From the NCBI RefSeq assembly GCF_900184735.1, contig NZ_LT855386.1:518988-582987 (forward strand): 64,000 nt of DNA, given 5' to 3'. Below the pieces are notes generated by a model. That model ran no database searches and was not told where the DNA came from. It saw only the letters and a program-made list of their open reading frames with translations. Within the stretch, counting starts at the first letter, position 1; the number at the start of each line of letters is the position of its first letter. This stretch comes from Paucisalibacillus globulus. Its GTDB lineage: Bacteria > Bacillota > Bacilli > Bacillales > Amphibacillaceae. The translations under genes and the position numbers were made by a program. Shown here in pieces: positions 1 to 64,000 of the stretch.

Positions 1-2988
1 CGATGTTCTGGGTTGAATGGTTAAGGCATCTAACGTAAAATCCTCTTCTTCACGAGCTTCTGCAATCTCCGTTAATTTCTTACCAGTTTTTGCTTCTAGC
101 GATTTCCAACCTTCAACTGCCCGCTTACCATTTGTTGCACCAGACATGAGAAGAATTGCATTGATTGCCTTTTTATCTGTAAGCAAGTCTGGATTACCTT
201 TTCCAATTCCCTCACGCTTACTAACACCAAGCCTATCCTTCAATTCTTCATACACTTTTTCTCCAGGTATCTTTACTCCTTTACCACCATAGCCATTTTT
301 AAGATTTGGTCCAATAGTCGTCATCTTTTGATAGACATTTGGATAGTCTCGTTTCACAACAGCAAGGTTAGGCATTGTTTTTCCTGGAATGGCCTCTACT
401 TCACCATTACGCCAATCCTTTATTTGACCATATTCTTGAGCAATTTCATCAACTGAATCGTGACCTAATGGACGCATCATGATTTCTTCTTGTTCAGGGA
501 GATGTGTCTCAGCAAGTTCTGAGAATACTTTTGCGATTTCTCGGAAAGAGTCCCAGTCACTTTTAGCTTTCCATGGTGGTGATATGGCAGCATTAAATGG
601 ATGAACAAATGGGTGCATATCCGTACTACTAATATCAAATTTTTCATACCAAGTTGCTGCTGGAAGCACGATATCCGAGAAAAGTCCTGAACTAGTCATA
701 CGGAAATCAATACTAACAAATAGGTCTGTCTTTCCTTCCGGAGGTTTTCCGTCTACTTTTACATGTTCGGGTTGCCAGGAATGGGCAGGCTCTGAGAGGA
801 CAGCATTATCCGCACCTATTAAATGCTTCGCAAAATATTCATGTCCTTTCCCACTATCACCTAAAAGATTTGAGCGCCAATTGAAGAATAGTCTTGGAAA
901 ATTTTGTGGATCATCTGGATTTTCAATAGCCCATTCTATTTCTCCATTCTTGATCCGCTCTACTACATCATTAACTATTTCTTGTGGCGTAGTTGCTCCC
1001 CGTTCTTTGCTCTCTTTCACAAGATCGATTGAATTCTGAGTGAACTGTGGAAAAGATGGTAACCAGCCCAGTCGAGCCGCTAAAGCGTTTACATCAGCGG
1101 GATGCATGTGGTTATATTTTCCACTCCAAGTTGTGTTTTCCTTGTTGATTTCATCCTCATAACGAAACTGATCCGTTGCAAAGTAAAAGAATGACGTACC
1201 ATTTTGTAAACGTGCCGCAGATCCCCAATCACCAGCAAATGCAACCTGTTGCCACCCTTCAACTGGGCGGACCTTTTCTTGACCAACATAATGAGCCCAA
1301 CCACCACCATTAACACCTTGGGAACCGGTTAATAGGATTAAGTTTAGGATAGAGCGATATATTTGATCACTATGATACCAGTGGTTAGTACCTCCACCCA
1401 TTGCAATCATTGATTTTCCTTTAGTTCGAGCTGCGTTATCGGCAAACTCCTTAGCAACCATAATGACATGATTTCTGTTAACACCTGTGATACTCTCCTG
1501 CCAACTAGGTGTATATGGTTTCGGATCGTTGTAGTCAACTGGATAGTCACCCGTAAGACCCCTATCAACCCCAACATGGGCCATCATTAGATCAAAAACG
1601 GTTGTAACTGTTAAATCATTCCCGTTTTTGTCCTTCATATTTTTTACTGGGACACCTCGTGTTACCGTTCCACCTTCTTTTTCCGCAAAATATGGAAAGG
1701 TGACTTGAGCTACTGCATCAGAGGTTTCTAAAAAGCTTAGTCTTGGTTTTATCTGACTTCCGTCTTCCTTCTCTAGATCTAGATTCCACTTACTTCCACC
1801 GTCCCATCTAAAACCCTGACTTCCATTCGGTGTTTCAATTTGATTGGTAACCTCGTTCCATACGACTGTTTTCCATTCACCAAGATTTTCTTCATCATGA
1901 AAGTCGGAACTACGTAAGAAACGACCTGTCCGTGTTTCACCATTATGATTTTTTAACATTACTAAAAAGGGTAGATCTGTGTACTGTTTTACATAATCCA
2001 TAAAATACGGAGTCTGTTTCTTCACATAAAATTCGGTAAGAATCACATGTGTCATCGCCATCGCTAAAGCACCATCCGTACCAGCACGTGCAGGTAACCA
2101 AATATCTGCAAATTTGTCGTACTCTGCATAATCTGGACTAACACCTACTACTTTCGTTCCGTTATATCGAGCCTCTACCATAAAGTGTGCGTCTGGTGTT
2201 CTAGTTTGTGGTAGGTTGGTACCCCAAATGATAAAGTATTTCGTATTGTACCAATCCGCACTCTCTGGTACATCTGTTTGTTCACCCCATACTTGCGGTG
2301 ATGCGGGTGGTAAATCTGCATACCAATCATAGAAACTTAAAATGGTCGCACCAAGTAAGGAGAGAAAACGCGCACCACCGGCATAACTAACCATGGACAT
2401 CGCAGGAATAGGGCTGAATCCGACAATTCGATCTGGTCCGTATTTTTTTATCGTATGAATTGCAGAGCTTGCAATCATCTCACAAACTTCACGCCACTCT
2501 GCACGTACAAAGCCCCCTTTACCACGTGCTTTTACATAGAGACTCCGCTTACTTGGGTCACTTACAATGTTCTCCCAAGCTACTACAGGGTCGTGGCCTT
2601 GTTCACGCTCTTGTTTCCACAATTCAAATAAATCACCACGTACATAAGGATATTTCACCCGAGCTGGACTATAGGTATACCAAGAAAAGCTAGCACCCCT
2701 TGGGCACCCTCTGGGTTCATATTCTGGAAAATCATCTCCAGTTGATGGATAATCCGTTTGCTGTGTTTCCTGTGTAATGATTCCATCTTTTACATAGATC
2801 TTCCAGCTACAGGATCCAGTACAGTTAACCCCATGAGTAGAACGTACTATTTTATCGTGGCCCCATCTATTTCGGTAAATATCTTCAGAGTCCCGTGACT
2901 TAGGGCTTTCCTCTGTCCAGCCTTCATTTATCACGTTACCACGCTTTATGTACTTAAACTTTTCTAGTAACTTATTATTTATTTTCAT
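1..2988 (-). CDS. narG: Respiratory nitrate reductase alpha subunit NarG, cut by the left window edge
   Basis: Membrane-bound nitrate reductase catalytic subunit, which reduces nitrate to nitrite at a Mo-bisMGD centre on the cytoplasmic face. The reading frame is open from ATG 2988 to base 1 (996 codons); the family is about 1,220-1,240 residues, so roughly the last fifth is missing. The N-terminus shows the FS0 iron-sulfur site His52-x3-Cys56-x3-Cys60-x34-Cys95, with the typical NarG contexts HGVNCTGSCSW and EPRGCPRGAS. The motif GEQTDVPESADWYN in the region of the molybdenum ligand and WGTNLPQTRTPDAH are also present. The start codon abuts the stop of the upstream small gene (TAA then ATG, no gap), suggesting translational coupling. 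narH, narJ and narI would be expected beyond the left edge. Confidence 0.96.
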   Translation of the reverse strand, partial: MKINNKLLEKFKYIKRGNVINEGWTEESPKSRDSEDIYRNRWGHDKIVRSTHGVNCTGSCSWKIYVKDGIITQETQQTDYPSTGDDFPEYEPRGCPRGASFSWYTYSPARVKYPYVRGDLFELWKQEREQGHDPVVAWENIVSDPSKRSLYVKARGKGGFVRAEWREVCEMIASSAIHTIKKYGPDRIVGFSPIPAMSMVSYAGGARFLSLLGATILSFYDWYADLPPASPQVWGEQTDVPESADWYNTKYFIIWGTNLPQTRTPDAHFMVEARYNGTKVVGVSPDYAEYDKFADIWLPARAGTDGALAMAMTHVILTEFYVKKQTPYFMDYVKQYTDLPFLVMLKNHNGETRTGRFLRSSDFHDEENLGEWKTVVWNEVTNQIETPNGSQGFRWDGGSKWNLDLEKEDGSQIKPRLSFLETSDAVAQVTFPYFAEKEGGTVTRGVPVKNMKDKNGNDLTVTTVFDLMMAHVGVDRGLTGDYPVDYNDPKPYTPSWQESITGVNRNHVIMVAKEFADNAARTKGKSMIAMGGGTNHWYHSDQIYRSILNLILLTGSQGVNGGGWAHYVGQEKVRPVEGWQQVAFAGDWGSAARLQNGTSFFYFATDQFRYEDEINKENTTWSGKYNHMHPADVNALAARLGWLPSFPQFTQNSIDLVKESKERGATTPQEIVNDVVERIKNGEIEWAIENPDDPQNFPRLFFNWRSNLLGDSGKGHEYFAKHLIGADNAVLSEPAHSWQPEHVKVDGKPPEGKTDLFVSIDFRMTSSGLFSDIVLPAATWYEKFDISSTDMHPFVHPFNAAISPPWKAKSDWDSFREIAKVFSELAETHLPEQEEIMMRPLGHDSVDEIAQEYGQIKDWRNGEVEAIPGKTMPNLAVVKRDYPNVYQKMTTIGPNLKNGYGGKGVKIPGEKVYEELKDRLGVSKREGIGKGNPDLLTDKKAINAILLMSGATNGKRAVEGWKSLEAKTGKKLTEIAEAREEEDFTLDALTIQPRTS

Positions 2989-3258
2989 TTACATGCCCCC
3001 GTCTCTGAAGGTACTTAGTGGATTAAATCGGTCCCCAACAATTCGAAAACTACCTTCTTCTTGTAGTTCTTCTAGAAAAACCTTGTTGGTTGGAGCATTA
3101 GCTGCAACTAGAATAAGTCTCTCAAGCGTATTTAAGTCACTTATTTCATAAATACTTTGGACAATATCCGGACTCATCTCGCCAAAGCGCATACGTAAGA
3201 TAGAAAGCAAATCTTCACGGTCCTGTACCAAACCTGCTTCTTCTTCAAATAAAAACAC
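2989..3258 (-). CDS. Small uncharacterised protein encoded immediately upstream of narG
   Basis: An 89-residue acidic soluble protein with a GTG start; AAGGAGG lies 8 nt upstream of it, whereas the nearby ATG is out of frame. No function is recognised. The segment GEMSPDIVQSIYEISDLNTLERLILVAAN-type helix pair (residues 26-54, quoted here only by its key residues) vaguely resembles the C-terminal helical region of Rpn/DUF4351 proteins, but no nuclease domain is present. Its stop codon is directly followed by the narG ATG, so the two are probably co-transcribed and coupled. An assembly or maturation role for nitrate reductase is only a guess from position. Confidence 0.75.
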   Translation of the reverse strand: MFLFEEEAGLVQDREDLLSILRMRFGEMSPDIVQSIYEISDLNTLERLILVAANAPTNKVFLEELQEEGSFRIVGDRFNPLSTFRDGGM

Positions 3259-3320
3259 AACATCTTCCTCCTTTTTCTCTTCAGTTCCAACACTAACCAG
3301 GAGTGAGGTGGAACTTCATT

Positions 3321-3638
3321 CTAAGGTGCATAGATTTTAAAGTAATCATCAATTAACACTTCGGTACATGCTTCACCAGTTTTGGCCACGAACTCTCTAA
3401 TGTCATCACTAATTTCAGCAATTTCTTTATGAGGGAAGAATTTAGATTCTTTGTTTGAGAAAGTTTCTCCAAAACGGATTGTTATCTCCATTCCTTCATC
3501 CATAATGGATGCATCAATCTGTATATCATAGGAATGAATATTATGTTTATCTTCTAATTCTTGTATTATGTAGTTGTACAGTTTAGGGGAAACAATTCTT
3601 AACGATTTCTGTTTTATTTCCGTCTTACTATCATTCAT
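3321..3638 (-). CDS. Uncharacterised 105-residue protein in the nar gene cluster
   Basis: Soluble alpha/beta-looking protein of unknown family. The ATG at 3638 is chosen because GGAGGTGA stands 5 nt before it; a longer reading from a TTG at 3653 would place the ribosome site inside the gene. No cysteine motif beyond a single Cys near the C-terminus (GEACTEVLIDDYF) and no signal peptide or membrane segment are seen. It lies 42 nt after the hemerythrin gene and 62 nt before the next gene, all on the same strand as narG, so it is likely part of the same transcript. No function is proposed. Confidence 0.75.
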   Translation of the reverse strand: MNDSKTEIKQKSLRIVSPKLYNYIIQELEDKHNIHSYDIQIDASIMDEGMEITIRFGETFSNKESKFFPHKEIAEISDDIREFVAKTGEACTEVLIDDYFKIYAP

Positions 3639-3680
3639 ACTAGTCACCTCCAAATGCCCCTGAACAGGTAGTTGAATGGG

Positions 3681-4097
3681 CTAATGATGTGGAAGAATCC
3701 GCTCTTCCTCAAGATTGTGATATTCATCTACATGTACTAATGAATAAAACTGTTCCAAAACCGTCTTGGTGATTCCGTCCGTATCTAATGTATCTTTAAT
3801 CCTTTTCACCAAATAACGTAATGTATCATGGTCTCTTTTCAAGGCAATAATTGAATCTCTTAATTCTGGGTTTTCTTCTTCTAACTCCCTGTATAGTCCT
3901 TTTTCCTCCGCTTCCGCATGACGGAGTGTTCTAGTTTCCCAGTGTTCCACCGTCACATAGGCAATCTCTAATGCTTTTTCCAAATCATTATGCTCAAGAA
4001 GCTTTGCTAAAATTTCATTTAATTCTCTCGCTTCATTCAATGCAGCCTCATGTATAGCCGCGTGACTTTCAGCATGTTTTAACCCTGGACCAGACAT
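3681..4097 (-). CDS. Hemerythrin HHE-domain protein, first gene of the nar cluster
   Basis: A 138-residue all-helical protein with the His/Glu pattern of hemerythrin-like cation-binding domains: His52 and His60 with Glu64 in the second helix (EHWETRTLRHAEAEE), His90 (KRDHDTL), and His122/His127 with Glu130-132 (VHVDEYHNLEEE). Such proteins bind a non-heme di-iron centre and act in O2 or NO sensing, binding or iron-cluster repair. Here it heads a run of genes leading into narG, which fits a role in NO or oxygen handling during nitrate respiration (inference). GGAGGGTGG lies upstream of the ATG. An inverted repeat at 4192-4220 lies about 95 nt upstream. Confidence 0.85.
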   Translation of the reverse strand: MSGPGLKHAESHAAIHEAALNEARELNEILAKLLEHNDLEKALEIAYVTVEHWETRTLRHAEAEEKGLYRELEEENPELRDSIIALKRDHDTLRYLVKRIKDTLDTDGITKTVLEQFYSLVHVDEYHNLEEERILPHH

Positions 4098-4560
4098 CTT
4101 AATCCACCCTCCAATTAAATTCTTTTTTGGAAATACCTGCTAAAAAATATACATATTCCATTATTAGATATAGAGACCCTTTTTATACATGTTTCGACAA
4201 GCGTGATGAAATTGTCGAAACTCAACTATCAACCTAAACCCCTAATTATTTATGGATAGCTGATAAACAGAAATGCTTAGTTACATCCTTGAAACATATG
4301 TAAAGATTGTGTCTTGAGTTGGTATTTTTACCAGTTCTTGGAGCCTTTCTTAGTTAAGGAAGATTCTTCCACGCACCTTCGTACCCCTTGTCCTATCTTG
4401 ATTTACTAGATTGAAAGATTATTTTCCATTTTTTACTACTGATAAAGTATGTTACATCTAGTAATCTCGTAAGTGGTACAGAGAAACTGACCTGTAAATG
4501 TTTATATTCGACATTACTTTAATGAAATCTTTATATATAAATACACTTAGGAGGCACAAC
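4098..4560. other. Intergenic region between the nar cluster and a divergent cell-wall hydrolase gene
   Basis: No open reading frame with a ribosome site is seen. The region must hold the promoters of the leftward hemerythrin gene and the rightward LysM gene. The only clear structure is the inverted repeat at 4192-4220. No TGTGA-N6-TCACA box, of the kind found in the denitrification island, is present here. Confidence 0.6.
4192..4220. promoter_or_regulatory. Inverted repeat TTTCGACAA-N11-TTGTCGAAA upstream of the hemerythrin gene
   Basis: Perfect 9-bp arms at 4192-4200 and 4212-4220. Each arm contains TTCGACA or TGTCGAA, which matches the Spo0A box (TGTCGAA) as I know it from Bacillus. The leftward strand shows an A/T-rich TATAAA-like element right after it, so the repeat could overlap a promoter of the nar-linked genes. 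Binding of Spo0A or of another dimeric regulator is inference. Confidence 0.5.
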
Positions 4561-5148
4561 ATGAATAAATTTAAAAGATTATTAATAACATCGACATTAT
4601 GTTTATCTATTTTTGCATTACCAGTAGTTAGTGGAGCTTCACCTTATACTGTTCAAAATGGTGATACGTTTTGGAAGATAGCTCAAAAATACGGTACTAC
4701 AGTTGCAAACCTACAAATTGCTAATGGTCGTAGTGGAAGTCTATTATTTGCTGGCGAATCTATTCAAGTACCAGATTATGTTTCTAAGGCGGATAAAGAA
4801 TTAATGGCAAAATTAGTACATGCTGAGGCTAAAGGTGAACCATACGCTGGAAAAGTAGCCGTTGCAACCGTCATTCTAAATCGAGTGGACCATAAAGAAT
4901 TCCCTAATACTATTAAAGAAGTTATCTATGAAAAATCAGGTGGTTATTATGCATTTACTCCTGTTCAAAATGGAGAGATCAATGGTGGCTACACTGCCGA
5001 GGATATGAGGGCGGTTAATGAAGCCATCGCCTTTCGTGGACAAGGGAATGGATCGATTTACTTCTATAATCCAAAAACAGCAAAAAGCAACTGGATTACG
5101 ACACGTGAAGTAACTGTGACGATTGGTAATCACCGCTTTGCCAAATAA
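4561..5148 (+). CDS. Secreted LysM and SleB/CwlJ-type cell wall hydrolase
   Basis: A 195-residue protein. The start at ATG 4561 is set by TTAGGAGG ending 6 nt before it; an upstream in-frame ATG at 4498 has no such site. Residues 1-26 form a signal peptide (KFKR then a hydrophobic stretch ending VSGAS). A LysM peptidoglycan-binding domain follows (YTVQNGDTFWKIAQKYG to GESIQVP), then a Hydrolase_2 domain (LMAKLVHAEAKGEPYAGKVAVATVILNRV, with the conserved HAEA Glu) like the spore cortex lytic enzymes SleB/CwlJ. It probably cleaves peptidoglycan outside the membrane, in spores or vegetative cells. The gene is monocistronic and ends at a hairpin shared with the convergent neighbour. Confidence 0.88.
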   Translation: MNKFKRLLITSTLCLSIFALPVVSGASPYTVQNGDTFWKIAQKYGTTVANLQIANGRSGSLLFAGESIQVPDYVSKADKELMAKLVHAEAKGEPYAGKVAVATVILNRVDHKEFPNTIKEVIYEKSGGYYAFTPVQNGEINGGYTAEDMRAVNEAIAFRGQGNGSIYFYNPKTAKSNWITTREVTVTIGNHRFAK

Positions 5149-5175
5149 AAGAAAATGACTGTTAAAAATAATATT

Positions 5176-5220
5176 GCCAGGTACCGATACGAGACAAAAG
5201 TCTTCATATCGGTACCTGGC
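5176..5220. terminator. Long hairpin between convergent genes
   Basis: Perfect 14-bp arms GCCAGGTACCGATA / TATCGGTACCTGGC with a 17-nt loop lie between the LysM hydrolase and the leftward VOC gene. It probably terminates in both directions. The GGTACCTGGC half resembles dispersed 3'-end repeats of Bacillaceae. Confidence 0.6.
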
Positions 5221-5238
5221 ACTTCTTATTACCGATTC

Positions 5239-5598
5239 TTATTGACACACCATAAGCATGTTACCATCTGGGTCTTTAATAGTGAAAAAGTGACCATGTT
5301 CAATTCCTGTTACTAATTCTACTCCGTTGTCTTTCATGAATTGGAAGGACTTATAAATATCGTCAGTTGCAAATTGAATAAATGGAATGTTTATTGGATT
5401 AATTTTATCCTCACTTTCTCTCCATAACGGCATTTCATCCAGCACAACACTAGTCCCTTTCATATCTAATACACATAGATGACCATGCATGATTTCTCCG
5501 TCAATCCCAAGTATTTTCCCATACCATTCTTTTGCTTTTTCTATTTCATTAACTGGAATAAAGACTGTATTTACCACATTCTTTACCGGACTATTCAT
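5239..5598 (-). CDS. VOC (glyoxalase/bleomycin resistance fold) family protein
   Basis: A 119-residue single vicinal-oxygen-chelate domain, with the two-module layout: VNTVFIPVNEIEKAKEWYGKILG at the start and the closing metal-site motif KDPDGNMLMVCQ at the end. The substrate cannot be told from sequence. The start codon lies 15 nt after the stop of the sigma-factor gene, so the two form an operon. This suggests that the VOC protein is a target or partner of that sigma factor. Confidence 0.82.
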   Translation of the reverse strand: MNSPVKNVVNTVFIPVNEIEKAKEWYGKILGIDGEIMHGHLCVLDMKGTSVVLDEMPLWRESEDKINPINIPFIQFATDDIYKSFQFMKDNGVELVTGIEHGHFFTIKDPDGNMLMVCQ

Positions 5599-5612
5599 CT
5601 CAATCTCCCCCT

Positions 5613-6563
5613 TTATTTTTTATCCCAATCTACAGGGAACTTATCCAACTGAGGCTTGATTCCCAATTCATCTGCAGCTGCTAAGATAAACTCTTTTCTA
5701 AAGTAATAACTCCGATGAAATACAATTTTTCCATTTTCCACTTCTTGATACTGTATATCATGAATTAGAGGACCCTCGTTACTTTCAGCAATCTTAAGGA
5801 TTACCAATCTACCCCATAACCAATGTTCTTCGGCACGATAGGAAGGAAGTCCATTCTGCATGGATCCTTTTCGAATTGATTCTGCAGAAAACTCTTGGAA
5901 ACCAAGAGATGCCTCATGATGTAGGTGCTCACTAAGTACTTCAAATAGTGCATCAAGGTCTCCACTATTTATTGCTTTTATGTAGGTCTGAATAACCTTA
6001 TCTTGCGTTATATTCTCGTATTGTTTATCTAATTTATTTCCAGTACAAAAGTCCATCGTACTAAGCCGCTTCTCCATTCTTCTTAAAGTTGAATAGATCG
6101 CACCTTTAGTAGTTTTAATAATACTTGCAACTTCTTCTGCTTTAAATTTAAAAACTTTAACCAATAAAAACACGGATACTTGTCTCGGGGTAAACAAGTT
6201 CACCAAATATTCAAGGGCTTCCTCTACATCTAGATTATCTGAAAAGTACTCACCTTGTTCTTCCACTTCCTCAAGTGTTCCAACAATGCGCTTTTCTCTT
6301 CGGCAATGGTCAATCCATGTATTAGTAGCAACTCTATATAAGTAAGACTTTGGGTTTTCAGGATGCCACACTTGATAAAATCCACCAAAGGCCTTAATTA
6401 ACGTTTCTTGGAATAAATCTTCCCCATCCCAAGGAGAGCCTGTTAAATATCGACAATATTTCCATAAGTCTTGACGAAACTCAAGAATTAAGTTACTAAA
6501 CTCATCTCTTAACTCCCTCGATTTCTCTGTAAAAAGCATAGCTTTTTCCTCAATTGAATTCAT
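5613..6563 (-). CDS. ECF-type RNA polymerase sigma factor with C-terminal SnoaL-like domain
   Basis: A 316-residue protein. Residues about 25-95 are sigma region 2 (DLWKYCRYLTGSPWDGEDLFQETLIKAF, then SYLYRVATNTWIDHCRR). Residues about 115-165 are region 4 (LTPRQ-like start LFTPRQVSVFLLV, then the HTH VASIIKTTKGAIYSTLRRMEKRL). The last 120 residues resemble a SnoaL/NTF2-like fold, as in the SigJ/ECF41-type factors in which the C-terminal domain regulates activity instead of an anti-sigma factor. No anti-sigma gene adjoins. It probably controls itself and the downstream VOC gene, but the promoter motif is not identified. Confidence 0.85.
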   Translation of the reverse strand: MNSIEEKAMLFTEKSRELRDEFSNLILEFRQDLWKYCRYLTGSPWDGEDLFQETLIKAFGGFYQVWHPENPKSYLYRVATNTWIDHCRREKRIVGTLEEVEEQGEYFSDNLDVEEALEYLVNLFTPRQVSVFLLVKVFKFKAEEVASIIKTTKGAIYSTLRRMEKRLSTMDFCTGNKLDKQYENITQDKVIQTYIKAINSGDLDALFEVLSEHLHHEASLGFQEFSAESIRKGSMQNGLPSYRAEEHWLWGRLVILKIAESNEGPLIHDIQYQEVENGKIVFHRSYYFRKEFILAAADELGIKPQLDKFPVDWDKK

Positions 6564-6687
6564 CTTCTTCCTCCTTCATCATATCTCTACTTATACAAAC
6601 GAATTTCGAATAAAAAATTGTACTACCTTACAAAAATATTCTTCTATATATCTTTTCAACAAAGAAAAGCTATATCCCTTTAAAAAA

Positions 6688-6714
6688 TTCGACAAGTTTC
6701 AGGCTCTTATCGAA
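6688..6714. promoter_or_regulatory. Imperfect inverted repeat upstream of the sigma-factor operon
   Basis: TTCGACAAG (6688-6696) and CTTATCGAA (6706-6714) pair at 8 of 9 positions around a 9-nt spacer, about 125 nt upstream of the sigma-factor start. The left arm is identical to part of the 4192-4220 repeat. It could be an operator; the evidence is only the symmetry and the shared arm. Confidence 0.35.
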
Positions 6715-6736
6715 TTGATCAATTAACTCATGAAAA

Positions 6737-6790
6737 ATGCCTGCCGTGTGCTAACTTCATTCGAAATATAGCACATGACAGGCATCATTT
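6737..6790 (-). terminator. Terminator of the SMR efflux operon
   Basis: Arms ATGCCTGCCGTGTGCTA (6737-6753) and TAGCACATGACAGGCAT (6769-6785) pair almost fully. Read on the minus strand, the hairpin is followed by a short T run. It directly follows the stop of the second SMR gene. Confidence 0.75.
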
Positions 6791-6793
6791 TAA

Positions 6794-7105
6794 TTAAACA
6801 ACTTTTAAACCAGCAACACCAATTATAATAGCGAATAAACTTACAACTCTAAACAAATTCTTAGATTCCCCAAAGAATAGCATATTCATAAGAACTACTC
6901 CACCGGTTCCAACCCCAGTCCATGTAGCATAGGCAATACTAGTTGGTAGATAATCAAAAGAAGCATAGATAAAGGTAAACGAAAGACCAAGTCCACCCGC
7001 ATAAAGAAGTGCATTGGTTATATTTCTTTTTTCCGTATAGCGATTCAAACCCCAAACACCTACGAGCTCATTCACAGCAGCTAACACAACATATAACCAG
7101 CCCAT
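6794..7105 (-). CDS. SMR-family efflux subunit (EmrE/YkkD-like), second of a pair
   Basis: A 103-residue four-helix small multidrug resistance protein. It begins MGWLYVVLAAVNELVGVWGLNRY, with the key membrane-embedded Glu in the first helix (Glu14), and contains the family signature SIAYATWTGVGTGGVVL. SMR subunits work as antiparallel dimers exchanging protons for cationic drugs or guanidinium-like compounds. The start overlaps the stop of the preceding SMR gene by one base, so the two probably make a hetero-oligomer as in YkkCD or EbrAB. Confidence 0.9.
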   Translation of the reverse strand: MGWLYVVLAAVNELVGVWGLNRYTEKRNITNALLYAGGLGLSFTFIYASFDYLPTSIAYATWTGVGTGGVVLMNMLFFGESKNLFRVVSLFAIIIGVAGLKVV

Positions 7106-7443
7106 TATTCTAACACTCCCTTCGATTCTTTTTTGTCATCGGATAGTTTTAAACCAACAACCCCTGCAATGATCAACATAATAAAGAAAATCTTAGCTAT
7201 ACTGATTTGTTCATGAAAAATGAAAATATCCATTAAAAATGTTCCAACCGTACCAAACCCTGCAAATATTGCATACACCGTACCAGTAGGAAGTCCTTCA
7301 CAAGCTTTAGCAAGAAAATGTAAATCTAATATAATAAATGAAACTATTAATGCCCAATGCCACCAGGTAGATGCCGTGTTGAACCCATAAATCCAAACCA
7401 GTTCAGCTAAACTCGTTAACACCACATACATCCATGATTTATT
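7105..7443 (-). CDS. SMR-family efflux subunit (YkkC-like), first of a pair
   Basis: About 112 residues starting at ATG 7446/7443 region; I take the start at MNKSWMYVVLTSLAELVWIYGF because the longer reading (ATG 7479) begins inside the TetR-type operator 7470-7486. It has four hydrophobic helices, the conserved Glu in helix 1 (LAELVW), and the SMR motif GTVYAIFAGFGTVGTFL. The protein has a short charged C-terminal tail (DDKKESKGVLE), absent from its partner. It is co-transcribed with the second subunit and controlled by the upstream TetR gene (inference from operators). An intermediate start at MESVSMNKS, after CACGGAG, is also possible. Confidence 0.87.
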   Translation of the reverse strand, partial: NKSWMYVVLTSLAELVWIYGFNTASTWWHWALIVSFIILDLHFLAKACEGLPTGTVYAIFAGFGTVGTFLMDIFIFHEQISIAKIFFIMLIIAGVVGLKLSDDKKESKGVLE

Positions 7444-7469
7444 CATACTAACACTCTCCATTTTCTCCG

Positions 7470-7486
7470 TGACTGACATTCAGTCA
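7470..7486. promoter_or_regulatory. TetR operator before the SMR pair
   Basis: TGACTGA-CAT-TCAGTCA is a perfect 7-bp inverted repeat just upstream of the SMR genes. A 15/17 match (TGACTGATTGTCATTCA, on the opposite strand sense) lies at 8191-8207 before the tetR gene. Two such sites flanking a regulator and its neighbours are the usual picture of TetR repression. Confidence 0.75.
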
Positions 7487-7577
7487 TTTTATGCCTAAAA
7501 GAAAATTCCTTTTTAAATAAAGGAAGTATTTCTTTTATTATTCAAAACTATGGGCATCTTTTAGTGAGCTATTGGTA

Positions 7578-8171
7578 TTAATCTTCTATTTGATTTATCT
7601 TTACCCCTAAACCATACATGGAAAACTCCCAGACTTCTTTTTTCTTAATTGCTTCCATATCCTTATCGCCATGAGAATATAGAAATGTCTGTTCTGCTGC
7701 TGATTCAATTAAATCAATTAAAAGTACAGCAGTTTGGTCAGGATCCAAGTTTTGACGTAAGGTTCCAGCGTCTTTTGCTTGACTCAAAAATCTACTCATC
7801 CAAGTATAATATTGCGAATACAGTGCTTCCCATTCCTGTAAGTAATCTGTTGATGCAAGACCTGCATAAACCAAAGCAAAAATTTGGCGGTATTCTTTTG
7901 TAACAGAAAAGGCTACATCAATAACGTCCTTCATCTGAGTAGAAAAGGGATCATTTTTATTAACTTTCTTAATAATTTCATTCAACGTTTTTTCGACCAT
8001 TACCTCTGCAATAGATGGTATGACCGATAATTTAGAAGAAAAATAAATATAAAAAGTCCCCTGTGCTATGCCAGCCTTCTTCACAATATCAGATACTTTT
8101 GTTTTCTCTAAGCCCTTTTCCGTAAATACATCCATTGCTGCATGTATAATCCGTTCTTTTTTATTATCCAT
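7578..8171 (-). CDS. TetR/AcrR family transcriptional repressor of the SMR pair
   Basis: A 197-residue regulator. The start at ATG 8171 follows GGAGGATACAAA; the longer reading from 8204 would start inside the operator. The N-terminal HTH is clear (KERIIHAAMDVFTEKGLEKTKVSDIVKKAGIAQGTFYIYF, positions about 5-45). The remainder is the helical ligand-binding and dimerisation domain. It lies upstream of, and on the same strand as, the SMR genes with a 100-nt gap, and matching palindromes precede both. It probably represses itself and the pump until a cationic compound binds. Confidence 0.9.
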   Translation of the reverse strand: MDNKKERIIHAAMDVFTEKGLEKTKVSDIVKKAGIAQGTFYIYFSSKLSVIPSIAEVMVEKTLNEIIKKVNKNDPFSTQMKDVIDVAFSVTKEYRQIFALVYAGLASTDYLQEWEALYSQYYTWMSRFLSQAKDAGTLRQNLDPDQTAVLLIDLIESAAEQTFLYSHGDKDMEAIKKKEVWEFSMYGLGVKINQIED

Positions 8172-8190
8172 TTTGTATCCTCCACCAAAA

Positions 8191-8207
8191 TGACTGATTG
8201 TCATTCA
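8191..8207. promoter_or_regulatory. TetR operator before the tetR gene
   Basis: TGACTGATTGTCATTCA, 20 nt upstream of the chosen tetR start, matches the operator at 7470-7486 at 15 of 17 positions when that site is read on the minus strand. Autorepression is inferred. Confidence 0.7.
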
Positions 8208-8376
8208 TTATACAGTAATTTTCAAAAAAGTCAATACGAATACCTGAAATGGGTGTATAATCACCCGACACTATTAATGAATCTTCTCCTGATTCTAACT
8301 ATATTCTACATGGTTAAGGAATAAAATAGCTAGCAATAAGAATAATAACCATAACTTATCATAAGGTGCGATAATC

Positions 8377-8835
8377 ATGATCTTTACGTTGATCTCTGCA
8401 TTTATTTTTATAGTCATTGCCTATTTCATACATAAACGGATTAGCTATATGGAAATGTACACAGCTGTCCTATTTTCAGCAGTTTTTCAATTAATTGTAG
8501 ATATTTTATTAGAATTTAAGTATGAGCTATATGGATACTTTGATAAAGGGGTTGACTATCAAACATTTATCTTTATTCTCATGATTTATCCATCACTTAC
8601 CGTTATTTTTTTAAACTACTTACCTTTAGGAAGAGGAAAAATAATTTTTATCTTATACATGTTAGGTTGGATCATATTTGCCATTATTTATGAGTACTTT
8701 GCTGTTCAAGTAGGCGCATTTTATTATGTGAATTGGAAGCTTTGGTATTCAGCTATTATTTACCCTTTCGTTTATTTATTAATTGTCCTTAATTTCCTAT
8801 TCATTAGAAAGTTAATAGCAGTGAATACAAAGTAA
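8377..8835 (+). CDS. CBO0543-type multi-spanning membrane protein
   Basis: A 152-residue protein with about five hydrophobic helices and few charges. Features such as the WxxxFAIIYEYFAVQVGAFYY stretch with an acidic Tyr-rich centre and the closing WKLWYSAIIYPFVYLL recall the CBO0543 family of Firmicutes, which has no known function. The next gene encodes a relative of similar design 19 nt downstream, so the two form an operon. The family call is from memory and moderate. Confidence 0.65.
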   Translation: MIFTLISAFIFIVIAYFIHKRISYMEMYTAVLFSAVFQLIVDILLEFKYELYGYFDKGVDYQTFIFILMIYPSLTVIFLNYLPLGRGKIIFILYMLGWIIFAIIYEYFAVQVGAFYYVNWKLWYSAIIYPFVYLLIVLNFLFIRKLIAVNTK

Positions 8836-8854
8836 TATATTTGGAGCGATTACC

Positions 8855-9379
8855 ATGCATTTTGTTTACAATCTTTTATTTTTACTAGCTGGCTGGAAAT
8901 GGGGAAAGTGGCAAGAATGGAGAAAATACTACTCGACAATTTTGTTCTTCATTCTATGTGACTTTTTTGCTAATGTTTTAACATATAACTATCCCCTATG
9001 GCGATATCAGGAAAGTATATTTGCAACGAATATATTAAGTAATCATTCTTATATATCCATCATGATCATGTTTATTGTGTACCCTGCTACAACCTTAATC
9101 TATCTTGGGCATTTTCCTAAGGAAACAGGTAAAAAGATTCTTTGGATTTTATTTTGGGTATTGCTTTATTGGATAGTTGAATTTATCAATCTACATCATT
9201 TAAAGCTCATAAGACATGATAATGGATGGTCTATGGGTTGGTCGTTTATATTTGATGTTGTAATGTTCACAGCAATTTGGGCACATTACCGAAAACCAAT
9301 CATTGCTTGGGTGATTGCCATTATCTGGTCTATTATTATCATCCTTTTTTTCAGAATCCCTATCTGGTCCTTACCTTAA
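8855..9379 (+). CDS. CBO0543-type membrane protein, second copy
   Basis: A 174-residue protein with about five membrane helices. The central pattern LLYWIVEFINLHHLKLIRHDNGWSMGWS parallels the EYFAVQVGAFYYVNWKLWYS region of the preceding gene, so the two are probably paralogues. The N-terminal half has a Trp-rich amphipathic segment (LLAGWKWGKWQEWRKYY). Function is unknown. It ends at a hairpin that spans the end of the convergent OsmC gene. Confidence 0.65.
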   Translation: MHFVYNLLFLLAGWKWGKWQEWRKYYSTILFFILCDFFANVLTYNYPLWRYQESIFATNILSNHSYISIMIMFIVYPATTLIYLGHFPKETGKKILWILFWVLLYWIVEFINLHHLKLIRHDNGWSMGWSFIFDVVMFTAIWAHYRKPIIAWVIAIIWSIIIILFFRIPIWSLP

Positions 9380-9392
9380 CACCAACAAAAAA

Positions 9393-9420
9393 GGGGAAAA
9401 GCTTAAATGCTTTTCGCCCC
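9393..9420. terminator. Hairpin between convergent membrane-protein and OsmC genes
   Basis: AGGGGAAAAGC-TTAAAT-GCTTTTCGCCCCT, preceded by an A run, overlaps the last codons of the leftward OsmC gene. It can act as a rho-independent terminator for the leftward transcript and possibly for the rightward one. Confidence 0.6.
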
Positions 9421-9828
9421 TGCAACACCATTAATTGAATAAGTTGCTGTAATCTCTGCACTCAGTGAATGAGAAACCGAACAGTATTTTTCCATAGATA
9501 ATTCAATCGCACGTACTACTTTGTCTTCTGGTAATTCTCCTTCAAGCGCATAATGGAGATTTACCTTGGTGAATTTTTTCGGATGTTCATCGGCACGTTC
9601 CCCACTAACGTCCATTTGGAATGAGGTTGGGTTGAGTCTCATTTTTGTCAAGATTGATATGATATCAATCCCAGTACACCCTGCAACTGCACTAAGTAAT
9701 AACTCGGTCGGCCTTGCACCAGTATTTTCTCCACCAACAGATTCGGCTGCGTCCATTTTAAGTTCGTGTCCAGATGGTGCAAAACCAGTAAAAGCCATTT
9801 TACCATCCCATTTTACATTCATCTCCAT
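9403..9828 (-). CDS. OsmC/Ohr family redox protein (YhfA-like)
   Basis: A 141-residue protein. The two conserved cysteines of the OsmC fold lie in AVAGCTGIDI (about residue 51) and MEKYCSVSHSL (about residue 114). The family reduces organic hydroperoxides through this cysteine pair; the MNVKWDGKMAFTGFAPSGHEL start resembles the YhfA-type subgroup, whose substrate is unclear. The gene is monocistronic. Confidence 0.85.
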   Translation of the reverse strand: MEMNVKWDGKMAFTGFAPSGHELKMDAAESVGGENTGARPTELLLSAVAGCTGIDIISILTKMRLNPTSFQMDVSGERADEHPKKFTKVNLHYALEGELPEDKVVRAIELSMEKYCSVSHSLSAEITATYSINGVAGAKSI

Positions 9829-10344
9829 TTAGAATCCCTCCATATAATTTATCCTTCTGACCTGTAGTTTGCCTCTATTTGGAGTAAATTACAACTATAT
9901 TGATTCTGTTATTCAATAGAGCAAGGCTATTCGTAAGTTACTATTGATAGGAACTTCACGGTAAATAGTTTAATTACAACAAAATTAGTTATTGGGTATA
10001 GCTGTACGACACCGCTCCGGCAGAATACTCCGCTTTCCGCGGGCCCGGCCTCAGCCTCCTCGAGGGAAGTTCGCCTCTGCGGGGTCTTCGGACACGTGCT
10101 TTTCCCGCAGGAGTCTACGTATTCTGCCTGCGCTAGTTTGGACTTTCTAAATTATGGTTGGTTTTAGATTTAAACAATAAGGTTAGAGGTTCGATGAGTT
10201 TCCAATAATTTAATCCAAATTTCCGTAGCGGGTATGGTGCTCTATCCAAGATGCTTATTTACTGCACAGTTTCTAACAATTATCAGTTAGATTAAATATA
10301 ATCGGCGAAACAACACTCTTATATAAGGCTGCCTTGAAGAAAGG
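9829..10344. other. Intergenic region carrying a GC-rich repeat
   Basis: Apart from the element at 10014-10135, nothing is recognised. The flanks are AT-rich and hold the promoters of the divergent OsmC and nucleotidyltransferase genes, which I cannot place. Confidence 0.5.
10014..10135. repeat. GC-rich palindromic interspersed repeat, copy 1
   Basis: Begins GCTCCGGCAGAATAC (10014-10028) and ends with the inverse GTATTCTGCC (10119-10128), enclosing a GC-rich core with ACTCCGCTTTCCGCGGG and CCCGCAGGAGTC. Its base composition differs sharply from the AT-rich surroundings. Related sequences lie at 18003-18065 and 18133-18305. It looks like a non-coding, MITE- or REP-like dispersed repeat, as seen in many Bacillaceae. 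Confidence 0.7.
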
Positions 10345-10353
10345 ATGTTAGTA

Positions 10354-11142
10354 GTGAAAGAGACCATAGTGGATAGTCTTAGACAGATTGAACAATCTCA
10401 TCAGGTTACTATCTTATATGCTTGTGAAGCCGGGAGTCGGGCATGGGGGATTGCCTCTCGAAGCAGTGATTATGATGTTAGATTCATTTATATACACCCC
10501 AAAGAGACTTATTTAAGTATTGATCCAATAGGAGCTGGGAAGAATCGAGATGTGATTGATTTTAAAACGTCTACACCAGATAAGTTCGATATACATGGTT
10601 GGGAAATCACTAAAACACTAAGATTATATCGAAAGTCCAATCCATCATTATTAGAATGGCTTCAATCTCCAATCATTTATCACCAAGCTTACTCGACAAT
10701 TCCCATGTTGAACGAACTCTTACCTAGCATATACGATCAAAAAGCCTGCATACTCCACTATTTAAATATGTCATTTGGAAATTATAAAAAAACACTCAAA
10801 CAAGAAATTCATCATACCAAGACTATTATTAACACTTTCCGTCCGTTACTTGCTGCAAAGTGGATAGTGCAATACAATAATTTCCCACCTTTAAACTTTC
10901 AACTATTGCTTGATTCTGTCATTCAACAGAGCGAAATCAGAGATTATCTTCACTTGTTAATTAATCGAAAAATAACTAGTGAGACTAGAGACGAAATAAA
11001 TATTCACACCCTGTTACAATATAGTTATGAAGAATTTAATCAACTAAAAAACCATGCTCAGTCATTAGAGACCAAGAGCATGGATATTACTGAAAAATTA
11101 AATTATATATTCCGTCAAACACTAAAAGAAGTTAGTAAATAA
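10354..11142 (+). CDS. Predicted nucleotidyltransferase (YcgL-like, DNA polymerase beta superfamily)
   Basis: About 262 residues. I prefer the GTG at 10354, which sits 6-8 nt after AAAGGAT; an in-frame ATG at 10345 overlaps that site. The nucleotidyltransferase motif is clear: GSRAWGIASRSSDYDVRFIY, with the paired Asp residues that bind metal. The rest, including HGWEITKTLRLYRKSNPSLLEWLQSP, is typical of the YcgL/RlaP-type proteins, whose nucleotide acceptor is unknown. It stands alone between a repeat and the SLAP gene. Confidence 0.82.
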   Translation: MKETIVDSLRQIEQSHQVTILYACEAGSRAWGIASRSSDYDVRFIYIHPKETYLSIDPIGAGKNRDVIDFKTSTPDKFDIHGWEITKTLRLYRKSNPSLLEWLQSPIIYHQAYSTIPMLNELLPSIYDQKACILHYLNMSFGNYKKTLKQEIHHTKTIINTFRPLLAAKWIVQYNNFPPLNFQLLLDSVIQQSEIRDYLHLLINRKITSETRDEINIHTLLQYSYEEFNQLKNHAQSLETKSMDITEKLNYIFRQTLKEVSK

Positions 11143-11281
11143 GCTGATAAAAAACTGTGCTTTTTACTATACTTTACCTTAGCAGAAGAGTAATCATTGT
11201 CTCATTAACATGAAGCAATGCTTTACTTAGGTTATAATTAAGTTCTATAAAAATAATCATCACAATAAGGAGATTTCTACC

Positions 11282-11659
11282 ATGCAAAAACTTGTCTATG
11301 AATCCTCTTGGAAAAAACAAATTTCAGATAAAGATCGGAATTTAGTTGAGAAGACATTTTTGGAGATGACATTAACAGATGAACCCATACAATTTACTAC
11401 CCTACGTACAGATTGGAATTATAAGAAAGAGTTGCTCATTATGGTAATGGTCCATAATGTTACCGAAGAAGAAATATCATTCAATCAAAAAAAGTTATGC
11501 TATAAGCATAACAATGAAGTATTAGCAGAACATATATTTAATTTATCAAATCTATCCGTAGAACCGAATACTAGTATGCCATGGACATTTATTTTCCCTG
11601 TAGGAAGTTATGTTGATGCGGCGATTTTTGAACATGGGGAATTAGAATTAAAGGAATAA
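11282..11659 (+). CDS. SLAP-domain protein
   Basis: A 125-residue protein with the beta-sandwich pattern of the SLAP domain. It opens QKLVYESSWKKQISDKDRN and closes with SNLSVEPNTSMPWTFIFP. No signal peptide is present, so it is probably cytoplasmic, as in many Bacillus accessory Sec (SecA2-linked) loci where such proteins occur; no secA2 is seen here. AAGGAG lies 9 nt before the ATG. The function is not established. Confidence 0.72.
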   Translation: MQKLVYESSWKKQISDKDRNLVEKTFLEMTLTDEPIQFTTLRTDWNYKKELLIMVMVHNVTEEEISFNQKKLCYKHNNEVLAEHIFNLSNLSVEPNTSMPWTFIFPVGSYVDAAIFEHGELELKE

Positions 11660-11721
11660 ATTGGTATTGCGGGTTAATAGTACATATGTTAAAGTAAGAA
11701 AGTGACTGTATTTTTATAAAA

Positions 11722-11751
11722 ATATAATATAATTATCCAATTATATTATAT
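11722..11751. promoter_or_regulatory. AT-only perfect inverted repeat upstream of helD
   Basis: Arms of 13 bp, ATATAATATAATT and AATTATATTATAT, are separated by ATCC. There is no T tail, so it is not a clear terminator of the SLAP gene. It contains TATAAT-like hexamers on both strands and may be part of the helD promoter or a weak hairpin. Confidence 0.4.
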
Positions 11752-11806
11752 CACCAATCGAACTTAGAGTCAACAAAAAGAAATAATTTAGATTGGGGTT
11801 GATTTA

Positions 11807-14083
11807 GTGAGTAATGACACTAGTATGCAAATGGAACAAAAACGCGTTGATGATGTAGTAAGTGAGATCAACATGAAGGAAGAAAAACTACTCTCCAAAG
11901 CAGGCGGACTAAAGGAAAGCATTATTGATCTCCGTAAAAACTTCTGGGAAGATGTAACGGTTAACTTAGATGAACCTGATGATGTCATTGAGACACAAGC
12001 CAGCTTAAAACAGCAAGCAGAGTTACTTGCAGAGCGAGAGAGGTCACATGGAGAAATAGGTAAAGAACTTAAGATACTTAATCGCCTGAAAGAGTCTCCC
12101 TATTTTGGGAGAATTGATTTCACTGAAAGTCCAGTAAATGAAAAAGAGCAAATTTATGTTGGTGTTGCTTCCCTAATGGACCGCAATGAGGAAGAATTTC
12201 TAATCTATGATTGGCGGGCACCAATTTCCAGTCTTTATTATGATTTCTCTCCTGGTGAGGCTTATTACGACACCTCATTTGGAACTATTTCGGGTGAAAT
12301 AACACTTAAAAGACAATATATTATAAGGCAAAGTAAAATCAAAGGTATGTTTGATACAGGAGTTACAATCGTCGATGGTCTCCTACAAGATGCACTTGGG
12401 AACAATGCCAGTACCACTATGAAAAGTATTGTTGCTACCATCCAAAAGGAACAAAATAAAATTATTCGTAATGAACATAGCAAATTACTTGTTGTACAGG
12501 GGGTTGCAGGTAGTGGTAAAACATCTGCCGTCTTACAACGTATCGCGTACTTATTATATCGTTTTCGAGGAAGCTTGAATTCCAATAATTTATTATTATT
12601 TTCACCGAACCCACTATTTTCAAGCTATATAGCGAATGTACTTCCAGAACTTGGAGAGACCAACATTAGTCAAACAACTTTCTTAGACTTTTTACGAAAT
12701 GGAATTGAAAGTAGTATTTCGATAGAATCCCCTTTTGAGCAAATGGAGTATATTCTAACCTGCCGAGATAAGAATGTATTAGCAGCCAGAGAACAAAATA
12801 TGAAGCTTAAGTCTAGTATTGATTTTAAAGATATTTTAGATGACTATATTACATCCTTGTTATCAAGTGGTATTCAATTTAGAAATATTACCTTTCAAAA
12901 CAGGATATTAATCTCGAAGGAACGTATTTCAGATTATTTTTATTCACTGGAAGATGTTGATTCCATTCCAAACAGAATGGAATATGTGGCAAAATGGCTA
13001 TTGAAAGAGTTACGATTCCATCAAGAAGAAGAGAAAAAGAAAGACTGGGTTATGGATCAAATTGAGTTGTTAGATAAAGAAGCTTATCTACAAGCCTATT
13101 ATGAAAATCAACGGGTTGATGAAGAAGATTTCAGCTTAGAAGAAGATATCCTACGTGCTGAAGTAATTAAGAAACAATTCACTCCTATTCGAAAGAAAGT
13201 CAAAAAGTTCGCATTTGTTCACACCCTAGCATCATATAAGCAGCTATTTGAGAACCAACAAACAAAAGATGATGATTTATGGCAAATTATCGCTAAATTG
13301 ACATTAGAAAATATTTCAAATAGATTTCTTACCTGGGAAGATGCAACAGCCTATAGGTATTTTAGAGGTAAACTAGTTGGGGATAAGGAAAATCGTGGGG
13401 TCCGTCATCTGTTCATTGATGAGGCACAAGATTATACTGCATTTCAATATGCATATATTAAAGAGATTTTTCCTTTTACTCGACTGACGCTCCTAGGTGA
13501 TATTAACCAAGCAATCTACACCTATGCCTCTAAGGAAAATCCACTAGTACCGGAATTTATAGAGGGGAATCATGAGAGAATCCTACTTACGAAAAGCTAT
13601 CGTTCTACGAAACAGATTGTTGAGTTTACCAAGAAGTTTGCACCGGGTGGAGAAATGATCGAACCGTTTGAGCGTGATGGAGATCCTCCACATATTATCA
13701 TGAAGGATGATAATACAGAATCACCCGTGACCTTGGTTAATACGATTGAAAAACTACAAGAGAAAAAGTTCGAGACCATAGCAATCATCTGCAAGACCTT
13801 AGAGGAAAGTAATCAGATCTACACATTATTAAAGGATAACATTGCTATTAAACAAATCAATGAAGATACCTATTCATTTGAAAAAGGTATTGTAGTATTA
13901 CCTGTTTATCTAGCTAAAGGTATTGAATTTGATGCTGTAATAATTCCTGATGCTTCGAGTGACCATTATCATCAAGAATCAGACCGAACACTATTCTATA
14001 CTGCATGTACAAGAGCCATGCATTCCTTAACCATTCTCTCAGGACACCATCCATGTATCTTCTTGCAAGAAGCTCTTAATTAA
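11807..14083 (+). CDS. helD: RNA polymerase recycling helicase HelD
   Basis: A 758-residue UvrD/PcrA-like superfamily 1 ATPase that pulls stalled RNA polymerase off DNA. The long N-terminal coiled arm (residues 1-110) that inserts into the secondary channel is present. It is followed by GRIDF and FLIYDWRAPISSLYYDF, both hallmarks of HelD. The Walker A is VQGVAGSGKTSAVLQRIAYLLYR (about residue 228), Walker B HLFIDEAQDYT, then GDINQAIYTY, and the C-terminal helicase motifs LAKGIEFDAVIIPD and FYTACTRAMHSLTIL. The start is GTG 11807 after a weak GGGGTTG site; no better upstream start is seen. The gene is monocistronic and ends at a strong terminator. Confidence 0.93.
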   Translation: MSNDTSMQMEQKRVDDVVSEINMKEEKLLSKAGGLKESIIDLRKNFWEDVTVNLDEPDDVIETQASLKQQAELLAERERSHGEIGKELKILNRLKESPYFGRIDFTESPVNEKEQIYVGVASLMDRNEEEFLIYDWRAPISSLYYDFSPGEAYYDTSFGTISGEITLKRQYIIRQSKIKGMFDTGVTIVDGLLQDALGNNASTTMKSIVATIQKEQNKIIRNEHSKLLVVQGVAGSGKTSAVLQRIAYLLYRFRGSLNSNNLLLFSPNPLFSSYIANVLPELGETNISQTTFLDFLRNGIESSISIESPFEQMEYILTCRDKNVLAAREQNMKLKSSIDFKDILDDYITSLLSSGIQFRNITFQNRILISKERISDYFYSLEDVDSIPNRMEYVAKWLLKELRFHQEEEKKKDWVMDQIELLDKEAYLQAYYENQRVDEEDFSLEEDILRAEVIKKQFTPIRKKVKKFAFVHTLASYKQLFENQQTKDDDLWQIIAKLTLENISNRFLTWEDATAYRYFRGKLVGDKENRGVRHLFIDEAQDYTAFQYAYIKEIFPFTRLTLLGDINQAIYTYASKENPLVPEFIEGNHERILLTKSYRSTKQIVEFTKKFAPGGEMIEPFERDGDPPHIIMKDDNTESPVTLVNTIEKLQEKKFETIAIICKTLEESNQIYTLLKDNIAIKQINEDTYSFEKGIVVLPVYLAKGIEFDAVIIPDASSDHYHQESDRTLFYTACTRAMHSLTILSGHHPCIFLQEALN

Positions 14084-14087
14084 GAAG

Positions 14088-14144
14088 AGGTTGGGACAAT
14101 AGGATTTCACTTTGACTAATCACCTATTGTCCCAACCTTTTTTA
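14088..14144 (+). terminator. Terminator after helD (TGGGACA-type hairpin)
   Basis: Perfect arms AGGTTGGGACAATAGG (14088-14103) and CCTATTGTCCCAACCT (14123-14138), then TTTTT. The GGGACA-containing arm is shared in kind with the hairpins at 18077-18369 and 53228-53268. Confidence 0.85.
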
Positions 14145-14148
14145 TTAC

Positions 14149-15010
14149 TTATTTTTTTATTGGAATCCATATTTCACTATAATAATCTTCCGAAGATGGA
14201 TCACCGTTACTACTATACACTTCCATTTCTGGACCACCAGCATGTTCATAACCTGTTGCTGGGAACCATTCAGAAAAAATTCGTTTCCAGGTTCTAGGCA
14301 TAGCATCAGGCATAGCTCCTATTACCGGAAAGACAGCCCATGTTGCAGCTGGAATTTCTCTTTCTTCCAAACCATCTGGTACTTGCTCTTTATTCTTTTC
14401 AGCAAGCAATTAAATAGGTTAAGTTCTCTAACTTATGGTCATACTCCATACAAATACCAAGTATGCCAAGAGAACCGCAATCCTTCTCTAACTCTTCTAC
14501 AAAACCATTCGAATTAACTTCTTTCCAAAAAGATGCTATCTTACGATTATTTTCGCCTCCTAATGTAGAAGTCTGAATGCTCTTCCCTATTACCTTAAAC
14601 GATTCTTTCCCTACAATCTTGTAATCCATTTCCACATCTCCCTTTATCTGAATTTGAAAAGACAGTTTAGGGTAGGCCTTCAAAGATTGACTATTTTTCT
14701 TTGCAGCGGATGGGGTAACGCCATGAATGGCTCGGAATGCCTTAGTAAATGCTTCCGGACTTTCGTAACCATACTTCAAAGCAATATCGATTATTTTTCG
14801 ATTTGAATTAACGAGTTCTTGTGCAGCTTTCGTGATTCGCCGATTACGAATATATTCACTCACGGTATAACCAGTGAGCATACTAAACATTCTTTGAAAA
14901 TGAAATTTAGACATAAACGCATTTTTTGCAATCTCCTCAATAGCTAGTTCCTCGTCAAGATTGGATTCAATGTATTCAATACTATCAATCATTCTTTGAA
15001 GTTTTTCCAA
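14149..15010 (-). pseudogene. AraC-family regulator with GyrI-like domain, broken by a frameshift
   Basis: Two overlapping frames read as one protein. 15010-14399 encodes an AraC HTH pair (residues 1-105: IEEIAKNAFMSKFHFQRMFSMLTGYTVSEYIRNRR, then IIDIALKYGYESPEAFTKAFRAIHGVTP) and the start of a GyrI-like effector domain, ending at LTYLIAC-stop. 14409-14149 continues in the next frame with AEKNKEQVPDGLEEREIPAATWAVFP to EIWIPIKK, the rest of the GyrI-like domain. Removing one T from GCTTGCTGAA near 14404-14410 would join them as LIAAEKNKEQ. This is either a true single-base insertion or a sequencing error. Such regulators bind small ligands through the GyrI-like domain. Confidence 0.82.
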
Positions 15011-15113
15011 GTCTCCCCAACTCCCTTTTCTATATTCAGTTTAACAAGTAGCTATAAGTGAATCCTGTTTTTACGTGCTCTTCTAGAACAGTTCTATACT
15101 TATATTAAATAAT

Positions 15114-15770
15114 CTACTCTACTTCACTATTACTAAATATCTCTACTCCATTTAAGGCTTGTGTTGCTAAGTGATCCGCTTCCCTGTTCCTCTTCCTTGG
15201 TACCAATTTATATTCTGGGGTAATGCCTAATTCCTCTACCTTACTTTCAATTCGTTCAATCCAACGAAGTAATTCTTCTTCGTAACACGGCCATTCATCA
15301 TTCATTTGTTTAATCACACCTTGGGAATCTCCTGAAAATGTAACAGGTATATGATGCACTCCCATAAATTCCAATTCAGAAACAGCTAAATGGAGTGCAG
15401 CATATTCCGCTTCACCATTCGTATTTAATTCCTCTACTAATGCGTTTTTACGGACTCGTAATTGCTTTCCAGCTTGCTCATAATAAATAACACATCCAAG
15501 GCCAGAATGTTTAGTTCCTACATCAAACCCACCATCAAAAAAAACAACAATGTTATGAGGCTCATCATCCACACTTTGTACGTATTTTCTCAGTTCTTTT
15601 AACATCCAGGTCGTATCATGATTATCATAAAATATCATATTTTTCACTCGTCCTGTACGCTCTAAGTCTTCCGCAAGCAATAGAGCTTTCTCTGGATTCA
15701 TTTCATCTGATATAAATGTTGTTTCAGTTCCTTTTGATGATTTATATAAGATCTCAATTCTAATATTCAT
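15114..15770 (-). CDS. RNase H-like protein (reverse-transcriptase-like annotation, YpeP/RnhA type)
   Basis: A 218-residue protein. The first 75 residues are a small N-terminal domain of unknown role; residues about 78-205 form an RNase HI fold. The four acidic catalytic residues can be placed: Asp in VVFFDGGFD, Glu in TNGEAEYAAL, Asp in FSGDSQGVI, and Asp in NREADHLATQ. It therefore probably cleaves RNA in RNA-DNA hybrids. A strong ribosome site is not obvious upstream of ATG 15770. The gene is monocistronic. Confidence 0.85.
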   Translation of the reverse strand: MNIRIEILYKSSKGTETTFISDEMNPEKALLLAEDLERTGRVKNMIFYDNHDTTWMLKELRKYVQSVDDEPHNIVVFFDGGFDVGTKHSGLGCVIYYEQAGKQLRVRKNALVEELNTNGEAEYAALHLAVSELEFMGVHHIPVTFSGDSQGVIKQMNDEWPCYEEELLRWIERIESKVEELGITPEYKLVPRKRNREADHLATQALNGVEIFSNSEVE

Positions 15771-15846
15771 TAAAAATCATCCTAATCTATATAAGTTTAA
15801 GTATATTTTCTGTCAAATATAAATTACCATTCTATATACAATTATA

Positions 15847-15880
15847 AAAGAACTCTAGGAATTTCTCCTAGAGTTCTTTT
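15847..15880 (-). terminator. Terminator of the HMG-CoA synthase gene
   Basis: Perfect 14-bp arms AAAGAACTCTAGGA / TCCTAGAGTTCTTT with a 5-nt loop, directly after the mvaS stop on the minus strand. A short A/T tail is present on both sides. Confidence 0.8.
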
Positions 15881-15885
15881 ATAGA

Positions 15886-17055
15886 TTACCTATTTTTATT
15901 CACATATTGGCGTTTATTATCTAGAGTTCCACTAAGTACAATGGTTGCCGGATCTTTTGAAATATCGAATTCAATATCCGATCCATCTACTGGTAACGTT
16001 TCTTCAAAGATGGTTTCATATTCTTCTACCGATACTTCTTTACGTGATTTAAATAAATTTTGATGTCCAGCAATATTTAGATATTCTCGATAGTTCGGTT
16101 GGAGAATCCCTGTGAAGAACTCTCCTACCGCACCAGAACCATAGCTAAACAAACCGATTCTTGAGCCGTCCGCTAATTCTTTATTCTCTAGTAAAGAGAG
16201 TAAACTCAAATAAAGGGCACCAGTATATATATTACCGACGTTCCGATTATAGGTTGTACTGATTTGATAATTCTCTAATAGTCGTTCGCGTACATCCTCT
16301 GGTGCTTCGTCTAATACAGTCCGTAATGCCTTCAGTCCCATTTTTGTATATGGTAAATGGAAACAAATTGCTTCCATATCCTTTAATTCGAGGCCAGACT
16401 TTTCCTTATAAATTTCCCAAACTTTATTAAAGAATAAAATATACTGCTCATTGGAGAATTTCCCATCAACAAAAGCCTTGTCCGAATAGATTGGTCTCCA
16501 AAAATCCATAATATCATTTGTCAAATAAACATTATGTTCTTCTAGCTCCATAATTCGAGGATTAGCACTTATTACCATGGCCACTGCGCCTGCACCTTGT
16601 GTTGATTCCCCTGACGTATTTAAACCATAGCGTGCGATATCTGTCCCTAATACCAACACCTTACTTTCTGGGTTTAACGCGACATGACCTTTTGCCATCT
16701 GAATACCAGCAGTAGCTGCATAGCAAGCCTGTTTCACTTCCACTGCGCGCGCATTAGGATTTAGCCCTAAAAGACGATGAACATAAACTGCTCCTGACTT
16801 TGAATGATCAATCCCTGATTCAGATCCAAATATAACAAAATCAATTTTATCTCGGTCCTCATCATCAATTATTTCTAATGCTGCATTAGCAGCTAATGTT
16901 ACGGAGTCCTGTGTTACGGGGGCAACAGCCATTTGACTCTGACCAATCCCAATTGTAAACTTTTCAGGCTCTACGTCTCTAGCAACCGCAAGTTTATTCA
17001 TATCCACAAACATATGCGGTGTATAAAATCCTATTTTATCAATACCTATTTTCAT
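15886..17055 (-). CDS. mvaS: Hydroxymethylglutaryl-CoA synthase
   Basis: A 389-residue enzyme joining acetyl-CoA and acetoacetyl-CoA to HMG-CoA. The start is ATG 17055 after AAAGGAGTT; an upstream in-frame ATG at 17118 lacks a site. The catalytic triad falls at Glu79 (FGSESGIDHSKS), Cys111 (VKQACYAATAGI) and His233 (ICFHLPYTKMG), the same numbers as I recall for the Staphylococcus aureus enzyme. No other mevalonate-pathway gene is in the window. A 58-residue small gene lies upstream on the same strand. Confidence 0.93.
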   Translation of the reverse strand: MKIGIDKIGFYTPHMFVDMNKLAVARDVEPEKFTIGIGQSQMAVAPVTQDSVTLAANAALEIIDDEDRDKIDFVIFGSESGIDHSKSGAVYVHRLLGLNPNARAVEVKQACYAATAGIQMAKGHVALNPESKVLVLGTDIARYGLNTSGESTQGAGAVAMVISANPRIMELEEHNVYLTNDIMDFWRPIYSDKAFVDGKFSNEQYILFFNKVWEIYKEKSGLELKDMEAICFHLPYTKMGLKALRTVLDEAPEDVRERLLENYQISTTYNRNVGNIYTGALYLSLLSLLENKELADGSRIGLFSYGSGAVGEFFTGILQPNYREYLNIAGHQNLFKSRKEVSVEEYETIFEETLPVDGSDIEFDISKDPATIVLSGTLDNKRQYVNKNR

Positions 17056-17179
17056 GCTGATAACTCCTTTACAGTTTTCCTCTTTCCCTATTATATCTAT
17101 ATGTGAAAAATCACACAATCCAAACCTCTTACTATGTATAATGGAGCTTGTTCAGTATACCAAACAAGCCCCAACTAGG

Positions 17180-17356
17180 TTAGCCATTATCTCTTTTTCG
17201 TTTGTTCTTCTTCCCATTAATATTTAGAAACTCACTATCACTAGCAAATTCTTCTTTATGTTGTCCATTACGTTCAGGCTCTGTGTTATATTTAATTCCG
17301 TGGTTCTTCTGTTTCCCAGTATCTCGGTTCATATTTTTATTTTCTTCTGACATCAT
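17180..17356 (-). CDS. Small hydrophilic 58-residue protein
   Basis: A short gene with a very good ribosome site (AGGAGG 3-6 nt before tandem ATG codons at 17356 and 17353). The product is rich in Asn, Lys, Glu and Gly with no hydrophobic segment, ending NGKKNKRKRDNG. It resembles small acid-soluble or desiccation-type spore proteins in composition only; no family is recognised. The plus-strand reading of the same bases is a shadow. Confidence 0.65.
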   Translation of the reverse strand: MMSEENKNMNRDTGKQKNHGIKYNTEPERNGQHKEEFASDSEFLNINGKKNKRKRDNG

Positions 17357-17420
17357 AACCCTCCTAAGAATAACTTATTCAAGGATTATTATGTCCAGGT
17401 TAAAGTAACTTATTTCTAAA

Positions 17421-17711
17421 CTACCTCTCCGTGAATTGATACTCAACTTCTTCATTTCCCATTACAACTTTCATATCATATTCTTTCAAAAACCAGACAT
17501 CTTTTTGACTAAAATAAAATGTAATTCCGTCAATGACTATACTTTCACCAACTTCACCATCTTTTCCTACTGATAGTCCTAGAAAATAATTCGGATGATC
17601 CGTTTTAATTCCACCATATATTTTAAGGAAGAATTTTACATAATCTCCCTCTTCTAAGCCCATTTCGTCTTTATACCATTTTACTGCCTCATCTGTTATT
17701 TGAAAACTCAT
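17421..17711 (-). CDS. HesB/YneR-family protein (IscA-like fold)
   Basis: A 96-residue protein. The start at MSFQITDEAVKWYKDEM follows AGTGGGGTG; the upstream in-frame ATG at 17741 has a weaker setting. The pattern YVKFFLKIYGGIKTDHPNYFLGLSVG resembles the HesB-like core, but no cysteines are present, so it cannot bind an Fe-S cluster in the way of IscA. This matches the YneR subgroup, of unknown role. Confidence 0.75.
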   Translation of the reverse strand: MSFQITDEAVKWYKDEMGLEEGDYVKFFLKIYGGIKTDHPNYFLGLSVGKDGEVGESIVIDGITFYFSQKDVWFLKEYDMKVVMGNEEVEYQFTER

Positions 17712-18002
17712 CAGTACACCCCACTCATTTTTCATTTCCAATACCTATTCTATATTAGATTAACTCAAAATGCGGGGGATATGACTTAATCCATTCGAAA
17801 ATAAAATGACAATATCAGTTTCATATTTAATTCTGATAAAGGAGTGGTAATCGTTAGAAGGGTTAGAGCCACAGAGAAGGGTTGATATTATAAATATAGT
17901 AGGAGTATAGATGTTATAAAAGAAGTTTGTATTAAGGTGAACCTCTTATAACAAATAGTCCATAGTTGCTGTGCAGTAACTAAGTATTTTGAATAGGACA
18001 TT

Positions 18003-18065
18003 ACTCCGCTTTTCTCTAGGAGTCTAAATCCGGGCCAGTAGAAGCGGAGTATTGCCGGAGCGGTA
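18003..18065. repeat. GC-rich palindromic interspersed repeat, copy 2 (short)
   Basis: ACTCCGCTT (18003-18011) faces AAGCGGAGT (18042-18050), followed by ATTGCCGGAGCGG. These are the ends of the 10014-10135 repeat with most of the core lost. It is probably a deletion derivative. Confidence 0.6.
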
Positions 18066-18076
18066 ACATACCAAAT

Positions 18077-18369
18077 GAGGCTGGGACATAACTAAAAGTA
18101 TAAGTTGAGAACCTGAACGAAACACCACATCAGCTCCGGAAATATACGGAGACTCCTACGGGAGGATAGGCATCGGTGAGACCCCGGAAGAGCTTTAGCT
18201 CTGAGGAGGCTCACCAGCCGCCCGTGGCAAGGTAGACACTGTGAGGTCTTTTCGAACAGATGTCGCCCCTGTGCTGACAGTAAAAGCGTAGTATATTTCC
18301 GGAGCGGGTCTATGCGCTTTTCATGTTCGTTCGGATTTTAATCAACTAAAACTCTTTTGTCCCAGCCTC
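18077..18369. repeat. 293-bp nested inverted-repeat element containing GC-rich repeat copy 3
   Basis: Outer arms GAGGCTGGGACA (18077-18088) and TGTCCCAGCCTC (18358-18369) are perfect. Inside lie second perfect arms GCTCCGGAAATATAC (18133-18147) and GTATATTTCCGGAGC (18291-18305), related to the ends of copy 1. No protein is encoded. The structure looks like one repeat inserted into the loop of a TGGGACA-type hairpin, or a composite MITE. Confidence 0.65.
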
Positions 18370-18420
18370 TTAATTATAATCGCGGAGTTCCTAAATGACA
18401 CCTAACTTTTCGAAGACGGT

Positions 18421-18819
18421 CTATTCTTTAAAACGCGGACTTAACTCACTCCACACATCAAACTTATTTCCATCTAAATCTACAAACACAAAATTATTAC
18501 CCGGATGACCCCGATCCTCAATTTCACCAACTTTTACATCATGCTGCTTTAGATATGTATGAAATTCTATTAGCTGTTCATAACCATCAACTTCAAATGT
18601 AAGAGAAAAACGCTCATTACCATAACTATCACGGAAACTCAATCGTTCACCTGGTGATGCTTTTACGAGAAAGAAACTTTGGTTTGCAAATTCTAAGATG
18701 GCTTTATTCTCGTCAAGATAATTTACTTTTGCTCCAAGAATAGTTTCGTACCACTTTGAAGAAGATTCTGGATTTTCAACAGGTAAATAAGTCGTTCCAA
18801 CACGTTTTATAAAGTTCAC
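18421..18819 (-). CDS. VOC-family protein
   Basis: A 132-residue glyoxalase-fold protein with modules beginning RVGTTYLPVENPESSSKWYETILG and ending GNNFVFVDLDGNKFDVWSEL, where the terminal Asp/Glu region normally carries a metal ligand. The substrate is unknown. It is the last gene of a run of five minus-strand genes starting at 21010, separated from the preceding GNAT gene by 12 nt. Confidence 0.8.
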   Translation of the reverse strand: MNFIKRVGTTYLPVENPESSSKWYETILGAKVNYLDENKAILEFANQSFFLVKASPGERLSFRDSYGNERFSLTFEVDGYEQLIEFHTYLKQHDVKVGEIEDRGHPGNNFVFVDLDGNKFDVWSELSPRFKE

Positions 18820-18831
18820 TATTATTTCCTC

Positions 18832-19320
18832 CTAAATATTTCTTTTATATCGTAGTGAAACATAGCCATCAGTTAATTCTTCCGATTGTAATTCAAAACC
18901 TTTTGATTCATAAAAAGGAATTCCTTTGTCGTTCCCTTTTTGAACAGACAACCATTGTTCTGTTGCATGAAAAGACTTGTGTTGTTCTGTAATCTCTTTT
19001 AAAAGAAGTGTTCCAATTCCCTCCCTCCTTCTGTTAGGGTCAAGATACAACACGTATACCTCCCCTGATTCAGGACTAGTCATACCTCCACCACCTGCAC
19101 CAACGACTACTTCGTTATCTAATGCAACTAAGTAGCCACCCCACTCCCTTGATGAACTCGAAACCTCTTGTAAAATTCGTTCTGGAGAGTAAAACTCGTT
19201 AATAATGGATTCCAAATAATCCTTGCTATAAATTTCACCATACGTATCCCGGTTAGCTTCTGTACAAACCTTAACGATGCCCTCTACATGCGAAGGATTT
19301 GCTTTTTCTATTCTTATCAT
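18832..19320 (-). CDS. GNAT-family N-acetyltransferase
   Basis: A 162-residue single GNAT domain. The start at MIRIEKANPSH follows a GGGGG site; the longer reading from 19386 overlaps the previous gene. The acetyl-CoA-binding motif A is VYVLYLDPNRRREGIGTLLLKEI. The substrate is unknown. It lies in the 18.4-21 kb run with another GNAT gene 23 nt upstream. Confidence 0.85.
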   Translation of the reverse strand: MIRIEKANPSHVEGIVKVCTEANRDTYGEIYSKDYLESIINEFYSPERILQEVSSSSREWGGYLVALDNEVVVGAGGGGMTSPESGEVYVLYLDPNRRREGIGTLLLKEITEQHKSFHATEQWLSVQKGNDKGIPFYESKGFELQSEELTDGYVSLRYKRNI

Positions 19321-19342
19321 CGTGATTCCCCCTGTAAGAAAC

Positions 19343-19936
19343 TTAATTAAATAAGGGCTTCTCAAAACACACACACTCATGTACACGTTTAAACTTCTTT
19401 ATCATTGCCTCTTTGTTATCGCCAACATAATGTGCAAATGAGAAGATTGGATGCAATTTTGGGTGTTCAGTTTCAAAATGCCCCTTCAGTTCCTCCCCTT
19501 CCAAATACACATGAAGATAGGAGTCAACCTGTTGAAAGCCACTGTTTTTATACCAAGTATTAACCCATTCATCATCTCTTGTCCAGGCTTCCAAACGATT
19601 AAGGCCGTTAACTTTAGCCATTTCTTCTCCCTTTTTTAAAAGTTTGGTCGCAATTCCATTACGTCGGTAATCCGGATGAACAGCAATATGCCAAATCATA
19701 CCTCCTAGCCCTGTTCCTCTTGAACAAACGGTCCCTTCTTCTACTTCATATTCAATATCCAACAACCCTACAATTTGATTGTCTTTCACTGCTACTAATT
19801 CAATTGAAGGATTATCGTAGTGTTCCTTTTCCTTTAAGACGTTATCAAAATATGCTGTATCCAAAAAGGAAAGTACCCGACAACGTAGCCACCCTTGTTC
19901 ATCAGTTGGTCGATATTCTCTAATTTCCATCCACAT
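19343..19936 (-). CDS. GNAT-family N-acetyltransferase
   Basis: A 197-residue protein with the GNAT motif IWHIAVHPDYRRNGIATKLLKKGEEMAK in the middle and a C-terminal extension rich in His (HFETEHPKLHPIFSFAHYVG). Its start overlaps the end of the upstream kinase-like gene by 17 nt, so the genes are translationally linked. The substrate is unknown. Confidence 0.85.
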   Translation of the reverse strand: MWMEIREYRPTDEQGWLRCRVLSFLDTAYFDNVLKEKEHYDNPSIELVAVKDNQIVGLLDIEYEVEEGTVCSRGTGLGGMIWHIAVHPDYRRNGIATKLLKKGEEMAKVNGLNRLEAWTRDDEWVNTWYKNSGFQQVDSYLHVYLEGEELKGHFETEHPKLHPIFSFAHYVGDNKEAMIKKFKRVHECVCFEKPLFN

Positions 19937-20441
19937 AATCCTCCAAATGACTTAAAAATCTCTCCACCTCATGCGGTGAGGCTAGAATTATTACCTTCTT
20001 ATCTTTTTCTTTTTCCAATCGAGCAAGAATACCTGGCTTCTTTTCAATTGGGTATTTCCAAATCCATTTTAGAAATTCTAAATTAAGTCTCTCCTCACAG
20101 CCTTCTCCCATATCAGGTCGAGTTTTGTTATGATATTGAAGTCGCCTTTTTATGACTCGGTATATACAGGTGCTTCTTGGAATATCTAAAAAGATTATGG
20201 TATCTGCCTTTTGCAATCGAATATCCATGGTACCGCCATAATTGCCGTCCATGATCCACTCTTCCTGGAAGACTAATTCATGTTGCAAGCTACTTTGCTC
20301 TTCCTTAGAAGTACCAACCCATCCAGGCTTCCAAAACAAAGAATCCAAATGATAAACGTCTATCTTAAGAAGTTCACCTAGCCTTGTAGCCAACGTGGAT
20401 TTCCCAGAACCACCTGAACCAATAATCGCAATTCGCTTCAA
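19920..20441 (-). CDS. P-loop kinase of the FlaR/DNA topology modulation type
   Basis: A 173-residue adenylate-kinase-like ATPase. Walker A is IIGSGGSGKSTLATRL at the N-terminus, then DVYHLDSLFWKPGW, which is characteristic of the FlaR-like group, and a basic R-rich lid (RVIKRRLQYHNKTRPDMGEG). The substrate is unknown; the name topology modulation is historical. It overlaps both neighbours by a few bases in a minus-strand operon. Confidence 0.82.
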   Translation of the reverse strand: MKRIAIIGSGGSGKSTLATRLGELLKIDVYHLDSLFWKPGWVGTSKEEQSSLQHELVFQEEWIMDGNYGGTMDIRLQKADTIIFLDIPRSTCIYRVIKRRLQYHNKTRPDMGEGCEERLNLEFLKWIWKYPIEKKPGILARLEKEKDKKVIILASPHEVERFLSHLEDYVDGN

Positions 20442-21010
20442 TCTTTCCCCTCCCCTTTATTCCAAATTCTAATAACATCAAGTAAACTATCTTGTTCAAA
20501 TGAAAGCTTATAAATATCCGGCATTTCTAGTTCCTGCCAAAATATAAAATCATATGTACGATCAAAATAATTCATTATTAATACCATAATATTTCCATGA
20601 GTTCCTATTACAATATTCTTACCTTTATGATGTTCTAGCACATTGTATAAAGCCTGTATTCCTCTTTCTTGAGCCATATGATTTGATTCTCCACCAGCAA
20701 AATGGAAATCATAATCCTCCCACACTTTACTAATGGCGAATTTAAAATCCTCCACAGGTTCTTCTGAGAGAATTCGTTCTTTAAACCCTTCTTCAATAAT
20801 AATCTCCTTACCGATAGTCCCAGCAATTCCTTGTACAGTTTCTATTGCTCGTTTATAAGGACTTGCATAAACCAGATCTATATTTTCAGATTGTAATAAG
20901 GAAGCAACCCGAACTGCATCCTGTTTCCCTTCTTTAGATAAAGGTCTACCTAATTCATCCGGAGTATAAATAGAATGGGCATGTCTGACAAAGTATATAT
21001 TTGTTTTCAT
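20438..21010 (-). CDS. Histidine phosphatase family protein
   Basis: A 190-residue phosphoglycerate-mutase-like phosphatase. The catalytic motif is YFVRHAHSIY (the RHG motif with Ala for Gly); the second His lies in IGTHGNIMV and the acid/base Glu near FKERILSEEP. It is first in the operon 21010-18421, so a phosphatase, a kinase-like ATPase, two acetyltransferases and a VOC protein are co-expressed. The substrate is unknown. Confidence 0.87.
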   Translation of the reverse strand: MKTNIYFVRHAHSIYTPDELGRPLSKEGKQDAVRVASLLQSENIDLVYASPYKRAIETVQGIAGTIGKEIIIEEGFKERILSEEPVEDFKFAISKVWEDYDFHFAGGESNHMAQERGIQALYNVLEHHKGKNIVIGTHGNIMVLIMNYFDRTYDFIFWQELEMPDIYKLSFEQDSLLDVIRIWNKGEGKD

Positions 21011-21099
21011 TTTACCACCTAATTTACATTATATTATAAAGATTACCATAATTATATTTTGATGTTATCAAAACAAGCAATCATGAAGCTTCTTCAGGG

Positions 21100-21115
21100 T
21101 GTGTTAAGATTCACA
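21100..21115. promoter_or_regulatory. Fnr/Crp-type box upstream of fnr
   Basis: TGTGT-TAAGAT-TCACA differs at one position from TGTGA-N6-TCACA. It lies about 90 nt before the fnr start and about 90 nt upstream of the leftward phosphatase gene. Autoregulation of fnr is the simplest reading, as in B. subtilis where narK-fnr is Fnr-controlled. Confidence 0.55.
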
Positions 21116-21203
21116 ATATCGTAACCAGTAAAGACTCTTTTGTAACTTGTTCAATGGTAAACTAATGGTAGAGTGTAACAGCTTTTTAAAGGAGATGGTA
21201 TTG

Positions 21204-21929
21204 ATGCTAGCCGGTTTAATGTTAGGATCTAGGAGCAATACAAACTTACCGATTTCAGATGAATTAAGAGAGTTATTAAATTCTATCAGCACAACTAGAA
21301 AAGTATTTAGAGGGACCTATCTATTCCATGAGGGTTTAGAGGCAAATGAAATATATATTGTTAAATCTGGACTTGTACAAGTCTCCAAACTGACCGCAGA
21401 TGGTAAAGAGTTAATATTAAGAATCTGCAATCATGATGACATTGTAGGAGAATTATCATTATTTAGTGATGACCCAGTATATTTACTAAGTGGTAAAGTT
21501 CTTTCTTCTGGTGAAGTACATGTAGTGGATAAAGAACAATTAGAAAAAGCTTTAGTTTCCAATAGTAACCTAACTTTTGAGTATATGAGATGGACTAGTA
21601 CACAGATGAGAAAATTCCAGTCCAAAATTAGGGACCTCCTATTGAATGGAAAAAAAGGCGCACTATACTCCACCCTCATCCGTTTAGCGAATAGCTATGG
21701 GCTCGAAAGTGATAGTGGAACACTGATTAACGTTACCCTTACCAACCAGGAGTTAGCAAATTTTTGTGCAGCATCACGAGAAAGTGTCAATCGAATGTTA
21801 GTAGAACTAAGAAAACGAAAGGTAATAACCATAGAAAAATCCGGAAAAATCTTCATCAAAAACATGGATTACCTAAAAAACGAAATCGGCTGCGAAGAAT
21901 GCCCCCTAGAAATATGTAATATAAATTAA
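21204..21929 (+). CDS. fnr: Anaerobic regulator Fnr (Bacillus type, C-terminal Fe-S ligands)
   Basis: A 241-residue Crp/Fnr-family activator. The start at ATG 21204 follows AAAGGAG by 8-9 nt. The cyclic-nucleotide-type beta barrel spans about 20-130 (YLFHEGLEANEIYIVKSGLVQVSKL). The HTH is LTNQELANFCAASRESVNRMLVELRKRKV, with Arg-Glu-x3-Arg as in Crp, suited to TGTGA half-sites. The C-terminus ends CEECPLEIC, placing Cys230, Cys233 and Cys238 with the 3 and 5 spacing known for the [4Fe-4S] ligands of B. subtilis Fnr. It should be active without oxygen and is the likely master of the boxes in the 30-35 kb island. Confidence 0.92.
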   Translation: MLAGLMLGSRSNTNLPISDELRELLNSISTTRKVFRGTYLFHEGLEANEIYIVKSGLVQVSKLTADGKELILRICNHDDIVGELSLFSDDPVYLLSGKVLSSGEVHVVDKEQLEKALVSNSNLTFEYMRWTSTQMRKFQSKIRDLLLNGKKGALYSTLIRLANSYGLESDSGTLINVTLTNQELANFCAASRESVNRMLVELRKRKVITIEKSGKIFIKNMDYLKNEIGCEECPLEICNIN

Positions 21930-21951
21930 TATAAATGCCATGGAAAATGGT

Positions 21952-21989
21952 GGTGCCTGTCACTCCCCGAAATTTGGCATATCTTGTCG
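21952..21989 (+). repeat. Dispersed 3'-UTR element, copy 1
   Basis: GGTGCCTGTCACTCCCCG followed by AAATTTGGCATATCTTGTCGAAAA. The same block follows the lipoprotein gene (26297) and the multicopper oxidase gene (36736), each time between the stop codon and a terminator. Confidence 0.65.
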
Positions 21990-21991
21990 AA

Positions 21992-22026
21992 AAACTGCTT
22001 GCGCTAATAAGTAAGCAGTTTTTTTC
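21992..22026 (+). terminator. Terminator of fnr
   Basis: AAACTGCTT and AAGCAGTTT arms with a 12-nt loop, then a T run, 60 nt after the fnr stop. Confidence 0.75.
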
Positions 22027-22064
22027 TCGTTATAAATTAAATTCATTATTTTTCCATTACATAT

Positions 22065-22093
22065 TTTACAATCTTGTTACAACCATTTATACT
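22065..22093 (+). promoter_or_regulatory. Sigma-A-type promoter of the ABC transporter operon
   Basis: TTTACA (22065-22070), 17-nt spacer, TATACT (22088-22093), 80 nt before the first permease start. Good spacing and only two mismatches in total support it. Confidence 0.55.
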
Positions 22094-22172
22094 ATATAAA
22101 CAGAAACAAGATTCAGTAAATTCTAATTCTACATAAAATAATGCTCGATTAGCATTTTAAAAGGGGTATTCT

Positions 22173-23408
22173 ATGATGAGCAAATCGATGATCGTTCATG
22201 AATTTAAAATGATGATGAAAAACAAAAAGAACGTCTTATTCATTATCGCGCTTGTTAGTTTAATTTTAAGTTACTGTTTTTTAATTCTCCCTGCGAAAGA
22301 AACACCGGATTCTTTTGATCCGGAAGCAATGAAAACAGAAATCAAAAACCTAGAAGCAGTTTCAGAGGGGATGATTGCTAGAGGCGGAACAGGCACCGGT
22401 GGTTATACAGGCGTGGCAGCATATGCCAATAACGTGTATGCCCAAAAAGTACAATCTAGAATGATAAAGGCATTTGAAGACGATAACCTTAATCGCTTTA
22501 TTCAATTACGGATGAAGGGGTTCGATTATGATGGCCAAAGTGTAAATAGAGATTGGAGGTTATATGCTAACGCTCCTTACAGTTATTTAGACCAGAGCCG
22601 TGAAGTTAGTTTAAAGAACCTTCGATATGAAGGATATTTAAATGAAAATATTAAAGTTACTTATAAAATGATTGAACAAAAAACAGCTTTACAAACAGTC
22701 GTAAACTTTCTCCTAGGGACAACAGCCTTTATGGTTTTATTTTGTGCAATCTACTTTAGTAGTGACATGCTATCCAAGGACAGGCAGCACAGAACTATCT
22801 TACAGGGGTTACCTATAGGCTGGTATCGACTAATTAATGTAAAATCAATGGTTGCATTTTTCTACACGATGTTAATACTATTTGGATTATTATTGCTAAC
22901 AGTGATTATCATAGGTATTCAAAACGGTTTCGGTTCATTTAAACTTTCTGTACCTATTACAATTCCTAGTACGCAACCAGACGATTATTTCGGATATCGA
23001 TTTAGTGAATATGACACTATTTCCATTGCCAAATTTTTGCTATTAGCTATTGGGATAATACCAATACTTATTTACTTATTCATTCGATTAAATGCTATTC
23101 TGAGCTTAATATTTAAAAATTCTTGGATAGTTCTCATGGTTAGTTCACTTCTATTGTTTTCAGAGCGAATCTACTATTCTAGAACATTAACTGAATTATT
23201 TGGTATTGAAATAAGTAATATGCCGCAAACTTATTTTGATTTTGGAAGAATTATTTCAGGGGAAAAATATTATTTAGTTACTTTAGAGTCGATTACATAC
23301 GAAAAAGGGATAATCGTTTTACTCAGTACGGTCTTAGTCCTTGAGGTCACCCTTTTTGTAGTTTCACAAATAGTGAGCAAACGCCGATTCTACCGCAAAG
23401 CGGCATAA
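22173..23408 (+). CDS. ABC-2-type transporter permease
   Basis: A 411-residue membrane protein with one N-terminal helix (residues 22-42), an extracellular domain of about 130 residues, then five further helices, the usual plan of ABC-2 permeases without homology clear enough for a substrate. AAGGGG precedes the tandem ATG. The next gene encodes a second, related permease, then an ATPase and a lipoprotein. The set resembles export or immunity systems for peptides or antibiotics; this is inference. Confidence 0.82.
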   Translation: MMSKSMIVHEFKMMMKNKKNVLFIIALVSLILSYCFLILPAKETPDSFDPEAMKTEIKNLEAVSEGMIARGGTGTGGYTGVAAYANNVYAQKVQSRMIKAFEDDNLNRFIQLRMKGFDYDGQSVNRDWRLYANAPYSYLDQSREVSLKNLRYEGYLNENIKVTYKMIEQKTALQTVVNFLLGTTAFMVLFCAIYFSSDMLSKDRQHRTILQGLPIGWYRLINVKSMVAFFYTMLILFGLLLLTVIIIGIQNGFGSFKLSVPITIPSTQPDDYFGYRFSEYDTISIAKFLLLAIGIIPILIYLFIRLNAILSLIFKNSWIVLMVSSLLLFSERIYYSRTLTELFGIEISNMPQTYFDFGRIISGEKYYLVTLESITYEKGIIVLLSTVLVLEVTLFVVSQIVSKRRFYRKAA

Positions 23409-23435
23409 TGTCTATAGACAGAGAGGAGAGTTGAT

Positions 23436-24596
23436 ATGTTCTGGAAATATACACGTTTTGAAACAAAGTTACTATTAAAAAATCGAAAAAGTTGGTTTGT
23501 TGCCGTATTCCTCCTATTCTTTTTTATGTTATTTTTTATGTATTATAGTCAAGAAACACCAGTACCACTTGACAAAAAGAAAGCAATAGAACGGGACACG
23601 TCCTATGCTGTATTTGAATATCTAGATTTGCAGCGCCATGATCTACCTGAAGTTGCAGAAGTATACAATTACCATACACAAATTCAATCATTACTAGGAA
23701 TGCAAACTTGGTTTATAGGTAATGGGGATGATAGTGAACAATATATAGAAAATGGTCTTGAAATAAATAGTTTACGACTTGAAGTTCATGAATTAGGAAA
23801 TAAAGGTATTCCTGAACATCTAATTGTTCCAAGGGAAGAAATATTAAAAGAAGATGCCTTATTACACTATATTAAAGACAATAATTTACCAATCGAATCC
23901 GACTCTTTTGCGACAAATCATTATATTTCAAATGTCCTTACCATGTTTTCTGGGCTTTTATTTCTTGTAATTGTCTTAATTAGTGGAAATGAAATGCTAG
24001 TATATGAGCAGAGACACCAATCTGTCTTAAGAGGGTTTCCTTTATCATTCATGCAAAAAGTAACAAGTAAAGTAATGATACATTTTGTATATCTATATAC
24101 TTTTTTACTGCTTGGATTTACATTAGGCAGTACTTACGTAGCGAAAAAGTTTGATGCTGGAGAGTTTTCTTTCCCTGTTCTAATTTATAAAAATGAAGAT
24201 TATATTGCGATTTCTACCGGCCAGTACTTAGTTTATATCTTTTTAGGCCTGGCGCTGGCAACTATCCTAATATTACTTTTGTCAATCTTATTAAATATGT
24301 TATTCAGAAATGCTTTTGCCAATATCCTGATTGGTCTAGGGATATTCCTACTTCCTGACATCGCTATGGCAGCCGGATTTAAGGCCACATTTTTACACCC
24401 AATAAAATACATCGATATTTTCAAAGTTCTTTCCGGTGACCTTGCTATAGAATTAGGGAATAGTAGTATTGATTATTGGAATGCAATGACGACACTTGGC
24501 ATCATAACTGTTCTCTTAATTGGTGTTATTTATGGGATCAATAAATTCACTTACCATAGAGTACCAAAAGAAGTCCCACTAGAAAAAGCATTCTAG
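23436..24596 (+). CDS. ABC-2-type transporter permease, second subunit
   Basis: A 386-residue protein with the same topology as the first permease: helix near residues 18-38, large extracellular domain to about 165, then five helices. AGAGAGGAG stands before the ATG. It probably forms a heterodimer with the first permease and uses the ATPase encoded 85 nt downstream. Confidence 0.82.
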   Translation: MFWKYTRFETKLLLKNRKSWFVAVFLLFFFMLFFMYYSQETPVPLDKKKAIERDTSYAVFEYLDLQRHDLPEVAEVYNYHTQIQSLLGMQTWFIGNGDDSEQYIENGLEINSLRLEVHELGNKGIPEHLIVPREEILKEDALLHYIKDNNLPIESDSFATNHYISNVLTMFSGLLFLVIVLISGNEMLVYEQRHQSVLRGFPLSFMQKVTSKVMIHFVYLYTFLLLGFTLGSTYVAKKFDAGEFSFPVLIYKNEDYIAISTGQYLVYIFLGLALATILILLLSILLNMLFRNAFANILIGLGIFLLPDIAMAAGFKATFLHPIKYIDIFKVLSGDLAIELGNSSIDYWNAMTTLGIITVLLIGVIYGINKFTYHRVPKEVPLEKAF

Positions 24597-24681
24597 CATT
24601 CTAAATTTGAATCGATTAGTTAGTTTAGAATAATAGCAACTTCAAATACAGCCAAAATAAATAATAGAAAAGAGGATTGTC

Positions 24682-25572
24682 ATGCTAAAACTTGAAAACA
24701 TATCCGTTAAATATAAAGACAAAGTAGTATTAGATAACCTTTCCTTAACTGCTAAAAGCGGAGAAATTATTGGGTTAGTAGCCCCAAACGGAACTGGTAA
24801 AACTACATTATTTAATGTTATTTCTAACTTTCTAAAACCCAACAAAGGTAACGTTACATTCAACGGAGATCTTCAATATAAAACCGAAAGAAAAGAAATA
24901 TCGATACACAAACAACTAGCTACTTTTCCAGACCAAGGAGATTTATTTGAAGAATTAACCGGCGTTGACCATATGAAGTTATACGCAAATATGTGGAAAG
25001 GTACTACAAAACATGTAAAAGAAATATATGAGCAACTTCAGATGGAAGGATATGTGAAGAAAAAAGTAAAAACATATTCACTTGGTATGAGACAAAGACT
25101 ATGTTTTGCCATGATTGCAGCAGCCGACACTCCAATCATGCTTATGGATGAGGTAATGAACGGACTGGATGTGGCTAATGTTTCCCTAATTTCCAAGAGG
25201 TTGATGCAGATGAAACAAGAAGGAAAGTTAATTTTCGTAGCATCCCACTTACTAGCAAATTTGGACTTGTATGCAGATCGCGTCATTTATTTAAAAGGTG
25301 GCGACATTATTCATCAACAACCTCTAAATGAATCTACTGATGAATATATGAAACTGGAACTAACACCGGAACAATATGAAAAGTTAGCTTATACACTACC
25401 AGATGACCATCTTTATATTGCGGATCATTTATGCTGTATCCCTATTAAAAATATGAGCATGGATGAACAAAAGGAATGGGTTGTAAGATTGTCTGCTTAC
25501 AAAGGTAAAGAATTAACAATTGGACCACTTGGTACGGTTGAATACTATGAAAAATATTACCATGAATTTTAA
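24682..25572 (+). CDS. ABC transporter ATP-binding protein
   Basis: A 296-residue ATPase. Walker A is GLVAPNGTGKTTLFNVISNF (Ala-Pro in place of the usual Gly-Pro), the signature YSLGMRQRLCFAM, Walker B PIMLMDEVMNGLD, and the H-loop FVASHLLANL. The last 75 residues form an extra domain as in the drug or bacteriocin exporter type (CcmA-like). It serves the two permeases encoded upstream. Confidence 0.9.
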   Translation: MLKLENISVKYKDKVVLDNLSLTAKSGEIIGLVAPNGTGKTTLFNVISNFLKPNKGNVTFNGDLQYKTERKEISIHKQLATFPDQGDLFEELTGVDHMKLYANMWKGTTKHVKEIYEQLQMEGYVKKKVKTYSLGMRQRLCFAMIAAADTPIMLMDEVMNGLDVANVSLISKRLMQMKQEGKLIFVASHLLANLDLYADRVIYLKGGDIIHQQPLNESTDEYMKLELTPEQYEKLAYTLPDDHLYIADHLCCIPIKNMSMDEQKEWVVRLSAYKGKELTIGPLGTVEYYEKYYHEF

Positions 25573-25602
25573 AAGATGTTAGATTACTAGGAGGGAAGAT
25601 AT

Positions 25603-26295
25603 ATGAAACGAGTGCTTTTCCTGGTATTGATCATAGGTTTATTCGCTTTAAGTGGTTGTGGGCAAGAACCTTCAGAGATAGTATTAGCTTACCAAGAAAA
25701 CAGCGAAATCATCGGTTCTGAGAAGGATTCGATTATTGGAGAAGTTAGTGACACTATCTATGATTCTATTGATCGCAGTAATGCAAAAGCAGAAGAAATT
25801 TTTCTTGGACCTATCGAAGGTCAAGGTGTAGATATTACCCCTCCTGAAGGTAGATACAGGATCAGTGCTGATATGCCACCAGATGGTATGCCACAATCTG
25901 GTAGGATACTTGTACATGATGAGGAAGGAGTCCTATTATTAAGTGAAATAATAGACTATTCATTTGCAGGCAGTGTTACGGTTGATTTAAGCGGTTCTCA
26001 CACGGTTCATATTGATGGATTGGACTATGCAATGCTTATTCCAGAAGAAACCAAAGTTTCAGATGATCTATCAGCAGGTATTTGGGAAGTCGGAAAAGAT
26101 ATTGCAGCAGGGAATTATTCTATTTTCCCTACAGACTATGGTTTTGGGGATTTACAAATTTTCGAAGAAGGAAAATCTCCCAGACTCTTCGAATTCCTTA
26201 ACACTAGCCCTGAGACAGCAGTTGAGCTTGAATTAAAAGAAGGACAAAAATTAAAGATTACTGGGATTTACTCACTTAAATTCAAACCCCTTTGA
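25603..26295 (+). CDS. Lipoprotein of the ABC operon
   Basis: A 230-residue exported lipoprotein: MKRVLFLVLIIGLFALSGC gives a lipobox with Cys19. The mature part is acidic and beta-rich, with two similar segments (EGRYRISADMPPDGMPQSGRILV and AAGNYSIFPTDYGFGDLQIF) that may be repeats of one domain. It is the last gene of the operon, 30 nt after the ATPase, preceded by AGGAGGG. No family is recognised; an accessory or immunity role for the transporter is inferred. Confidence 0.75.
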   Translation: MKRVLFLVLIIGLFALSGCGQEPSEIVLAYQENSEIIGSEKDSIIGEVSDTIYDSIDRSNAKAEEIFLGPIEGQGVDITPPEGRYRISADMPPDGMPQSGRILVHDEEGVLLLSEIIDYSFAGSVTVDLSGSHTVHIDGLDYAMLIPEETKVSDDLSAGIWEVGKDIAAGNYSIFPTDYGFGDLQIFEEGKSPRLFEFLNTSPETAVELELKEGQKLKITGIYSLKFKPL

Positions 26296-26296
26296 G

Positions 26297-26330
26297 AGGT
26301 GCCTGTCACCTCCCGGAAATTATCGAATAT
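26297..26330 (+). repeat. Dispersed 3'-UTR element, copy 2
   Basis: AGGTGCCTGTCACCTCCCGG then AAATTATCGAATATTGCC. GAGGTG and CACCTC make a perfect small hairpin with loop CCTGT. Same element as at 21952 and 36736. Confidence 0.6.
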
Positions 26331-26339
26331 TGCCAGAAA

Positions 26340-26371
26340 AAATGTCTACCATTCAAGGTGGGCATTTTTTT
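26340..26371 (+). terminator. Terminator of the ABC transporter operon
   Basis: AAATGTCTACC and GGTGGGCATTT arms (one G-T pair) with loop ATTCAA and a T tail. Confidence 0.78.
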
Positions 26372-26503
26372 CAGACTCTGAATTAGGAATTCACATCATC
26401 GATTTAGATTTAACTTATGGTATCAGTACTAATGAGGATAACAATGTTTAAAAAACACCTGCAAATTTCGCAAGTGTAGACATGAATAGTTCATTTCCTT
26501 TCA

Positions 26504-27064
26504 CTATTCTTCTAGCTCTTCTTCAATAAACAACGATTGTACGTAATAGATCAAGATACCAATTGCAGTAAATAACGATGTCCAACCTAAAGCTTTTTGT
26601 TCTGCAACGATATAGTTATTACATAATTGATTAGGCGATGCAATGTACAGTAATGAAACAATCCCATAAACAATTGCAAAACTAATCAATGCTGTACTCT
26701 GTCCTCTTTTCGATAACTTTTTCCAACTATCTCGTAAAGGAACACCAGCTAAAAACGGTAGACTGATAAACTTAAAGATTTCCACAGATAAAGTTGAGAT
26801 TGCATCATCCATCGCCCTTGGTACCATCATCCAATAAATAAGGATAATGAAGAACAACAAGGTTCCTGGAACTCCATTTGTATTCCATTTTTCAAAGAAA
26901 CCAGGGAACTTCTCCTTTAAATAGGGTGTGAATAACATTCCCACAATCACAAGTAGTGGCATTTGCATATGCATGTGTAATACCATAATAGACTCAGATA
27001 TTGAAATAACAGGTGGGAGCATTAAAAAGATATAAAATATAAGTCCATAAATAGCTTGTTTCAT
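26504..27064 (-). CDS. Membrane protein of the NO reductase operon (orf1-like)
   Basis: A 186-residue protein with about five hydrophobic helices and a His/Met-rich turn (VLHMHMQMPLL, residues 29-39) that could bind copper or heme. It starts one base after the stop of the SenC gene, so it belongs to the operon. In ammonia oxidisers the sNOR cluster is norS-norY-senC-orf1, and this gene occupies the orf1 position with the expected membrane character. Function is unknown; a role in metal loading or assembly of the reductase is plausible. Confidence 0.72.
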   Translation of the reverse strand: MKQAIYGLIFYIFLMLPPVISISESIMVLHMHMQMPLLVIVGMLFTPYLKEKFPGFFEKWNTNGVPGTLLFFIILIYWMMVPRAMDDAISTLSVEIFKFISLPFLAGVPLRDSWKKLSKRGQSTALISFAIVYGIVSLLYIASPNQLCNNYIVAEQKALGWTSLFTAIGILIYYVQSLFIEEELEE

Positions 27065-27065
27065 A

Positions 27066-27698
27066 TTACTCCCCCACTTTCTTATTTAATATCGCATTTA
27101 CTTTCTTAGCTGCTTCGTCTATTTTTGTATAATCCATTACTTCTACTAGTTTCCCTTCAGGATCTACTAAATAAAATGCTGAGTTATGGGTAAAGTTTCC
27201 ACTATTATCTGGGATAACAATAACTCCAAAGGAATCTAGTAAATTCTGTAATTCCTGTTTATCAGGAATGCGAGTCATTCTCCATGTTTCCTCATCACTA
27301 TTAAAGTAGTGGCTATATTTTTTCAAAGCTTCGATATCATCTCTATCTGGATCAAAACTTATGCTAAGAAAAACGATCTCTTCCCCGATATAGTTATCTG
27401 GGATTTGTTTATAAACTTCTGCCAAATTCATTTCTAGTTGAGGACAAACGTCTGTGCATGCGGTGTAAATAAATGTAAGCATGACATATTTCCCCTCAAA
27501 TTCAGAAAATGAATACATTCTCTCTTTACTATCTTCTAAAATGACATTAGGAAAAGTTGGTCTGTCCTGTTCTAATTGAAGAGTTCTTGCCGATTCTGCT
27601 GTAAAAGCTTTGAAGCCATCTGTCCCAACAAAATATAAAATAAATCCAAATACCATCACGAGGACAATCGCAATTACTTGTTGTTTATTTTTCATCAT
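27066..27698 (-). CDS. senC: SCO1/SenC-type copper chaperone
   Basis: About 210 residues from the tandem ATG at 27698, with one N-terminal membrane anchor (residues 8-24) and a thioredoxin-like domain outside the membrane. The copper site is complete: Cys81 and Cys85 in YTACTDVCPQLE and the distant His in GNFTHNSAFYLVD. SCO proteins deliver copper to CuA centres. Here it directly follows subunit I of an enzyme whose subunit II carries CuA, which fits that task. A longer reading from 27746 is possible but lacks a ribosome site. Confidence 0.92.
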   Translation of the reverse strand: MMKNKQQVIAIVLVMVFGFILYFVGTDGFKAFTAESARTLQLEQDRPTFPNVILEDSKERMYSFSEFEGKYVMLTFIYTACTDVCPQLEMNLAEVYKQIPDNYIGEEIVFLSISFDPDRDDIEALKKYSHYFNSDEETWRMTRIPDKQELQNLLDSFGVIVIPDNSGNFTHNSAFYLVDPEGKLVEVMDYTKIDEAAKKVNAILNKKVGE

Positions 27699-27772
27699 AC
27701 TTATCACATCCTTATATGACGGAAATAGAAAGAGATAGCCTAACAAGTTGCAAGACTATCTCTCATTTTCAT

Positions 27773-29446
27773 TTACCACGTTCTAATTGGAGGTGATCCA
27801 GGAGGTCCATTAAATATCATTTCTGTTAGTGGCATTGCATAACCCATAGCTAGGATAATTATGAGCAATGCAACCACTAGCCCCCAGTTCTTTGTCCATT
27901 TCGGAGTATTCTTTGTTCCATCGGTTTCAGCTACTGGGAATTCAGTAAGCCCTTTTGGTGCTTTAAACATTAGATGGAAGACAATGTACACCATTAAGAT
28001 AACTGCTATCATTAGTAATGTTCCACCAATTGCTAAGAAGAACAAGTATGGTTCCCAGCCAAGTGCTGTTGCATTATCACCATATGTTGAGTAAGAAGTT
28101 CTTCTAGGTGAACCAAGTAAACCTACCCAGTGCATTGCACCAGCCATGAAAATCATACCAGTAGTCCAAAGAATGGTTTGAATAACACCTAATTTATTCA
28201 TTTTAGGAGTAAGCACACGACCTGAGAGGTGTGGAACTAACCAATATACAATCCCAAAGAATGTCAATGCTACAGTTAAACCTAAAGTAAAGTGGAAATG
28301 ACCTGTAACCCATAATGAGTTGTGGACTACTTGGTTTAAGTGATGGTTTGTTTGAGCAATACCACCAGCTCCCCCAGGAATAAATGCTGCCATTGCTATG
28401 AATGGTGCTAAGAAGCGTACATCACTCCATGGTAATTTTTTGAACCATCCAAGTAATCCTTTTCCACCGTTTTTACGACCAACACGCTCAAATACTGCAA
28501 ACATCGCAAAGGCTGTCATTAATGAAGGGAAGGCAATGGATAAACTCATAAATACATGGGCGAATTTCCATCCTTCTGTAATCGCTGGGTCAACAATTTG
28601 GTGGTGGAATCCACCAGGGATGTTTAAAATTACTAGTAATATTACTACTAATCTTGTTAGTGAATCACTAAACCCTTTTCCACCGATAAGTTTCGGAACT
28701 GCTACATACCATGCTGATACCGCTGTAAAGTACCATACGTTAACTAATGTGTGACCAAATCCCCAGAACAATGTTCTTGAAACCATAACGTTAACCGTTT
28801 CAGTCCATCCAAACGCCCAAGGTATAAGTGTTAATACTTCAATTGCAACTAATATACTTGCACTAAATAATAGAAGGAATGCACCAACTGCAAAGTATGA
28901 TAGTAATGGCAGATGCTCTCCTTTATGTTTCTTCTTCCAATCCCATGCATTTAGAAATACACCTATTGCTGCAAGCCAAATACCTACTACTAGAAAGACT
29001 AACCCAATATAAAACCAAGGTGAAGCTTGCATTGGTGGATAAAATGTGAACATAACAGAGGCATTACCAGCAATGATAGTAATAGCTACCAGAACTGTAC
29101 CAAACACAGCTGAACCAAATGCGATCCAACCTAGTTTTCTTGTAATTGGTATTAATCCCCCAAGCACATGTGAAATAGAAGCGTAAAAATATCCAATCAT
29201 GAATAATGTTGTAAATACAAGTATCATTAAGATACCGTGTGCTGTAAGCGTTTGATAGTAATCAAACCAAGATGGTAAAGTGAATAAACCAGCACGGTTT
29301 AATCCTTGTAAAAGTCCTAAAGTTCCTCCAATTAGTAATACTATAAATGCTAGTGATAAATATGTTTTAGTAAGCTTTGCATCCTGTGGATTAACACCTA
29401 AAGCTTTATTTACTTTATCCCCTAATTTCTTCTCTGCTAACGCCAT
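27773..29446 (-). CDS. norY: Heme-copper subunit I of a CuA-type NO reductase (sNOR NorY-like; B-family fold)
   Basis: A 557-residue, about 13-helix protein aligning with Thermus ba3 oxidase subunit I. The low-spin heme ligands are His70 (QTLTAHG) and His385, the high-spin heme ligand His383 (VTGHFHF), and the CuB or non-heme-metal ligands His232, His281 and His282; each sits one residue before its ba3 counterpart. The oxidase tyrosine cross-linked to the first of these histidines is absent: GHTLVN has Asn236 where ba3 has Tyr237 in GHPIVY. Loss of this tyrosine is the mark of NO reductases. With the gene order IIa-II-I-senC-orf1 and an Fnr box beside nirK, I call it sNOR. A plain ba3 oxidase is the alternative. 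Confidence 0.85.
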   Translation of the reverse strand: MALAEKKLGDKVNKALGVNPQDAKLTKTYLSLAFIVLLIGGTLGLLQGLNRAGLFTLPSWFDYYQTLTAHGILMILVFTTLFMIGYFYASISHVLGGLIPITRKLGWIAFGSAVFGTVLVAITIIAGNASVMFTFYPPMQASPWFYIGLVFLVVGIWLAAIGVFLNAWDWKKKHKGEHLPLLSYFAVGAFLLLFSASILVAIEVLTLIPWAFGWTETVNVMVSRTLFWGFGHTLVNVWYFTAVSAWYVAVPKLIGGKGFSDSLTRLVVILLVILNIPGGFHHQIVDPAITEGWKFAHVFMSLSIAFPSLMTAFAMFAVFERVGRKNGGKGLLGWFKKLPWSDVRFLAPFIAMAAFIPGGAGGIAQTNHHLNQVVHNSLWVTGHFHFTLGLTVALTFFGIVYWLVPHLSGRVLTPKMNKLGVIQTILWTTGMIFMAGAMHWVGLLGSPRRTSYSTYGDNATALGWEPYLFFLAIGGTLLMIAVILMVYIVFHLMFKAPKGLTEFPVAETDGTKNTPKWTKNWGLVVALLIIILAMGYAMPLTEMIFNGPPGSPPIRTW

Positions 29447-29464
29447 GTAAATCTTCCTCCTTTC

Positions 29465-29932
29465 TTACTTAACTGTAATCGTTGTACTCATAATTTGGTG
29501 TCCAATACCGCAATACTCATTACATAAGACTAGGTATTCACCAGATTCATCAAATGTTTGCTTTATTTTCTGAATATATCCAGGCATGACCATAGCATTT
29601 AGATTAGTTCCCGCAACTTGAAAACCATGAATAACATCTTTTGATGTCATAATAAACTCCACTTCCGCTCCAACAGGAATTTCAATATTACTTGGTGTAA
29701 ACTGGAACGCTTGTAATGTCATGACAACTTGATATTTATTTTCTCCAACTTCATAAACACCAGGTTCGCTAAATAATTCATGTTCATCTACTTTCTCTGG
29801 ATCAAGTGTTTCCATACCACTTGGGGGGCCCATTTGTTTAGCAAAACCTTGATAACCAGTAATAACCATTGAAAGTACTAAAATAGCAACACCTATTACT
29901 AGAAAAATCTCTTCAGCGCGATGAAACTTCAT
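29465..29932 (-). CDS. norS: CuA-containing subunit II of the NO reductase (NorS-like)
   Basis: A 155-residue protein with one N-terminal helix (residues 10-30) and a cupredoxin domain outside the membrane. CuA ligands are all present: His102 (IHGF), then Cys137, Glu139 (main chain), Cys141, His145 and Met148 in CNEYCGIGHQIM. This is the two-copper electron entry site that takes electrons from cytochrome c or a copper protein and passes them to subunit I. It is as short as the ba3-type subunit II (about 168 residues). It lies 18 nt upstream of subunit I and 17 nt after the small IIa gene. Confidence 0.9.
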   Translation of the reverse strand: MKFHRAEEIFLVIGVAILVLSMVITGYQGFAKQMGPPSGMETLDPEKVDEHELFSEPGVYEVGENKYQVVMTLQAFQFTPSNIEIPVGAEVEFIMTSKDVIHGFQVAGTNLNAMVMPGYIQKIKQTFDESGEYLVLCNEYCGIGHQIMSTTITVK

Positions 29933-29949
29933 TTCACTTTACCTCCCTC

Positions 29950-30105
29950 TTATACTCGTGTCATATATAAAACTAAGAGTAATGCAATAACTAATATAAT
30001 TCCGCCACCGACAAAGATCAGTGAAGAAGCTAGTGCTCCTTTATAAGAATGCTCTTCATGATCAATTTCTTCTTGATTAGGTACAATCCCTTTATTCACT
30101 GCCAC
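29950..30105 (-). CDS. Small single-helix subunit (IIa/CbaD-like) of the NO reductase
   Basis: A 51-residue protein below the usual gene-finding size. GTG start at 30105, 5 nt after AAAGGAGGG. The N-terminus is polar (NKGIVPNQEEIDHEEHSYKG); residues 26-48 are one transmembrane helix (SSLIFVGGGIILVIALLLVLY). Thermus-type ba3 oxidases have a 34-residue IIa subunit encoded just before subunits II and I in cbaDBA; the position and form here are the same. It is first in the operon, 30-60 nt from the Fnr-type promoter. Confidence 0.83.
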   Translation of the reverse strand: MAVNKGIVPNQEEIDHEEHSYKGALASSLIFVGGGIILVIALLLVLYMTRV

Positions 30106-30133
30106 CTGAATCCCTCCTTTATCTTTCACTTAT

Positions 30134-30176
30134 ATTGTATTTTTTGAGGGGACGTTTCTAAGTGAAATATGTCACA
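30134..30176 (-). promoter_or_regulatory. Fnr-type promoter of the NO reductase operon
   Basis: On the minus strand TGTGA-CATATT-TCACT (30176-30161; one mismatch) is followed by TACAAT at 30139-30134. The last base of the -10 hexamer lies 35 nt from the box centre, which puts the box at about -41.5, the class II activation position. The neighbouring CACAC-N5-GTGTG symmetry just upstream may extend the site. Confidence 0.8.
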
Positions 30177-30317
30177 CTTAACGTGTGATTTTTGTCTCAT
30201 TTCCAGATGAAAATGACAAGATTGTGAACGATGTTACAAGGTTGGATAATGTGTAAGTAAAGAAAGTCATGTGCTTTTACCATTCTTGTTGTTTGATGCG
30301 ATATATAAAGATTTCCT

Positions 30318-30754
30318 ATTCTTCATTTCAAATTGATGTCCAGATCAATTTAATTCTTTAAAATCACCTATTGTTCATTTCAAGTAGAAGTCCTGGACCA
30401 ATTGATTCACAAGCTTCACCCATTCTTCATTTCATGCAGAGATCTTGAACCAAATGATTTACAAGATCCGCCCATTCTTCATTTCAAGTAGAAGTCCTGG
30501 ACCAATTGATTCACAAGCTTCACCCATTCTTCATTTCATGCAGAAGTCTTGAACCAAATGATTTACAAGATCCGCCCATTCTTCATTTCAAGCAGAGATC
30601 CTGAACTAAATGATTTACAAGCTTCGCCCATTCTTCATTTCATGCAGAAATACTGAACAAATTGATTCACAAGCTTCGCCCATTCATCATTTCAAACAGA
30701 AATACTGAACTAAATGATTTACAAAATCCGCCCATTCTTCATTTCAAGCAGAAA
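30318..30754. repeat. 52-bp tandem repeat array, eight units and a partial ninth
   Basis: Units start exactly every 52 nt at 30318, 30370, 30422, 30474, 30526, 30578, 30630, 30682 and 30734 (partial). The consensus opens ATTCTTCATTTCAAGCAGAA and closes ACAAGCTTCGCCC. Units 2 and 4 are nearly identical, as are 3 and 5, so part of the array arose by duplication of a 104-bp pair. There are no unique spacers, so it is not a CRISPR, and 52 is not a multiple of three, so it is not a protein repeat. Confidence 0.93.
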
Positions 30755-30785
30755 AACACTAGGTACCTGATGGGTACCTAGTGTT
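30755..30785 (-). terminator. Terminator of nirK
   Basis: Perfect 13-bp arms AACACTAGGTACC / GGTACCTAGTGTT with a 5-nt loop, followed on the minus strand by a T run, 13 nt after the nirK stop. Confidence 0.88.
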
Positions 30786-30798
30786 TAATAAAGCTTCG

Positions 30799-31821
30799 TT
30801 ATTCAGTTACGATAATCTTACCAGCTGCACCTTTTTCAACATGTTCAAATTGATGCGTTACAAATTTGTATTCACCTGGTTCTTTTACAACGAACTCTAC
30901 AACAGCTCCACCACTTGCTGGTAAGCCAACTGTTTGCATTCCTTTTTGATGATTAGCTGGATGACCATCGATATAAACATCTTCCATGATGGTACCAATT
31001 ACGTGGAAGCTACTTATTTCGTTAGGGCCGATATTATTGATATAGAATCGTATCTTATCGCCCACTTTTGCTTCTAGTGGAGTATCTATTAAAGCCCCTA
31101 CCGTACCATTCGTGTTCACTTGTCCTGGCTCTAATGCTTTAGCAGAGAATACTACTTGGTTAGGCTCCCCCTCTATCATATCTCCCATGTCATTGTAGTC
31201 GTACCATTCATTTTGAATGATGACAAACTCTTTGTCGACTTCATTATCTGTTGGATATCCATCAGTTGGTTTTACGATGATGACACCGTGCATTCCGTTT
31301 GCGATATGAGCTAATACAGGTTCCGTACCACAATGGTACATGAAGACACCAGGACTATTAGCTTGATATACAAAAGTACCTTCTTCATGTGGCATAACAT
31401 TAGCAAATCCTACATTAGGTGCCGTATGCACAGCGTGGAAATCCATACTGTGTGGCACTGCTGGGTCCATATTATCAAGAGTAAAGTGTATCGTATCTCC
31501 TTCATTTACAACTACTACTGGACCAGGCGCTTCACCATTAAATGTCCAAGCTTTATACAAGGTATCATTATCAAGTTGAATATCAGTAATTTGTGCTGTC
31601 ATCTTAACAAAGACATCCGTTCCATCACGTTCTACTTCAAGAGGAACCGGTTCCTGATTTATTCCTTCATGAGGAGCAAATACTTGTGCACTAACTGTTT
31701 CAATATTCTTATCTGTCGTATCCAGTTTTTCTGTATTCTCTAATTGATCACCACAAGCAGATACTAATAGAACTGGAATACTTAACCCTACAAGCAACCC
31801 GAATTTAATTTGTTTTTTCAT
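30799..31821 (-). CDS. nirK: Copper-containing nitrite reductase NirK, lipoprotein form
   Basis: A 340-residue enzyme reducing nitrite to NO. The start is ATG 31821, 5 nt after GAGGTGA. The lipobox is VSAC with Cys23, so it is anchored to the outer face of the membrane. The type 1 copper ligands are His124, Cys164, His172 and Met177 (YHCGTEPVLAHIANGM); the type 2 ligands His129, His163 and His323 (VTHQFEH); the catalytic Asp127 (SMDFHAVH) and His273 (SFHVIG) are also present, so it should be active. It is monocistronic, with a perfect Fnr-type box upstream. Confidence 0.96.
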   Translation of the reverse strand: MKKQIKFGLLVGLSIPVLLVSACGDQLENTEKLDTTDKNIETVSAQVFAPHEGINQEPVPLEVERDGTDVFVKMTAQITDIQLDNDTLYKAWTFNGEAPGPVVVVNEGDTIHFTLDNMDPAVPHSMDFHAVHTAPNVGFANVMPHEEGTFVYQANSPGVFMYHCGTEPVLAHIANGMHGVIIVKPTDGYPTDNEVDKEFVIIQNEWYDYNDMGDMIEGEPNQVVFSAKALEPGQVNTNGTVGALIDTPLEAKVGDKIRFYINNIGPNEISSFHVIGTIMEDVYIDGHPANHQKGMQTVGLPASGGAVVEFVVKEPGEYKFVTHQFEHVEKGAAGKIIVTE

Positions 31822-31904
31822 ATTGCTCACCTCAGAGTTTTTGTAAGATAAGATATTGTGATGTAATGAACATTAAATTTACTACTTATCTTATCTTCAA
31901 CTTA

Positions 31905-31947
31905 ATTATAATTGTCACGACAGTTACTACATGTGATTCAAATCACA
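31905..31947 (-). promoter_or_regulatory. Fnr-type promoter of nirK
   Basis: Perfect palindrome TGTGATTTGAATCACA (31947-31932, minus strand) followed by TATAAT at 31910-31905, whose last base is 35 nt from the box centre. No -35 hexamer is needed in this class. The spacing is identical to the NO reductase promoter. Confidence 0.87.
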
Positions 31948-32112
31948 ATTTATTGTGAAATTATGAACAATATATGTCTAACATTTCTTACGGAATATGA
32001 AATTTTCAATTGATTGATTCTCCTAGAGATAATCATGACTCCATGTATTTGAAAAAAAGTAAACCCCAAGCTCACTATCAAAGCCTGAGGTTTATAAGAG
32101 TATTAAATTAAA

Positions 32113-32511
32113 TTATTGTACGACTAATGTTGAAACCATTTCTCCGTGACCTTCACCACACATAATGCTACATAAAATTTTATATTCTCCAGGTTCAGTA
32201 GGTGTAAAAGTAGCTTCTCCCTCACCATCAATTGTTACATCTAAACCTTCAATTATAATTCCATGCATACCTTCATCATTAGTTAAGGAAACTTTAACTT
32301 CTTCACCAGCTTTGACTGCATAAACATCTTTATCAAATTCGAAATTTGAAGCAACGATATTTACTTCGTTATTAGGATCTGGAGTTGCTGTTTCTGTACT
32401 TTGTTCTGTATCAGATGATGTATCCGCCTCTTTAGATTCTGAATCATCTCCCCCACATGCTGCTAGAACCAAAACTAATGAGAATAGTAATGCAAAAAGT
32501 ATTTTTTTCAT
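32113..32511 (-). CDS. Free-standing CuA-domain lipoprotein
   Basis: A 132-residue lipoprotein: lipobox LAAC with Cys19, an acidic Ser/Thr/Glu linker (residues 21-48), then one cupredoxin domain (49-132). The domain has a full CuA ligand set: His83 (GMHGI), Cys114, Cys118, His122 and Met125 in CSIMCGEGHGEM. There is no transmembrane helix pair and no subunit I, so it is not an oxidase subunit. It may be an electron carrier to NirK or the NO reductase, or a copper carrier. It has its own Fnr-type promoter. Confidence 0.85.
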   Translation of the reverse strand: MKKILFALLFSLVLVLAACGGDDSESKEADTSSDTEQSTETATPDPNNEVNIVASNFEFDKDVYAVKAGEEVKVSLTNDEGMHGIIIEGLDVTIDGEGEATFTPTEPGEYKILCSIMCGEGHGEMVSTLVVQ

Positions 32512-32549
32512 ATTGAATTCCTCCTATGTGCTTTATTACTTACAAGTTA

Positions 32550-32592
32550 ATCATAAAGTGTATTGTTGCATTTGAATGTGATGTAAATCACA
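32550..32592 (-). promoter_or_regulatory. Fnr-type promoter of the CuA lipoprotein
   Basis: Minus strand TGTGATTTACATCACA (32592-32577; perfect half-sites) with TATGAT at 32555-32550, last base 35 nt from the box centre, the same register as nirK and the NO reductase. Confidence 0.85.
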
Positions 32593-32676
32593 TTTAATAA
32601 CCAAAATATCCATTTTTCGGCATCTTGTCACAAATCTTCCATATTTCCAAAGGAAATAAAATATCTAAATCCTACT

Positions 32677-32916
32677 TTATTTTTTTCCGATTGCCACTCT
32701 CCATAGGGTTGGTCCTTCTTCTAAATATTCCCATGAAAATTGTCCATCTCTTTCCATCATAAACTGGTAATACAGTGGTTTAGGGTCATGATCATTAGAA
32801 AGTTCCATATACTCCCCAGCCTTTAAACCTTCAAACACTTCAAAGATTTTTGGATGACGAATTCTTGGTTCTATGTCTGGTGCATGCAATTTTGTTGCAA
32901 ATTGTATCTCTTTCAT
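32677..32916 (-). CDS. DUF2249-type protein
   Basis: A 79-residue protein matching the DUF2249 (TusA-like) pattern: LHAPDIEPRIRHPKIFEVFEGLKAGEYMELSNDHDPKPLYYQF and a closing WRVAIGKK. Members often lie beside hemerythrin, nitrite or NO reductase genes; their role is unknown, with metal or sulfur transfer suggested. AGGAGGAAT stands before the ATG. An Fnr-type box is shared with the divergent regulator gene. A palindrome TGTACATGTACA lies at 32937-32948. Confidence 0.82.
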   Translation of the reverse strand: MKEIQFATKLHAPDIEPRIRHPKIFEVFEGLKAGEYMELSNDHDPKPLYYQFMMERDGQFSWEYLEEGPTLWRVAIGKK

Positions 32917-32995
32917 TTAAATTCCTCCTTTTCATGTACATGTACATCATATGCTTTATAGAGGGATAATTTAGTGAGTTACTTCACTACACCCC

Positions 32996-33011
32996 TGTGA
33001 TTTTCATCACA
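32996..33011. promoter_or_regulatory. Fnr-type box between the DUF2249 gene and the second Crp/Fnr gene
   Basis: TGTGA-TTTTCA-TCACA is perfect in both halves. To the right, TAATAT/GATAAT (33030-33037) lies near the expected -10 distance for the regulator gene; to the left, TAAATT one base from the standard register serves the DUF2249 gene, more weakly. One site may therefore activate both, or activate one and repress the other. Confidence 0.75.
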
Positions 33012-33071
33012 CCTGAAATGGGGTATCATGATAATATAGTGATAGATATATCCAACGGGAAGGATGGTACT

Positions 33072-33761
33072 ATGTCACCAGAATCAATACGTGAACTCTT
33101 ACAACAATTTCCTATGTTTAAAGACTTAACGAAAGATGAAATGATGCCAATTGTAGATATTGCTAAAAGTCGCTTTTTCCCACAAGGGACACATGTATTT
33201 ATGCATGGAGATCCTTTGACAAATGTTTATTTTATACAAAAAGGAAAAATTAAAATCTATCGAACAGATTTGCAAGGTAAAGAACAACTTATTAATGTGT
33301 TGAGTGATAATGAGATGTTTCCACATCAAGGATTCTTTCGAAAAGATGACTATCCAGCTCATGCAGAGGTAATGGAGGATGCAAATCTAATTTATGTTCC
33401 TATTAAATTGTTTGAAGAGTTGCTTTTCACTCACCCAGAAATTTGTGTGAAACTCTTTCGGGTATTAGGAGATAAGATAGTAGAATTACAAAATCGCTTA
33501 GAGGAAAAAATGTTACATAATACGTATGAACAGATTATTATGCTTTTATTAAGACTTGCTAAAGATGGAAAAAAACATGATGAAACATTCACTCGATTAA
33601 ACTTACAATTAACCAATCGCGAATTAGCAAATATGATAGGCTCTAGCCGTGAAACAGTAAGCAGAACACTAACACAACTTAAAAAGAAAAAGTTAGTAAG
33701 CTCTGATTATGCAAGTTATTTAGTAATAGATGTAATGGGATTGCACAAAGAAATATTTTAG
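33072..33761 (+). CDS. Crp/Fnr-family regulator without Fe-S ligands
   Basis: A 229-residue regulator. The start at ATG 33072 follows GGGAAGGA; an upstream in-frame ATG at 32997 would lie inside the regulatory box. The sensor barrel (FPQGTHVFMHGDPLTNVYFIQKGKIKIYR), dimer helix and HTH (LTNRELANMIGSSRETVSRTLTQLKKKK) are all present. Only one Cys occurs, so it cannot hold an Fnr cluster. It may sense NO through heme as Dnr-type regulators do, or another signal. The recognition helix has Arg-Glu-x3-Arg, so it should read the same TGTGA boxes as Fnr. Confidence 0.88.
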   Translation: MSPESIRELLQQFPMFKDLTKDEMMPIVDIAKSRFFPQGTHVFMHGDPLTNVYFIQKGKIKIYRTDLQGKEQLINVLSDNEMFPHQGFFRKDDYPAHAEVMEDANLIYVPIKLFEELLFTHPEICVKLFRVLGDKIVELQNRLEEKMLHNTYEQIIMLLLRLAKDGKKHDETFTRLNLQLTNRELANMIGSSRETVSRTLTQLKKKKLVSSDYASYLVIDVMGLHKEIF

Positions 33762-33768
33762 TAAGTAA

Positions 33769-33808
33769 GAGAATGTAGATGGGTTTCTCTTATCTACACT
33801 CTTTTTTC
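33769..33808 (+). terminator. Terminator of the second Crp/Fnr gene
   Basis: AGAG..GTAGAT and ATCTAC..CTCT arms around GGGTTTCTCTT, then a T run. Confidence 0.65.
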
Positions 33809-33884
33809 TCCATAAAAATAGAAATATAATAACAAATGAACAAATATGGTTATAAAATGACTTATGTAATATTGTTCAACTAAT

Positions 33885-33915
33885 AATAGCCAAGCAATCT
33901 CGTTGCTTGGCTATT
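33885..33915. terminator. Terminator of the radical SAM gene
   Basis: Perfect 13-bp arms AATAGCCAAGCAA / TTGCTTGGCTATT with loop TCTCG, immediately after the stop of the leftward radical SAM gene; it may also stop rightward transcription. Confidence 0.8.
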
Positions 33916-33917
33916 AT

Positions 33918-35054
33918 CTACACGGTCCGCTTCTGCTTTCCTTTTTGTCGCATCGCTTTCGGTATATAGACACAATATGGTTCACTTTCCATATAGTCAC
34001 CTGTTATATTATAGGCTCTAGAACGGGATCCCCCACATACATGACGGAACTCACAAACGCCACATTTCCCCTTATATTTATCTGGATTTCTTAGATTTTG
34101 AAAAATCTCTGATTCACGATATATTTTAGAAAGTGGTGTAACACGAACATTCCCTGCCTTAATCGGTAATAATCCGCTAGGAAAAACATCTCCAGTGTGG
34201 GAAATGAAAACAAAACCATTTCCATCATTTACTCCTTTAGGTGCACGACCTAAACCATCTATTTGCCCTGTTTTCCCTTGATTGATTGCATCCTCATAAA
34301 AGATATGCTCTGCACCACTCATTCCTTTTTGTTCACGCATTTTCTGTTGAATAACGACACGTCGATAATGTTGACCAGCCGTTGTTTTAATATCAAATGG
34401 TACTCGTTTAGATAGCTGATATAGCCACCTAAAAACTTTTTCATGCTCAGCAGGAGTTATCATATCCGATTCCTTTCCCCTACCAGTAGGCACAAGGAAA
34501 AAGACGCTCCATAACACACAGTTTAAGTTCTCCACCATTTCTGCCATTTCATCTAAATAATCATAATTATATCTTGAAATAACCGTATTAATTTGGAGTG
34601 GCATATCCAGCTCATGCAAGTAACTAATTGCGTTCATCGTTAAGTCGAATGAACCAGATGTACCACGAAAATGATCGTGTACTTCCGCGCAATGTCCATC
34701 GATACTAAATGCCCATCTTGCCAATCCAATATCTTTTGCCTGTTGCATGGCTTCTTTCGTAACGTTAGGTGTTGCAGATGGTGTCATCGATACCCGGACA
34801 CCTTTCTTAATTGCATATTCCGCTATATCAAATACATCCGGACGCTCCAAGGGATCCCCACCAGTAAACACTAGCATTGGATTATCCATTTCATAAATAT
34901 CATCTATTAATTTCTTACCTTCTTCAAATGTCAATTCTAGTGGATGACGGTGATGCTGTGCTTCAGCCCGGCAATGTAAACAATGTAATTGACAAGCCCT
35001 CGTTAACTCCCAAATAACAATAAATGGATTTTCATTATAGTCTCGATTAAACAA
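33918..35054 (-). CDS. Radical SAM/SPASM protein (NirJ/AhbD-like group)
   Basis: A 378-residue enzyme. The SAM-cluster motif is Cys21-x3-Cys25-x2-Cys28 (TRACQLHCLHCRAE), followed by LVFTGGDPLERPD. A C-terminal SPASM-type region has Cys at CGVCEFRHVCGGSRSRAY and EPYC, for an auxiliary Fe-S cluster. The whole layout is that of the NirJ/AhbC/AhbD radical SAM enzymes, which modify heme precursors. NirK needs no heme d1, so oxygen-independent heme synthesis (AhbD-type decarboxylation of coproheme) is an attractive role, but sequence alone cannot decide. An Fnr-type box precedes it, so expression is probably anaerobic. Confidence 0.82.
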   Translation of the reverse strand: MFNRDYNENPFIVIWELTRACQLHCLHCRAEAQHHRHPLELTFEEGKKLIDDIYEMDNPMLVFTGGDPLERPDVFDIAEYAIKKGVRVSMTPSATPNVTKEAMQQAKDIGLARWAFSIDGHCAEVHDHFRGTSGSFDLTMNAISYLHELDMPLQINTVISRYNYDYLDEMAEMVENLNCVLWSVFFLVPTGRGKESDMITPAEHEKVFRWLYQLSKRVPFDIKTTAGQHYRRVVIQQKMREQKGMSGAEHIFYEDAINQGKTGQIDGLGRAPKGVNDGNGFVFISHTGDVFPSGLLPIKAGNVRVTPLSKIYRESEIFQNLRNPDKYKGKCGVCEFRHVCGGSRSRAYNITGDYMESEPYCVYIPKAMRQKGKQKRTV

Positions 35055-35086
35055 GTTAATCCCTCCTTGTCAATAATGACAATTTC

Positions 35087-35129
35087 ACTTTAGAATGATT
35101 ACACGTCACTTGGTGTGACATTTATCACA
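35087..35129 (-). promoter_or_regulatory. Fnr-type promoter of the radical SAM gene
   Basis: Minus strand TGTGATAAATGTCACA (35129-35114, perfect half-sites) with TAAAGT at 35092-35087, again 35 nt from centre to the last base of the -10. Read rightward, the box is too far from the oxidase gene to fit a promoter in the same register. Confidence 0.78.
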
Positions 35130-35255
35130 AATAATTAGAAAAATAGTTTGTAGCGCAAGATTGTCAAAAAACGTTTAGAAAATAGCCATCAAATTTGCAC
35201 ATTTAACGGTACAATGATAAATAGACATTACGAAATAGTGATTGGAGATTTATTA

Positions 35256-36737
35256 ATGAAAAAAGTCTATGCAATAATCATATTCATTGCCATCATACTG
35301 ATTGGTGGTATTTTCCTTATACTATCTTTTGATTCAGATGATGATAAACAAGCAGATAAAAAATCTGTTGAGGATGTTTCTTCCCTTGTGGAACCTCAAC
35401 CCTTACCAATCCCTCCTATTCTTGAAGATATGAATCCGGATCCTAATCAAGCAGAATTTCATTTAACTGCCCAAAAAGGAACTAGTGAAATTTTGGATGG
35501 TGTGGAATCTACAACACTTGGTTATAATGGAAACTTTCTCGGTCCAGTTATTCGAGTTCATAAAGGGGAGAAAGTAAAAGTAAAAATGAAAAATGATTTG
35601 GATGAAGCAACTACTTTACACTGGCACGGTTTACGTGTAGATGGTAAAAATGATGGTGGTCCACATTCTGGAATTAAGCCTGGTGAAACTTGGGAACCTG
35701 AGTTCACAATTGTACAACCAGCTGCAACACTTTGGTATCACCCCCACATGATGCACATGACTGCAAAACAAGTCTATGAAGGTTTAGCTGGGTTATTTTA
35801 CATTGAGGATGAAGTATCAGAACAACTTGCGATTCCAAAAGAATATGGTATTAATGACTTTCCACTGGTTGTACAGGATAAGAGACTAGATTCTAACGGT
35901 AATATGCAATATGATCCTGGAATGACTGATATTATGATGGGACTTTATGGGAATGCCTTTCTTGTGAATGGTGCTATTTCACCTTATTTAGAAGTACCAA
36001 AGGGAATGGTTCGCCTTCGACTATTAAATGGTTCAAACGGTAGAACCTATCATTTTGAATTAAGCAACAGTCAACCCTTCTATCAAATAGCTAGTGATGG
36101 TGGATTTCTGGAAGAGCCAGTTGAGATGACATCTATACGCATGAGTCCAGCAGAACGTGCAGAAATTCTAGTTGATTTTTCTAAATTAGAAACTGGCGAT
36201 ATCATCAAACTAATTGATACCGGTTCTGATTTAGCTAAGACTGTTACCGATGCTCATGAAATAGAATTAATGGAATTTGTTGTGACAGATAAAACATCAG
36301 AGGTATTTGACATTCCTGAAAAATTAACAGACATCGAATCTATTGATCCAGATAGTGCCGTCGTAACAAGAGATATGGTAATGGCTGGGGTAGGTGCAAC
36401 ATTAACCATTAATGAGAAGTCAATGGACATGTCACGAATTGATGAAGAAGTAAAATGGAATGATACAGAGATTTGGGAGGTTACGAATCAACGTACTGGG
36501 CTAAATGGAGGCATGCCACATCCCTTCCATCTGCATGGTGTACAATTCCAAGTACTAGACCGAGACGGTAACCCACCTCCAGCAAATGAATCCGGCTGGA
36601 AAGATACCATCCTAGTACACCCAGGAGAAACCATACGAATCATAACAAAATTCACCCACAAAGGAATCTTCATGTACCACTGCCACATCCTCGAACACGA
36701 AGACGCCGGCATGATGGGACAATACGAAGTGAAATAG
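35256..36737 (+). CDS. Membrane-anchored multicopper oxidase
   Basis: A 493-residue three-domain multicopper oxidase. The start is ATG 35256 after TTGGAGA. Residues 5-25 are a membrane anchor without a lipobox Cys, then an acidic linker. All four copper motifs are present: TLHWHGLRVDG, WYHPHMMHMTAKQVYEGLAG, HPFHLHGVQF and HCHILEHEDAGMMGQY, giving type 1, 2 and 3 sites. The group includes CueO/laccase-like enzymes for Cu(I) or metal oxidation. It diverges from the radical SAM gene next to a copper-rich respiratory island, so copper tolerance is likely; nitrite or phenol oxidation cannot be excluded. Confidence 0.9.
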   Translation: MKKVYAIIIFIAIILIGGIFLILSFDSDDDKQADKKSVEDVSSLVEPQPLPIPPILEDMNPDPNQAEFHLTAQKGTSEILDGVESTTLGYNGNFLGPVIRVHKGEKVKVKMKNDLDEATTLHWHGLRVDGKNDGGPHSGIKPGETWEPEFTIVQPAATLWYHPHMMHMTAKQVYEGLAGLFYIEDEVSEQLAIPKEYGINDFPLVVQDKRLDSNGNMQYDPGMTDIMMGLYGNAFLVNGAISPYLEVPKGMVRLRLLNGSNGRTYHFELSNSQPFYQIASDGGFLEEPVEMTSIRMSPAERAEILVDFSKLETGDIIKLIDTGSDLAKTVTDAHEIELMEFVVTDKTSEVFDIPEKLTDIESIDPDSAVVTRDMVMAGVGATLTINEKSMDMSRIDEEVKWNDTEIWEVTNQRTGLNGGMPHPFHLHGVQFQVLDRDGNPPPANESGWKDTILVHPGETIRIITKFTHKGIFMYHCHILEHEDAGMMGQYEVK

Positions 36738-36771
36738 GGGGTGCCTGTCACTCCCCGAAGTTTGTCGAAAA
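36736..36771 (+). repeat. Dispersed 3'-UTR element, copy 3
   Basis: Directly after the oxidase stop: GGGGGTGCCTGTCACTCCCC then GAAGTTTGTCGAAAA. Matches the elements at 21952 and 26297. Confidence 0.65.
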
Positions 36772-36786
36772 GTAGTAAAGTATAAC

Positions 36787-36818
36787 AAAAAGTCGCAGAA
36801 ATAAATCTGCGACTTTTT
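36787..36818. terminator. Bidirectional terminator between the oxidase and SDR genes
   Basis: Perfect 13-bp arms AAAAAGTCGCAGA / TCTGCGACTTTTT with loop AATAAA; the A and T runs allow termination on both strands. Confidence 0.85.
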
Positions 36819-36821
36819 GTA

Positions 36822-37649
36822 TTAATTCTTTAACTTTCTCACCACCGTTCTCTCAATAACACCCCATGGAATTATCTTTTTAATGAACCATAATGACCTA
36901 GTTCCTTTACCAACTCGATAACGTAACTTCGGATTTTTCTTTTCACAGATCTTCCGTACTAGATTAGCTACTTCTAATGGATCTCCTGCTGTCTCAGAAG
37001 CACGCTTCGCAAAGTTATAAGCATTCCGCTTCAAGGTTTCATCCTCACGTATTACTTTTCCAATTTCCAGCCCTTTTTCCCATATGCCTGTTTTGAAAGA
37101 ACCCGGTTCTACTAGCGAGACGTAAATATTCTCAGTGAGTAATTCCAGTCTTAAACTCTCACTCAATCCCTCAATTGCAAACTTAGAAGAACAATATGGC
37201 CCCATACCAGGAAATCCAAAATACCCACTAACACTACTTATATTAATAATATGTCCACGATTGGAAAGTTTGATCAACGGTAATAAAATTTTAGTCGTTT
37301 GGATGACACCAAGTACATTTGTATCATATTGCCTCTCCCAATCTTCCATCGTTAAATCTTGAATAAAGCCTCCTTGTGAGTATCCTGCATTATTAATTAA
37401 CACATCCAAATGACCGAATTTAGACTCTATCCAATTAGCTACTTCCTTAATCTGCTTCTCCTTTGTAACATCCATCTCAGCAATTATTAATTTATCTTCC
37501 ATTTTTAACTTCTTTACCATACTCAGTAATTCATCTTCATTAGCCGTATTTCTCACGGCTGCAATCACTACAAATCCAGCTTTAACTAACTCCACCGAAA
37601 TAAGTTTTCCAAATCCTCCATTTGCACCAGTTACTAGAGCAACCCTCAT
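36822..37649 (-). CDS. Short-chain dehydrogenase/reductase
   Basis: A 275-residue SDR. The cofactor motif is TGANGGFGKLI near the N-terminus; NNAG appears as VLINNAGYSQGGF, the catalytic Ser as NISSVSGYFG and the Tyr-x3-Lys as YCSSK. The substrate is unknown. AGGAGAAGG precedes the ATG. The gene lies 50 nt after the MFS gene on the same strand and may be co-transcribed with it. Confidence 0.88.
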   Translation of the reverse strand: MRVALVTGANGGFGKLISVELVKAGFVVIAAVRNTANEDELLSMVKKLKMEDKLIIAEMDVTKEKQIKEVANWIESKFGHLDVLINNAGYSQGGFIQDLTMEDWERQYDTNVLGVIQTTKILLPLIKLSNRGHIINISSVSGYFGFPGMGPYCSSKFAIEGLSESLRLELLTENIYVSLVEPGSFKTGIWEKGLEIGKVIREDETLKRNAYNFAKRASETAGDPLEVANLVRKICEKKNPKLRYRVGKGTRSLWFIKKIIPWGVIERTVVRKLKN

Positions 37650-37699
37650 AACCTTCTCCTCTACTAAGTGTTTTATATCTCTAATCTTATAGTTCTATC

Positions 37700-38926
37700 T
37701 TACTCTTTGGGCTCTGGTAATAAAACATTCATTATTGCTGCCCCTATTAAAATAACTACTGAAACATAAAGTGCTATATCATAACTATTATATAGTGTAT
37801 AAACCATCCCAGGAACATAAGCTCCTAATGCAGACCCTACTTGATGAGCAAGAGATAGACACCCAACAATAAATCCGATTGAGTAGGCCTTAAAATACTG
37901 GGTTGCTAAAAGTTGCGTGGGTGCAACCGTTGCAAAATCTACTAAGCCAAAAATAATAGCAAATATAATCAATAAAGTAGAATTCTGCGAATACAGTAAT
38001 AACGCCATTGATAATGCCCTAGTTCCATAAAGTAACACTAATAATTTTCTACTACTCCAATGATCAACGATGATCCCCGACAACAAGATTCCAATGATAT
38101 TGAAGGCAGCTAGAATGCTAACAGCAGTACTAGTAATAGCAGTTGAATGACCATGATGGCTTGAATACGGTATAAGATGAGTATCCATTAAACCAGTAGT
38201 CGTAAAGCCACAGATTAAAAATGGCAACATTAAAAACCAGAACTTTCTCATTCGAAATACTACCCAAATCGATTTGTGATTGTTTTCTTTCTGGCTAACA
38301 CTACCTAATTCAAGCTCAGTAGCACTTCCTCCAATAGGAAATAACCCTTTATCTTTTGGATGATTCCGTATTGTGAGTAGTACAATTGGAAAAACAATAA
38401 CCATTAAGAATAACCCTAGAGAAAGAATAGCTACTCTCCAGTCAAAATAATGTATTAACAAAAGTGATCCAGGTACTATAAGCATCTGTCCAAAGCCAAA
38501 TCCAGCCTCTAGTATTCCAAGCGCCATTCCACGCTTCTTATTAAACCAGTTAACCACTAGTACCGTTCCGACTACATTAGATGCCCCACCAACACCGATT
38601 GAAACAATGGAGTAAAGAATAAACAATTGCCAAACATCTGTTACAAATGATATGAAAAAGAAACACGTCCCAACAAGAAATGTGCTTACAGAAAGTATTA
38701 ATCTAGCACCAAACTTATCTACTAATCTTCCAATAATAGGTTGTGTAATTCCGTAAATTATAAAGCTAACGGTTGAAATAAGAGAAGTTATCCCCCGGTC
38801 TATTGAAAGATCCCTTTCCCAAGGTTCCATAAAAGCTCCAAATGCTAACCTGCCTCCTTGTACTGCTAAAAAGGCTAGAAAAATAACAGATACAATGACC
38901 CAAGCATAATGATTTTTTCCTTTCAT
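37700..38926 (-). CDS. MFS transporter (oxalate/formate antiporter-like)
   Basis: A 408-residue protein with 12 hydrophobic helices. Motif A appears as [13 protein letters not shown] between helices 2 and 3, and a long loop of about 35 residues (near position 200) splits the halves. The opening [28 protein letters not shown] resembles the monocarboxylate/OFA group. The substrate cannot be told. AGAGGG precedes the ATG. SDR is encoded downstream. Confidence 0.83.
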
Positions 38927-39113
38927 ATGCAGCCCTCTCTTTCCCCTCCACCAAAAAACAAATAGTTAATACTATTTAAATGAATTTTCATGAAAATTTC
39001 AATTAAATTCTGTTATCATCTGAAATTCTATTCAATTCCAACTTGACCAAGTTTTCTGAAAGTGGTAATTTTTAGTTATCTCTAAAAAAGTTACACAACA
39101 AGGATGATGATTA

Positions 39114-39977
39114 ATGAGAATAGTCTTTTCAATAGCTGGGCTGATTACTTTTATATTTTTGTTAGCTGCAGTTCCTTTATCTATAAATATTATAGATGAT
39201 AATTTGACTCTATCTTTCAAGACAATGGCTGAACTGATCAAGAATTATGCAACAGGACTACTAAATGGTGATTCCTTTACTTATCAAGAAGGAAAGAACC
39301 GTACATATAATCTCATCCATGATATAGCTTCTTATTTATTTACTTCCTTAAGGTACCTATTATTGGCAGGCTTTCTATCCGTTATAATTGGGTTGCTTAT
39401 TTCCGCTTGGTACAGTAAGTCAAAGAAAGAATGGATGAAGGATACTATTGGTTTCTTGGGGACTATTCCTGATTTTATTTTAGTAATTTTTTTACAGCTT
39501 GGAGTAGTATCTATCTATCAATCTACTGGATTTAGATTGGCAAGAGTAGCATCACGATCTGCCGATGAAAATGCGTATTTACTCCCATTAATAACGTTGA
39601 CTCTTATTCCAGCAATCTACCTTATACGAACATTATCTGAACGCACATATGATGTTCTCTCTGAGGACTATATTTTAACAGCTAAAGCAAAAGGATTGAA
39701 AAAAAGAGTCATCTATATTAATCACGTTATTCGCAATGTACTCCCATTTTTAAAGGCCGACTTACATAAGGTATTAGCAATTATGATGAGTAATCTATTT
39801 ATTGTAGAATATTTGTTTAATATCAGAGGAATAACAGCTATGTTATTTGGTGGAACGATGTACCAATACAACCTTATTGTGAATACATTATTTGCTTTGG
39901 TTTTCCTTTATTTAATAGTATATTGGTCTATTCGTTTGCTTATCTTGCTTCTGGAGAGGGTGTTTGCCCATGACTAA
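39114..39977 (+). CDS. Opp/Dpp-type ABC permease, first subunit
   Basis: A 287-residue permease with about six helices and the inner-membrane loop EDYILTAKAKGLKKRVIYINHVIRNVLPF, the ATPase-contact (EAA) motif of the DppB/OppB group. It is shorter than usual DppB. The start of the partner overlaps its stop by 14 nt. No solute-binding protein or ATPase is encoded nearby, so the pair must borrow ATPases from elsewhere or be a remnant. Confidence 0.85.
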   Translation: MRIVFSIAGLITFIFLLAAVPLSINIIDDNLTLSFKTMAELIKNYATGLLNGDSFTYQEGKNRTYNLIHDIASYLFTSLRYLLLAGFLSVIIGLLISAWYSKSKKEWMKDTIGFLGTIPDFILVIFLQLGVVSIYQSTGFRLARVASRSADENAYLLPLITLTLIPAIYLIRTLSERTYDVLSEDYILTAKAKGLKKRVIYINHVIRNVLPFLKADLHKVLAIMMSNLFIVEYLFNIRGITAMLFGGTMYQYNLIVNTLFALVFLYLIVYWSIRLLILLLERVFAHD

Positions 39978-40887
39978 TTGGCGATTGTGGTTAGGAATCA
40001 TATCAACTAGTTTAATACTTTTCATAGCGGTATTTGGTCCTTTGCTAGCACCATATGAAAAGGATTATGTAGAACCAACCGGATATTATTATAATGGTCC
40101 TGATGATTTTGGAGTACACTCATCTCCCTATCCACCCTCAAAAGAACATCTATTAGGGACTGACGAATGGGGATACGATATTTTAACACTTCTTCTGTAC
40201 GGTGCAAAATACACCGTATTTGTCGGAATTGGGGTTGCCTTTTTTAGGATTGCTATTGGGGGTTCGCTAGGAATTTGGTTTGGATTATCAGGGAAAGAGA
40301 AAAAGAAAACAGGAACCATCTTTGGATTACTTGGCAGTATACCAGCATTCCTCATTATCTATTTTCTGTTAATCCGAATTACCATTAACTCACCACTTTC
40401 TATATTAGAGCTAATCCTAGTACAATCATTATTAATGGTAGTTGTTGGTTTTCCTGGGGTGTATTCAGCAATTTATAGTAAAACAATTGAACTAAATAAA
40501 GAGTTATATATTACAGCTACAAAAGCTCTCGGATCAAGCAAACTAAGAATTTTAGGGAAACATATCTTTCCCCATTTAAAAGGTACCTTACTGGCTATGT
40601 TTGTGAAGGAGATAATATTAGTTCTTACTCTAATAGGACAACTAGGTATTTTCAATCTATTCTTAGGAGGGAGTATCTTAAGACTTGGTGGGCCACCTGT
40701 CTACATATCTATTAGTAGGGATTGGGCAGGTCTTATCGGACAATGGCGGTCCTTCATCTATGATTACCAGTGGATTCTTTATTTCCCACTCTTAGCATTT
40801 GTCCTATTATTATTTTCATTTTACATGCTATCAAGAGGAATCGAACTAAGACAAAAAGCCACCATGCAAAAATATCCACATATATAA
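39964..40887 (+). CDS. Opp/Dpp-type ABC permease, second subunit
   Basis: A 307-residue DppC/OppC-like permease: N-terminal helix, the typical HLLGTDEWGYDILTLLLYGAKYTVFVG after a short outer loop, and the EAA loop KELYITATKALGSSKLRILGKHIFPHL. It probably forms a heterodimer with the first subunit. GGAGAGGG lies at the start. The substrate, peptide, nickel or other, is unknown. Confidence 0.87.
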   Translation: MPMTNWRLWLGIISTSLILFIAVFGPLLAPYEKDYVEPTGYYYNGPDDFGVHSSPYPPSKEHLLGTDEWGYDILTLLLYGAKYTVFVGIGVAFFRIAIGGSLGIWFGLSGKEKKKTGTIFGLLGSIPAFLIIYFLLIRITINSPLSILELILVQSLLMVVVGFPGVYSAIYSKTIELNKELYITATKALGSSKLRILGKHIFPHLKGTLLAMFVKEIILVLTLIGQLGIFNLFLGGSILRLGGPPVYISISRDWAGLIGQWRSFIYDYQWILYFPLLAFVLLLFSFYMLSRGIELRQKATMQKYPHI

Positions 40888-40888
40888 A

Positions 40889-40917
40889 AAAAACAGCCCC
40901 TTAGGCTGTTTTTTTTC
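40889..40917 (+). terminator. Terminator of the permease pair
   Basis: AAACAGCC-CCTTA-GGCTGTTT followed by a T run, directly after the second permease stop. Confidence 0.85.
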
Positions 40918-41021
40918 ATACTTTTATATAATGGAATTCATTTAAAAAATACGAAAGGGATCGGGAGTATAAGCTAATCATGTAAACTTCTCGAAGGTGA
41001 CCCATGAAATTTAGTTGAATA

Positions 41022-42176
41022 TCATAACCATTTAACATTTTTGAGGCCAATTTTTAAGTCATCAATATCCTTATCAGATACATTGATATTCCCATATCGC
41101 ACTTTCTGATATACCTCCACATTGACCTGTAATCCAATACGATGAAACCACTCATTTAGCGTCTCTGATTGCTTCCTGCCCATTTTATTTTTAACCGCCT
41201 TTCGCTCAAATTCATGTATCATTATTCTTACAGGATGCTTCTTTCCTATACGCAAACGTTTAATGGCTCTCATGAACTTTTGATAGGAACCATACTCTCC
41301 TGTTTCCCACTCACTGTTTACTGACTTTCCACCAATTCCCTCCTGAGAAGAAGCATCCCTTTTAAGTAATTTTAGTACCACCAAGAGACCAAAGATTGCA
41401 ATAATTACACCAATCGCAATATAGATGCCAACAATAGACCCAATATATTCCATAGCTGGTGTCTCAACTAATGCAGGTTTTTCTGGCAACCCCTCTAGTC
41501 CCTCTAAGAGGTTTTCAGCGGTGGATGGTTCCAAAAGACTAAATAGATTAAGAACTCTTCCTATAATAGAGAAAAGAATGTATATAAAATTATCAAACAC
41601 CCTTTCAATATAGGACTGAGTACTAATTATGAAGGCCAGGAAAGCACCAATTAATAAAAAACAAATAAAGTAGAATCCACTCTGGTAGATTGGCAATTTC
41701 CGCCTACCGGAGACAGCTACATGACTAACCGCAAAACCAAACACGATAACGAACAATTGAAGAAATAAGTATCCAATTGCTAATACATCACTTGTAATGG
41801 TATACACTATAATGGATATCATAGCAGTCAATAATATGTAACTTGCTTCTCGGCCAATAAGGAAAAGCTGCCTAATGCGAAGGTATCTCCAAATAATTAG
41901 CAAAGATACTGGCAGACAAAGTAACAAAGGAAATTTGAGTAGGGAGTAGAATGTGATCAGTAATAATGGGACTATAAGATAATATGATTTGTAGTCAACT
42001 CTATTTTTCTCCAACAAGATGAATGCAATACAAAGGGGGATTATCACAGCAAAAATACTCCACTTTGGAATCCACATATAGTAAAAGTGGATTGGAAGTA
42101 ATAGCCCAATTGAAAGAATAATCATTTCTGCAATAAAATGATATTGATCAGATATAAAATGACGTCTTTTACTCAT
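41022..42176 (-). CDS. Multi-spanning membrane protein with DUF4129-like C-terminus
   Basis: A 384-residue protein: about six helices in residues 15-205, an outer loop of about 55 residues, one more helix (residues 245-270) and a soluble C-terminal domain of about 110 residues. That last domain (FMRAIKRLRIGKKHPVRIMIHEFERKA to ETLNEWFHRIGL) resembles DUF4129, normally found beside transglutaminase, DUF58 and MoxR genes. None of those is here. Function is unknown. Confidence 0.65.
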   Translation of the reverse strand: MSKRRHFISDQYHFIAEMIILSIGLLLPIHFYYMWIPKWSIFAVIIPLCIAFILLEKNRVDYKSYYLIVPLLLITFYSLLKFPLLLCLPVSLLIIWRYLRIRQLFLIGREASYILLTAMISIIVYTITSDVLAIGYLFLQLFVIVFGFAVSHVAVSGRRKLPIYQSGFYFICFLLIGAFLAFIISTQSYIERVFDNFIYILFSIIGRVLNLFSLLEPSTAENLLEGLEGLPEKPALVETPAMEYIGSIVGIYIAIGVIIAIFGLLVVLKLLKRDASSQEGIGGKSVNSEWETGEYGSYQKFMRAIKRLRIGKKHPVRIMIHEFERKAVKNKMGRKQSETLNEWFHRIGLQVNVEVYQKVRYGNINVSDKDIDDLKIGLKNVKWL

Positions 42177-42300
42177 GGAATCACAACCTAGGGAAAAGTT
42201 ATTTTAAGTAATTACCCTATTATACCAAATCTTCAAACAATTAATATAGTAAAGATAGCTTCTTCAAAAATATTCTTGGAGAAGCTATCTTTATTTACCT

Positions 42301-42440
42301 CTATAATACTCTGTAGGAACGTTTTCCTGACTCTTTTGCCTTATAAAGTGCTTTGTCTGCATTTTTTAATAGTTCATATGAAGTAGACGTTATATGGAAA
42401 GGCTCATTTCTTTTATACTGCATATCATTATTATCCTTCT
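42301..42440 (-). pseudogene. Remnant of a GGDEF-domain (diguanylate cyclase) gene
   Basis: On the minus strand a short frame ending at TAG 42301 reads ...NEPFHITSTSYELLKNADKALYKAKESGKRSYRVL. This is the end of a GGDEF domain, but the usual SIGIA segment between HIT and TSYELL is missing and no upstream GGDEF motif or start is present. It is a decayed fragment lying just downstream of the receiver gene, suggesting that the two once formed a c-di-GMP signalling unit. Confidence 0.72.
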
Positions 42441-42462
42441 CTTACGCTCTAAGACACTATCA

Positions 42463-42822
42463 TCAATTCTCTACAACACTTTTAATAACATCTACCACTT
42501 CATTAAAATAGGGTTTTACAATAAACCCTTTAGCACCTATTTTTATAGATTCCACTATATTAAATCCCGTACCCATGGAGGAACACATAATAACTGTCGC
42601 ATCAGGATCAAACTCTAGAAATTTTTTAAGTACTGTAAGCCCACTTATATTCGGCATCGTAATATCTAGGATTACAATGTCTGGATTTACATACATGTAT
42701 TGATCAATAGCCTCTTCACCATTCGAGGCTTCATATATGGTCGTGTAACCATGTTGGTTAAGAATTCCTTTTAAATACTTCCTTATAAATCTCGAATCAT
42801 CCACAACCATAATTTCTTGCAT
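42463..42822 (-). CDS. Single-domain response regulator (CheY-like)
   Basis: A 119-residue receiver. The start at MQEIMVVDDSRFIRKYL follows CTGGAGG by 8 nt; the ATG closer to the site would be out of frame. The acidic pocket (VVDD), the phospho-acceptor Asp (DIVILDITMP, about residue 53), the Ser switch (MCSSMG) and Lys (FIVKPY) are all present. No histidine kinase is encoded nearby. It has no output domain; the adjacent GGDEF remnant suggests a lost partner. Confidence 0.87.
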   Translation of the reverse strand: MQEIMVVDDSRFIRKYLKGILNQHGYTTIYEASNGEEAIDQYMYVNPDIVILDITMPNISGLTVLKKFLEFDPDATVIMCSSMGTGFNIVESIKIGAKGFIVKPYFNEVVDVIKSVVEN

Positions 42823-42978
42823 AACATAAACCTCCAGTTTCACATAACAAGTTTCTTATTTGTTCTAACCTCTATTTTTCCATAAATAAAAAATATGACT
42901 ACTACCCTCTATTCTCATTTTTGTGGTGCACATGTAGGAATACACTCCTATTTTTAGTTTTGTCTTTTATTGAAAAAC

Positions 42979-43007
42979 AAAAAAAGCAACCAAACGGCTG
43001 CTTTTTT
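42979..43007 (-). terminator. Terminator of the HAD hydrolase gene
   Basis: On the minus strand AAAAAAGCAGCC-GTTT-GGTTGCTTTTTTT, directly after the HAD gene stop. Confidence 0.8.
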
Positions 43008-43013
43008 TGTTCA

Positions 43014-43682
43014 CTATGAAAGTAGATCCAATACCTGCATTGGTTCTGATAATTTAGGAAACCCTTCTATTCTCTCACTTATATAAGTTGGTAAGAACCA
43101 AGTTGCCTGATAGGCTTTCATTCCAACATTCGACGCTCCAATCAACTCATTTGACCCACCATCTCCAATAAAAAGGGATTGCTCCGGAGAAACATGTAAA
43201 TTCTGACATGCAATCCTGTAAATCTCAGCATTAGGCTTTGCTTGTTTTACTTTGTATGAAAAGATAATATCATCAAATAGATTCGCCAATTTTGACTCAC
43301 CAAATCCGATTACTTCTTCTGGTGTACAATTACTAATTAACCCAATTTTTATCTTTCTTTCTCTTAAAGTCTGGATCATTTGAATAATTTCATTATCAAT
43401 ATCATGAAAAGGTACTAATTTAGCCTTTATTCTTTGTTGATGTATTTGTTCAATAATATTTTCATCTATTGCTTTCCCTAATGTAGTCAGTATATCTCTT
43501 AGAACACTTTGATGATCTGGAAAAGTACCATTCATTCTTCTTTCTACTCTTAGCGCCCATTCTTTCTTATATGTTTCTTCCGTTATTGGTAATGCCTCTG
43601 TTGAGTAGGTCGCTTTCTTCTGATTGCCCTGCCATTCTGTAATAAGCGTTTCATATAAATCAAAGAATATAGCCTTCACCAC
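43014..43682 (-). CDS. HAD-superfamily hydrolase
   Basis: A 222-residue HAD phosphatase-like protein. Motif I is FFDLYETLI, where the second Asp of the usual DxDxT is replaced by Tyr-Glu (DLYET), as in several dehalogenase or epoxide-hydrolase-like HAD groups. Motif II is LISNCTPEEV, motif III the Lys in YKVKQAKPNAEIY, and motif IV FIGDGGSNEL. A helical cap lies at residues 15-85. The substrate is unknown. Confidence 0.82.
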   Translation of the reverse strand: MVKAIFFDLYETLITEWQGNQKKATYSTEALPITEETYKKEWALRVERRMNGTFPDHQSVLRDILTTLGKAIDENIIEQIHQQRIKAKLVPFHDIDNEIIQMIQTLRERKIKIGLISNCTPEEVIGFGESKLANLFDDIIFSYKVKQAKPNAEIYRIACQNLHVSPEQSLFIGDGGSNELIGASNVGMKAYQATWFLPTYISERIEGFPKLSEPMQVLDLLS

Positions 43683-43812
43683 TTCAAAACCTCCCTAGAT
43701 TTTTTCAAGCGTTCACCATATTTTCTTACTAACTATCATATATATAGACATTGGATAGTACAATAATAGAATTAGAGTTCTTTAATTAAATATTTTGTTG
43801 GGGGGGATATAC

Positions 43813-44640
43813 ATGGCAGTTGCTCAATATGTTAATATCAATGGTCATAGCATCCATATCAATATTATTGGTGAGGGGGAACCGATCATTTTCCTCCATG
43901 GTGGACCTGGAAGCGAACACCGCTTTTTTCTCCCACATGTATTACCATTATCCAAGAAATATCAATTAGTTTTGTACGACCAACGTGGATGTGGTAAATC
44001 TGACCCTTTTCAAGATAACAACTATTCCATTGAAGAAGAGGTTAACACCCTTGAATCTTTACGTAAGCAATTACAGCATGAAAAAGTCAATATATTTGGG
44101 GAATCATGGGGAAGCATGCTCGCACTCAGTTACGCTTCAGCCTATCCTAGAAGGGTTAATAAACTATTTTTAACGGCTGCAATTGGGATTACACAAAAGG
44201 GTTTAAAGACATTTGAGAAAGAATTACTTAAACGAATTACACTTAAGGACAAAATTAAACTGTTAAGTATGGATAGAGAGGTTAGGAAAGGGACGGCTAC
44301 TACTGAAAAGCTACTCGATATATTGGACCCTTACTATGTGTTTTCCAAAGACTCCATACAAAACTATGGAAAAACAAATATGAATCATACTGTTAATCAA
44401 ATCTTAATTGAGGATATCGAGAAAAATTACGATTTATCAAAAGACCTGGATAAGTTAGTAGAGATACCTATTTTAATTGCTCAGGGAAGTCATGATATAC
44501 TACCTCCCCCATTAATTGAAAAACTATTAATTAATTATTTACCACATGCCAGATTACAGGTGATTGAGAACTGTGGACATTGGACATTATTAGAGAAATC
44601 AAGTGAAATAAACAAACTAGCGGAAGATTTCTTTGGTTAA
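43813..44640 (+). CDS. Alpha/beta hydrolase (proline iminopeptidase-like)
   Basis: A 275-residue hydrolase. ATG 43813 follows GGGGGGAT; a TTG at 43795 would precede the site. The oxyanion motif is HGGPGSEH, the nucleophile elbow FGESWGSMLALSYA, the acid Asp near QGSHDILPPP, and the catalytic His in ENCGHWTLLEK. HGGPG with GESWGS is typical of the proline iminopeptidase group, but the substrate is not certain. Confidence 0.88.
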   Translation: MAVAQYVNINGHSIHINIIGEGEPIIFLHGGPGSEHRFFLPHVLPLSKKYQLVLYDQRGCGKSDPFQDNNYSIEEEVNTLESLRKQLQHEKVNIFGESWGSMLALSYASAYPRRVNKLFLTAAIGITQKGLKTFEKELLKRITLKDKIKLLSMDREVRKGTATTEKLLDILDPYYVFSKDSIQNYGKTNMNHTVNQILIEDIEKNYDLSKDLDKLVEIPILIAQGSHDILPPPLIEKLLINYLPHARLQVIENCGHWTLLEKSSEINKLAEDFFG

Positions 44641-44681
44641 TAGATACTTCTTTTCAACTACTTAAAACAAAACAAGCAAAG

Positions 44682-44716
44682 GAAAAAGAGTCTCCTACAC
44701 TGTAGAATACTCTTTT
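44682..44716 (-). terminator. Terminator of the MOSC gene
   Basis: Minus strand AAAGAGTATTCTACA and TAGGAGACTCTTT arms, imperfect, with a short T tail. Confidence 0.55.
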
Positions 44717-44720
44717 AAAG

Positions 44721-45431
44721 TTAATCCATATTCGGCCCAAACACACGCTTTTCAGGTGTTGATTCTTTCCCTGTTAAACGTTTTGTAAGTGTTGCTTTCC
44801 AGTTTTCAGCTAGAAATTCACATGATGCTAATTCTTTAGCCAGTTCCAAGTCATCTTTCTTGTCATACATGACTTCATTACATGTTGCGATTGTCCATTT
44901 GGGATAGGGACGTTCTAACAAAGTTAACTCAACTTCACCTTGGACAAATCCTTCCTTCAGAATACGAAAATACCACCCCGTCTTACCCGAATGCTGGATG
45001 CGTAATGCAAGGTCCATAGTCTGAAAACGGCGAGCAGGTTTCCAGCAAGGTCTCCTAGGCTGGGAAACCTGTATAATTGCATCACCAAATTGATATGTAT
45101 CCCCGATACAAACATCGTTTTCATCCATATTCTCAACAGCTAGATTCTCTCCAAACCCACCAACATGAATAGTATCGATGTTCTCTGCTAACTTCCAGTA
45201 ATCATAGTGATGTATTGAATATGTAAAAATTGCTTTCTCAGGTCCACCATGGTTTTTCTTATCTGCTACCTCATCACCAATTAATCCAGTACGACTAAGC
45301 CATACTTTTCCTTTTGTTTCTTCTTTAAACATACCACTTTCCCATGCTCGATCCATTTGATTTGCTGCATTAGGATCACCAATCTGTTTCACTTTCCCGA
45401 CAAAAAGCTCTTTAACATAAGGATTACCCAT
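44721..45431 (-). CDS. MOSC-domain protein (YiiM-like)
   Basis: A 236-residue protein. The MOSC core includes NHGGPEKAIFTYSIHHYDYW, GGFGENLAVENMDENDVCIGDTYQFGDAIIQVSQPRRPCWKPARRF, whose Cys is the presumed sulfur or molybdenum-cofactor-binding residue, and a C-terminal three-helix extension as in YiiM. YiiM proteins use molybdenum cofactor to reduce N-hydroxylated bases. Nitrate reductase in the window shows that the cell makes molybdenum cofactor. Confidence 0.85.
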   Translation of the reverse strand: MGNPYVKELFVGKVKQIGDPNAANQMDRAWESGMFKEETKGKVWLSRTGLIGDEVADKKNHGGPEKAIFTYSIHHYDYWKLAENIDTIHVGGFGENLAVENMDENDVCIGDTYQFGDAIIQVSQPRRPCWKPARRFQTMDLALRIQHSGKTGWYFRILKEGFVQGEVELTLLERPYPKWTIATCNEVMYDKKDDLELAKELASCEFLAENWKATLTKRLTGKESTPEKRVFGPNMD

Positions 45432-45483
45432 TAGTACTTCTCCTCGTTCATAAAAGTTAAGATATATATAAAATAATCTTTAA

Positions 45484-46119
45484 TCATTCTTCAGGAGGTA
45501 ATTTATACGTTACTTCTCCTTTTTCATTCAAAAATTCCATTCTTGGTACATCATTTTCATCCACAACCATTCGAATACGTGGATTTCCTTTAGAATCCCA
45601 TAATTGAACGGATACATTTCCATGTATGTCTTTACCCATAAAAGCTCGTTGTGTATTCCCTTCATAAAGCGCATCAAGTTCCTTTGTCTTTTCTTCATCA
45701 CTTAATCCAGAGTTAATTATTTGGTCTTGTTGTTCCATAACCTTTGATAAAGGGATATTAGGTCGATCAAAAACAGAAAAACCATAGGAGCTTTCACCAT
45801 TGTCTTCCGAGAAATACATTTGAACAACTTGGTCTTGTTTATACTGATCAAATGTCAAAGAACCTCCAGAAAATAGATTTCCATCCTCATCTACTTCACT
45901 TCCAAATATAAGCCCACCACACTCTTCCCCAATCCCATTATAAAACATAATTCCAGAGATTGGATCATTTTGTCTGTGTCCAGGTAAGATATCTTTTCCA
46001 TCCATAATAAGTGGTGGAATATTCTCTTGGTTGAAAAGCGTCATTTTAACTTTGCCTTCTTTATCAACAATGTTAAGTTTCTCTACATTTAATTGTGTAT
46101 AATGATCCCGTTTAGTCAT
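45484..46119 (-). CDS. Uncharacterised 211-residue protein
   Basis: Soluble, acidic, no membrane segment. It has recurring short beta units of the form D-x-x-G-x-x-x-x-x-L/M-F at both ends (VDKEGKVKMTLF near residue 17; DIHGNVSVQLWDSKGNPRIRMVVDENDVPRMEFLNEKGEV near 165-205), reminiscent of beta-strand repeats in sheath or fibre-like proteins. No catalytic motif is seen. The gene is monocistronic. No function is proposed. Confidence 0.65.
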   Translation of the reverse strand: MTKRDHYTQLNVEKLNIVDKEGKVKMTLFNQENIPPLIMDGKDILPGHRQNDPISGIMFYNGIGEECGGLIFGSEVDEDGNLFSGGSLTFDQYKQDQVVQMYFSEDNGESSYGFSVFDRPNIPLSKVMEQQDQIINSGLSDEEKTKELDALYEGNTQRAFMGKDIHGNVSVQLWDSKGNPRIRMVVDENDVPRMEFLNEKGEVTYKLPPEE

Positions 46120-46203
46120 TTAACTATCCCCCTACCCCATTATTCTAAAGTATTCTTTAATTAGTGTACCAGAAATATTCCGATAATTTAAATATTGAAC
46201 AAT

Positions 46204-46235
46204 AAAAAAACTATGATACTTTCATACCATAGTTT
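46204..46235 (-). terminator. Terminator of the tRNA gene
   Basis: Minus strand AAACTATGGTAT and ATACATAGTTT-like arms with a T run, 9 nt after the tRNA 3' end. Confidence 0.65.
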
Positions 46236-46243
46236 AATACAAG

Positions 46244-46316
46244 TGATTCCGATTGGGCTCGAACCAACGACCTCCACCCTGTCAAGGTGGCGCTCTCCCT
46301 GCTGAGCTACGGAATC
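46244..46316 (-). tRNA. tRNA-Val (anticodon GAC)
   Basis: 73 nt on the minus strand from G at 46316. The acceptor stem GATTCCG/CGGAATC pairs fully; D arm GCTC..GAGC; anticodon stem CCACC/GGTGG with loop TTGACAG, anticodon GAC; T arm GTTGG-TTCGAGC-CCAAT. The discriminator is A and CCA is not encoded. The anticodon reads GUU/GUC codons for valine. Confidence 0.92.
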
Positions 46317-46418
46317 ATATGAAGTTATTATAATGTATTATATATAGCTTACTAGAAATAATCAAGTTGTTTCAATTCCATTCTCCACCTTCCAACCAAT
46401 ATTTCATAGTAACTTTAA

Positions 46419-46787
46419 TTATTTTATATTAGTGTTTTGATCAAGAACAAGCAACCAGTTTCCGTTAACATTTTCAAATACTAGTTGTAAATAATAGTCA
46501 AATTCATACGGATCGTTGTTCTCATCTAAATCCTCGTAATGAATCCTTAATACAGCGGTAGCCAAACTGATCGACTCAACAATTTTTACGACTTTATAAG
46601 TAATACTCCAATCTAAATCAGCAAACCACTCTTCATGAAAACGAATAAATTCTTCTCTATTTTGAATAAATTTGCCGTTTCCCAATATTAGAGTAATTGA
46701 ATTTGTATGTATTGTTGAATTAAAATCCTCAATATTTCTTTCCATTATTGCATTCATATGTTTATTTAAGGCTTGTTTAAATATCAT
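46419..46787 (-). CDS. SnoaL/NTF2-like small protein
   Basis: A 122-residue protein with the cone-shaped NTF2-like pattern: helical start KQALNKHMNAIMERNIEDFNSTIH, then beta strands ending DYYLQLVFENVNGNWLLVLDQN. Such proteins may be enzymes or ligand binders; no catalytic residue can be assigned. AGGAG precedes the ATG. Confidence 0.7.
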   Translation of the reverse strand: MIFKQALNKHMNAIMERNIEDFNSTIHTNSITLILGNGKFIQNREEFIRFHEEWFADLDWSITYKVVKIVESISLATAVLRIHYEDLDENNDPYEFDYYLQLVFENVNGNWLLVLDQNTNIK

Positions 46788-47006
46788 TTATATACTCCTC
46801 TTCATAATTCCCCTCAGATTATTATATATTCCATAGACTATATGCTATATCCTGCTTATAATTCTAAAAATATTATCTAAATAAAAATTAATTTCATTCG
46901 ATACACGAAATAAATCCTTGGAACTGAACCTGTTTATCCTTTATAATAAAAAAGCACTATATTATTTTATATTAAAAAAATTCACAATTTCGACAACGGG
47001 GGTTAA

Positions 47007-48743
47007 ATGCACGTGAAAACAGTTTTTTCCTTTTTAAAGCCATATAAATTGCCTGCAGTTGTTGCCTTCTTGCTCATGCTCGTTGAACTTGCTGTTGAGC
47101 TACTTCTTCCATTCTTTCTAGGTAAAATGATTGATAATGGGGTTATGAATGGCGACTTAAATAATATTATTATGTGGGGAAGTATCATGATTGGGCTAGC
47201 ATTTTTCTCTTTTGTATCAGGGATTATTAATTCCTTTTATGCTTCCCATGTTAGCTGGGGATTTGCTTATGATATTCGAGAAAGATTATTCCGTAAAATA
47301 CAAGAATTTTCTTTTGCAAACTTAAATCATCATCCTACATCACATCTTATGACACTATTTACAAATGATGTTAGGCAAATACAAAATACGATTTTTATGG
47401 GATTACGAATTATGATGAAGGCACCGCTTATAGCATTAGGTGGAGTTATTATGGCGTTTGTCGTAAATCCTAGACTCGCTATTATTTTCTTAATTACTGT
47501 CCCTCTTCTACTAGGATTCCTGTTATGGGTTCTAAAAAGAGCATCCAAAATGTTTAATCGGGTACAAAAAAGTATTGATAAAGTGAACCTAGTGATGCAA
47601 GAGAATCTGGCAGGGATGCGATTAATCAAAGCCTTTTTCAGACGTGATTATGAAGAAGACCGTTTTACTGATGCCAATACAAACCTAAGAAACAATACAC
47701 GATTTACCTTTCGTTTCATTGAGGCTTCTATGCCTATACTATTATTCGTTATGAATCTAAGTATCATTGCGATACTCTGGTTTGGTAATACGCAATCTAT
47801 TGCTGGTACTACAGAAGTTGGGGATGTGGTTGCTATTCTTAACTATGCGATGCGTGTTGCGATGGCTATTTCCATGTTTTCATTCATTATTATGGCACTA
47901 TCTCGCACCAAAGCATCAGCAGAGCGAATAAGCGAAGTACTGGTGGAAGAAGTAGATCTATTAGATTCAAAAGATGCCGATATAAATCAACTGGTTACAG
48001 ACGCAAAGGTTGAATTTAAGAATGTCTCTTTCCAATATCCTACTTCCGATGGTCCTGTACTTAGCAACTTATCTTTCACTGTCAATCCTGGTGAAAAACT
48101 CGCTATTATTGGAGCAACTGGTTCTGGAAAGTCTTCCTTATTCCAGCTCATCCCAAGATTATACGATGTCACTGACGGCGAAATATTAATTGATGATAAA
48201 CCAATCTCTTCTTATAAACTAGAAACACTCCGTAAAAGTATTGGATATGTACCTCAAAGTCCATTGCTTTTCAGTGGGCCGATTATCGACAATATATCTT
48301 GGGGTAAAGATGATGCTACGAAGGAAGAAATCTATAAAGCAGCAAAGGATGCACAAATCCACGACACTATTATGGAGTTACCTAATCAGTACCAAACACA
48401 AATTGGTCAGAAAGGTGTCAACCTTTCTGGTGGACAGAAACAACGTATTTCTATTGCCAGAGCATTAATACGTAAGCCTAAGATTTTAATGCTTGATGAT
48501 AGTACTAGTGCACTAGACTTGGCAACTGAATCAAAACTATTAGCTGCTATTCAAGATGACCTAAATACATTGTTTATTATCACACAAAAGATTTCTACTG
48601 CAATGAATGCGGACCGAATCTTGCTTATAGATGAAGGTCAAATGTTGCATATTGGTACTCATGAAGAGTTACTTCAATATTCTGAGTTGTACCAAAGAAT
48701 TGTCGAATCACAATTTGGAAAGGAGTATCCACATGTCCATTAA
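47007..48743 (+). CDS. Heterodimeric ABC exporter subunit (YfiB-like), degenerate ATP site
   Basis: A 578-residue half-transporter: six helices (residues 1-310), then an ATPase domain. Walker A is IGATGSGKSSLFQLI, signature LSGGQKQRISIARAL, Walker B ILMLDDSTSALD with Asp in place of the catalytic Glu, and the H-loop His replaced by Gln (FIITQKIST). So its own catalytic residues are lost while its signature is intact. It overlaps the next gene by 11 nt. Together they resemble BmrCD/YfiBC-type multidrug exporters. The ATG is 12 nt after a weak GGGGG site next to TTTCGACAA. Confidence 0.9.
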   Translation: MHVKTVFSFLKPYKLPAVVAFLLMLVELAVELLLPFFLGKMIDNGVMNGDLNNIIMWGSIMIGLAFFSFVSGIINSFYASHVSWGFAYDIRERLFRKIQEFSFANLNHHPTSHLMTLFTNDVRQIQNTIFMGLRIMMKAPLIALGGVIMAFVVNPRLAIIFLITVPLLLGFLLWVLKRASKMFNRVQKSIDKVNLVMQENLAGMRLIKAFFRRDYEEDRFTDANTNLRNNTRFTFRFIEASMPILLFVMNLSIIAILWFGNTQSIAGTTEVGDVVAILNYAMRVAMAISMFSFIIMALSRTKASAERISEVLVEEVDLLDSKDADINQLVTDAKVEFKNVSFQYPTSDGPVLSNLSFTVNPGEKLAIIGATGSGKSSLFQLIPRLYDVTDGEILIDDKPISSYKLETLRKSIGYVPQSPLLFSGPIIDNISWGKDDATKEEIYKAAKDAQIHDTIMELPNQYQTQIGQKGVNLSGGQKQRISIARALIRKPKILMLDDSTSALDLATESKLLAAIQDDLNTLFIITQKISTAMNADRILLIDEGQMLHIGTHEELLQYSELYQRIVESQFGKEYPHVH

Positions 48744-50565
48744 ACAACAACTAAAAGCTCCCTTTCAATATGAGAAAATACCAATTGAAAATATATCAGA
48801 GGAGATTACGAAAAAACGCGCACGTAATACGGTCGGTACAATAAAACGAATTTGGACCTACCTAGCTCGTGAAAAGGCACGATTATGGCTTGTTGTACTA
48901 ATGGTCCTAATTAGTTCTGCCATGAGTTTACTTGGACCATTTATGGTTGGAATGGCCATCGACAATTTTATTGTTGAACAAGAAATTTCTGGATTTGGAA
49001 TGTTAGTAATTGGACTTATAGCAGTTTACTTATTAAACTCCCTCTCTATCTTCTTACAAAGCTTTTGGATGATTGGGATTGCACAAAACACAGTATATGA
49101 TCTACGTTCCGAACTATTTCATAGGTTCCACCGTTTGCCTATAGCATATTTTGACAAAAGGCAACATGGTGAATTAATGAGTCGAATTACAAACGATATT
49201 GATAATGTTAATAACACGTTAAACCAATCGGTCATCCAAGTATTCTCTAGTGTATTAACGCTTATTGGAACAATTGGCGTCATGATTTATTTAAGTCCTA
49301 TATTAACCGTTGTGACGATGTCTATTGTTCCTGTAATGTTCTTTGCTACTCGTTGGATTACGAGAAGAACCGGTCCATTGTATAAGTTACAACAAAAGAG
49401 ACTGGGGGAACTAAATGGATATGTAGAAGAGACAGTATCTGGTCAACATGTCGTAAAAACATACTCTCAGGAAGAACGTGTCATCAAAGAATTCGAAGTG
49501 AAAAATAAAGATTTAAACCATTCTGGTTTCTGGGCTTTAACCATAGCTGGGTTCATACCTAAAGTGATGAACATGTTGAACTTTCTAAGTTTCGGGATGA
49601 TTGCTCTAGTTGGTGGTATTCTAGCAATTAATACAGAGCTAGTAACTATTGGAGTAATTGTAATCTTCACTGAGTATGCTCGTCAGTTTACACGTCCATT
49701 AAACGAATTATCTAACCAATTTAACCTTCTTCTTTCAGCAGTAGCTGGTGCGGAACGTGTATTTAATGTAATAGATGAAACAGAGGAAGAATTGGATGAG
49801 AAAAAAGCTTTCGACCTTCAGGAAACTAAAGGGCATTTCCAATTTGAGGATGTCACTTTTGGTTATGAAAATGAAGTTATCTTGAATAAGATTAATTTTG
49901 AAGCAAAACCAGGAGATTCTGTAGCCTTTGTTGGACATACTGGAGCAGGTAAAACAACAATTATTAATTTAATCTCACGTTTCTACAATTATGATAGCGG
50001 GAAGATTACGCTTGATGGGATTGATTTAAAAGAAATAAAGCGGTCTAGTCTTAGATCCCATATGGCGTTTGTATTACAGGATTCTTTCTTGTTCCATAAT
50101 ACTATCAGAGAGAATATTCGCTATGGGCGTTTAAATGCTACAGATGAAGAAGTAATAGAAGCTGCCAAGAAAGCGAATGCACATGATTTTATCAATCAAT
50201 TACCAAATGGATATGATACCATTCTAGATTCAGACGGTAGTGGAATCAGCCAAGGACAAAAGCAATTACTAACCATTGCAAGAGCTTTTATTGCTGAGCC
50301 AACTATACTTGTTCTTGATGAAGCAACAAGTAATATAGACACTATTACTGAACTGAAAATTCAAGAGGCATTAAAAGAACTTATGAAGGGCAGAACAAGT
50401 TTCATCATTGCCCATCGATTAAATACCATTCAAGAAGCTGATCAAATCGTCATGCTCGAACATGGTCAAATCTTAGAAAAAGGTAGCCACGAAGAACTAT
50501 TAAATCAAAAAGAAAACTATTATAACTTATACAAGGGACAACTTCGAGAAGTAGTCGGCAGTTAA
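48733..50565 (+). CDS. Heterodimeric ABC exporter subunit (YfiC-like), catalytic ATP site
   Basis: A 610-residue half-transporter. ATG 48733 follows AAAGGAG; the start overlaps the end of the partner. Residues 1-45 are a cytoplasmic extension, six helices follow (to about 345), then the ATPase: VGHTGAGKTTIINLI, signature degenerate as ISQGQKQLL, Walker B ILVLDEATSNID with catalytic Glu, and H-loop IAHRLNT. Its Walker motifs pair with the LSGGQ of the partner to make the one active site, complementing the partner's defects. Confidence 0.92.
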   Translation: MSIKQQLKAPFQYEKIPIENISEEITKKRARNTVGTIKRIWTYLAREKARLWLVVLMVLISSAMSLLGPFMVGMAIDNFIVEQEISGFGMLVIGLIAVYLLNSLSIFLQSFWMIGIAQNTVYDLRSELFHRFHRLPIAYFDKRQHGELMSRITNDIDNVNNTLNQSVIQVFSSVLTLIGTIGVMIYLSPILTVVTMSIVPVMFFATRWITRRTGPLYKLQQKRLGELNGYVEETVSGQHVVKTYSQEERVIKEFEVKNKDLNHSGFWALTIAGFIPKVMNMLNFLSFGMIALVGGILAINTELVTIGVIVIFTEYARQFTRPLNELSNQFNLLLSAVAGAERVFNVIDETEEELDEKKAFDLQETKGHFQFEDVTFGYENEVILNKINFEAKPGDSVAFVGHTGAGKTTIINLISRFYNYDSGKITLDGIDLKEIKRSSLRSHMAFVLQDSFLFHNTIRENIRYGRLNATDEEVIEAAKKANAHDFINQLPNGYDTILDSDGSGISQGQKQLLTIARAFIAEPTILVLDEATSNIDTITELKIQEALKELMKGRTSFIIAHRLNTIQEADQIVMLEHGQILEKGSHEELLNQKENYYNLYKGQLREVVGS

Positions 50566-50629
50566 AGTTACAATGGATACGTTTCATGGTAAACTAGGAA
50601 TAGGTAACTTGTTTATGAGGTGAATGTAC

Positions 50630-51358
50630 TTGAGCAGAAAAGGAAAAATGGTAGAACATGAAATTAATAGCACATATCTTGAAGAAAAAATGACACTAAA
50701 GATTTATCAGCCAGAATCATTCTCTCCTCTTTACAAATATCACATTTGTATTATGCAGGACGGAAACGATTACTATCAGATGGGACGTGTAGCTACCTTT
50801 AGCGATCAGTTGCATGACGATGCAGAAATTGAGAATACCATCTTTGTTGGTATTCATTATAGGGATCGATATGATCGTTTAAAAAAGTACCACCCTTCTG
50901 GTGAACAATATGAGGCCTATACCAAGTTCTTAATGAAAGAAGTTGTTCCTTATTTAGATGATATTCTTCCAACATATCATATGGGTGGTGCACGTGCCTT
51001 GATGGGAGATTCGTTAGCAGGAACACTTGCTTTAACCATGGCTATGAAATACCCAAACACCTTTGGTAAAGTAATTATCCAATCTCCGCTAGTTGATGAA
51101 ATTGTGTTAGAGTCAGTTCGAAATGCAACAAATATTGAATCACTAGATATTTATCATACGATTGGCACTTCTGAGACTAGTGTTGATACAACAAAAGGAC
51201 CTAATGTTGATTTCTTAACCCCAAATAGACAACTTAAGAATTTGTTAGAACAAAAAGGGTTAACGTATCACTATAAAGAAATACCAGAGGGTCAGCACAC
51301 ATGGAAGTATTGGCAAAAAGATATGATCAATGCTTTGAAAACAATCTTTAGTGATTAA
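50630..51358 (+). CDS. yjcH: Esterase of the YjcH/enterochelin esterase-like type
   Basis: About 242 residues. GAGGTGA lies directly against the ATG at 50624, so the TTG at 50630, 6 nt downstream, is the better start. The nucleophile lies in ALMGDSLAGTLALTMA (GDSLAG), the acid region near YHTIGTSET, and His in EGQHTWKYWQKDM. The fold is that of the esterase D/Fes group. It is followed by yjcG and yjcF as in B. subtilis, which supports the name. Confidence 0.8.
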   Translation: MSRKGKMVEHEINSTYLEEKMTLKIYQPESFSPLYKYHICIMQDGNDYYQMGRVATFSDQLHDDAEIENTIFVGIHYRDRYDRLKKYHPSGEQYEAYTKFLMKEVVPYLDDILPTYHMGGARALMGDSLAGTLALTMAMKYPNTFGKVIIQSPLVDEIVLESVRNATNIESLDIYHTIGTSETSVDTTKGPNVDFLTPNRQLKNLLEQKGLTYHYKEIPEGQHTWKYWQKDMINALKTIFSD

Positions 51359-51471
51359 CATCTCCCATTTTTATAAATAGGAAATAAAACACTTTAACTA
51401 TGGACTTATATGGTATAAATTAGAAGAAGCGATAATACTTATACGATAAAAAAATAATAGGAGGTTCTGAC

Positions 51472-51990
51472 ATGAAATACGGTATTGCTATTTTCCCTTC
51501 CAAAGTAATCCAGGACGAAGCTAATTCTTATCGTAAACGGTACGACCCACACTATCCATTAATTCCACCTCATATTACATTAAAGGAAGCATTTGTTGCT
51601 GATGATGATATGATTAACGAATTAATCCCAGAGTTAAAGCGAATTGCAAATGAAACAGAACCGATTACCATTCGTATTAATAAGGCGAGTTCTTTTGTTC
51701 CGGTAACAAATACTATTTACTTAAAAGTAGAACCTAATGAAGCGTTGACAAATCTTTACGAAAAACTTCATGAAGGAAAGTTCCCGCAAAATAAAAAGTA
51801 CGCTTTTGTTCCACATATTACCATTGGTCAAAAACTAATGGATGATGAGTATTCTGATGTCTTCGGTAGATTAAAGATGAAGAGTTTTGATTATGAAGAA
51901 GAAGTTGACCGTTTCCAACTTCTGTACCAATTAGAAAACGGTTCTTGGACAGTATATGAATCGTTTGTTTTCGGTCAGGAACTTGTATGA
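51472..51990 (+). CDS. yjcG: 2H phosphoesterase (2'-5' RNA ligase-like) YjcG
   Basis: A 172-residue protein with the two His-x-Thr-x motifs, PPHITLKEAF (about residue 36) and VPHITIGQKL (about residue 118), that define 2H phosphoesterases. It may act on cyclic phosphates in RNA or nucleotides. AGGAGG precedes the ATG. It overlaps the next gene by ATGA, and the pair follows the same order as in B. subtilis yjcG-yjcF. Confidence 0.9.
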   Translation: MKYGIAIFPSKVIQDEANSYRKRYDPHYPLIPPHITLKEAFVADDDMINELIPELKRIANETEPITIRINKASSFVPVTNTIYLKVEPNEALTNLYEKLHEGKFPQNKKYAFVPHITIGQKLMDDEYSDVFGRLKMKSFDYEEEVDRFQLLYQLENGSWTVYESFVFGQELV

Positions 51991-52412
51991 ATATAGAGAT
52001 AGTTGAGACACCCGAAGAAAGAAAACATGCTTTTCATGTACGGACGGTAGTATTTGTCGAGGAACAAAAAGTGCCTGAAGAGGAAGAACTTGATCAATTC
52101 GATGAAACTGCAATTCACTTTGTTGGTTATAAGGATAATCAACCGATTGCAGCTAGTCGTTTAAGATTTGTTGAAGAATACGGCAAATTAGAACGTATTT
52201 GTGTATTAAAAGAATATCGTGGAAAGTCCTTTGGAAAAGATATGATACAAGCAATGGAAAATATCATCAAGAAAAACGGTTATACAAAAGCCAAACTAAA
52301 TGCCCAAACACACGCCGAAGATTTTTATAAGAAATTGGGATACACAACAGTATCGGGCGAATTTCTTGATGCCGGCATTCCACATGTAACTATGATTAAA
52401 GAACAACTATAA
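51987..52412 (+). CDS. yjcF: GNAT-family acetyltransferase YjcF
   Basis: A 141-residue GNAT protein with RTVVFVEEQKVPEEEELDQFDETAIHFVG near the start and the acetyl-CoA loop ERICVLKEYRGKSFGKDMIQAMENII. Translationally coupled to yjcG by a 4-nt overlap. Its substrate is unknown. A terminator follows at once. Confidence 0.88.
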   Translation: MNIEIVETPEERKHAFHVRTVVFVEEQKVPEEEELDQFDETAIHFVGYKDNQPIAASRLRFVEEYGKLERICVLKEYRGKSFGKDMIQAMENIIKKNGYTKAKLNAQTHAEDFYKKLGYTTVSGEFLDAGIPHVTMIKEQL

Positions 52413-52443
52413 ACAGTCCCAATTATAGGGACTGTTTTTTTCT
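52411..52443 (+). terminator. Terminator of the yjcH-yjcG-yjcF genes
   Basis: AAACAGTCCC-AATTATA-GGGACTGTTT and a T run, at the yjcF stop. Confidence 0.88.
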
Positions 52444-52505
52444 GCCCCTTTTTATGAATGACTTTTATAATCCGGTTCATCCTAAGTTTGAAAGGGGCGT
52501 TTTGG

Positions 52506-53207
52506 TTGATATCCTATTCTCAAATGTTTGCTGATACATTATTTGGCTTCATCGCCTTATATGTTTTAACAAAAGTCCTCGGAAAGACACAAATTTCACA
52601 ACTCACTGCATTTGACTTTATTTCTGCAATTATTCTTGGAGAACTCGTTGGTAATGCGATGTTTGATGACAAAGCAAGTATATTTGAGATGGCTTTCGTT
52701 CTTTTTTTATGGGGGGCACTATTATATTCCACAGAGATTATCACCCAGAAGTTTAGATCGACCCGTGCTCTACTTGAAGGATCTCCCGAGATTGTTATTC
52801 GAAGGGGAAAAATGATTCGAGATGTCATGAAAAAGAACAAATTAGATGTCAATCAACTCCAGCATCTCTTGCGTGAGAAAGATGTATTTTCTGTTCGTGA
52901 GGTGGAATATGCAATACTAGAAACAAATGGTGCCATCTCCGTGCTTAAAAAGTCTGATTATCAATCACCAACTCGAAAAGATATGAAGCTAGCACCCCAA
53001 CCAGCAAATCTTTCCGTCACGTTAATTAATGATGGAGAAATAATCTATGATAATTTAGAGGAAAAAAATCTCACAGAGGAATGGTTGTTAAAAGAACTAA
53101 GAGAACAAGGTTATGATCAAGTTAAAGATGTGTTTTATGCAGAGTATATTAAAGATGAAGAATTATTAGTGTTACCTTTTGTGAACCGAGGAAAAAGAAA
53201 GAAATAG
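52506..53207 (+). CDS. YetF-like (DUF421) membrane protein
   Basis: About 233 residues from TTG 52506, which follows AAAGGGG by 8 nt; an ATG at 52458 lies within the preceding terminator area. Three membrane helices (residues 8-80) include KTQISQLTAFDFISAIILGELVG, and two cytoplasmic alpha/beta domains follow (GSPEIVIRRGKMIRDVMKKNKL and PANLSVTLINDGEIIYDNL), the YetF plan. Family members occur in sporulating bacteria and contribute to germination or unknown membrane functions. Confidence 0.82.
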   Translation: MISYSQMFADTLFGFIALYVLTKVLGKTQISQLTAFDFISAIILGELVGNAMFDDKASIFEMAFVLFLWGALLYSTEIITQKFRSTRALLEGSPEIVIRRGKMIRDVMKKNKLDVNQLQHLLREKDVFSVREVEYAILETNGAISVLKKSDYQSPTRKDMKLAPQPANLSVTLINDGEIIYDNLEEKNLTEEWLLKELREQGYDQVKDVFYAEYIKDEELLVLPFVNRGKRKK

Positions 53208-53227
53208 TATGTATTCAAAAGAGTTAT

Positions 53228-53268
53228 GAGACTGGGACAAAACAAAATGTTTAGGTCCCAGTCTCTTG
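53228..53268. terminator. TGGGACA-type hairpin after the YetF-like gene
   Basis: Perfect arms GAGACTGGGAC (53228-53238) and GTCCCAGTCTC (53255-53265). It ends the YetF-like gene and includes the stop of a small minus-strand frame. The arm resembles those at 14088 and 18077. Confidence 0.75.
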
Positions 53269-53370
53269 TTGAATTTCAGTAACTAATTCATCAAAGAGTA
53301 ATGGGAAATATGCATCCCAAGCTTGTAAAAAACTCCTCTTCCATGGTTCTGTTAAATTCTCCCACTTCAT
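53251..53370 (-). CDS. Possible 39-residue protein or gene fragment
   Basis: ATG 53370 with GGGGGT 7-8 nt upstream, encoding MKWENLTEPWKRSFLQAWDA and 19 more residues, ending in the terminator hairpin. The start resembles the N-terminus of nucleoside/cytosine deaminase-like proteins (W-x-x-L-x-x-P-W-x-x-x-x-x-x-A-W-x-A), but the catalytic domain is missing. It is either a small protein or the leftover of a longer gene. Confidence 0.4.
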   Translation of the reverse strand: MKWENLTEPWKRSFLQAWDAYFPLLFDELVTEIQQETGT

Positions 53371-53414
53371 TAAGGATACCCCCATACTTTTTTAAACATC
53401 ATACCACAGAGAAA

Positions 53415-53446
53415 AAGGACAGCCTAATGAATATTAGACTGTCCTT
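53415..53446 (-). terminator. Terminator of the 89-residue gene
   Basis: AAGGACAG and CTGTCCTT arms with an inner CTAAT/ATTAG pairing; on the minus strand a T run follows. Confidence 0.7.
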
Positions 53447-53715
53447 CATACCCGTTCATTTATAAAATAACCTAATCCTGTCAATTCTGTGTAAACCTCA
53501 TCTAAATCTACACTCGAAACCTGTACCTCTTTATTTAGATTAGCTACTTTGAGGCTTTGGTTTCTGAGTTCTTCCTCGTGTTTTAATTCCTCATAATTGG
53601 ATTTTAAGATAGTCTTATAAGGTTTCTCAACAGTTGAAACCGTTCTTTTCCTCGTTACCATTCTTTTTTGATAATCCGCATATTCATGTTGTTGAATCGG
53701 TAATATATATCCCAT
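53446..53715 (-). CDS. Uncharacterised 89-residue protein near the spore-coat genes
   Basis: A basic, soluble protein beginning GYILPIQQHEYADYQKRMV, with no recognised domain. GGGGGTAGT precedes the ATG. The next genes leftward and rightward are unrelated in strand, and it ends at its own terminator. Position beside coat genes makes a sporulation role possible, but nothing in the sequence proves it. Confidence 0.6.
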   Translation of the reverse strand: MGYILPIQQHEYADYQKRMVTRKRTVSTVEKPYKTILKSNYEELKHEEELRNQSLKVANLNKEVQVSSVDLDEVYTELTGLGYFINERV

Positions 53716-53789
53716 ATTACTACCCCCTCAACCTTTTAATATAGTAATTCGAAGGTCTTTTCTTATTTATGTCTGTTACTCTCTATATA

Positions 53790-53987
53790 TTAACCTTCCA
53801 TCTTCTTTTCAAACTCTTTCACCCATTTCTCAATTTCGCCGATGGTTTTCATAAATCGTTTATTCCATTCATTCATATCCTTTTCATAAGAAATCATTTT
53901 CTTTTCGGGTTGCTGGAACCACTTTTCATTCTTCTCCAGATGTTTTTCAATAATGCCTAATTCTTCTATAAATTTTTTCTTGTCCAT
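53790..53987 (-). CDS. Small coiled-coil protein
   Basis: A 65-residue protein almost wholly alpha-helical, rich in Lys, Glu and Trp, with heptad-like spacing (KFIEELGIIEKHLEKNEKWF, then EIEKWVKEFEKKMEG). ATG 53987 follows AAGGGGGG. No family is recognised. It lies between two other small genes on the same strand. Confidence 0.6.
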   Translation of the reverse strand: MDKKKFIEELGIIEKHLEKNEKWFQQPEKKMISYEKDMNEWNKRFMKTIGEIEKWVKEFEKKMEG

Positions 53988-54013
53988 TTGCACCCCCCTT
54001 TATTTTTTCAGAT

Positions 54014-54040
54014 TAAAAATGGCAGCTAAATTAGCTGCCA
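54014..54040 (-). terminator. Terminator of the 64-residue gene
   Basis: TGGCAGCTAA-A-TTAGCTGCCA with an ATTTTT tail on the minus strand. Confidence 0.8.
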
Positions 54041-54077
54041 TGGTTATGGATTAGAATTGGAACTACCTTTCTTTAGC

Positions 54078-54272
54078 TTAAATCCAAGAAAACGGTCCTC
54101 TGTCCCTATCATCACGATGTTCATCGTTATCTGAACTACTACTTGACTCCATTCTTCCTTCTTCTCTAACTCCACCAATAATTGGGTCATATCTTCTTTT
54201 TGGTTTAATGATGACATTTTCAGCTTCAATTACAAGGTCCTTTACACGGATTACTCTTCTATTTTCAGACAT
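54078..54272 (-). CDS. Small protein with probable sigma-K promoter, likely spore-coat associated
   Basis: A 64-residue protein starting at ATG 54272 after AAGGAGTGA. The first half is basic (SENRRVIRVKDLVIEAENVI), the second a Ser/Asp/Arg-rich tail (MESSSSSDNDEHRDDRDRG). No family is recognised. A sigma-K-type promoter at 54306-54333 lies right upstream, and the divergent neighbour is a CotY/CotZ-type coat gene with its own such promoter, so a mother-cell coat role is likely. Confidence 0.62.
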   Translation of the reverse strand: MSENRRVIRVKDLVIEAENVIIKPKRRYDPIIGGVREEGRMESSSSSDNDEHRDDRDRGPFSWI

Positions 54273-54305
54273 GCTTGTCACTCCTTCATGATATATGCTC
54301 GGTAT

Positions 54306-54333
54306 TAGTCTATGTAACTAGTGTCGAGTGAGT
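54306..54333 (-). promoter_or_regulatory. Sigma-K-like promoter of the 64-residue gene
   Basis: Minus strand AC (54333-54332), 17-nt spacer, CATAGACTA (54314-54306), fitting AC-N16/17-CATAnnnTA. Confidence 0.6.
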
Positions 54334-54427
54334 ATGGTCATCTGTCCTAAGTTATCAATCTTTTTTAGGCGGATAAGAAGAACAATAATTTATAAGGACC
54401 TTTATAAATTATCGTGCAGGTGCCCAC

Positions 54428-54454
54428 ACCATATAGCCTCTAACACATATTCTA
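54428..54454 (+). promoter_or_regulatory. Sigma-K-like promoter of the CotY/CotZ gene
   Basis: AC (54428-54429), 16-nt spacer, CATATTCTA (54446-54454), fitting AC-N16/17-CATAnnnTA, 45 nt before the start codon. Confidence 0.65.
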
Positions 54455-54499
54455 TTAAAGACAATAAGTCAATTCGTATTATGAAAGGAGAAATGTTTC

Positions 54500-54988
54500 A
54501 TGGGTTGTAACCATGGTAGAGTAGCAGGTGCGGCAACAGATAACTGCGTTTGTGAGATTCTTCGAGATATTGTTGATGCTCAAAACGATGTTATTGAAAA
54601 TTGCTGTGACACTAGTTGTGAACAATCAATAAACGATTTATTAGGTGAAACTGATCCAGGTAATGGCTTGGATACAGTACCTGTAATATTATATTGTGCA
54701 GGTGACTGTAAGCCATTTAAGGGCTTCGGTGCAAGACGTGGTCATGAACTAGGTGAAATGGGCGATATCAAAGGTAGCTTCATTTTCCGTGTGAAGACAG
54801 TTACTGATGACTGCTGTGCGGTATTAGAATTGTTACTTGATCGTCATGACCATGATGATTGTCATGAATTAAAGAGTCCATGCAATCAAAAAACTGATAA
54901 CCTACAGAACACAGGAATCTGCATCACTGTAGATTTAGACTGTTTCTGTCACGTTACTTGTTTACCAGCTATCAATGTATTTAACTAA
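54500..54988 (+). CDS. Spore coat protein of the CotY/CotZ family
   Basis: A 162-residue Cys-rich coat or exosporium protein (14 or more Cys; for example CVCEILRDIVDAQN, ENCCDTSC, CITVDLDCFCHVTCLPA). The start CVCEILRDI and DIKGSFIFRVKTVTDDCCAVLELL are hallmarks of CotY/CotZ/ExsY, which self-assemble into disulfide-linked layers of the outer coat. GAAAGGAG lies upstream of the ATG at 54500. It is transcribed alone toward a terminator, with CotO encoded convergently. Confidence 0.92.
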   Translation: MGCNHGRVAGAATDNCVCEILRDIVDAQNDVIENCCDTSCEQSINDLLGETDPGNGLDTVPVILYCAGDCKPFKGFGARRGHELGEMGDIKGSFIFRVKTVTDDCCAVLELLLDRHDHDDCHELKSPCNQKTDNLQNTGICITVDLDCFCHVTCLPAINVFN

Positions 54989-54995
54989 TTATTTT

Positions 54996-55036
54996 AGGAA
55001 CACCATGGAGTATAGCTCTATGGTGTTCCTTTTTTA
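54996..55036 (+). terminator. Terminator of the CotY/CotZ gene
   Basis: AGGAACACCATGGAG-TATAG-CTCTATGGTGTTCCT with a T run, 8 nt after the stop. Confidence 0.88.
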
Positions 55037-55114
55037 TTACAAAAAGAGCTCTGGTATTGAATACAAAAATATATTCAGACCAAAGCTTTTCTATAATTCC
55101 ATCTTAGACTCTAT

Positions 55115-55732
55115 TTAAAATCCTAATCCTAATAATTGGATATCCTTAATATCTTCTTGATTGATAAATACAGTTCTCCTTCCTACTCTCATTTGCATTT
55201 CATTATCCTCTAAACCAAGGATAATTCCTCGATATTTTCTTTCTACTGTTATCACTTCACATCTCATTCTTGGTAAGTGACTAGACGTATTCAAGAAATA
55301 ATCAATTTTCTCCTGAATGTTCATATCTTTAAAATTCTTCTTGTCTTCACGCTCTTTTATATCTTGAGATGAATTAACTTCAGTTTGCTGTAATTCCTGA
55401 ACTGGTTCTACTGCATCATTATGGAAAGAACTCAAAGAAGTTCTTCTTTTTTTTGTTGATTGAATTGGTGCTTTTTCTTGTTCTGGACTATTTTGCTTAC
55501 TTACTTTCATTTCTTGTGGATTTTCTACTGTACTATTTTGGAATGGGCTTATAGTTGGTCTTTTTTTAATTGGTGTTTGAGTTGTTTTTTTTTTCGTTTC
55601 TGGATTTGGTGATGATGATGAGGAATTTTTGGGTGTTGTATAGAAATGCTGCATTGGTGCATTTGGCTTACCTTGAATTGGCTGTTGAATATACAATAAT
55701 GGTTCATTTGCAAATTTACTACGTTTAGACAT
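55115..55732 (-). CDS. cotO: CotO-like spore coat protein
   Basis: A 205-residue protein starting at ATG 55732 after GAAAGGAG. The N-terminus FANEPLLYIQQP and C-terminus (YFLNTSSHLPRMRCEVITVERKYRGIILG to VGRRTVFINQEDIKDIQLLGLGF) match the conserved ends of CotO (YjbX) as I know it. The middle is a low-complexity Lys/Pro/Ser/Thr region. In B. subtilis the gene also adjoins cotZ. It functions in outer coat assembly. Confidence 0.85.
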   Translation of the reverse strand: MSKRSKFANEPLLYIQQPIQGKPNAPMQHFYTTPKNSSSSSPNPETKKKTTQTPIKKRPTISPFQNSTVENPQEMKVSKQNSPEQEKAPIQSTKKRRTSLSSFHNDAVEPVQELQQTEVNSSQDIKEREDKKNFKDMNIQEKIDYFLNTSSHLPRMRCEVITVERKYRGIILGLEDNEMQMRVGRRTVFINQEDIKDIQLLGLGF

Positions 55733-55767
55733 GATGTACGATCTCCTTTCTAATTCAGTTATCACCC

Positions 55768-55795
55768 CATTATATGAACTTCAGTAACGAATTGT
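55768..55795 (-). promoter_or_regulatory. Sigma-K-like promoter of cotO
   Basis: Minus strand AC (55795-55794), 17-nt spacer, CATATAATG (55776-55768), one mismatch to CATAnnnTA. Confidence 0.5.
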
Positions 55796-55852
55796 GTAAA
55801 TGCCCATGGAATATGTATTTCGTAGAATAATCACCATAAATATGATTCAAAA

Positions 55853-55892
55853 AAACAAAAAAATAGCAGGAGATCAAAACTACCTGCTATTT
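55853..55892 (-). terminator. Terminator of mgtE
   Basis: AAATAGCAGG and CCTGCTATTT arms with a T-rich tail on the minus strand. Confidence 0.82.
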
Positions 55893-55905
55893 CTTAAATA
55901 CTAAA

Positions 55906-57267
55906 CTACAACAAAAAGCTCATAAAAGCTGTTGCTAATCCAAAATAGATTAATACAGAAATTATATCGTTTATGGTCGTTATAAATGGACCTGATGCAA
56001 CTGCAGGGTCAATTTTCATGCGATGCATAATAATTGGAATCAAAGAACCAGCTAATGTTGCTACTACTAAAGTGGCCATGATCGACAAACCAACCAAAAT
56101 ACCTAAATATAGATTATCTTGCCATAAAAAGATTACAACCGTAATGATGATTCCACAAACAGTTCCGGTAATGAGACCTGTACCCGCTTCTCTTAAAATC
56201 AATTTTAACTTTCCTTCGGTTCCATATTCACCGGTGGCTAGTCCCCTAACGGCAACAGCTAATGCCTGTGTACCGGTATTACCTGCCATTCCTGCGATGA
56301 GCGGGATAAAAATAGAAAGAATCGTTACTTGACTTAATGTATCTTCAAACTGTCCGATTAGACTGGCTGTTAATAACCCTAAGAATAATAAAATGACTAA
56401 CCATGGTAGTCTCTTTTTTGCTGCAACAAGTGGACTGGTATCAGGGCGATCCCCATCAGAAATACCAGCTAGTTTCGAGTAATCTTCACTAGCTTCTTCA
56501 TCAATAACATCTAGAATATCATCAACTGTGATAATCCCTAGTAAATGTTGTTGAAAATCTACAACTGGAACCGCAAGGAAATCATAGTCTCGCATAATCT
56601 TTGCGACTTCTTCCTGATCTTCAGCAACAGAAACATAAAATACATTCTCATTCATAATGTCTTCAATCTTTGTTTCATCACTCGATATGATGAGGTCTCT
56701 AAGTGAAAGAACTCCAACCAGTTTCTTATCACGATCAATTACATATAAATAGTAAATGGTTTCGGCATCTGGTCCCTCTTCTTTTAATTGAAGCATGGTA
56801 TCTCTTACTGACTGTGTTTTAAAGACAGAAATATATTCTGTCGTCATAATACTACCAGCAGTCTTTTCTTCATAATGAAGAAGATCCTTTATATCCTCAG
56901 CATCCTCCTCATCCATTATGGTTAGAAAGCTAACAACCTTATCTTTTTCCATCTCGTTTAGGATATCAACCGCATCATCTGTAGCCATTTCTGCGAAGAT
57001 CATCGATGCAAAACGTGGATCCATTTCTGAGAAAAACGGTTCAGTATCTTCCAGTTCAATATGTTCCATCATTGCTGCAACTTCTTCTGGTGACAGATAG
57101 CTATATATAAGCATTCGATCGGTTGCATCAACTTCCATGAAAAATTCAGCTTGGTCAAATGGGTGCATTTCAAAGAAGTTCGTTCTAAATGTATCAATTC
57201 TCTCTTCTTGTAAATACTTTTTAAGTTTTTCGAACATCACTTCTTTCAATTCTTCAATATTTTCCAT
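55906..57267 (-). CDS. mgtE: Magnesium transporter MgtE
   Basis: A 453-residue Mg2+ channel. Residues 25-130 form the superhelical N domain (EVAAMMEHIELEDTEPFFSEM), 135-255 two CBS domains (AGSIMTTEYISVFKTQSVRD; IMNENVFYVSVAED), and 285-453 five helices with the pore motif AGMAGNTGTQALAVAVRGLA and KLILREAGTGLITG. It imports Mg2+ and closes when Mg2+ binds to the N and CBS domains. No M-box riboswitch is seen in the 170-nt leader. AGGAGGG precedes the ATG. Confidence 0.94.
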   Translation of the reverse strand: MENIEELKEVMFEKLKKYLQEERIDTFRTNFFEMHPFDQAEFFMEVDATDRMLIYSYLSPEEVAAMMEHIELEDTEPFFSEMDPRFASMIFAEMATDDAVDILNEMEKDKVVSFLTIMDEEDAEDIKDLLHYEEKTAGSIMTTEYISVFKTQSVRDTMLQLKEEGPDAETIYYLYVIDRDKKLVGVLSLRDLIISSDETKIEDIMNENVFYVSVAEDQEEVAKIMRDYDFLAVPVVDFQQHLLGIITVDDILDVIDEEASEDYSKLAGISDGDRPDTSPLVAAKKRLPWLVILLFLGLLTASLIGQFEDTLSQVTILSIFIPLIAGMAGNTGTQALAVAVRGLATGEYGTEGKLKLILREAGTGLITGTVCGIIITVVIFLWQDNLYLGILVGLSIMATLVVATLAGSLIPIIMHRMKIDPAVASGPFITTINDIISVLIYFGLATAFMSFLL

Positions 57268-57440
57268 GGCGCAACCCTCCTTTTTTTCTCCACTTCTATT
57301 TATACCATACCCTACAAAATCATTCAGCTAACATTCTAAAAAAATGTTATAATAATATAATGCTTAAAAAATATACTAAAATCGTGTAAACTTTAATGGG
57401 ATGTAAGTTCATTAGTTCATATAGAAAGTTAGGATAAGAC

Positions 57441-58619
57441 ATGAATACTACTAAAAATAACCTTGACTATACATTAATAACCATAATTGTTTTACTTGGC
57501 ATTGTAAGTATTTTTACAATAAATACAGTCGAACCAACATTACCAGCAAAATTAGCAGATCAAAATTTCTTTGTGAAACAAGTTGTTTGGTATATCGGTG
57601 GGAGCATACTAATTGCTCTGATTATGTTAATTGATTATGACCGTTTCAGACAATTAACTTGGATTCTGTATGGTATTGGGATGACAATGCTATTTATGCT
57701 ATTCCTAGGTGGGATCGGATTACCCATACCATTTATACATGAAGCAAACGGTGCAGTCAGTTGGTTTTTATTCCCCTTACTTGGGACATTACAACCTGCT
57801 GAATTTATGAAAATAATATTAATTCTCACACTAGCTCATGTTATGTATGCACATAACCAAAAATTTGTAACGCAAACCATCAAGAGTGATCTTTGGTTAT
57901 TATCTAAGATTCTACTTTTATCACTCCCACCTATGGGACTTATTGCAGTCCAACCCGATCTAGGTGGATTTTTAGTCATGTGTGCTTTAACGGGTGCAAT
58001 GATTTTAGTATCTGGTATTCGATGGCGATTGATCTTCTCTATTATATTAATTGGTCTAGCAATAATAGGGTTGTTTGTAGCAGCTTATTTTCTGTTCCCA
58101 AACTCTGTTGCAGTTTTTCTAGAGGAATCTGTCTTTAAGCATGTATCCAGTCGTTTCTATGGATGGTTATACCCAGAACAATACTCTGATTCGGGATTCC
58201 AACTGATTCGGGCCATGATGGCCATTGGCTCAGGTCAACTTTTTGGAAAAGGAATCGAAATAATGCAAGTTAATGTACCCGAGCGACACACTGATATGAT
58301 ATTTACTGCTATTGCAGAACAATTTGGTTTTATTGGTTCTAGTATTGTTGTGACCTTATTTTTCCTATTACTGTATCGTCTTATCCATATAGCAATCCAA
58401 AGTAATGATAGCTATGGAAGTTATATTGTAACTGGAATCGTAGGTATGTTTGCATATCAAATATTTCAAAATATAGGTATGTCCATCCAATTACTACCGA
58501 TTACTGGACTTCCATTACCATTTCTAAGCTATGGTGGAAGCTCAACCTTAACCTATTTAATCGCAATTGGTATTGTATTAAATATCCACTCTAGAACAAG
58601 AAAATATATGTTTGAATAA
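57441..58619 (+). CDS. FtsW/RodA/SpoVE-family peptidoglycan polymerase paralogue
   Basis: A 392-residue protein with ten helices. The SEDS core motifs are present: LQPAEFMKIILIL, AVQPDLGGFLVM, SDSGFQLIRAMMAIGSGQLFGKG, RHTDMIFTAIAEQFGFIG and LPLPFLSYGGSSTL. The sequence is closer to RodA than FtsW (short N-terminus). SEDS proteins polymerise lipid II for cell wall. No partner penicillin-binding protein is encoded nearby. In B. subtilis this yjb block lacks such a gene here, so it is an insertion or a local difference. Confidence 0.9.
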   Translation: MNTTKNNLDYTLITIIVLLGIVSIFTINTVEPTLPAKLADQNFFVKQVVWYIGGSILIALIMLIDYDRFRQLTWILYGIGMTMLFMLFLGGIGLPIPFIHEANGAVSWFLFPLLGTLQPAEFMKIILILTLAHVMYAHNQKFVTQTIKSDLWLLSKILLLSLPPMGLIAVQPDLGGFLVMCALTGAMILVSGIRWRLIFSIILIGLAIIGLFVAAYFLFPNSVAVFLEESVFKHVSSRFYGWLYPEQYSDSGFQLIRAMMAIGSGQLFGKGIEIMQVNVPERHTDMIFTAIAEQFGFIGSSIVVTLFFLLLYRLIHIAIQSNDSYGSYIVTGIVGMFAYQIFQNIGMSIQLLPITGLPLPFLSYGGSSTLTYLIAIGIVLNIHSRTRKYMFE

Positions 58620-58649
58620 AGCGAGAATAGGATAAACTATTCTCGCTTT
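58618..58649 (+). terminator. Terminator of the RodA-like gene
   Basis: Perfect 13-bp arms AAAGCGAGAATAG-GATAAA-CTATTCTCGCTTT, overlapping the stop codon; only a short T tail. Confidence 0.7.
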
Positions 58650-58669
58650 CATTATAAGGGGGTGAATCA

Positions 58670-59416
58670 ATGAAGATAGACGTCATTGGTGATATTCATG
58701 GTTGCTATCGTGAGCTTTGCACTTTATTTGAAGAATTGGGTTACCATAAGGAGCAAGGAATCTATGTTCATCCTAATGGTAGGATTCCTGTATTTGTAGG
58801 TGATCTAACTGATCGTGGTCCCGATTCCATTAAAGTCATTCAACTCGTGTATGAGTTGGTATTCAAAAATAAAAAAGCAAAATATGTACCAGGGAATCAT
58901 TGTAATAAACTATATCGTTTTTTCCTTGGGAATAATGTAAAACAACAACACGGCCTTGAAACGACAGTTGAGGAGTATGAAGCACTAGATTCTAAAATGC
59001 AAGGCCACATCAGACAACAGTTTATTCGCTTATATGAAGAGGCACCACTTTACTTGGAATTACCAGAAGCTAATGCAGTTGTGGCACATGCAGGCATAAA
59101 AAAATCATATATTGGCCGCCATGACAAAAAAGTAAAAACCTTTGTGTTATATGGTGATATTACTGGGGAATTTGATGAGGCTGGAAGGCCGATTCGTAGA
59201 GATTGGGCACAAAACTATAATGGAAATACTTGGATTATATATGGGCATACACCAGTATTAAAACCAAGAAAGGTTAACAAAACGATTAATATTGATACAG
59301 GATGTGTATTCGGGAATAAGTTAACTGCCTTTAGGCTTCCTGAAGAAACAACTATATCTGTTCCATCTGAACAACCATTTAATGCAGAAAAATTTAGATC
59401 CTTTCCGGATGAATAA
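58670..59416 (+). CDS. prpE: Bis(5'-nucleosyl)-tetraphosphatase PrpE
   Basis: A 248-residue metallophosphatase. Motifs [44 protein letters not shown] and IYGHTPVL form the two-metal PPP-type site. PrpE of B. subtilis cleaves Ap4A asymmetrically and also acts in spore germination. AAGGGGGTG precedes the ATG. The gene is convergent with the pseudouridine synthase gene, as in the yjb block of B. subtilis. Confidence 0.9.
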
Positions 59417-59439
59417 TCAATATTCATCTTGAAAGGATC
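59397..59439. terminator. Bidirectional hairpin between prpE and the pseudouridine synthase gene
   Basis: GATCCTTTC and GAAAGGATC outer arms and inner ATGAAT/ATTCAT pairing, covering both stop codons. Confidence 0.65.
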
Positions 59440-60314
59440 TTCCTCATATCTTCTGGTAAATCAATTGTAAAGGTTATCCACTTTTTTGATTCGGGATGTT
59501 CAAAACTTATAGAGTAACAATGTAATGCCTGCCTTGTGATGACATCATTTGAGCCCCCATATAAATCATCACCTGCAAGTGGGTTTCCGACATGTGAAAA
59601 ATGAACTCTAATTTGATGTGTTCTCCCTGTTTCTAATTGTACATCCACCAAGGAATATAAGTCATTCTCTTTGATTACTTGGTAATTAGTAATGGCGTGC
59701 TGCCCATCGGAACGAACTACCCTCTCGATGATAGACCCGTCTTTTCTCCCAATATTTGCATCGATTCTGCCCTTCTTATCTTGTAAGGTTCCTTCCGTTA
59801 TCACATAATATTTCCTTTTCACTTTCTCCTGTTTCTGAGAAGCAGACAAGATAGAATGGCTATAACGGTGTTTGGCGATTAACAGTAAGCCCGAAGTGTC
59901 TCGGTCAAGTCGAGTTACCACATGAACCGTATAGGGAATATTATTTTTCAAGTAGTGATACAAAACACCATTAGCTATTGTATTGTTCCGATGATTTGCA
60001 GAAGGTATCGTAGCAATACCTGCTTGTTTATTTATGACCAAAATGGATTCGTCTTCATAAATAATATTAATCGGAATATTTTCAGGACTCATATGAATCC
60101 CTTTTTTCTCTTTCGGAAACTCGATTAGGACACGATCCCCTGTCTTGATAATATGACGTAAATTCACTTGTTTCTCATTAACCAATATACTACCACCATC
60201 ATAAATAAGGCTTTTCAGGATTCTCCTTGAAAAGCCTTGGCCATTCCGCAAGAAGTCTCGCAACAACCTACCGTCATCCTTATTTTCAATTGTCCATTTC
60301 ATTGAAGTATTCAC
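59424..60314 (-). CDS. RluA/RluD-family pseudouridine synthase (YjbO-like)
   Basis: A 296-residue enzyme. An S4-like N-terminal domain (GRLLRDFLRNGQGFSRRILKSL to GDRVLIEFP) is followed by the catalytic domain with VTRLDRDTSGLLLIAK, whose Asp is the nucleophile, and ETGRTHQIRVHFSHVGNPLAGDDLYGG. It isomerises uridines in rRNA or tRNA; the exact site is unknown. It is 10 nt downstream of the NAD kinase gene. Confidence 0.92.
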   Translation of the reverse strand: MNTSMKWTIENKDDGRLLRDFLRNGQGFSRRILKSLIYDGGSILVNEKQVNLRHIIKTGDRVLIEFPKEKKGIHMSPENIPINIIYEDESILVINKQAGIATIPSANHRNNTIANGVLYHYLKNNIPYTVHVVTRLDRDTSGLLLIAKHRYSHSILSASQKQEKVKRKYYVITEGTLQDKKGRIDANIGRKDGSIIERVVRSDGQHAITNYQVIKENDLYSLVDVQLETGRTHQIRVHFSHVGNPLAGDDLYGGSNDVITRQALHCYSISFEHPESKKWITFTIDLPEDMRKILSR

Positions 60315-60323
60315 CTTAGCTTT

Positions 60324-61124
60324 TTAGTTATTATCCGCAATAAATGAGTCACGAACACGATTCCAGAATGGAAATGGTCTAAACCGTGCAAAGCGAATTT
60401 TTTCTTTTGCTACGCGACACTGAATCGATTTTACATTAGTGTAGTTATGTGTATTATGATCAATGGTAATAAAGAAACTTCGATCTACGATTGGCTTCAA
60501 CAAGCATGTATGATGTTTCGGTAAGATTAATGGTGAACCGATGGTACGGAATACCCGATTATTAATAGATGCCATTTCTGTTAATTGAATCGCTTCTAAC
60601 GATGGGTGAATAATACCTCCACCAAGTGCCTTATTATAAGCTGTACTTCCTGACGGAGTTGAAATACACAATCCATCTCCTCGAAACGTTTCAAACCGTT
60701 CTCCTCTAATTTCAACATCAAACACAACAGAACTTTCTGGTGTTTTAATAGTGGCTTCATTTAATGCTAAATAAGAGTCCATCTTATTGCCTGTTTTGGA
60801 ACGTATAATAACTTCTAGTAGTGGATATTCCACAATATGATATGGGGTCTTTGCAATTTCAATAACTAGTTTTTCTAACTCTTCTGGTACATAATCTGCA
60901 TAGAACCCAAGGTGTCCAGTATGTATCCCAATAAAGGCTGTATTGCTTAATCGATGCTGATAACGGTGGAATGCCTCTAAAAAGGTTCCATCCCCACCAA
61001 CAGAAATAACTAAATCGGGTTCTACTTTATCATATACTAAGTCAAAATCTATCAAATGCTGTTTCATTCTTGCTTTTATAATATTTGACCTCTCATCACC
61101 TTTGGAAATGATTTTGAATTTCAT
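60324..61124 (-). CDS. nadF: NAD kinase
   Basis: A 266-residue enzyme phosphorylating NAD to NADP. The motif [16 protein letters not shown] holds the conserved GGDGT, then [11 protein letters not shown] and [21 protein letters not shown]. It is in the order relQ-nadF-rluD-like, as in B. subtilis yjbM-yjbN-yjbO. AGGGAGGT precedes the ATG. Confidence 0.94.
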
Positions 61125-61149
61125 ATCAAGACCTCCCTTTTCACAGTCA

Positions 61150-61758
61150 CTATTTCCGGTGAAAAATACGCTGTGCTTCCTGTACTTCTGTTTTTATTTT
61201 CGACATTTCCTCATCCAACTTGAATGCCGCTTCAGCCGCTCGTTGTAATCTCTTTTTAAGATCAACCGGAATTCTTCCTTTGTATTTATAATTCAACGAA
61301 TGTTCATTTGTAGCCCAGAAATTCATGGCAAGTGTACGAATTTGAATTTCTGCAAGAACCTTTTTATTACCATGGATTGTTTCAACTGGGTATTCTATTG
61401 TCATATGAAATGAACGATATCCACTAGCTTTTTTATCTGAGATATAATCTTTTTCTTCAATTATGGAAAAGTCTTTGCGGGAACGGAGCATTTCTACCAC
61501 TGTGTAAATGTCATCAACAAACTGACAAACAACACGGACTCCAGCAATATCTTGTATTTCTTCCTCAATTCTTTCTAGAGGTATTTGTCTTTTCTCCGCT
61601 TTTTCTAGAATACTTTGTACTGGTTTCACTCGACCAGTAATAAATTCAATTGGTGAATGCCTCGCTTCATATTCAAATTGCCTACGCATTCCTTTTAATT
61701 TAACTTTAAGCTCTTCGACAACCTGTGCATATGGTGCAATAATTGCCTCCCAATTCAT
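61150..61758 (-). CDS. relQ: Small alarmone synthetase RelQ/SasB (YjbM)
   Basis: A 202-residue (p)ppGpp synthetase lacking a hydrolase domain. Motifs include [58 protein letters not shown] and [24 protein letters not shown]. This matches the RelQ group, which makes ppGpp in response to cell-wall or growth stress. It starts 25 nt before NAD kinase in the same operon. Confidence 0.92.
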
Positions 61759-61885
61759 TCAAACACCACCTGTGACTAATAACTATTCGTACTTATTTTA
61801 ACACAATTAAAAAGGATATTCTTTGCATATTTACATCAATTTAGACATAATCAATGTAATTAACGAAACTTTAGGAGAAATATGT

Positions 61886-62452
61886 ATGGCTCAAGAACTA
61901 GAAATTGAATTTAAAAACCTACTTACCAAAGAAGAATTTGAAAATCTACTAACTTATCTACCTTTCCCTAGTATTGGAATAGAACAAATAAACTATTATT
62001 TTGAAACAACAGATTTCAAACTACGTCACCATAAATCAGCATTACGAATACGTGAGAAAAATGGAAATTACCGACTAACATTAAAAGAACCTTATGGTGA
62101 CGGACTCCTTGAAACCCATGATAGTCTTACAGAAGAAGAAGTTGCCCACTGGATTAATGGTAATCCAGTGCCAAAAGCAGAAACTATAGTGCAACTAAGA
62201 AAAATGAATATTTCCATTAACGAGTTGCAATACTATGGTAATTTAACGACTATCCGTAGAGAGTACCATCATGACGGGCTAATCTATGTATTAGACCATA
62301 GCCACTATCATGGTCATGAAGATTATGAACTAGAGATAGAGGCAAGTGATGTAGAAACTGGGAAGGAAGCCCTAGATACCATTTTAAGGGAGTGTGGGAT
62401 TACTAGGAAAGATACACCAAATAAGATTGCCCGCTTTTTCCAAAAGATGTAA
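61886..62452 (+). CDS. CYTH-domain protein (YjbK-like)
   Basis: A 188-residue triphosphate tunnel protein. ATG 61886 follows TAGGAGAA; an upstream in-frame ATG at 61823 lies in the promoter. It shows the ExExK signature (LEIEFKN) and the strand motifs ALRIREKNGNYRLTLKEP and YELEIEAS. CYTH enzymes hydrolyse inorganic triphosphate or similar substrates. It diverges from relQ, as in B. subtilis. Confidence 0.9.
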   Translation: MAQELEIEFKNLLTKEEFENLLTYLPFPSIGIEQINYYFETTDFKLRHHKSALRIREKNGNYRLTLKEPYGDGLLETHDSLTEEEVAHWINGNPVPKAETIVQLRKMNISINELQYYGNLTTIRREYHHDGLIYVLDHSHYHGHEDYELEIEASDVETGKEALDTILRECGITRKDTPNKIARFFQKM

Positions 62453-62520
62453 TCAGATAATTTGCCCAGTCTTCACTAATGTTGCTACAATATATACACA
62501 AACTTTGAGGAGTAATTACA

Positions 62521-62898
62521 ATGCATGGAACTATATATGAGGCAATTGGTGGATCTGAGACAATTGATCGCCTAGTCACTCACTTTTATAAAAGAGTTGG
62601 GAAACATCCGAAATTAATTCCAATCTTCCCAGAAGATTTAACAGAAACAGCAAGAAAACAACGTCTTTTCCTAACTCAATTTTTCGGTGGCCCAAGACTT
62701 TATACGGAAGAACGTGGTCACCCCATGATGCGACGCAGACATTTACCATTCGAAATTACACCTTCTAGAAGAGACGCTTGGTTAGAATGTATGGAGCAAG
62801 CTTTGGAAGAAGCAAAAATTGATGAACCCTATCGTTCAGCCATATTTGAAAGACTAACCATGACCGCCAATCATATGATGAATACACCTGAATCATGA
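62521..62898 (+). CDS. Group II truncated hemoglobin (YjbI-like)
   Basis: A 125-residue 2-on-2 globin. It shows [19 protein letters not shown] (Tyr at B10), [35 protein letters not shown] with the proximal His, and Trp in [13 protein letters not shown] (G8), typical of the O-type group. Such globins bind O2 or NO; the following YjbH gene is a partner in the Spx proteolysis pathway. Its stop overlaps the next frame, so it forms an operon. Confidence 0.92.
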
Positions 62899-62912
62899 AA
62901 GGAGATATCGAT

Positions 62913-63806
62913 GTGAGTTGGGAACGCACTGAGCTATTAAGAAGCTCACAGAAAGCAAACACATCGTCCGAATATAGTTATGGTACTATCAAAAAACCAA
63001 TTGAAATTTATTTATTTATCGACCCGATGTGCCCGGAATGCTGGTCACTTGAGCCGTATTTAAAAAAGCTATCAATTGAATATGGACGATTTTTTTCAAT
63101 TAGACCAATTATTTCAGGATCTTCGAAACCACTTAATCATGATAATTTTGACCAACCAAGGAAACTAAGAGAAATTTGGGAACGAACTGCTTCTAGGACT
63201 GGAATGAGTTGTGATGGTGACTTATGGATTGAGAATCCTATACACTCACCAATTACTGCCTATTTAGCAGTAAAAGCTGCTGAACTACAAGGAATTCGTT
63301 TCGGAAAAGTGTTCTTACGAAAAGTACAAGAAAGTCTATTTTTAAAGAAACAAAATATATCTGATGAAAAAGTTCTCTTAGAATGTGCGAAAGAAGCAAA
63401 ACTAGACATTCAGGAGTTTATAAATGACCTACACTCTGTTTCTGCTAAAAAAGCCTTACAAAGCGACTATAAACTGAATGAAGAAATGGAAATTGATTAT
63501 ATGCCTACCATGGTCTTTTTCCATAAAAACATTGAAGAACAAGGAATAAAAATTTCTGGGCTCTATCCATATGATATTTATGTTCGTGTGTTAAGTGAGA
63601 TGGTAGAACATCTACCAATTCCATCACAACTTCCAGCACTAGAGGATTTTGTTCAACACTATGACGTTATTGGAACAAAAGAGGTTTCAGTGGTTTATAA
63701 CTGGTCTATGGAGAAAGCTGAGCGTGAAATGAAAAAACTACGTTTAAAACAATATGTAAAAAAAATCCCGGCAAAACACGGTTCATTCTGGCAATATATA
63801 AAATAA
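62913..63806 (+). CDS. yjbH: YjbH-like DsbA-fold adaptor for ClpXP proteolysis of Spx
   Basis: About 297 residues. AAAGGAG lies inside the frame that begins ATG 62895, so the GTG at 62913, 8 nt after it, is the more likely start. A DsbA-like thioredoxin fold ([20 protein letters not shown], with a CxxC) and an inserted helical domain are seen. YjbH delivers Spx to ClpXP in B. subtilis and S. aureus and is linked to disulfide and nitrosative stress. Its partner yjbI is directly upstream. Confidence 0.88.
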
Positions 63807-63819
63807 TAAGGAAAAAAAT

Positions 63820-63852
63820 AAAGGATATACGGGGCAGCGTATATCCTTTTTC
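63820..63852 (+). terminator. Terminator of the yjbI-yjbH operon
   Basis: Perfect 11-bp arms AAAGGATATAC / GTATATCCTTT around GGGGCAGC, then a T run. Confidence 0.85.
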
Positions 63853-63914
63853 TCACTTCTTTGTATATAACAAAGGGGGATGGGAGAAAGTTTCATGATC
63901 AAACAAAGGGGTTT

Positions 63915-63943
63915 TGTTTGTGATTCATCTCACATATATAATA
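63915..63943 (+). promoter_or_regulatory. Promoter with an Fnr/Crp box in its spacer
   Basis: TTGTTT (63915-63920), a 17-nt spacer, then TATAAT (63938-63943): near-perfect sigma-A elements. A perfect TGTGA-TTCATC-TCACA box (63920-63935) fills the spacer, so bound Fnr or Crp-type protein would block polymerase. The gene it serves lies beyond the right edge. Confidence 0.68.
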
Positions 63944-64000
63944 TAACAAGAGCCCAGTTTTTTTTCAAGAAGTTTGTTATACATTTCACAAATCTGTCAC

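Follow-up and report, generated by a model that had tools for sequence, protein, structure and literature searches.

A five-gene operon lies on the minus strand at 26504-30105 of the stretch of Paucisalibacillus globulus DNA analysed here (64 kb, hereafter the window). Its genes for a small peptide, a CuA subunit II, a subunit I, an SCO/SenC protein and a membrane protein raise the question whether it serves the reduction of oxygen or of nitric oxide (NO) and, in the latter case, to which class of NO reductase the enzyme belongs. When re-read from the sequence, the genes, their order, strand and coordinates were those of the initial annotation:

29950..30105, minus strand: cbaC (predicted subunit IIa), 51-aa single-helix peptide, GTG start (ribosome site; profile; alignment)
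29465..29932, minus strand: cbaB (subunit II), complete CuA site (phmmer to Thermus ba3 subunit II; ligand positions)
27773..29446, minus strand: cbaA (subunit I), heme-copper catalytic subunit with Asn236 (COX1; alignment to 1ehk; tree)
27066..27695, minus strand: SCO/SenC copper chaperone (PF02630, E 9.8e-21)
26504..27064, minus strand: cbaD, membrane protein of 186 aa (homologs in bNOR and sNOR operons)

The operon very probably encodes an NO reductase descended from an enzyme of oxygen respiration. Our main reading, to which we give a probability of roughly 0.92, is that it encodes a CuANOR (bNOR, qCuANOR type I), i.e., a B-family heme-copper enzyme reducing 2 NO to N2O.

The catalytic subunit

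Subunit I (557 aa) matches COX1 at E 3.1e-77 in a profile search and Thermus ba3 subunit I at E about 1e-97 (phmmer). All of its solved-structure matches with E up to 0.001 (23 of 23) are named cytochrome c oxidase; by these matches a NorB-type subunit, as in cNOR or qNOR, is not the nearest relative. The ligand histidines are His70, 232, 281, 282, 383 and 385; numbers exactly one below those of Thermus, as first proposed, hold for five of the six; the number of His70 is two below that of its Thermus counterpart, His72. Asn236, within the motif GHTLVN, aligns opposite Thermus Tyr237 in both phmmer and MAFFT alignments, which bears out the proposal that it replaces the cross-link tyrosine that follows the metal-ligand histidine in ba3 oxygen reductases. 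The Asn and all six His are present in 28/28 bNOR rows of the alignment, none of which has the Tyr, while the Tyr is kept in 15/15 oxidase rows; a true oxidase was rejected on this ground. The eNOR enzymes are likewise B-family NO reductases with CuA, but they have Gln at the cross-link position (as in L043 and L156) where the window has Asn.

Changes are also seen at positions of the putative proton channel. The positions of Ser309, Thr312 and Tyr248 (Thermus numbers) are kept as in ba3-type oxidases (Thermus 1ehk and Bacillota relatives), which also share the subunits IIa-II-I and the six His, whereas Tyr244 (here Val) and Thr315 are lost and a Tyr has appeared at 240. This extra Tyr, one helix turn past the Asn, is found at +3 in 28/28 bNOR rows and at +4 in 26/26 sNOR rows; oxidases have Leu at +3 (15/15). 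A single proton channel is given for bNOR (PMC8756737 Table A4).

Subunit II and the small peptide

The cbaB product, in which a single hydrophobic stretch near the N terminus was read by eye, matches Thermus ba3 subunit II at E 5.7e-32 (phmmer), and alignment to the latter confirmed the complete CuA site that had been claimed, with all five ligands in place (His102, Cys137, Cys141, His145, and Met148). The 51-residue gene upstream starts at GTG 30105, with a good ribosome site ahead. Its product alone found no phmmer match at E up to 10, but a profile of 17 small peptides (from 15 of 20 related loci, plus L003 and the 64-kb window) matches Thermus ba3 subunit IIa (1ehk_C) at E 4.9e-6. A counterpart, identified by criteria of length, position and hydrophobicity, precedes cbaB in 20/20 related bNOR loci. 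By these matches the product is assigned as subunit IIa (CbaC). It had been thought a novelty, which is ruled out by the profile match, by its presence in all 20 loci and by the description of a small subunit of CuANOR in 2012 (PMC3475470).

Relationship to CuANOR of Schinkia azotoformans

The closest characterised system is the CuANOR of Schinkia (Bacillus) azotoformans LMG 9581. Its cbaA1, located on the contig where PMC3475470 places it, encodes a subunit I 61% identical to that of the window. Of the two N-terminal peptides published for the purified enzyme, both are encoded at this locus, one by cbaB and the other by a 46-aa cbaC. The gene order (CbaCBA-SenC-CbaD), the Asn position, the CuA subunit and the small membrane peptide are alike in the two operons. 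They differ in that the operon of the window is adjoined by nirK and by genes for a CuA-motif lipoprotein, a DUF2249 protein and a radical SAM protein. The purified enzyme is described in PMC5826923 as a highly active and electrogenic NO reductase.

In a quick tree subunit I falls into a 28-row bNOR clade with S. azotoformans (L151; SH-aLRT 100). The clade adjoins the Bacillota ba3-type oxidases and is nested among B-family oxidases. The tree comprised 72 subunit I rows, hand-picked from 162 gathered and with L043 added, and included the window and every one of the 27 bNOR rows taken from named genomes; L108, L169 (no usable ORF) and L170 were left out. The 28 named genomes were hand-picked out of 80 loci and the 20 neighbourhood regions from 27 with bNOR, L176 ending and L181 beginning at a contig end. 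A place of subunit I inside the true ba3 oxidases was regarded in the initial annotation as evidence against NO reduction; the nesting among B-family oxidases comes near to this, but the clade is that of the purified NO reductase. The operon thus combines the S. azotoformans clade, the Asn with six His, a CuA subunit II with its peptide, and SenC-CbaD, and judged by sequence it is orthologous to the characterised CuANOR (bNOR, qCuANOR type I). The locus is very probably another copy of a kind of NO reductase that has been purified before, from a soil Bacillus. The claim that the enzyme is an NO reductase fed through CuA, and no oxidase, gains support from this orthology and from the Asn at the cross-link position.

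The proximity to ba3-type oxidases also leaves room for a high-affinity oxygen reductase that lacks the cross-link and reduces NO as a side reaction, and a role as terminal oxidase is argued for the sNOR of Nitrosomonas europaea in PMC6967387. We consider this scarcely credible, given the consistent loss of the Tyr in bNOR, the activity of the purified ortholog, the denitrification genes around the operon (see below), and a genome already equipped with other oxidases, one of ba3 type that bears the Tyr (L003) and two that are A-family-like.

Distinction from sNOR

The enzyme had been assigned to the sNOR kind, and several features are indeed shared. The sNOR enzymes (qCuANOR type II of PMC3475470; Ruegeria pomeroyi), which in the literature include NorSY of ammonia oxidisers, have Asn at the same position and a CuA subunit II, and their operons carry SCO and membrane-protein genes homologous to those of the window. 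The Asn, being common to sNOR and CuANOR, is not diagnostic for sNOR. Moreover, PMC3475470 equates type I with the sNOR of N. eutropha and labels it 'qCuANOR, sNOR', so that the first assignment is an understandable conflation; PMC8756737 and PMC11388526 keep CuANor/bNOR and sNOR apart.

The tree did not place subunit I with the Ruegeria bearer of sNOR, and a single clade of the two was rejected (AU test, p-AU 1.8e-5). Ruegeria was formerly named Silicibacter. The classes bNOR, sNOR, gNOR and nNOR are reportedly defined in a PNAS paper. A real sNOR-type operon is present in the same genome, about 8 kb beyond the window, and its subunit I belongs to the other clade and is only 23% identical to that of the window. 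Subunit I of sNOR is also shorter (476-520 aa in 25/26 rows, with one row of 632, against 557 aa) and has Val or Leu at the Ser309 position. The IIa peptide of the window was absent at the own-genome sNOR operon, the sole sNOR operon checked for it, which argues further against sNOR. Membership was rejected on the tree and AU test, and we hold an sNOR like NorSY to be very improbable, the bNOR assignment being preferred. Across the class of a gammaproteobacterial genome, sNOR-type genes were found in 14/369 genomes, and AMO matched in 0/14 of these, in a search whose control was silent too.

The operon looks chimeric, with a ba3-like core and SCO-CbaD genes common to sNOR operons. Its SCO is 59% identical to that of the own-genome sNOR operon, and CbaD, for which no Pfam family was matched, is 41% identical to the copy there. 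Homologs of cbaD accompany 20/20 bNOR loci, whereas the flanks retrieved for four ba3-type oxidase loci showed no SCO-CbaD genes. The CbaD tree was built without L121_s, which is identical to L120_s. The SenC ORF opens at TTG 27746, the listed start, and ATG 27695 is the more likely one.

Denitrification genes and regulation

The surroundings contain the following features:

21147..21929, plus strand: second Crp/Fnr-family regulator, C-terminal CxxCxxxxC (PF00027, PF13545; translation)
30161..30238, unstranded: three Crp/Fnr-type boxes (TGTGA-N6-TCACA with one mismatch in each) ahead of cbaC
30799..31830, minus strand: nirK, copper nitrite reductase, lipoprotein-like N terminus (lipobox by eye)
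31932..31947, unstranded: perfect Crp/Fnr-type box upstream of nirK
32113..32511, minus strand: free-standing lipoprotein-like cupredoxin, CuA ligand pattern CxxxCxxxHxxM (phmmer)
32577..32592, unstranded: perfect Crp/Fnr-type box upstream of the cupredoxin gene
32677..32916, minus strand: DUF2249 protein (PF10006, E 2.6e-26)
32996..33011, unstranded: perfect Crp/Fnr-type box between the DUF2249 and regulator genes
33072..33761, plus strand: Crp/Fnr-family regulator (PF00027, PF13545; start codons)
33918..35054, minus strand: radical SAM/SPASM protein, TIGR04053 family (522.8 bits, cut-off 395)
35114..35129, unstranded: perfect Crp/Fnr-type box between the radical SAM and multicopper oxidase genes

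The NirK of the window is 65% identical to that of S. azotoformans, in which nirK stands isolated (PMC3475470), and matches TIGR02376 at E 3.7e-59 with 200.7 bits, below the curated NCBIfam cut-off of 296.3. The best phmmer matches of the cupredoxin are Thermus CuA domains (E 1.3e-10), and its CuA pattern is kept in 5/5 counterparts of the fetched bNOR regions. The genome encodes two NirK and a narG that straddles the window edge, and its five COX1 matches include none that is qNOR-like. The link of bNOR to nirK is not a general one: of 21 regions examined, only that of the window and those of its two closest relatives have nirK in the vicinity.

The window contains 5 perfect TGTGA-N6-TCACA boxes where 0.07 would be expected. 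If one mismatch is allowed, boxes precede cbaB in 17/20 related bNOR loci (0.47 expected) and are lacking in the other three (L172, L179, L185). Only the strict forms stand out, as up to two mismatches give 36 matches in the window against 35.57 expected, and the FNR-type TTGAT-N4-ATCAA with up to one mismatch gives 8 against 8.60. The ORF of the nearby regulator opens at GTG 32997, inside the 32996..33011 box, and ATG 33072 is the likelier start. A one-mismatch box at 21100 lies near the second regulator gene, whose CxxCxxxxC is a pattern found in Bacillus Fnr. The boxes support candidate Crp/Fnr co-regulation of the bNOR operon with nirK, and hence the idea, already put forward, that the two are paired under common regulation.

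It could also be argued that bNOR serves mainly to detoxify NO under micro-oxic conditions and not respiration, as PMC11388526 cites a suggestion that bNOR reduces NO aerobically in microoxic settings, and 3/29 genomes searched (G040, G044, G056) carry bNOR but had no NirK match at E 1e-20. The ortholog is electrogenic according to PMC5826923, and a bNOR near nirK with common boxes, together with narG at the window edge, fits respiration; detoxification as the main role therefore appears unlikely, and a respiratory bNOR is preferred.

Proposed mechanism and wider meaning

For P. globulus, NO reduction, its electron donor, the proton path, the assembly roles and the binding regulator are inferred as follows. 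A membrane-bound carrier resembling cytochrome c551, and perhaps menaquinol too, would deliver electrons to the CuA of subunit II; cytochrome c551 is named as electron donor of CuANOR in PMC3475470. The electrons would then pass via the low-spin heme to a heme/metal centre that lacks the His-Tyr cross-link (Tyr to Asn236). Protons would be taken from the cytoplasm via a rebuilt K-like channel, so that the reaction is likely to be electrogenic. SCO/SenC and CbaD may have assembly roles, with CbaC as subunit IIa. A Crp/Fnr-family regulator would turn the operon on together with nirK, and NO from NirK would thus be removed at once.

It is tempting to speculate, although we find the combination doubtful as a whole, that two B-family lines became NO reductases separately by the same remodelling (Tyr to Asn, loss of Tyr244 and a new Tyr taking over proton delivery), that SCO-CbaD of bNOR came from a Bacillota sNOR operon, and that the CuA-motif lipoprotein is a dedicated carrier of the bNOR/NirK pair. 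If SCO-CbaD was acquired in this way, the cassette would serve specifically in the assembly of NO reductases.

The NosZ body of model TIGR04246 had no match in the genome, in a search with this one model in which no control genome came over the cut-off, and denitrification may well stop at N2O. The bNOR type was found at E 1e-210 or better in 46/299 sampled genomes of the order, that of P. globulus included. In KEGG both bNOR and sNOR are labelled cytochrome c oxidase (PMC11388526), so that denitrification in Gram-positive bacteria, and the N2O that they release, can escape notice. The repeated pattern of Asn plus a new Tyr offers a small set of point mutations for studying the conversion of an oxygen reductase into an NO reductase.

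Operon and Active Site

The enzyme is encoded by five genes in the window:

29950-30105, minus strand, cbaC (51 aa)
29465-29932, minus strand, cbaB, CuA subunit II
27773-29446, minus strand, cbaA, subunit I
27066-27695, minus strand, SCO/SenC
26504-27064, minus strand, cbaD

Subunit I is clearly related to its counterpart in Thermus ba3 oxidase (E about 1e-97), and in the alignment its Asn236 stands opposite Thermus Tyr237, the cross-link tyrosine of oxidases, as the initial annotation had described, together with a complete CuA site in subunit II, where all ligands are present. The six heme and CuB histidines are all retained as well, but the statement that each is numbered one less than in Thermus fails for His70, which corresponds to Thermus His72. 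At the third position after the Asn a Tyr is found in 28 of 28 rows of the bNOR type (also called CuANOR or qCuANOR type I; Tyr239 in the window), and Leu in 15 of 15 oxidases, while sNOR enzymes carry a Tyr at the fourth position (26/26 rows). The channel residue Tyr244 is retained in all 15 oxidases and gone from every bNOR and sNOR row; it is also gone from two eNOR-like rows, neither of which carries an extra Tyr of this kind. A locus on Thermus thermophilus plasmid NZ_AP025614.1 (L043, 1821-3506) is annotated as cbb3-type oxidase subunit I, but its cross-link residue is Gln, as in eNOR, and it is likely a misannotated eNOR. Genes for a DUF542 protein and an Rrf2 regulator lie next to it, and one heme-His column reads Lys, perhaps through misalignment.

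Relationship to Known NO Reductases

In a quick-method tree of 72 subunit I rows, two of them long (L044 and L045), the window enzyme lies inside a 28-row clade (SH-aLRT 100) with those of Ornithinibacillus halotolerans (95% identity to window subunit I), Paucisalibacillus globulus (90%) and Schinkia azotoformans LMG 9581 (61%). This clade in turn groups with 11 ba3-type oxidases, all from Bacillota (support 97); the oxidases of Thermus, Deinococcus, Haloarcula, and Caballeronia fall outside this grouping. A separate group is formed by 26 sNOR-type rows (support 80, or 100 with Thermomicrobium row L045), including Ruegeria pomeroyi, which we take to be the former Silicibacter. In Table A4 of PMC8756737 Silicibacter is placed under sNOR. 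Constraining bNOR and sNOR into one group cost 163 log units (p-AU 1.8e-5), and the earlier assignment to the sNOR kind is therefore abandoned.

The purified qCuANOR of B. azotoformans is the product of cbaC1-cbaB1-cbaA1-senC1-cbaD1 and has the Tyr to Asn change (PMC3475470). In S. azotoformans LMG 9581 cbaA1 was located at the contig position printed in that paper, and the locus encodes the published peptides MHKSEKIW... (in cbaB) and NTQEVVKEGREG... (in cbaC). CuANOR is described as highly active and electrogenic (PMC5826923), and PMC11388526 names it bNOR, distinct from sNOR, and reports it in 123 of 433 Bacillota genomes having NO reductase and/or Nos. Among 28 named genomes, picked for an sNOR-type gene, 27 have a window-type subunit I at at least 61% identity, the single exception being Calidifontibacillus erzurumensis with matches of merely 48-49%. 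Matches at E 1e-210 or better were found in 46 of 299 sampled genomes of the order (own genome included; one with an internal stop). The initial observation was sound, the enzyme is of a known kind under a wrong family name, and as an enzyme it is ordinary. The ortholog is reported to reduce NO electrogenically with cyt c551 as donor (PMC5826923, PMC3475470), and the window enzyme would have the same NO-reducing activity. Proton uptake may follow a K-like path through the positions of Ser309, Thr312, and Tyr248 (Thermus numbers), perhaps also Tyr239, and SCO and CbaD may act in assembly.

A one-helix peptide precedes cbaB in 20 of 20 bNOR regions and likewise stands ahead of subunit II at the Tyr-bearing ba3-type oxidase of the same genome. 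Searched alone, the 51-aa peptide gave no matches, but when 17 such peptides were combined into a profile, subunit IIa of Thermus was hit (1ehk_C, E 4.9e-6). The product of cbaC is therefore subunit IIa, a subunit already known. The sole small-peptide candidate in the sNOR operon of the same genome is 230 bases off and by eye unlike the cbaC peptide.

Other Respiratory Genes of the Genome

Five COX1 matches were found in the genome: two A-family-like oxidases (L001 and L002), the ba3-type oxidase (L003), the window enzyme, and an sNOR-type enzyme of 493 aa (L005). The sNOR operon has the order II-I-SCO-membrane protein and starts about 8 kb past the right end of the window:

C3:592130-593608 of the window's own genome (G000), sNOR-type subunit I, about 9 kb beyond the right end of the window

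The left edge of the window is crossed by narG, and narG, bNOR, nirK, and sNOR all lie within about 76 kb. There are two NirK copies in the genome. A search with one NosZ model gave CuA-domain matches only, none above cut-off, and none above cut-off in control genomes either.

Regulation and Gene Neighborhood

Five perfect Crp/Fnr-type boxes (TGTGA-N6-TCACA) occur in the 64 kb vs. 0.07 expected, i.e., upstream of nirK, upstream of a cupredoxin gene, in the gap between DUF2249 and Crp/Fnr regulator genes, in the gap separating the radical SAM gene from that of a multicopper oxidase, and at 63919. Allowing one mismatch raises the number to 11 vs. 2.74 expected, among them three ahead of cbaC and one ahead of a second Crp/Fnr-family regulator. 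Such a box is also found upstream of the cbaB frame in 17 of 20 related bNOR loci (4 perfect), scanned over about 600 bases (439 for L181), where random sequences of like dinucleotide make-up expect 0.47 loci. These predicted boxes make one shared regulator of bNOR and nirK, as first proposed, plausible, but two nearby Crp/Fnr-family genes (21147 and 33072) are candidates for it. In the stretch 32996-33072 the longest frame of the latter has its GTG start within a perfect box, and translation more probably begins at ATG 33072. At 63919-63990, by the right end of the window and away from denitrification genes, stand two boxes, one perfect and the other nearly so.

nirK is close to bNOR in only 3 of 21 regions (window, P. 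globulus, and O. halotolerans), and radical SAM and DUF2249 genes in 7 of 21, including Oceanobacillus senegalensis, where the radical SAM match is broken over three frames. In the window the TIGR04053 radical SAM (33918-35054) and DUF2249 (32677-32916) genes carry nearby Crp/Fnr boxes. The cupredoxin is free-standing:

32113-32511, minus strand, lipoprotein-like cupredoxin, 132 aa, complete CuA ligand pattern CSIMCGEGHGEM

Its best match is Thermus CuA. It is close to bNOR in 5 others of 20 fetched regions, and at E 1e-10 matches occur in 17 of 29 genomes, some weak or within longer frames. It may serve bNOR or NirK as an electron carrier or as a donor of copper, but NirK need not be its partner, since two of the genomes where it lies close to bNOR (G040 and G044) gave no NirK match. 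B. azotoformans is reported to be without cupredoxin donors (PMC3475470), and the search of the 29 genomes gave no match to the window cupredoxin there.

History of the Operon

Between the window operon and the sNOR operon of the same genome SCO is 59% identical and CbaD 41%, with the subunits I at 23%, and both accessory proteins are also present with Ruegeria sNOR (35% each). Among 19 sNOR loci, 11 have both genes, three CbaD only (L058, L064, L068), one SCO only (L118), and four neither (L087, L097, L102, L114). Neither gene was seen in flanks of about 1-2 kb at oxidase loci L003, L041, L042, and L044 or at the sNOR-like L045. In the CbaD tree the 21 rows from bNOR operons cluster together (100/99), and this cluster is joined with seven of nine Bacillota sNOR rows (99/99); outside lie the S. 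azotoformans and Calidifontibacillus sNOR rows and the proteobacterial rows. In the SCO tree 21 bNOR rows are joined with four Bacillota sNOR rows (99/95), at a meeting of long branches and without the bNOR rows forming a single group. The bNOR operon looks chimeric, its accessory genes being akin to those of sNOR operons although the catalytic subunits of bNOR and sNOR belong to different clades; the cassette would have been transferred from sNOR to bNOR. It is possible that SCO and CbaD (window 26504-27695; L005 209-1406) make up an accessory cassette specific to NO reductases. The history of the bNOR operon is moderately interesting, as is the recurring pattern at the active site.
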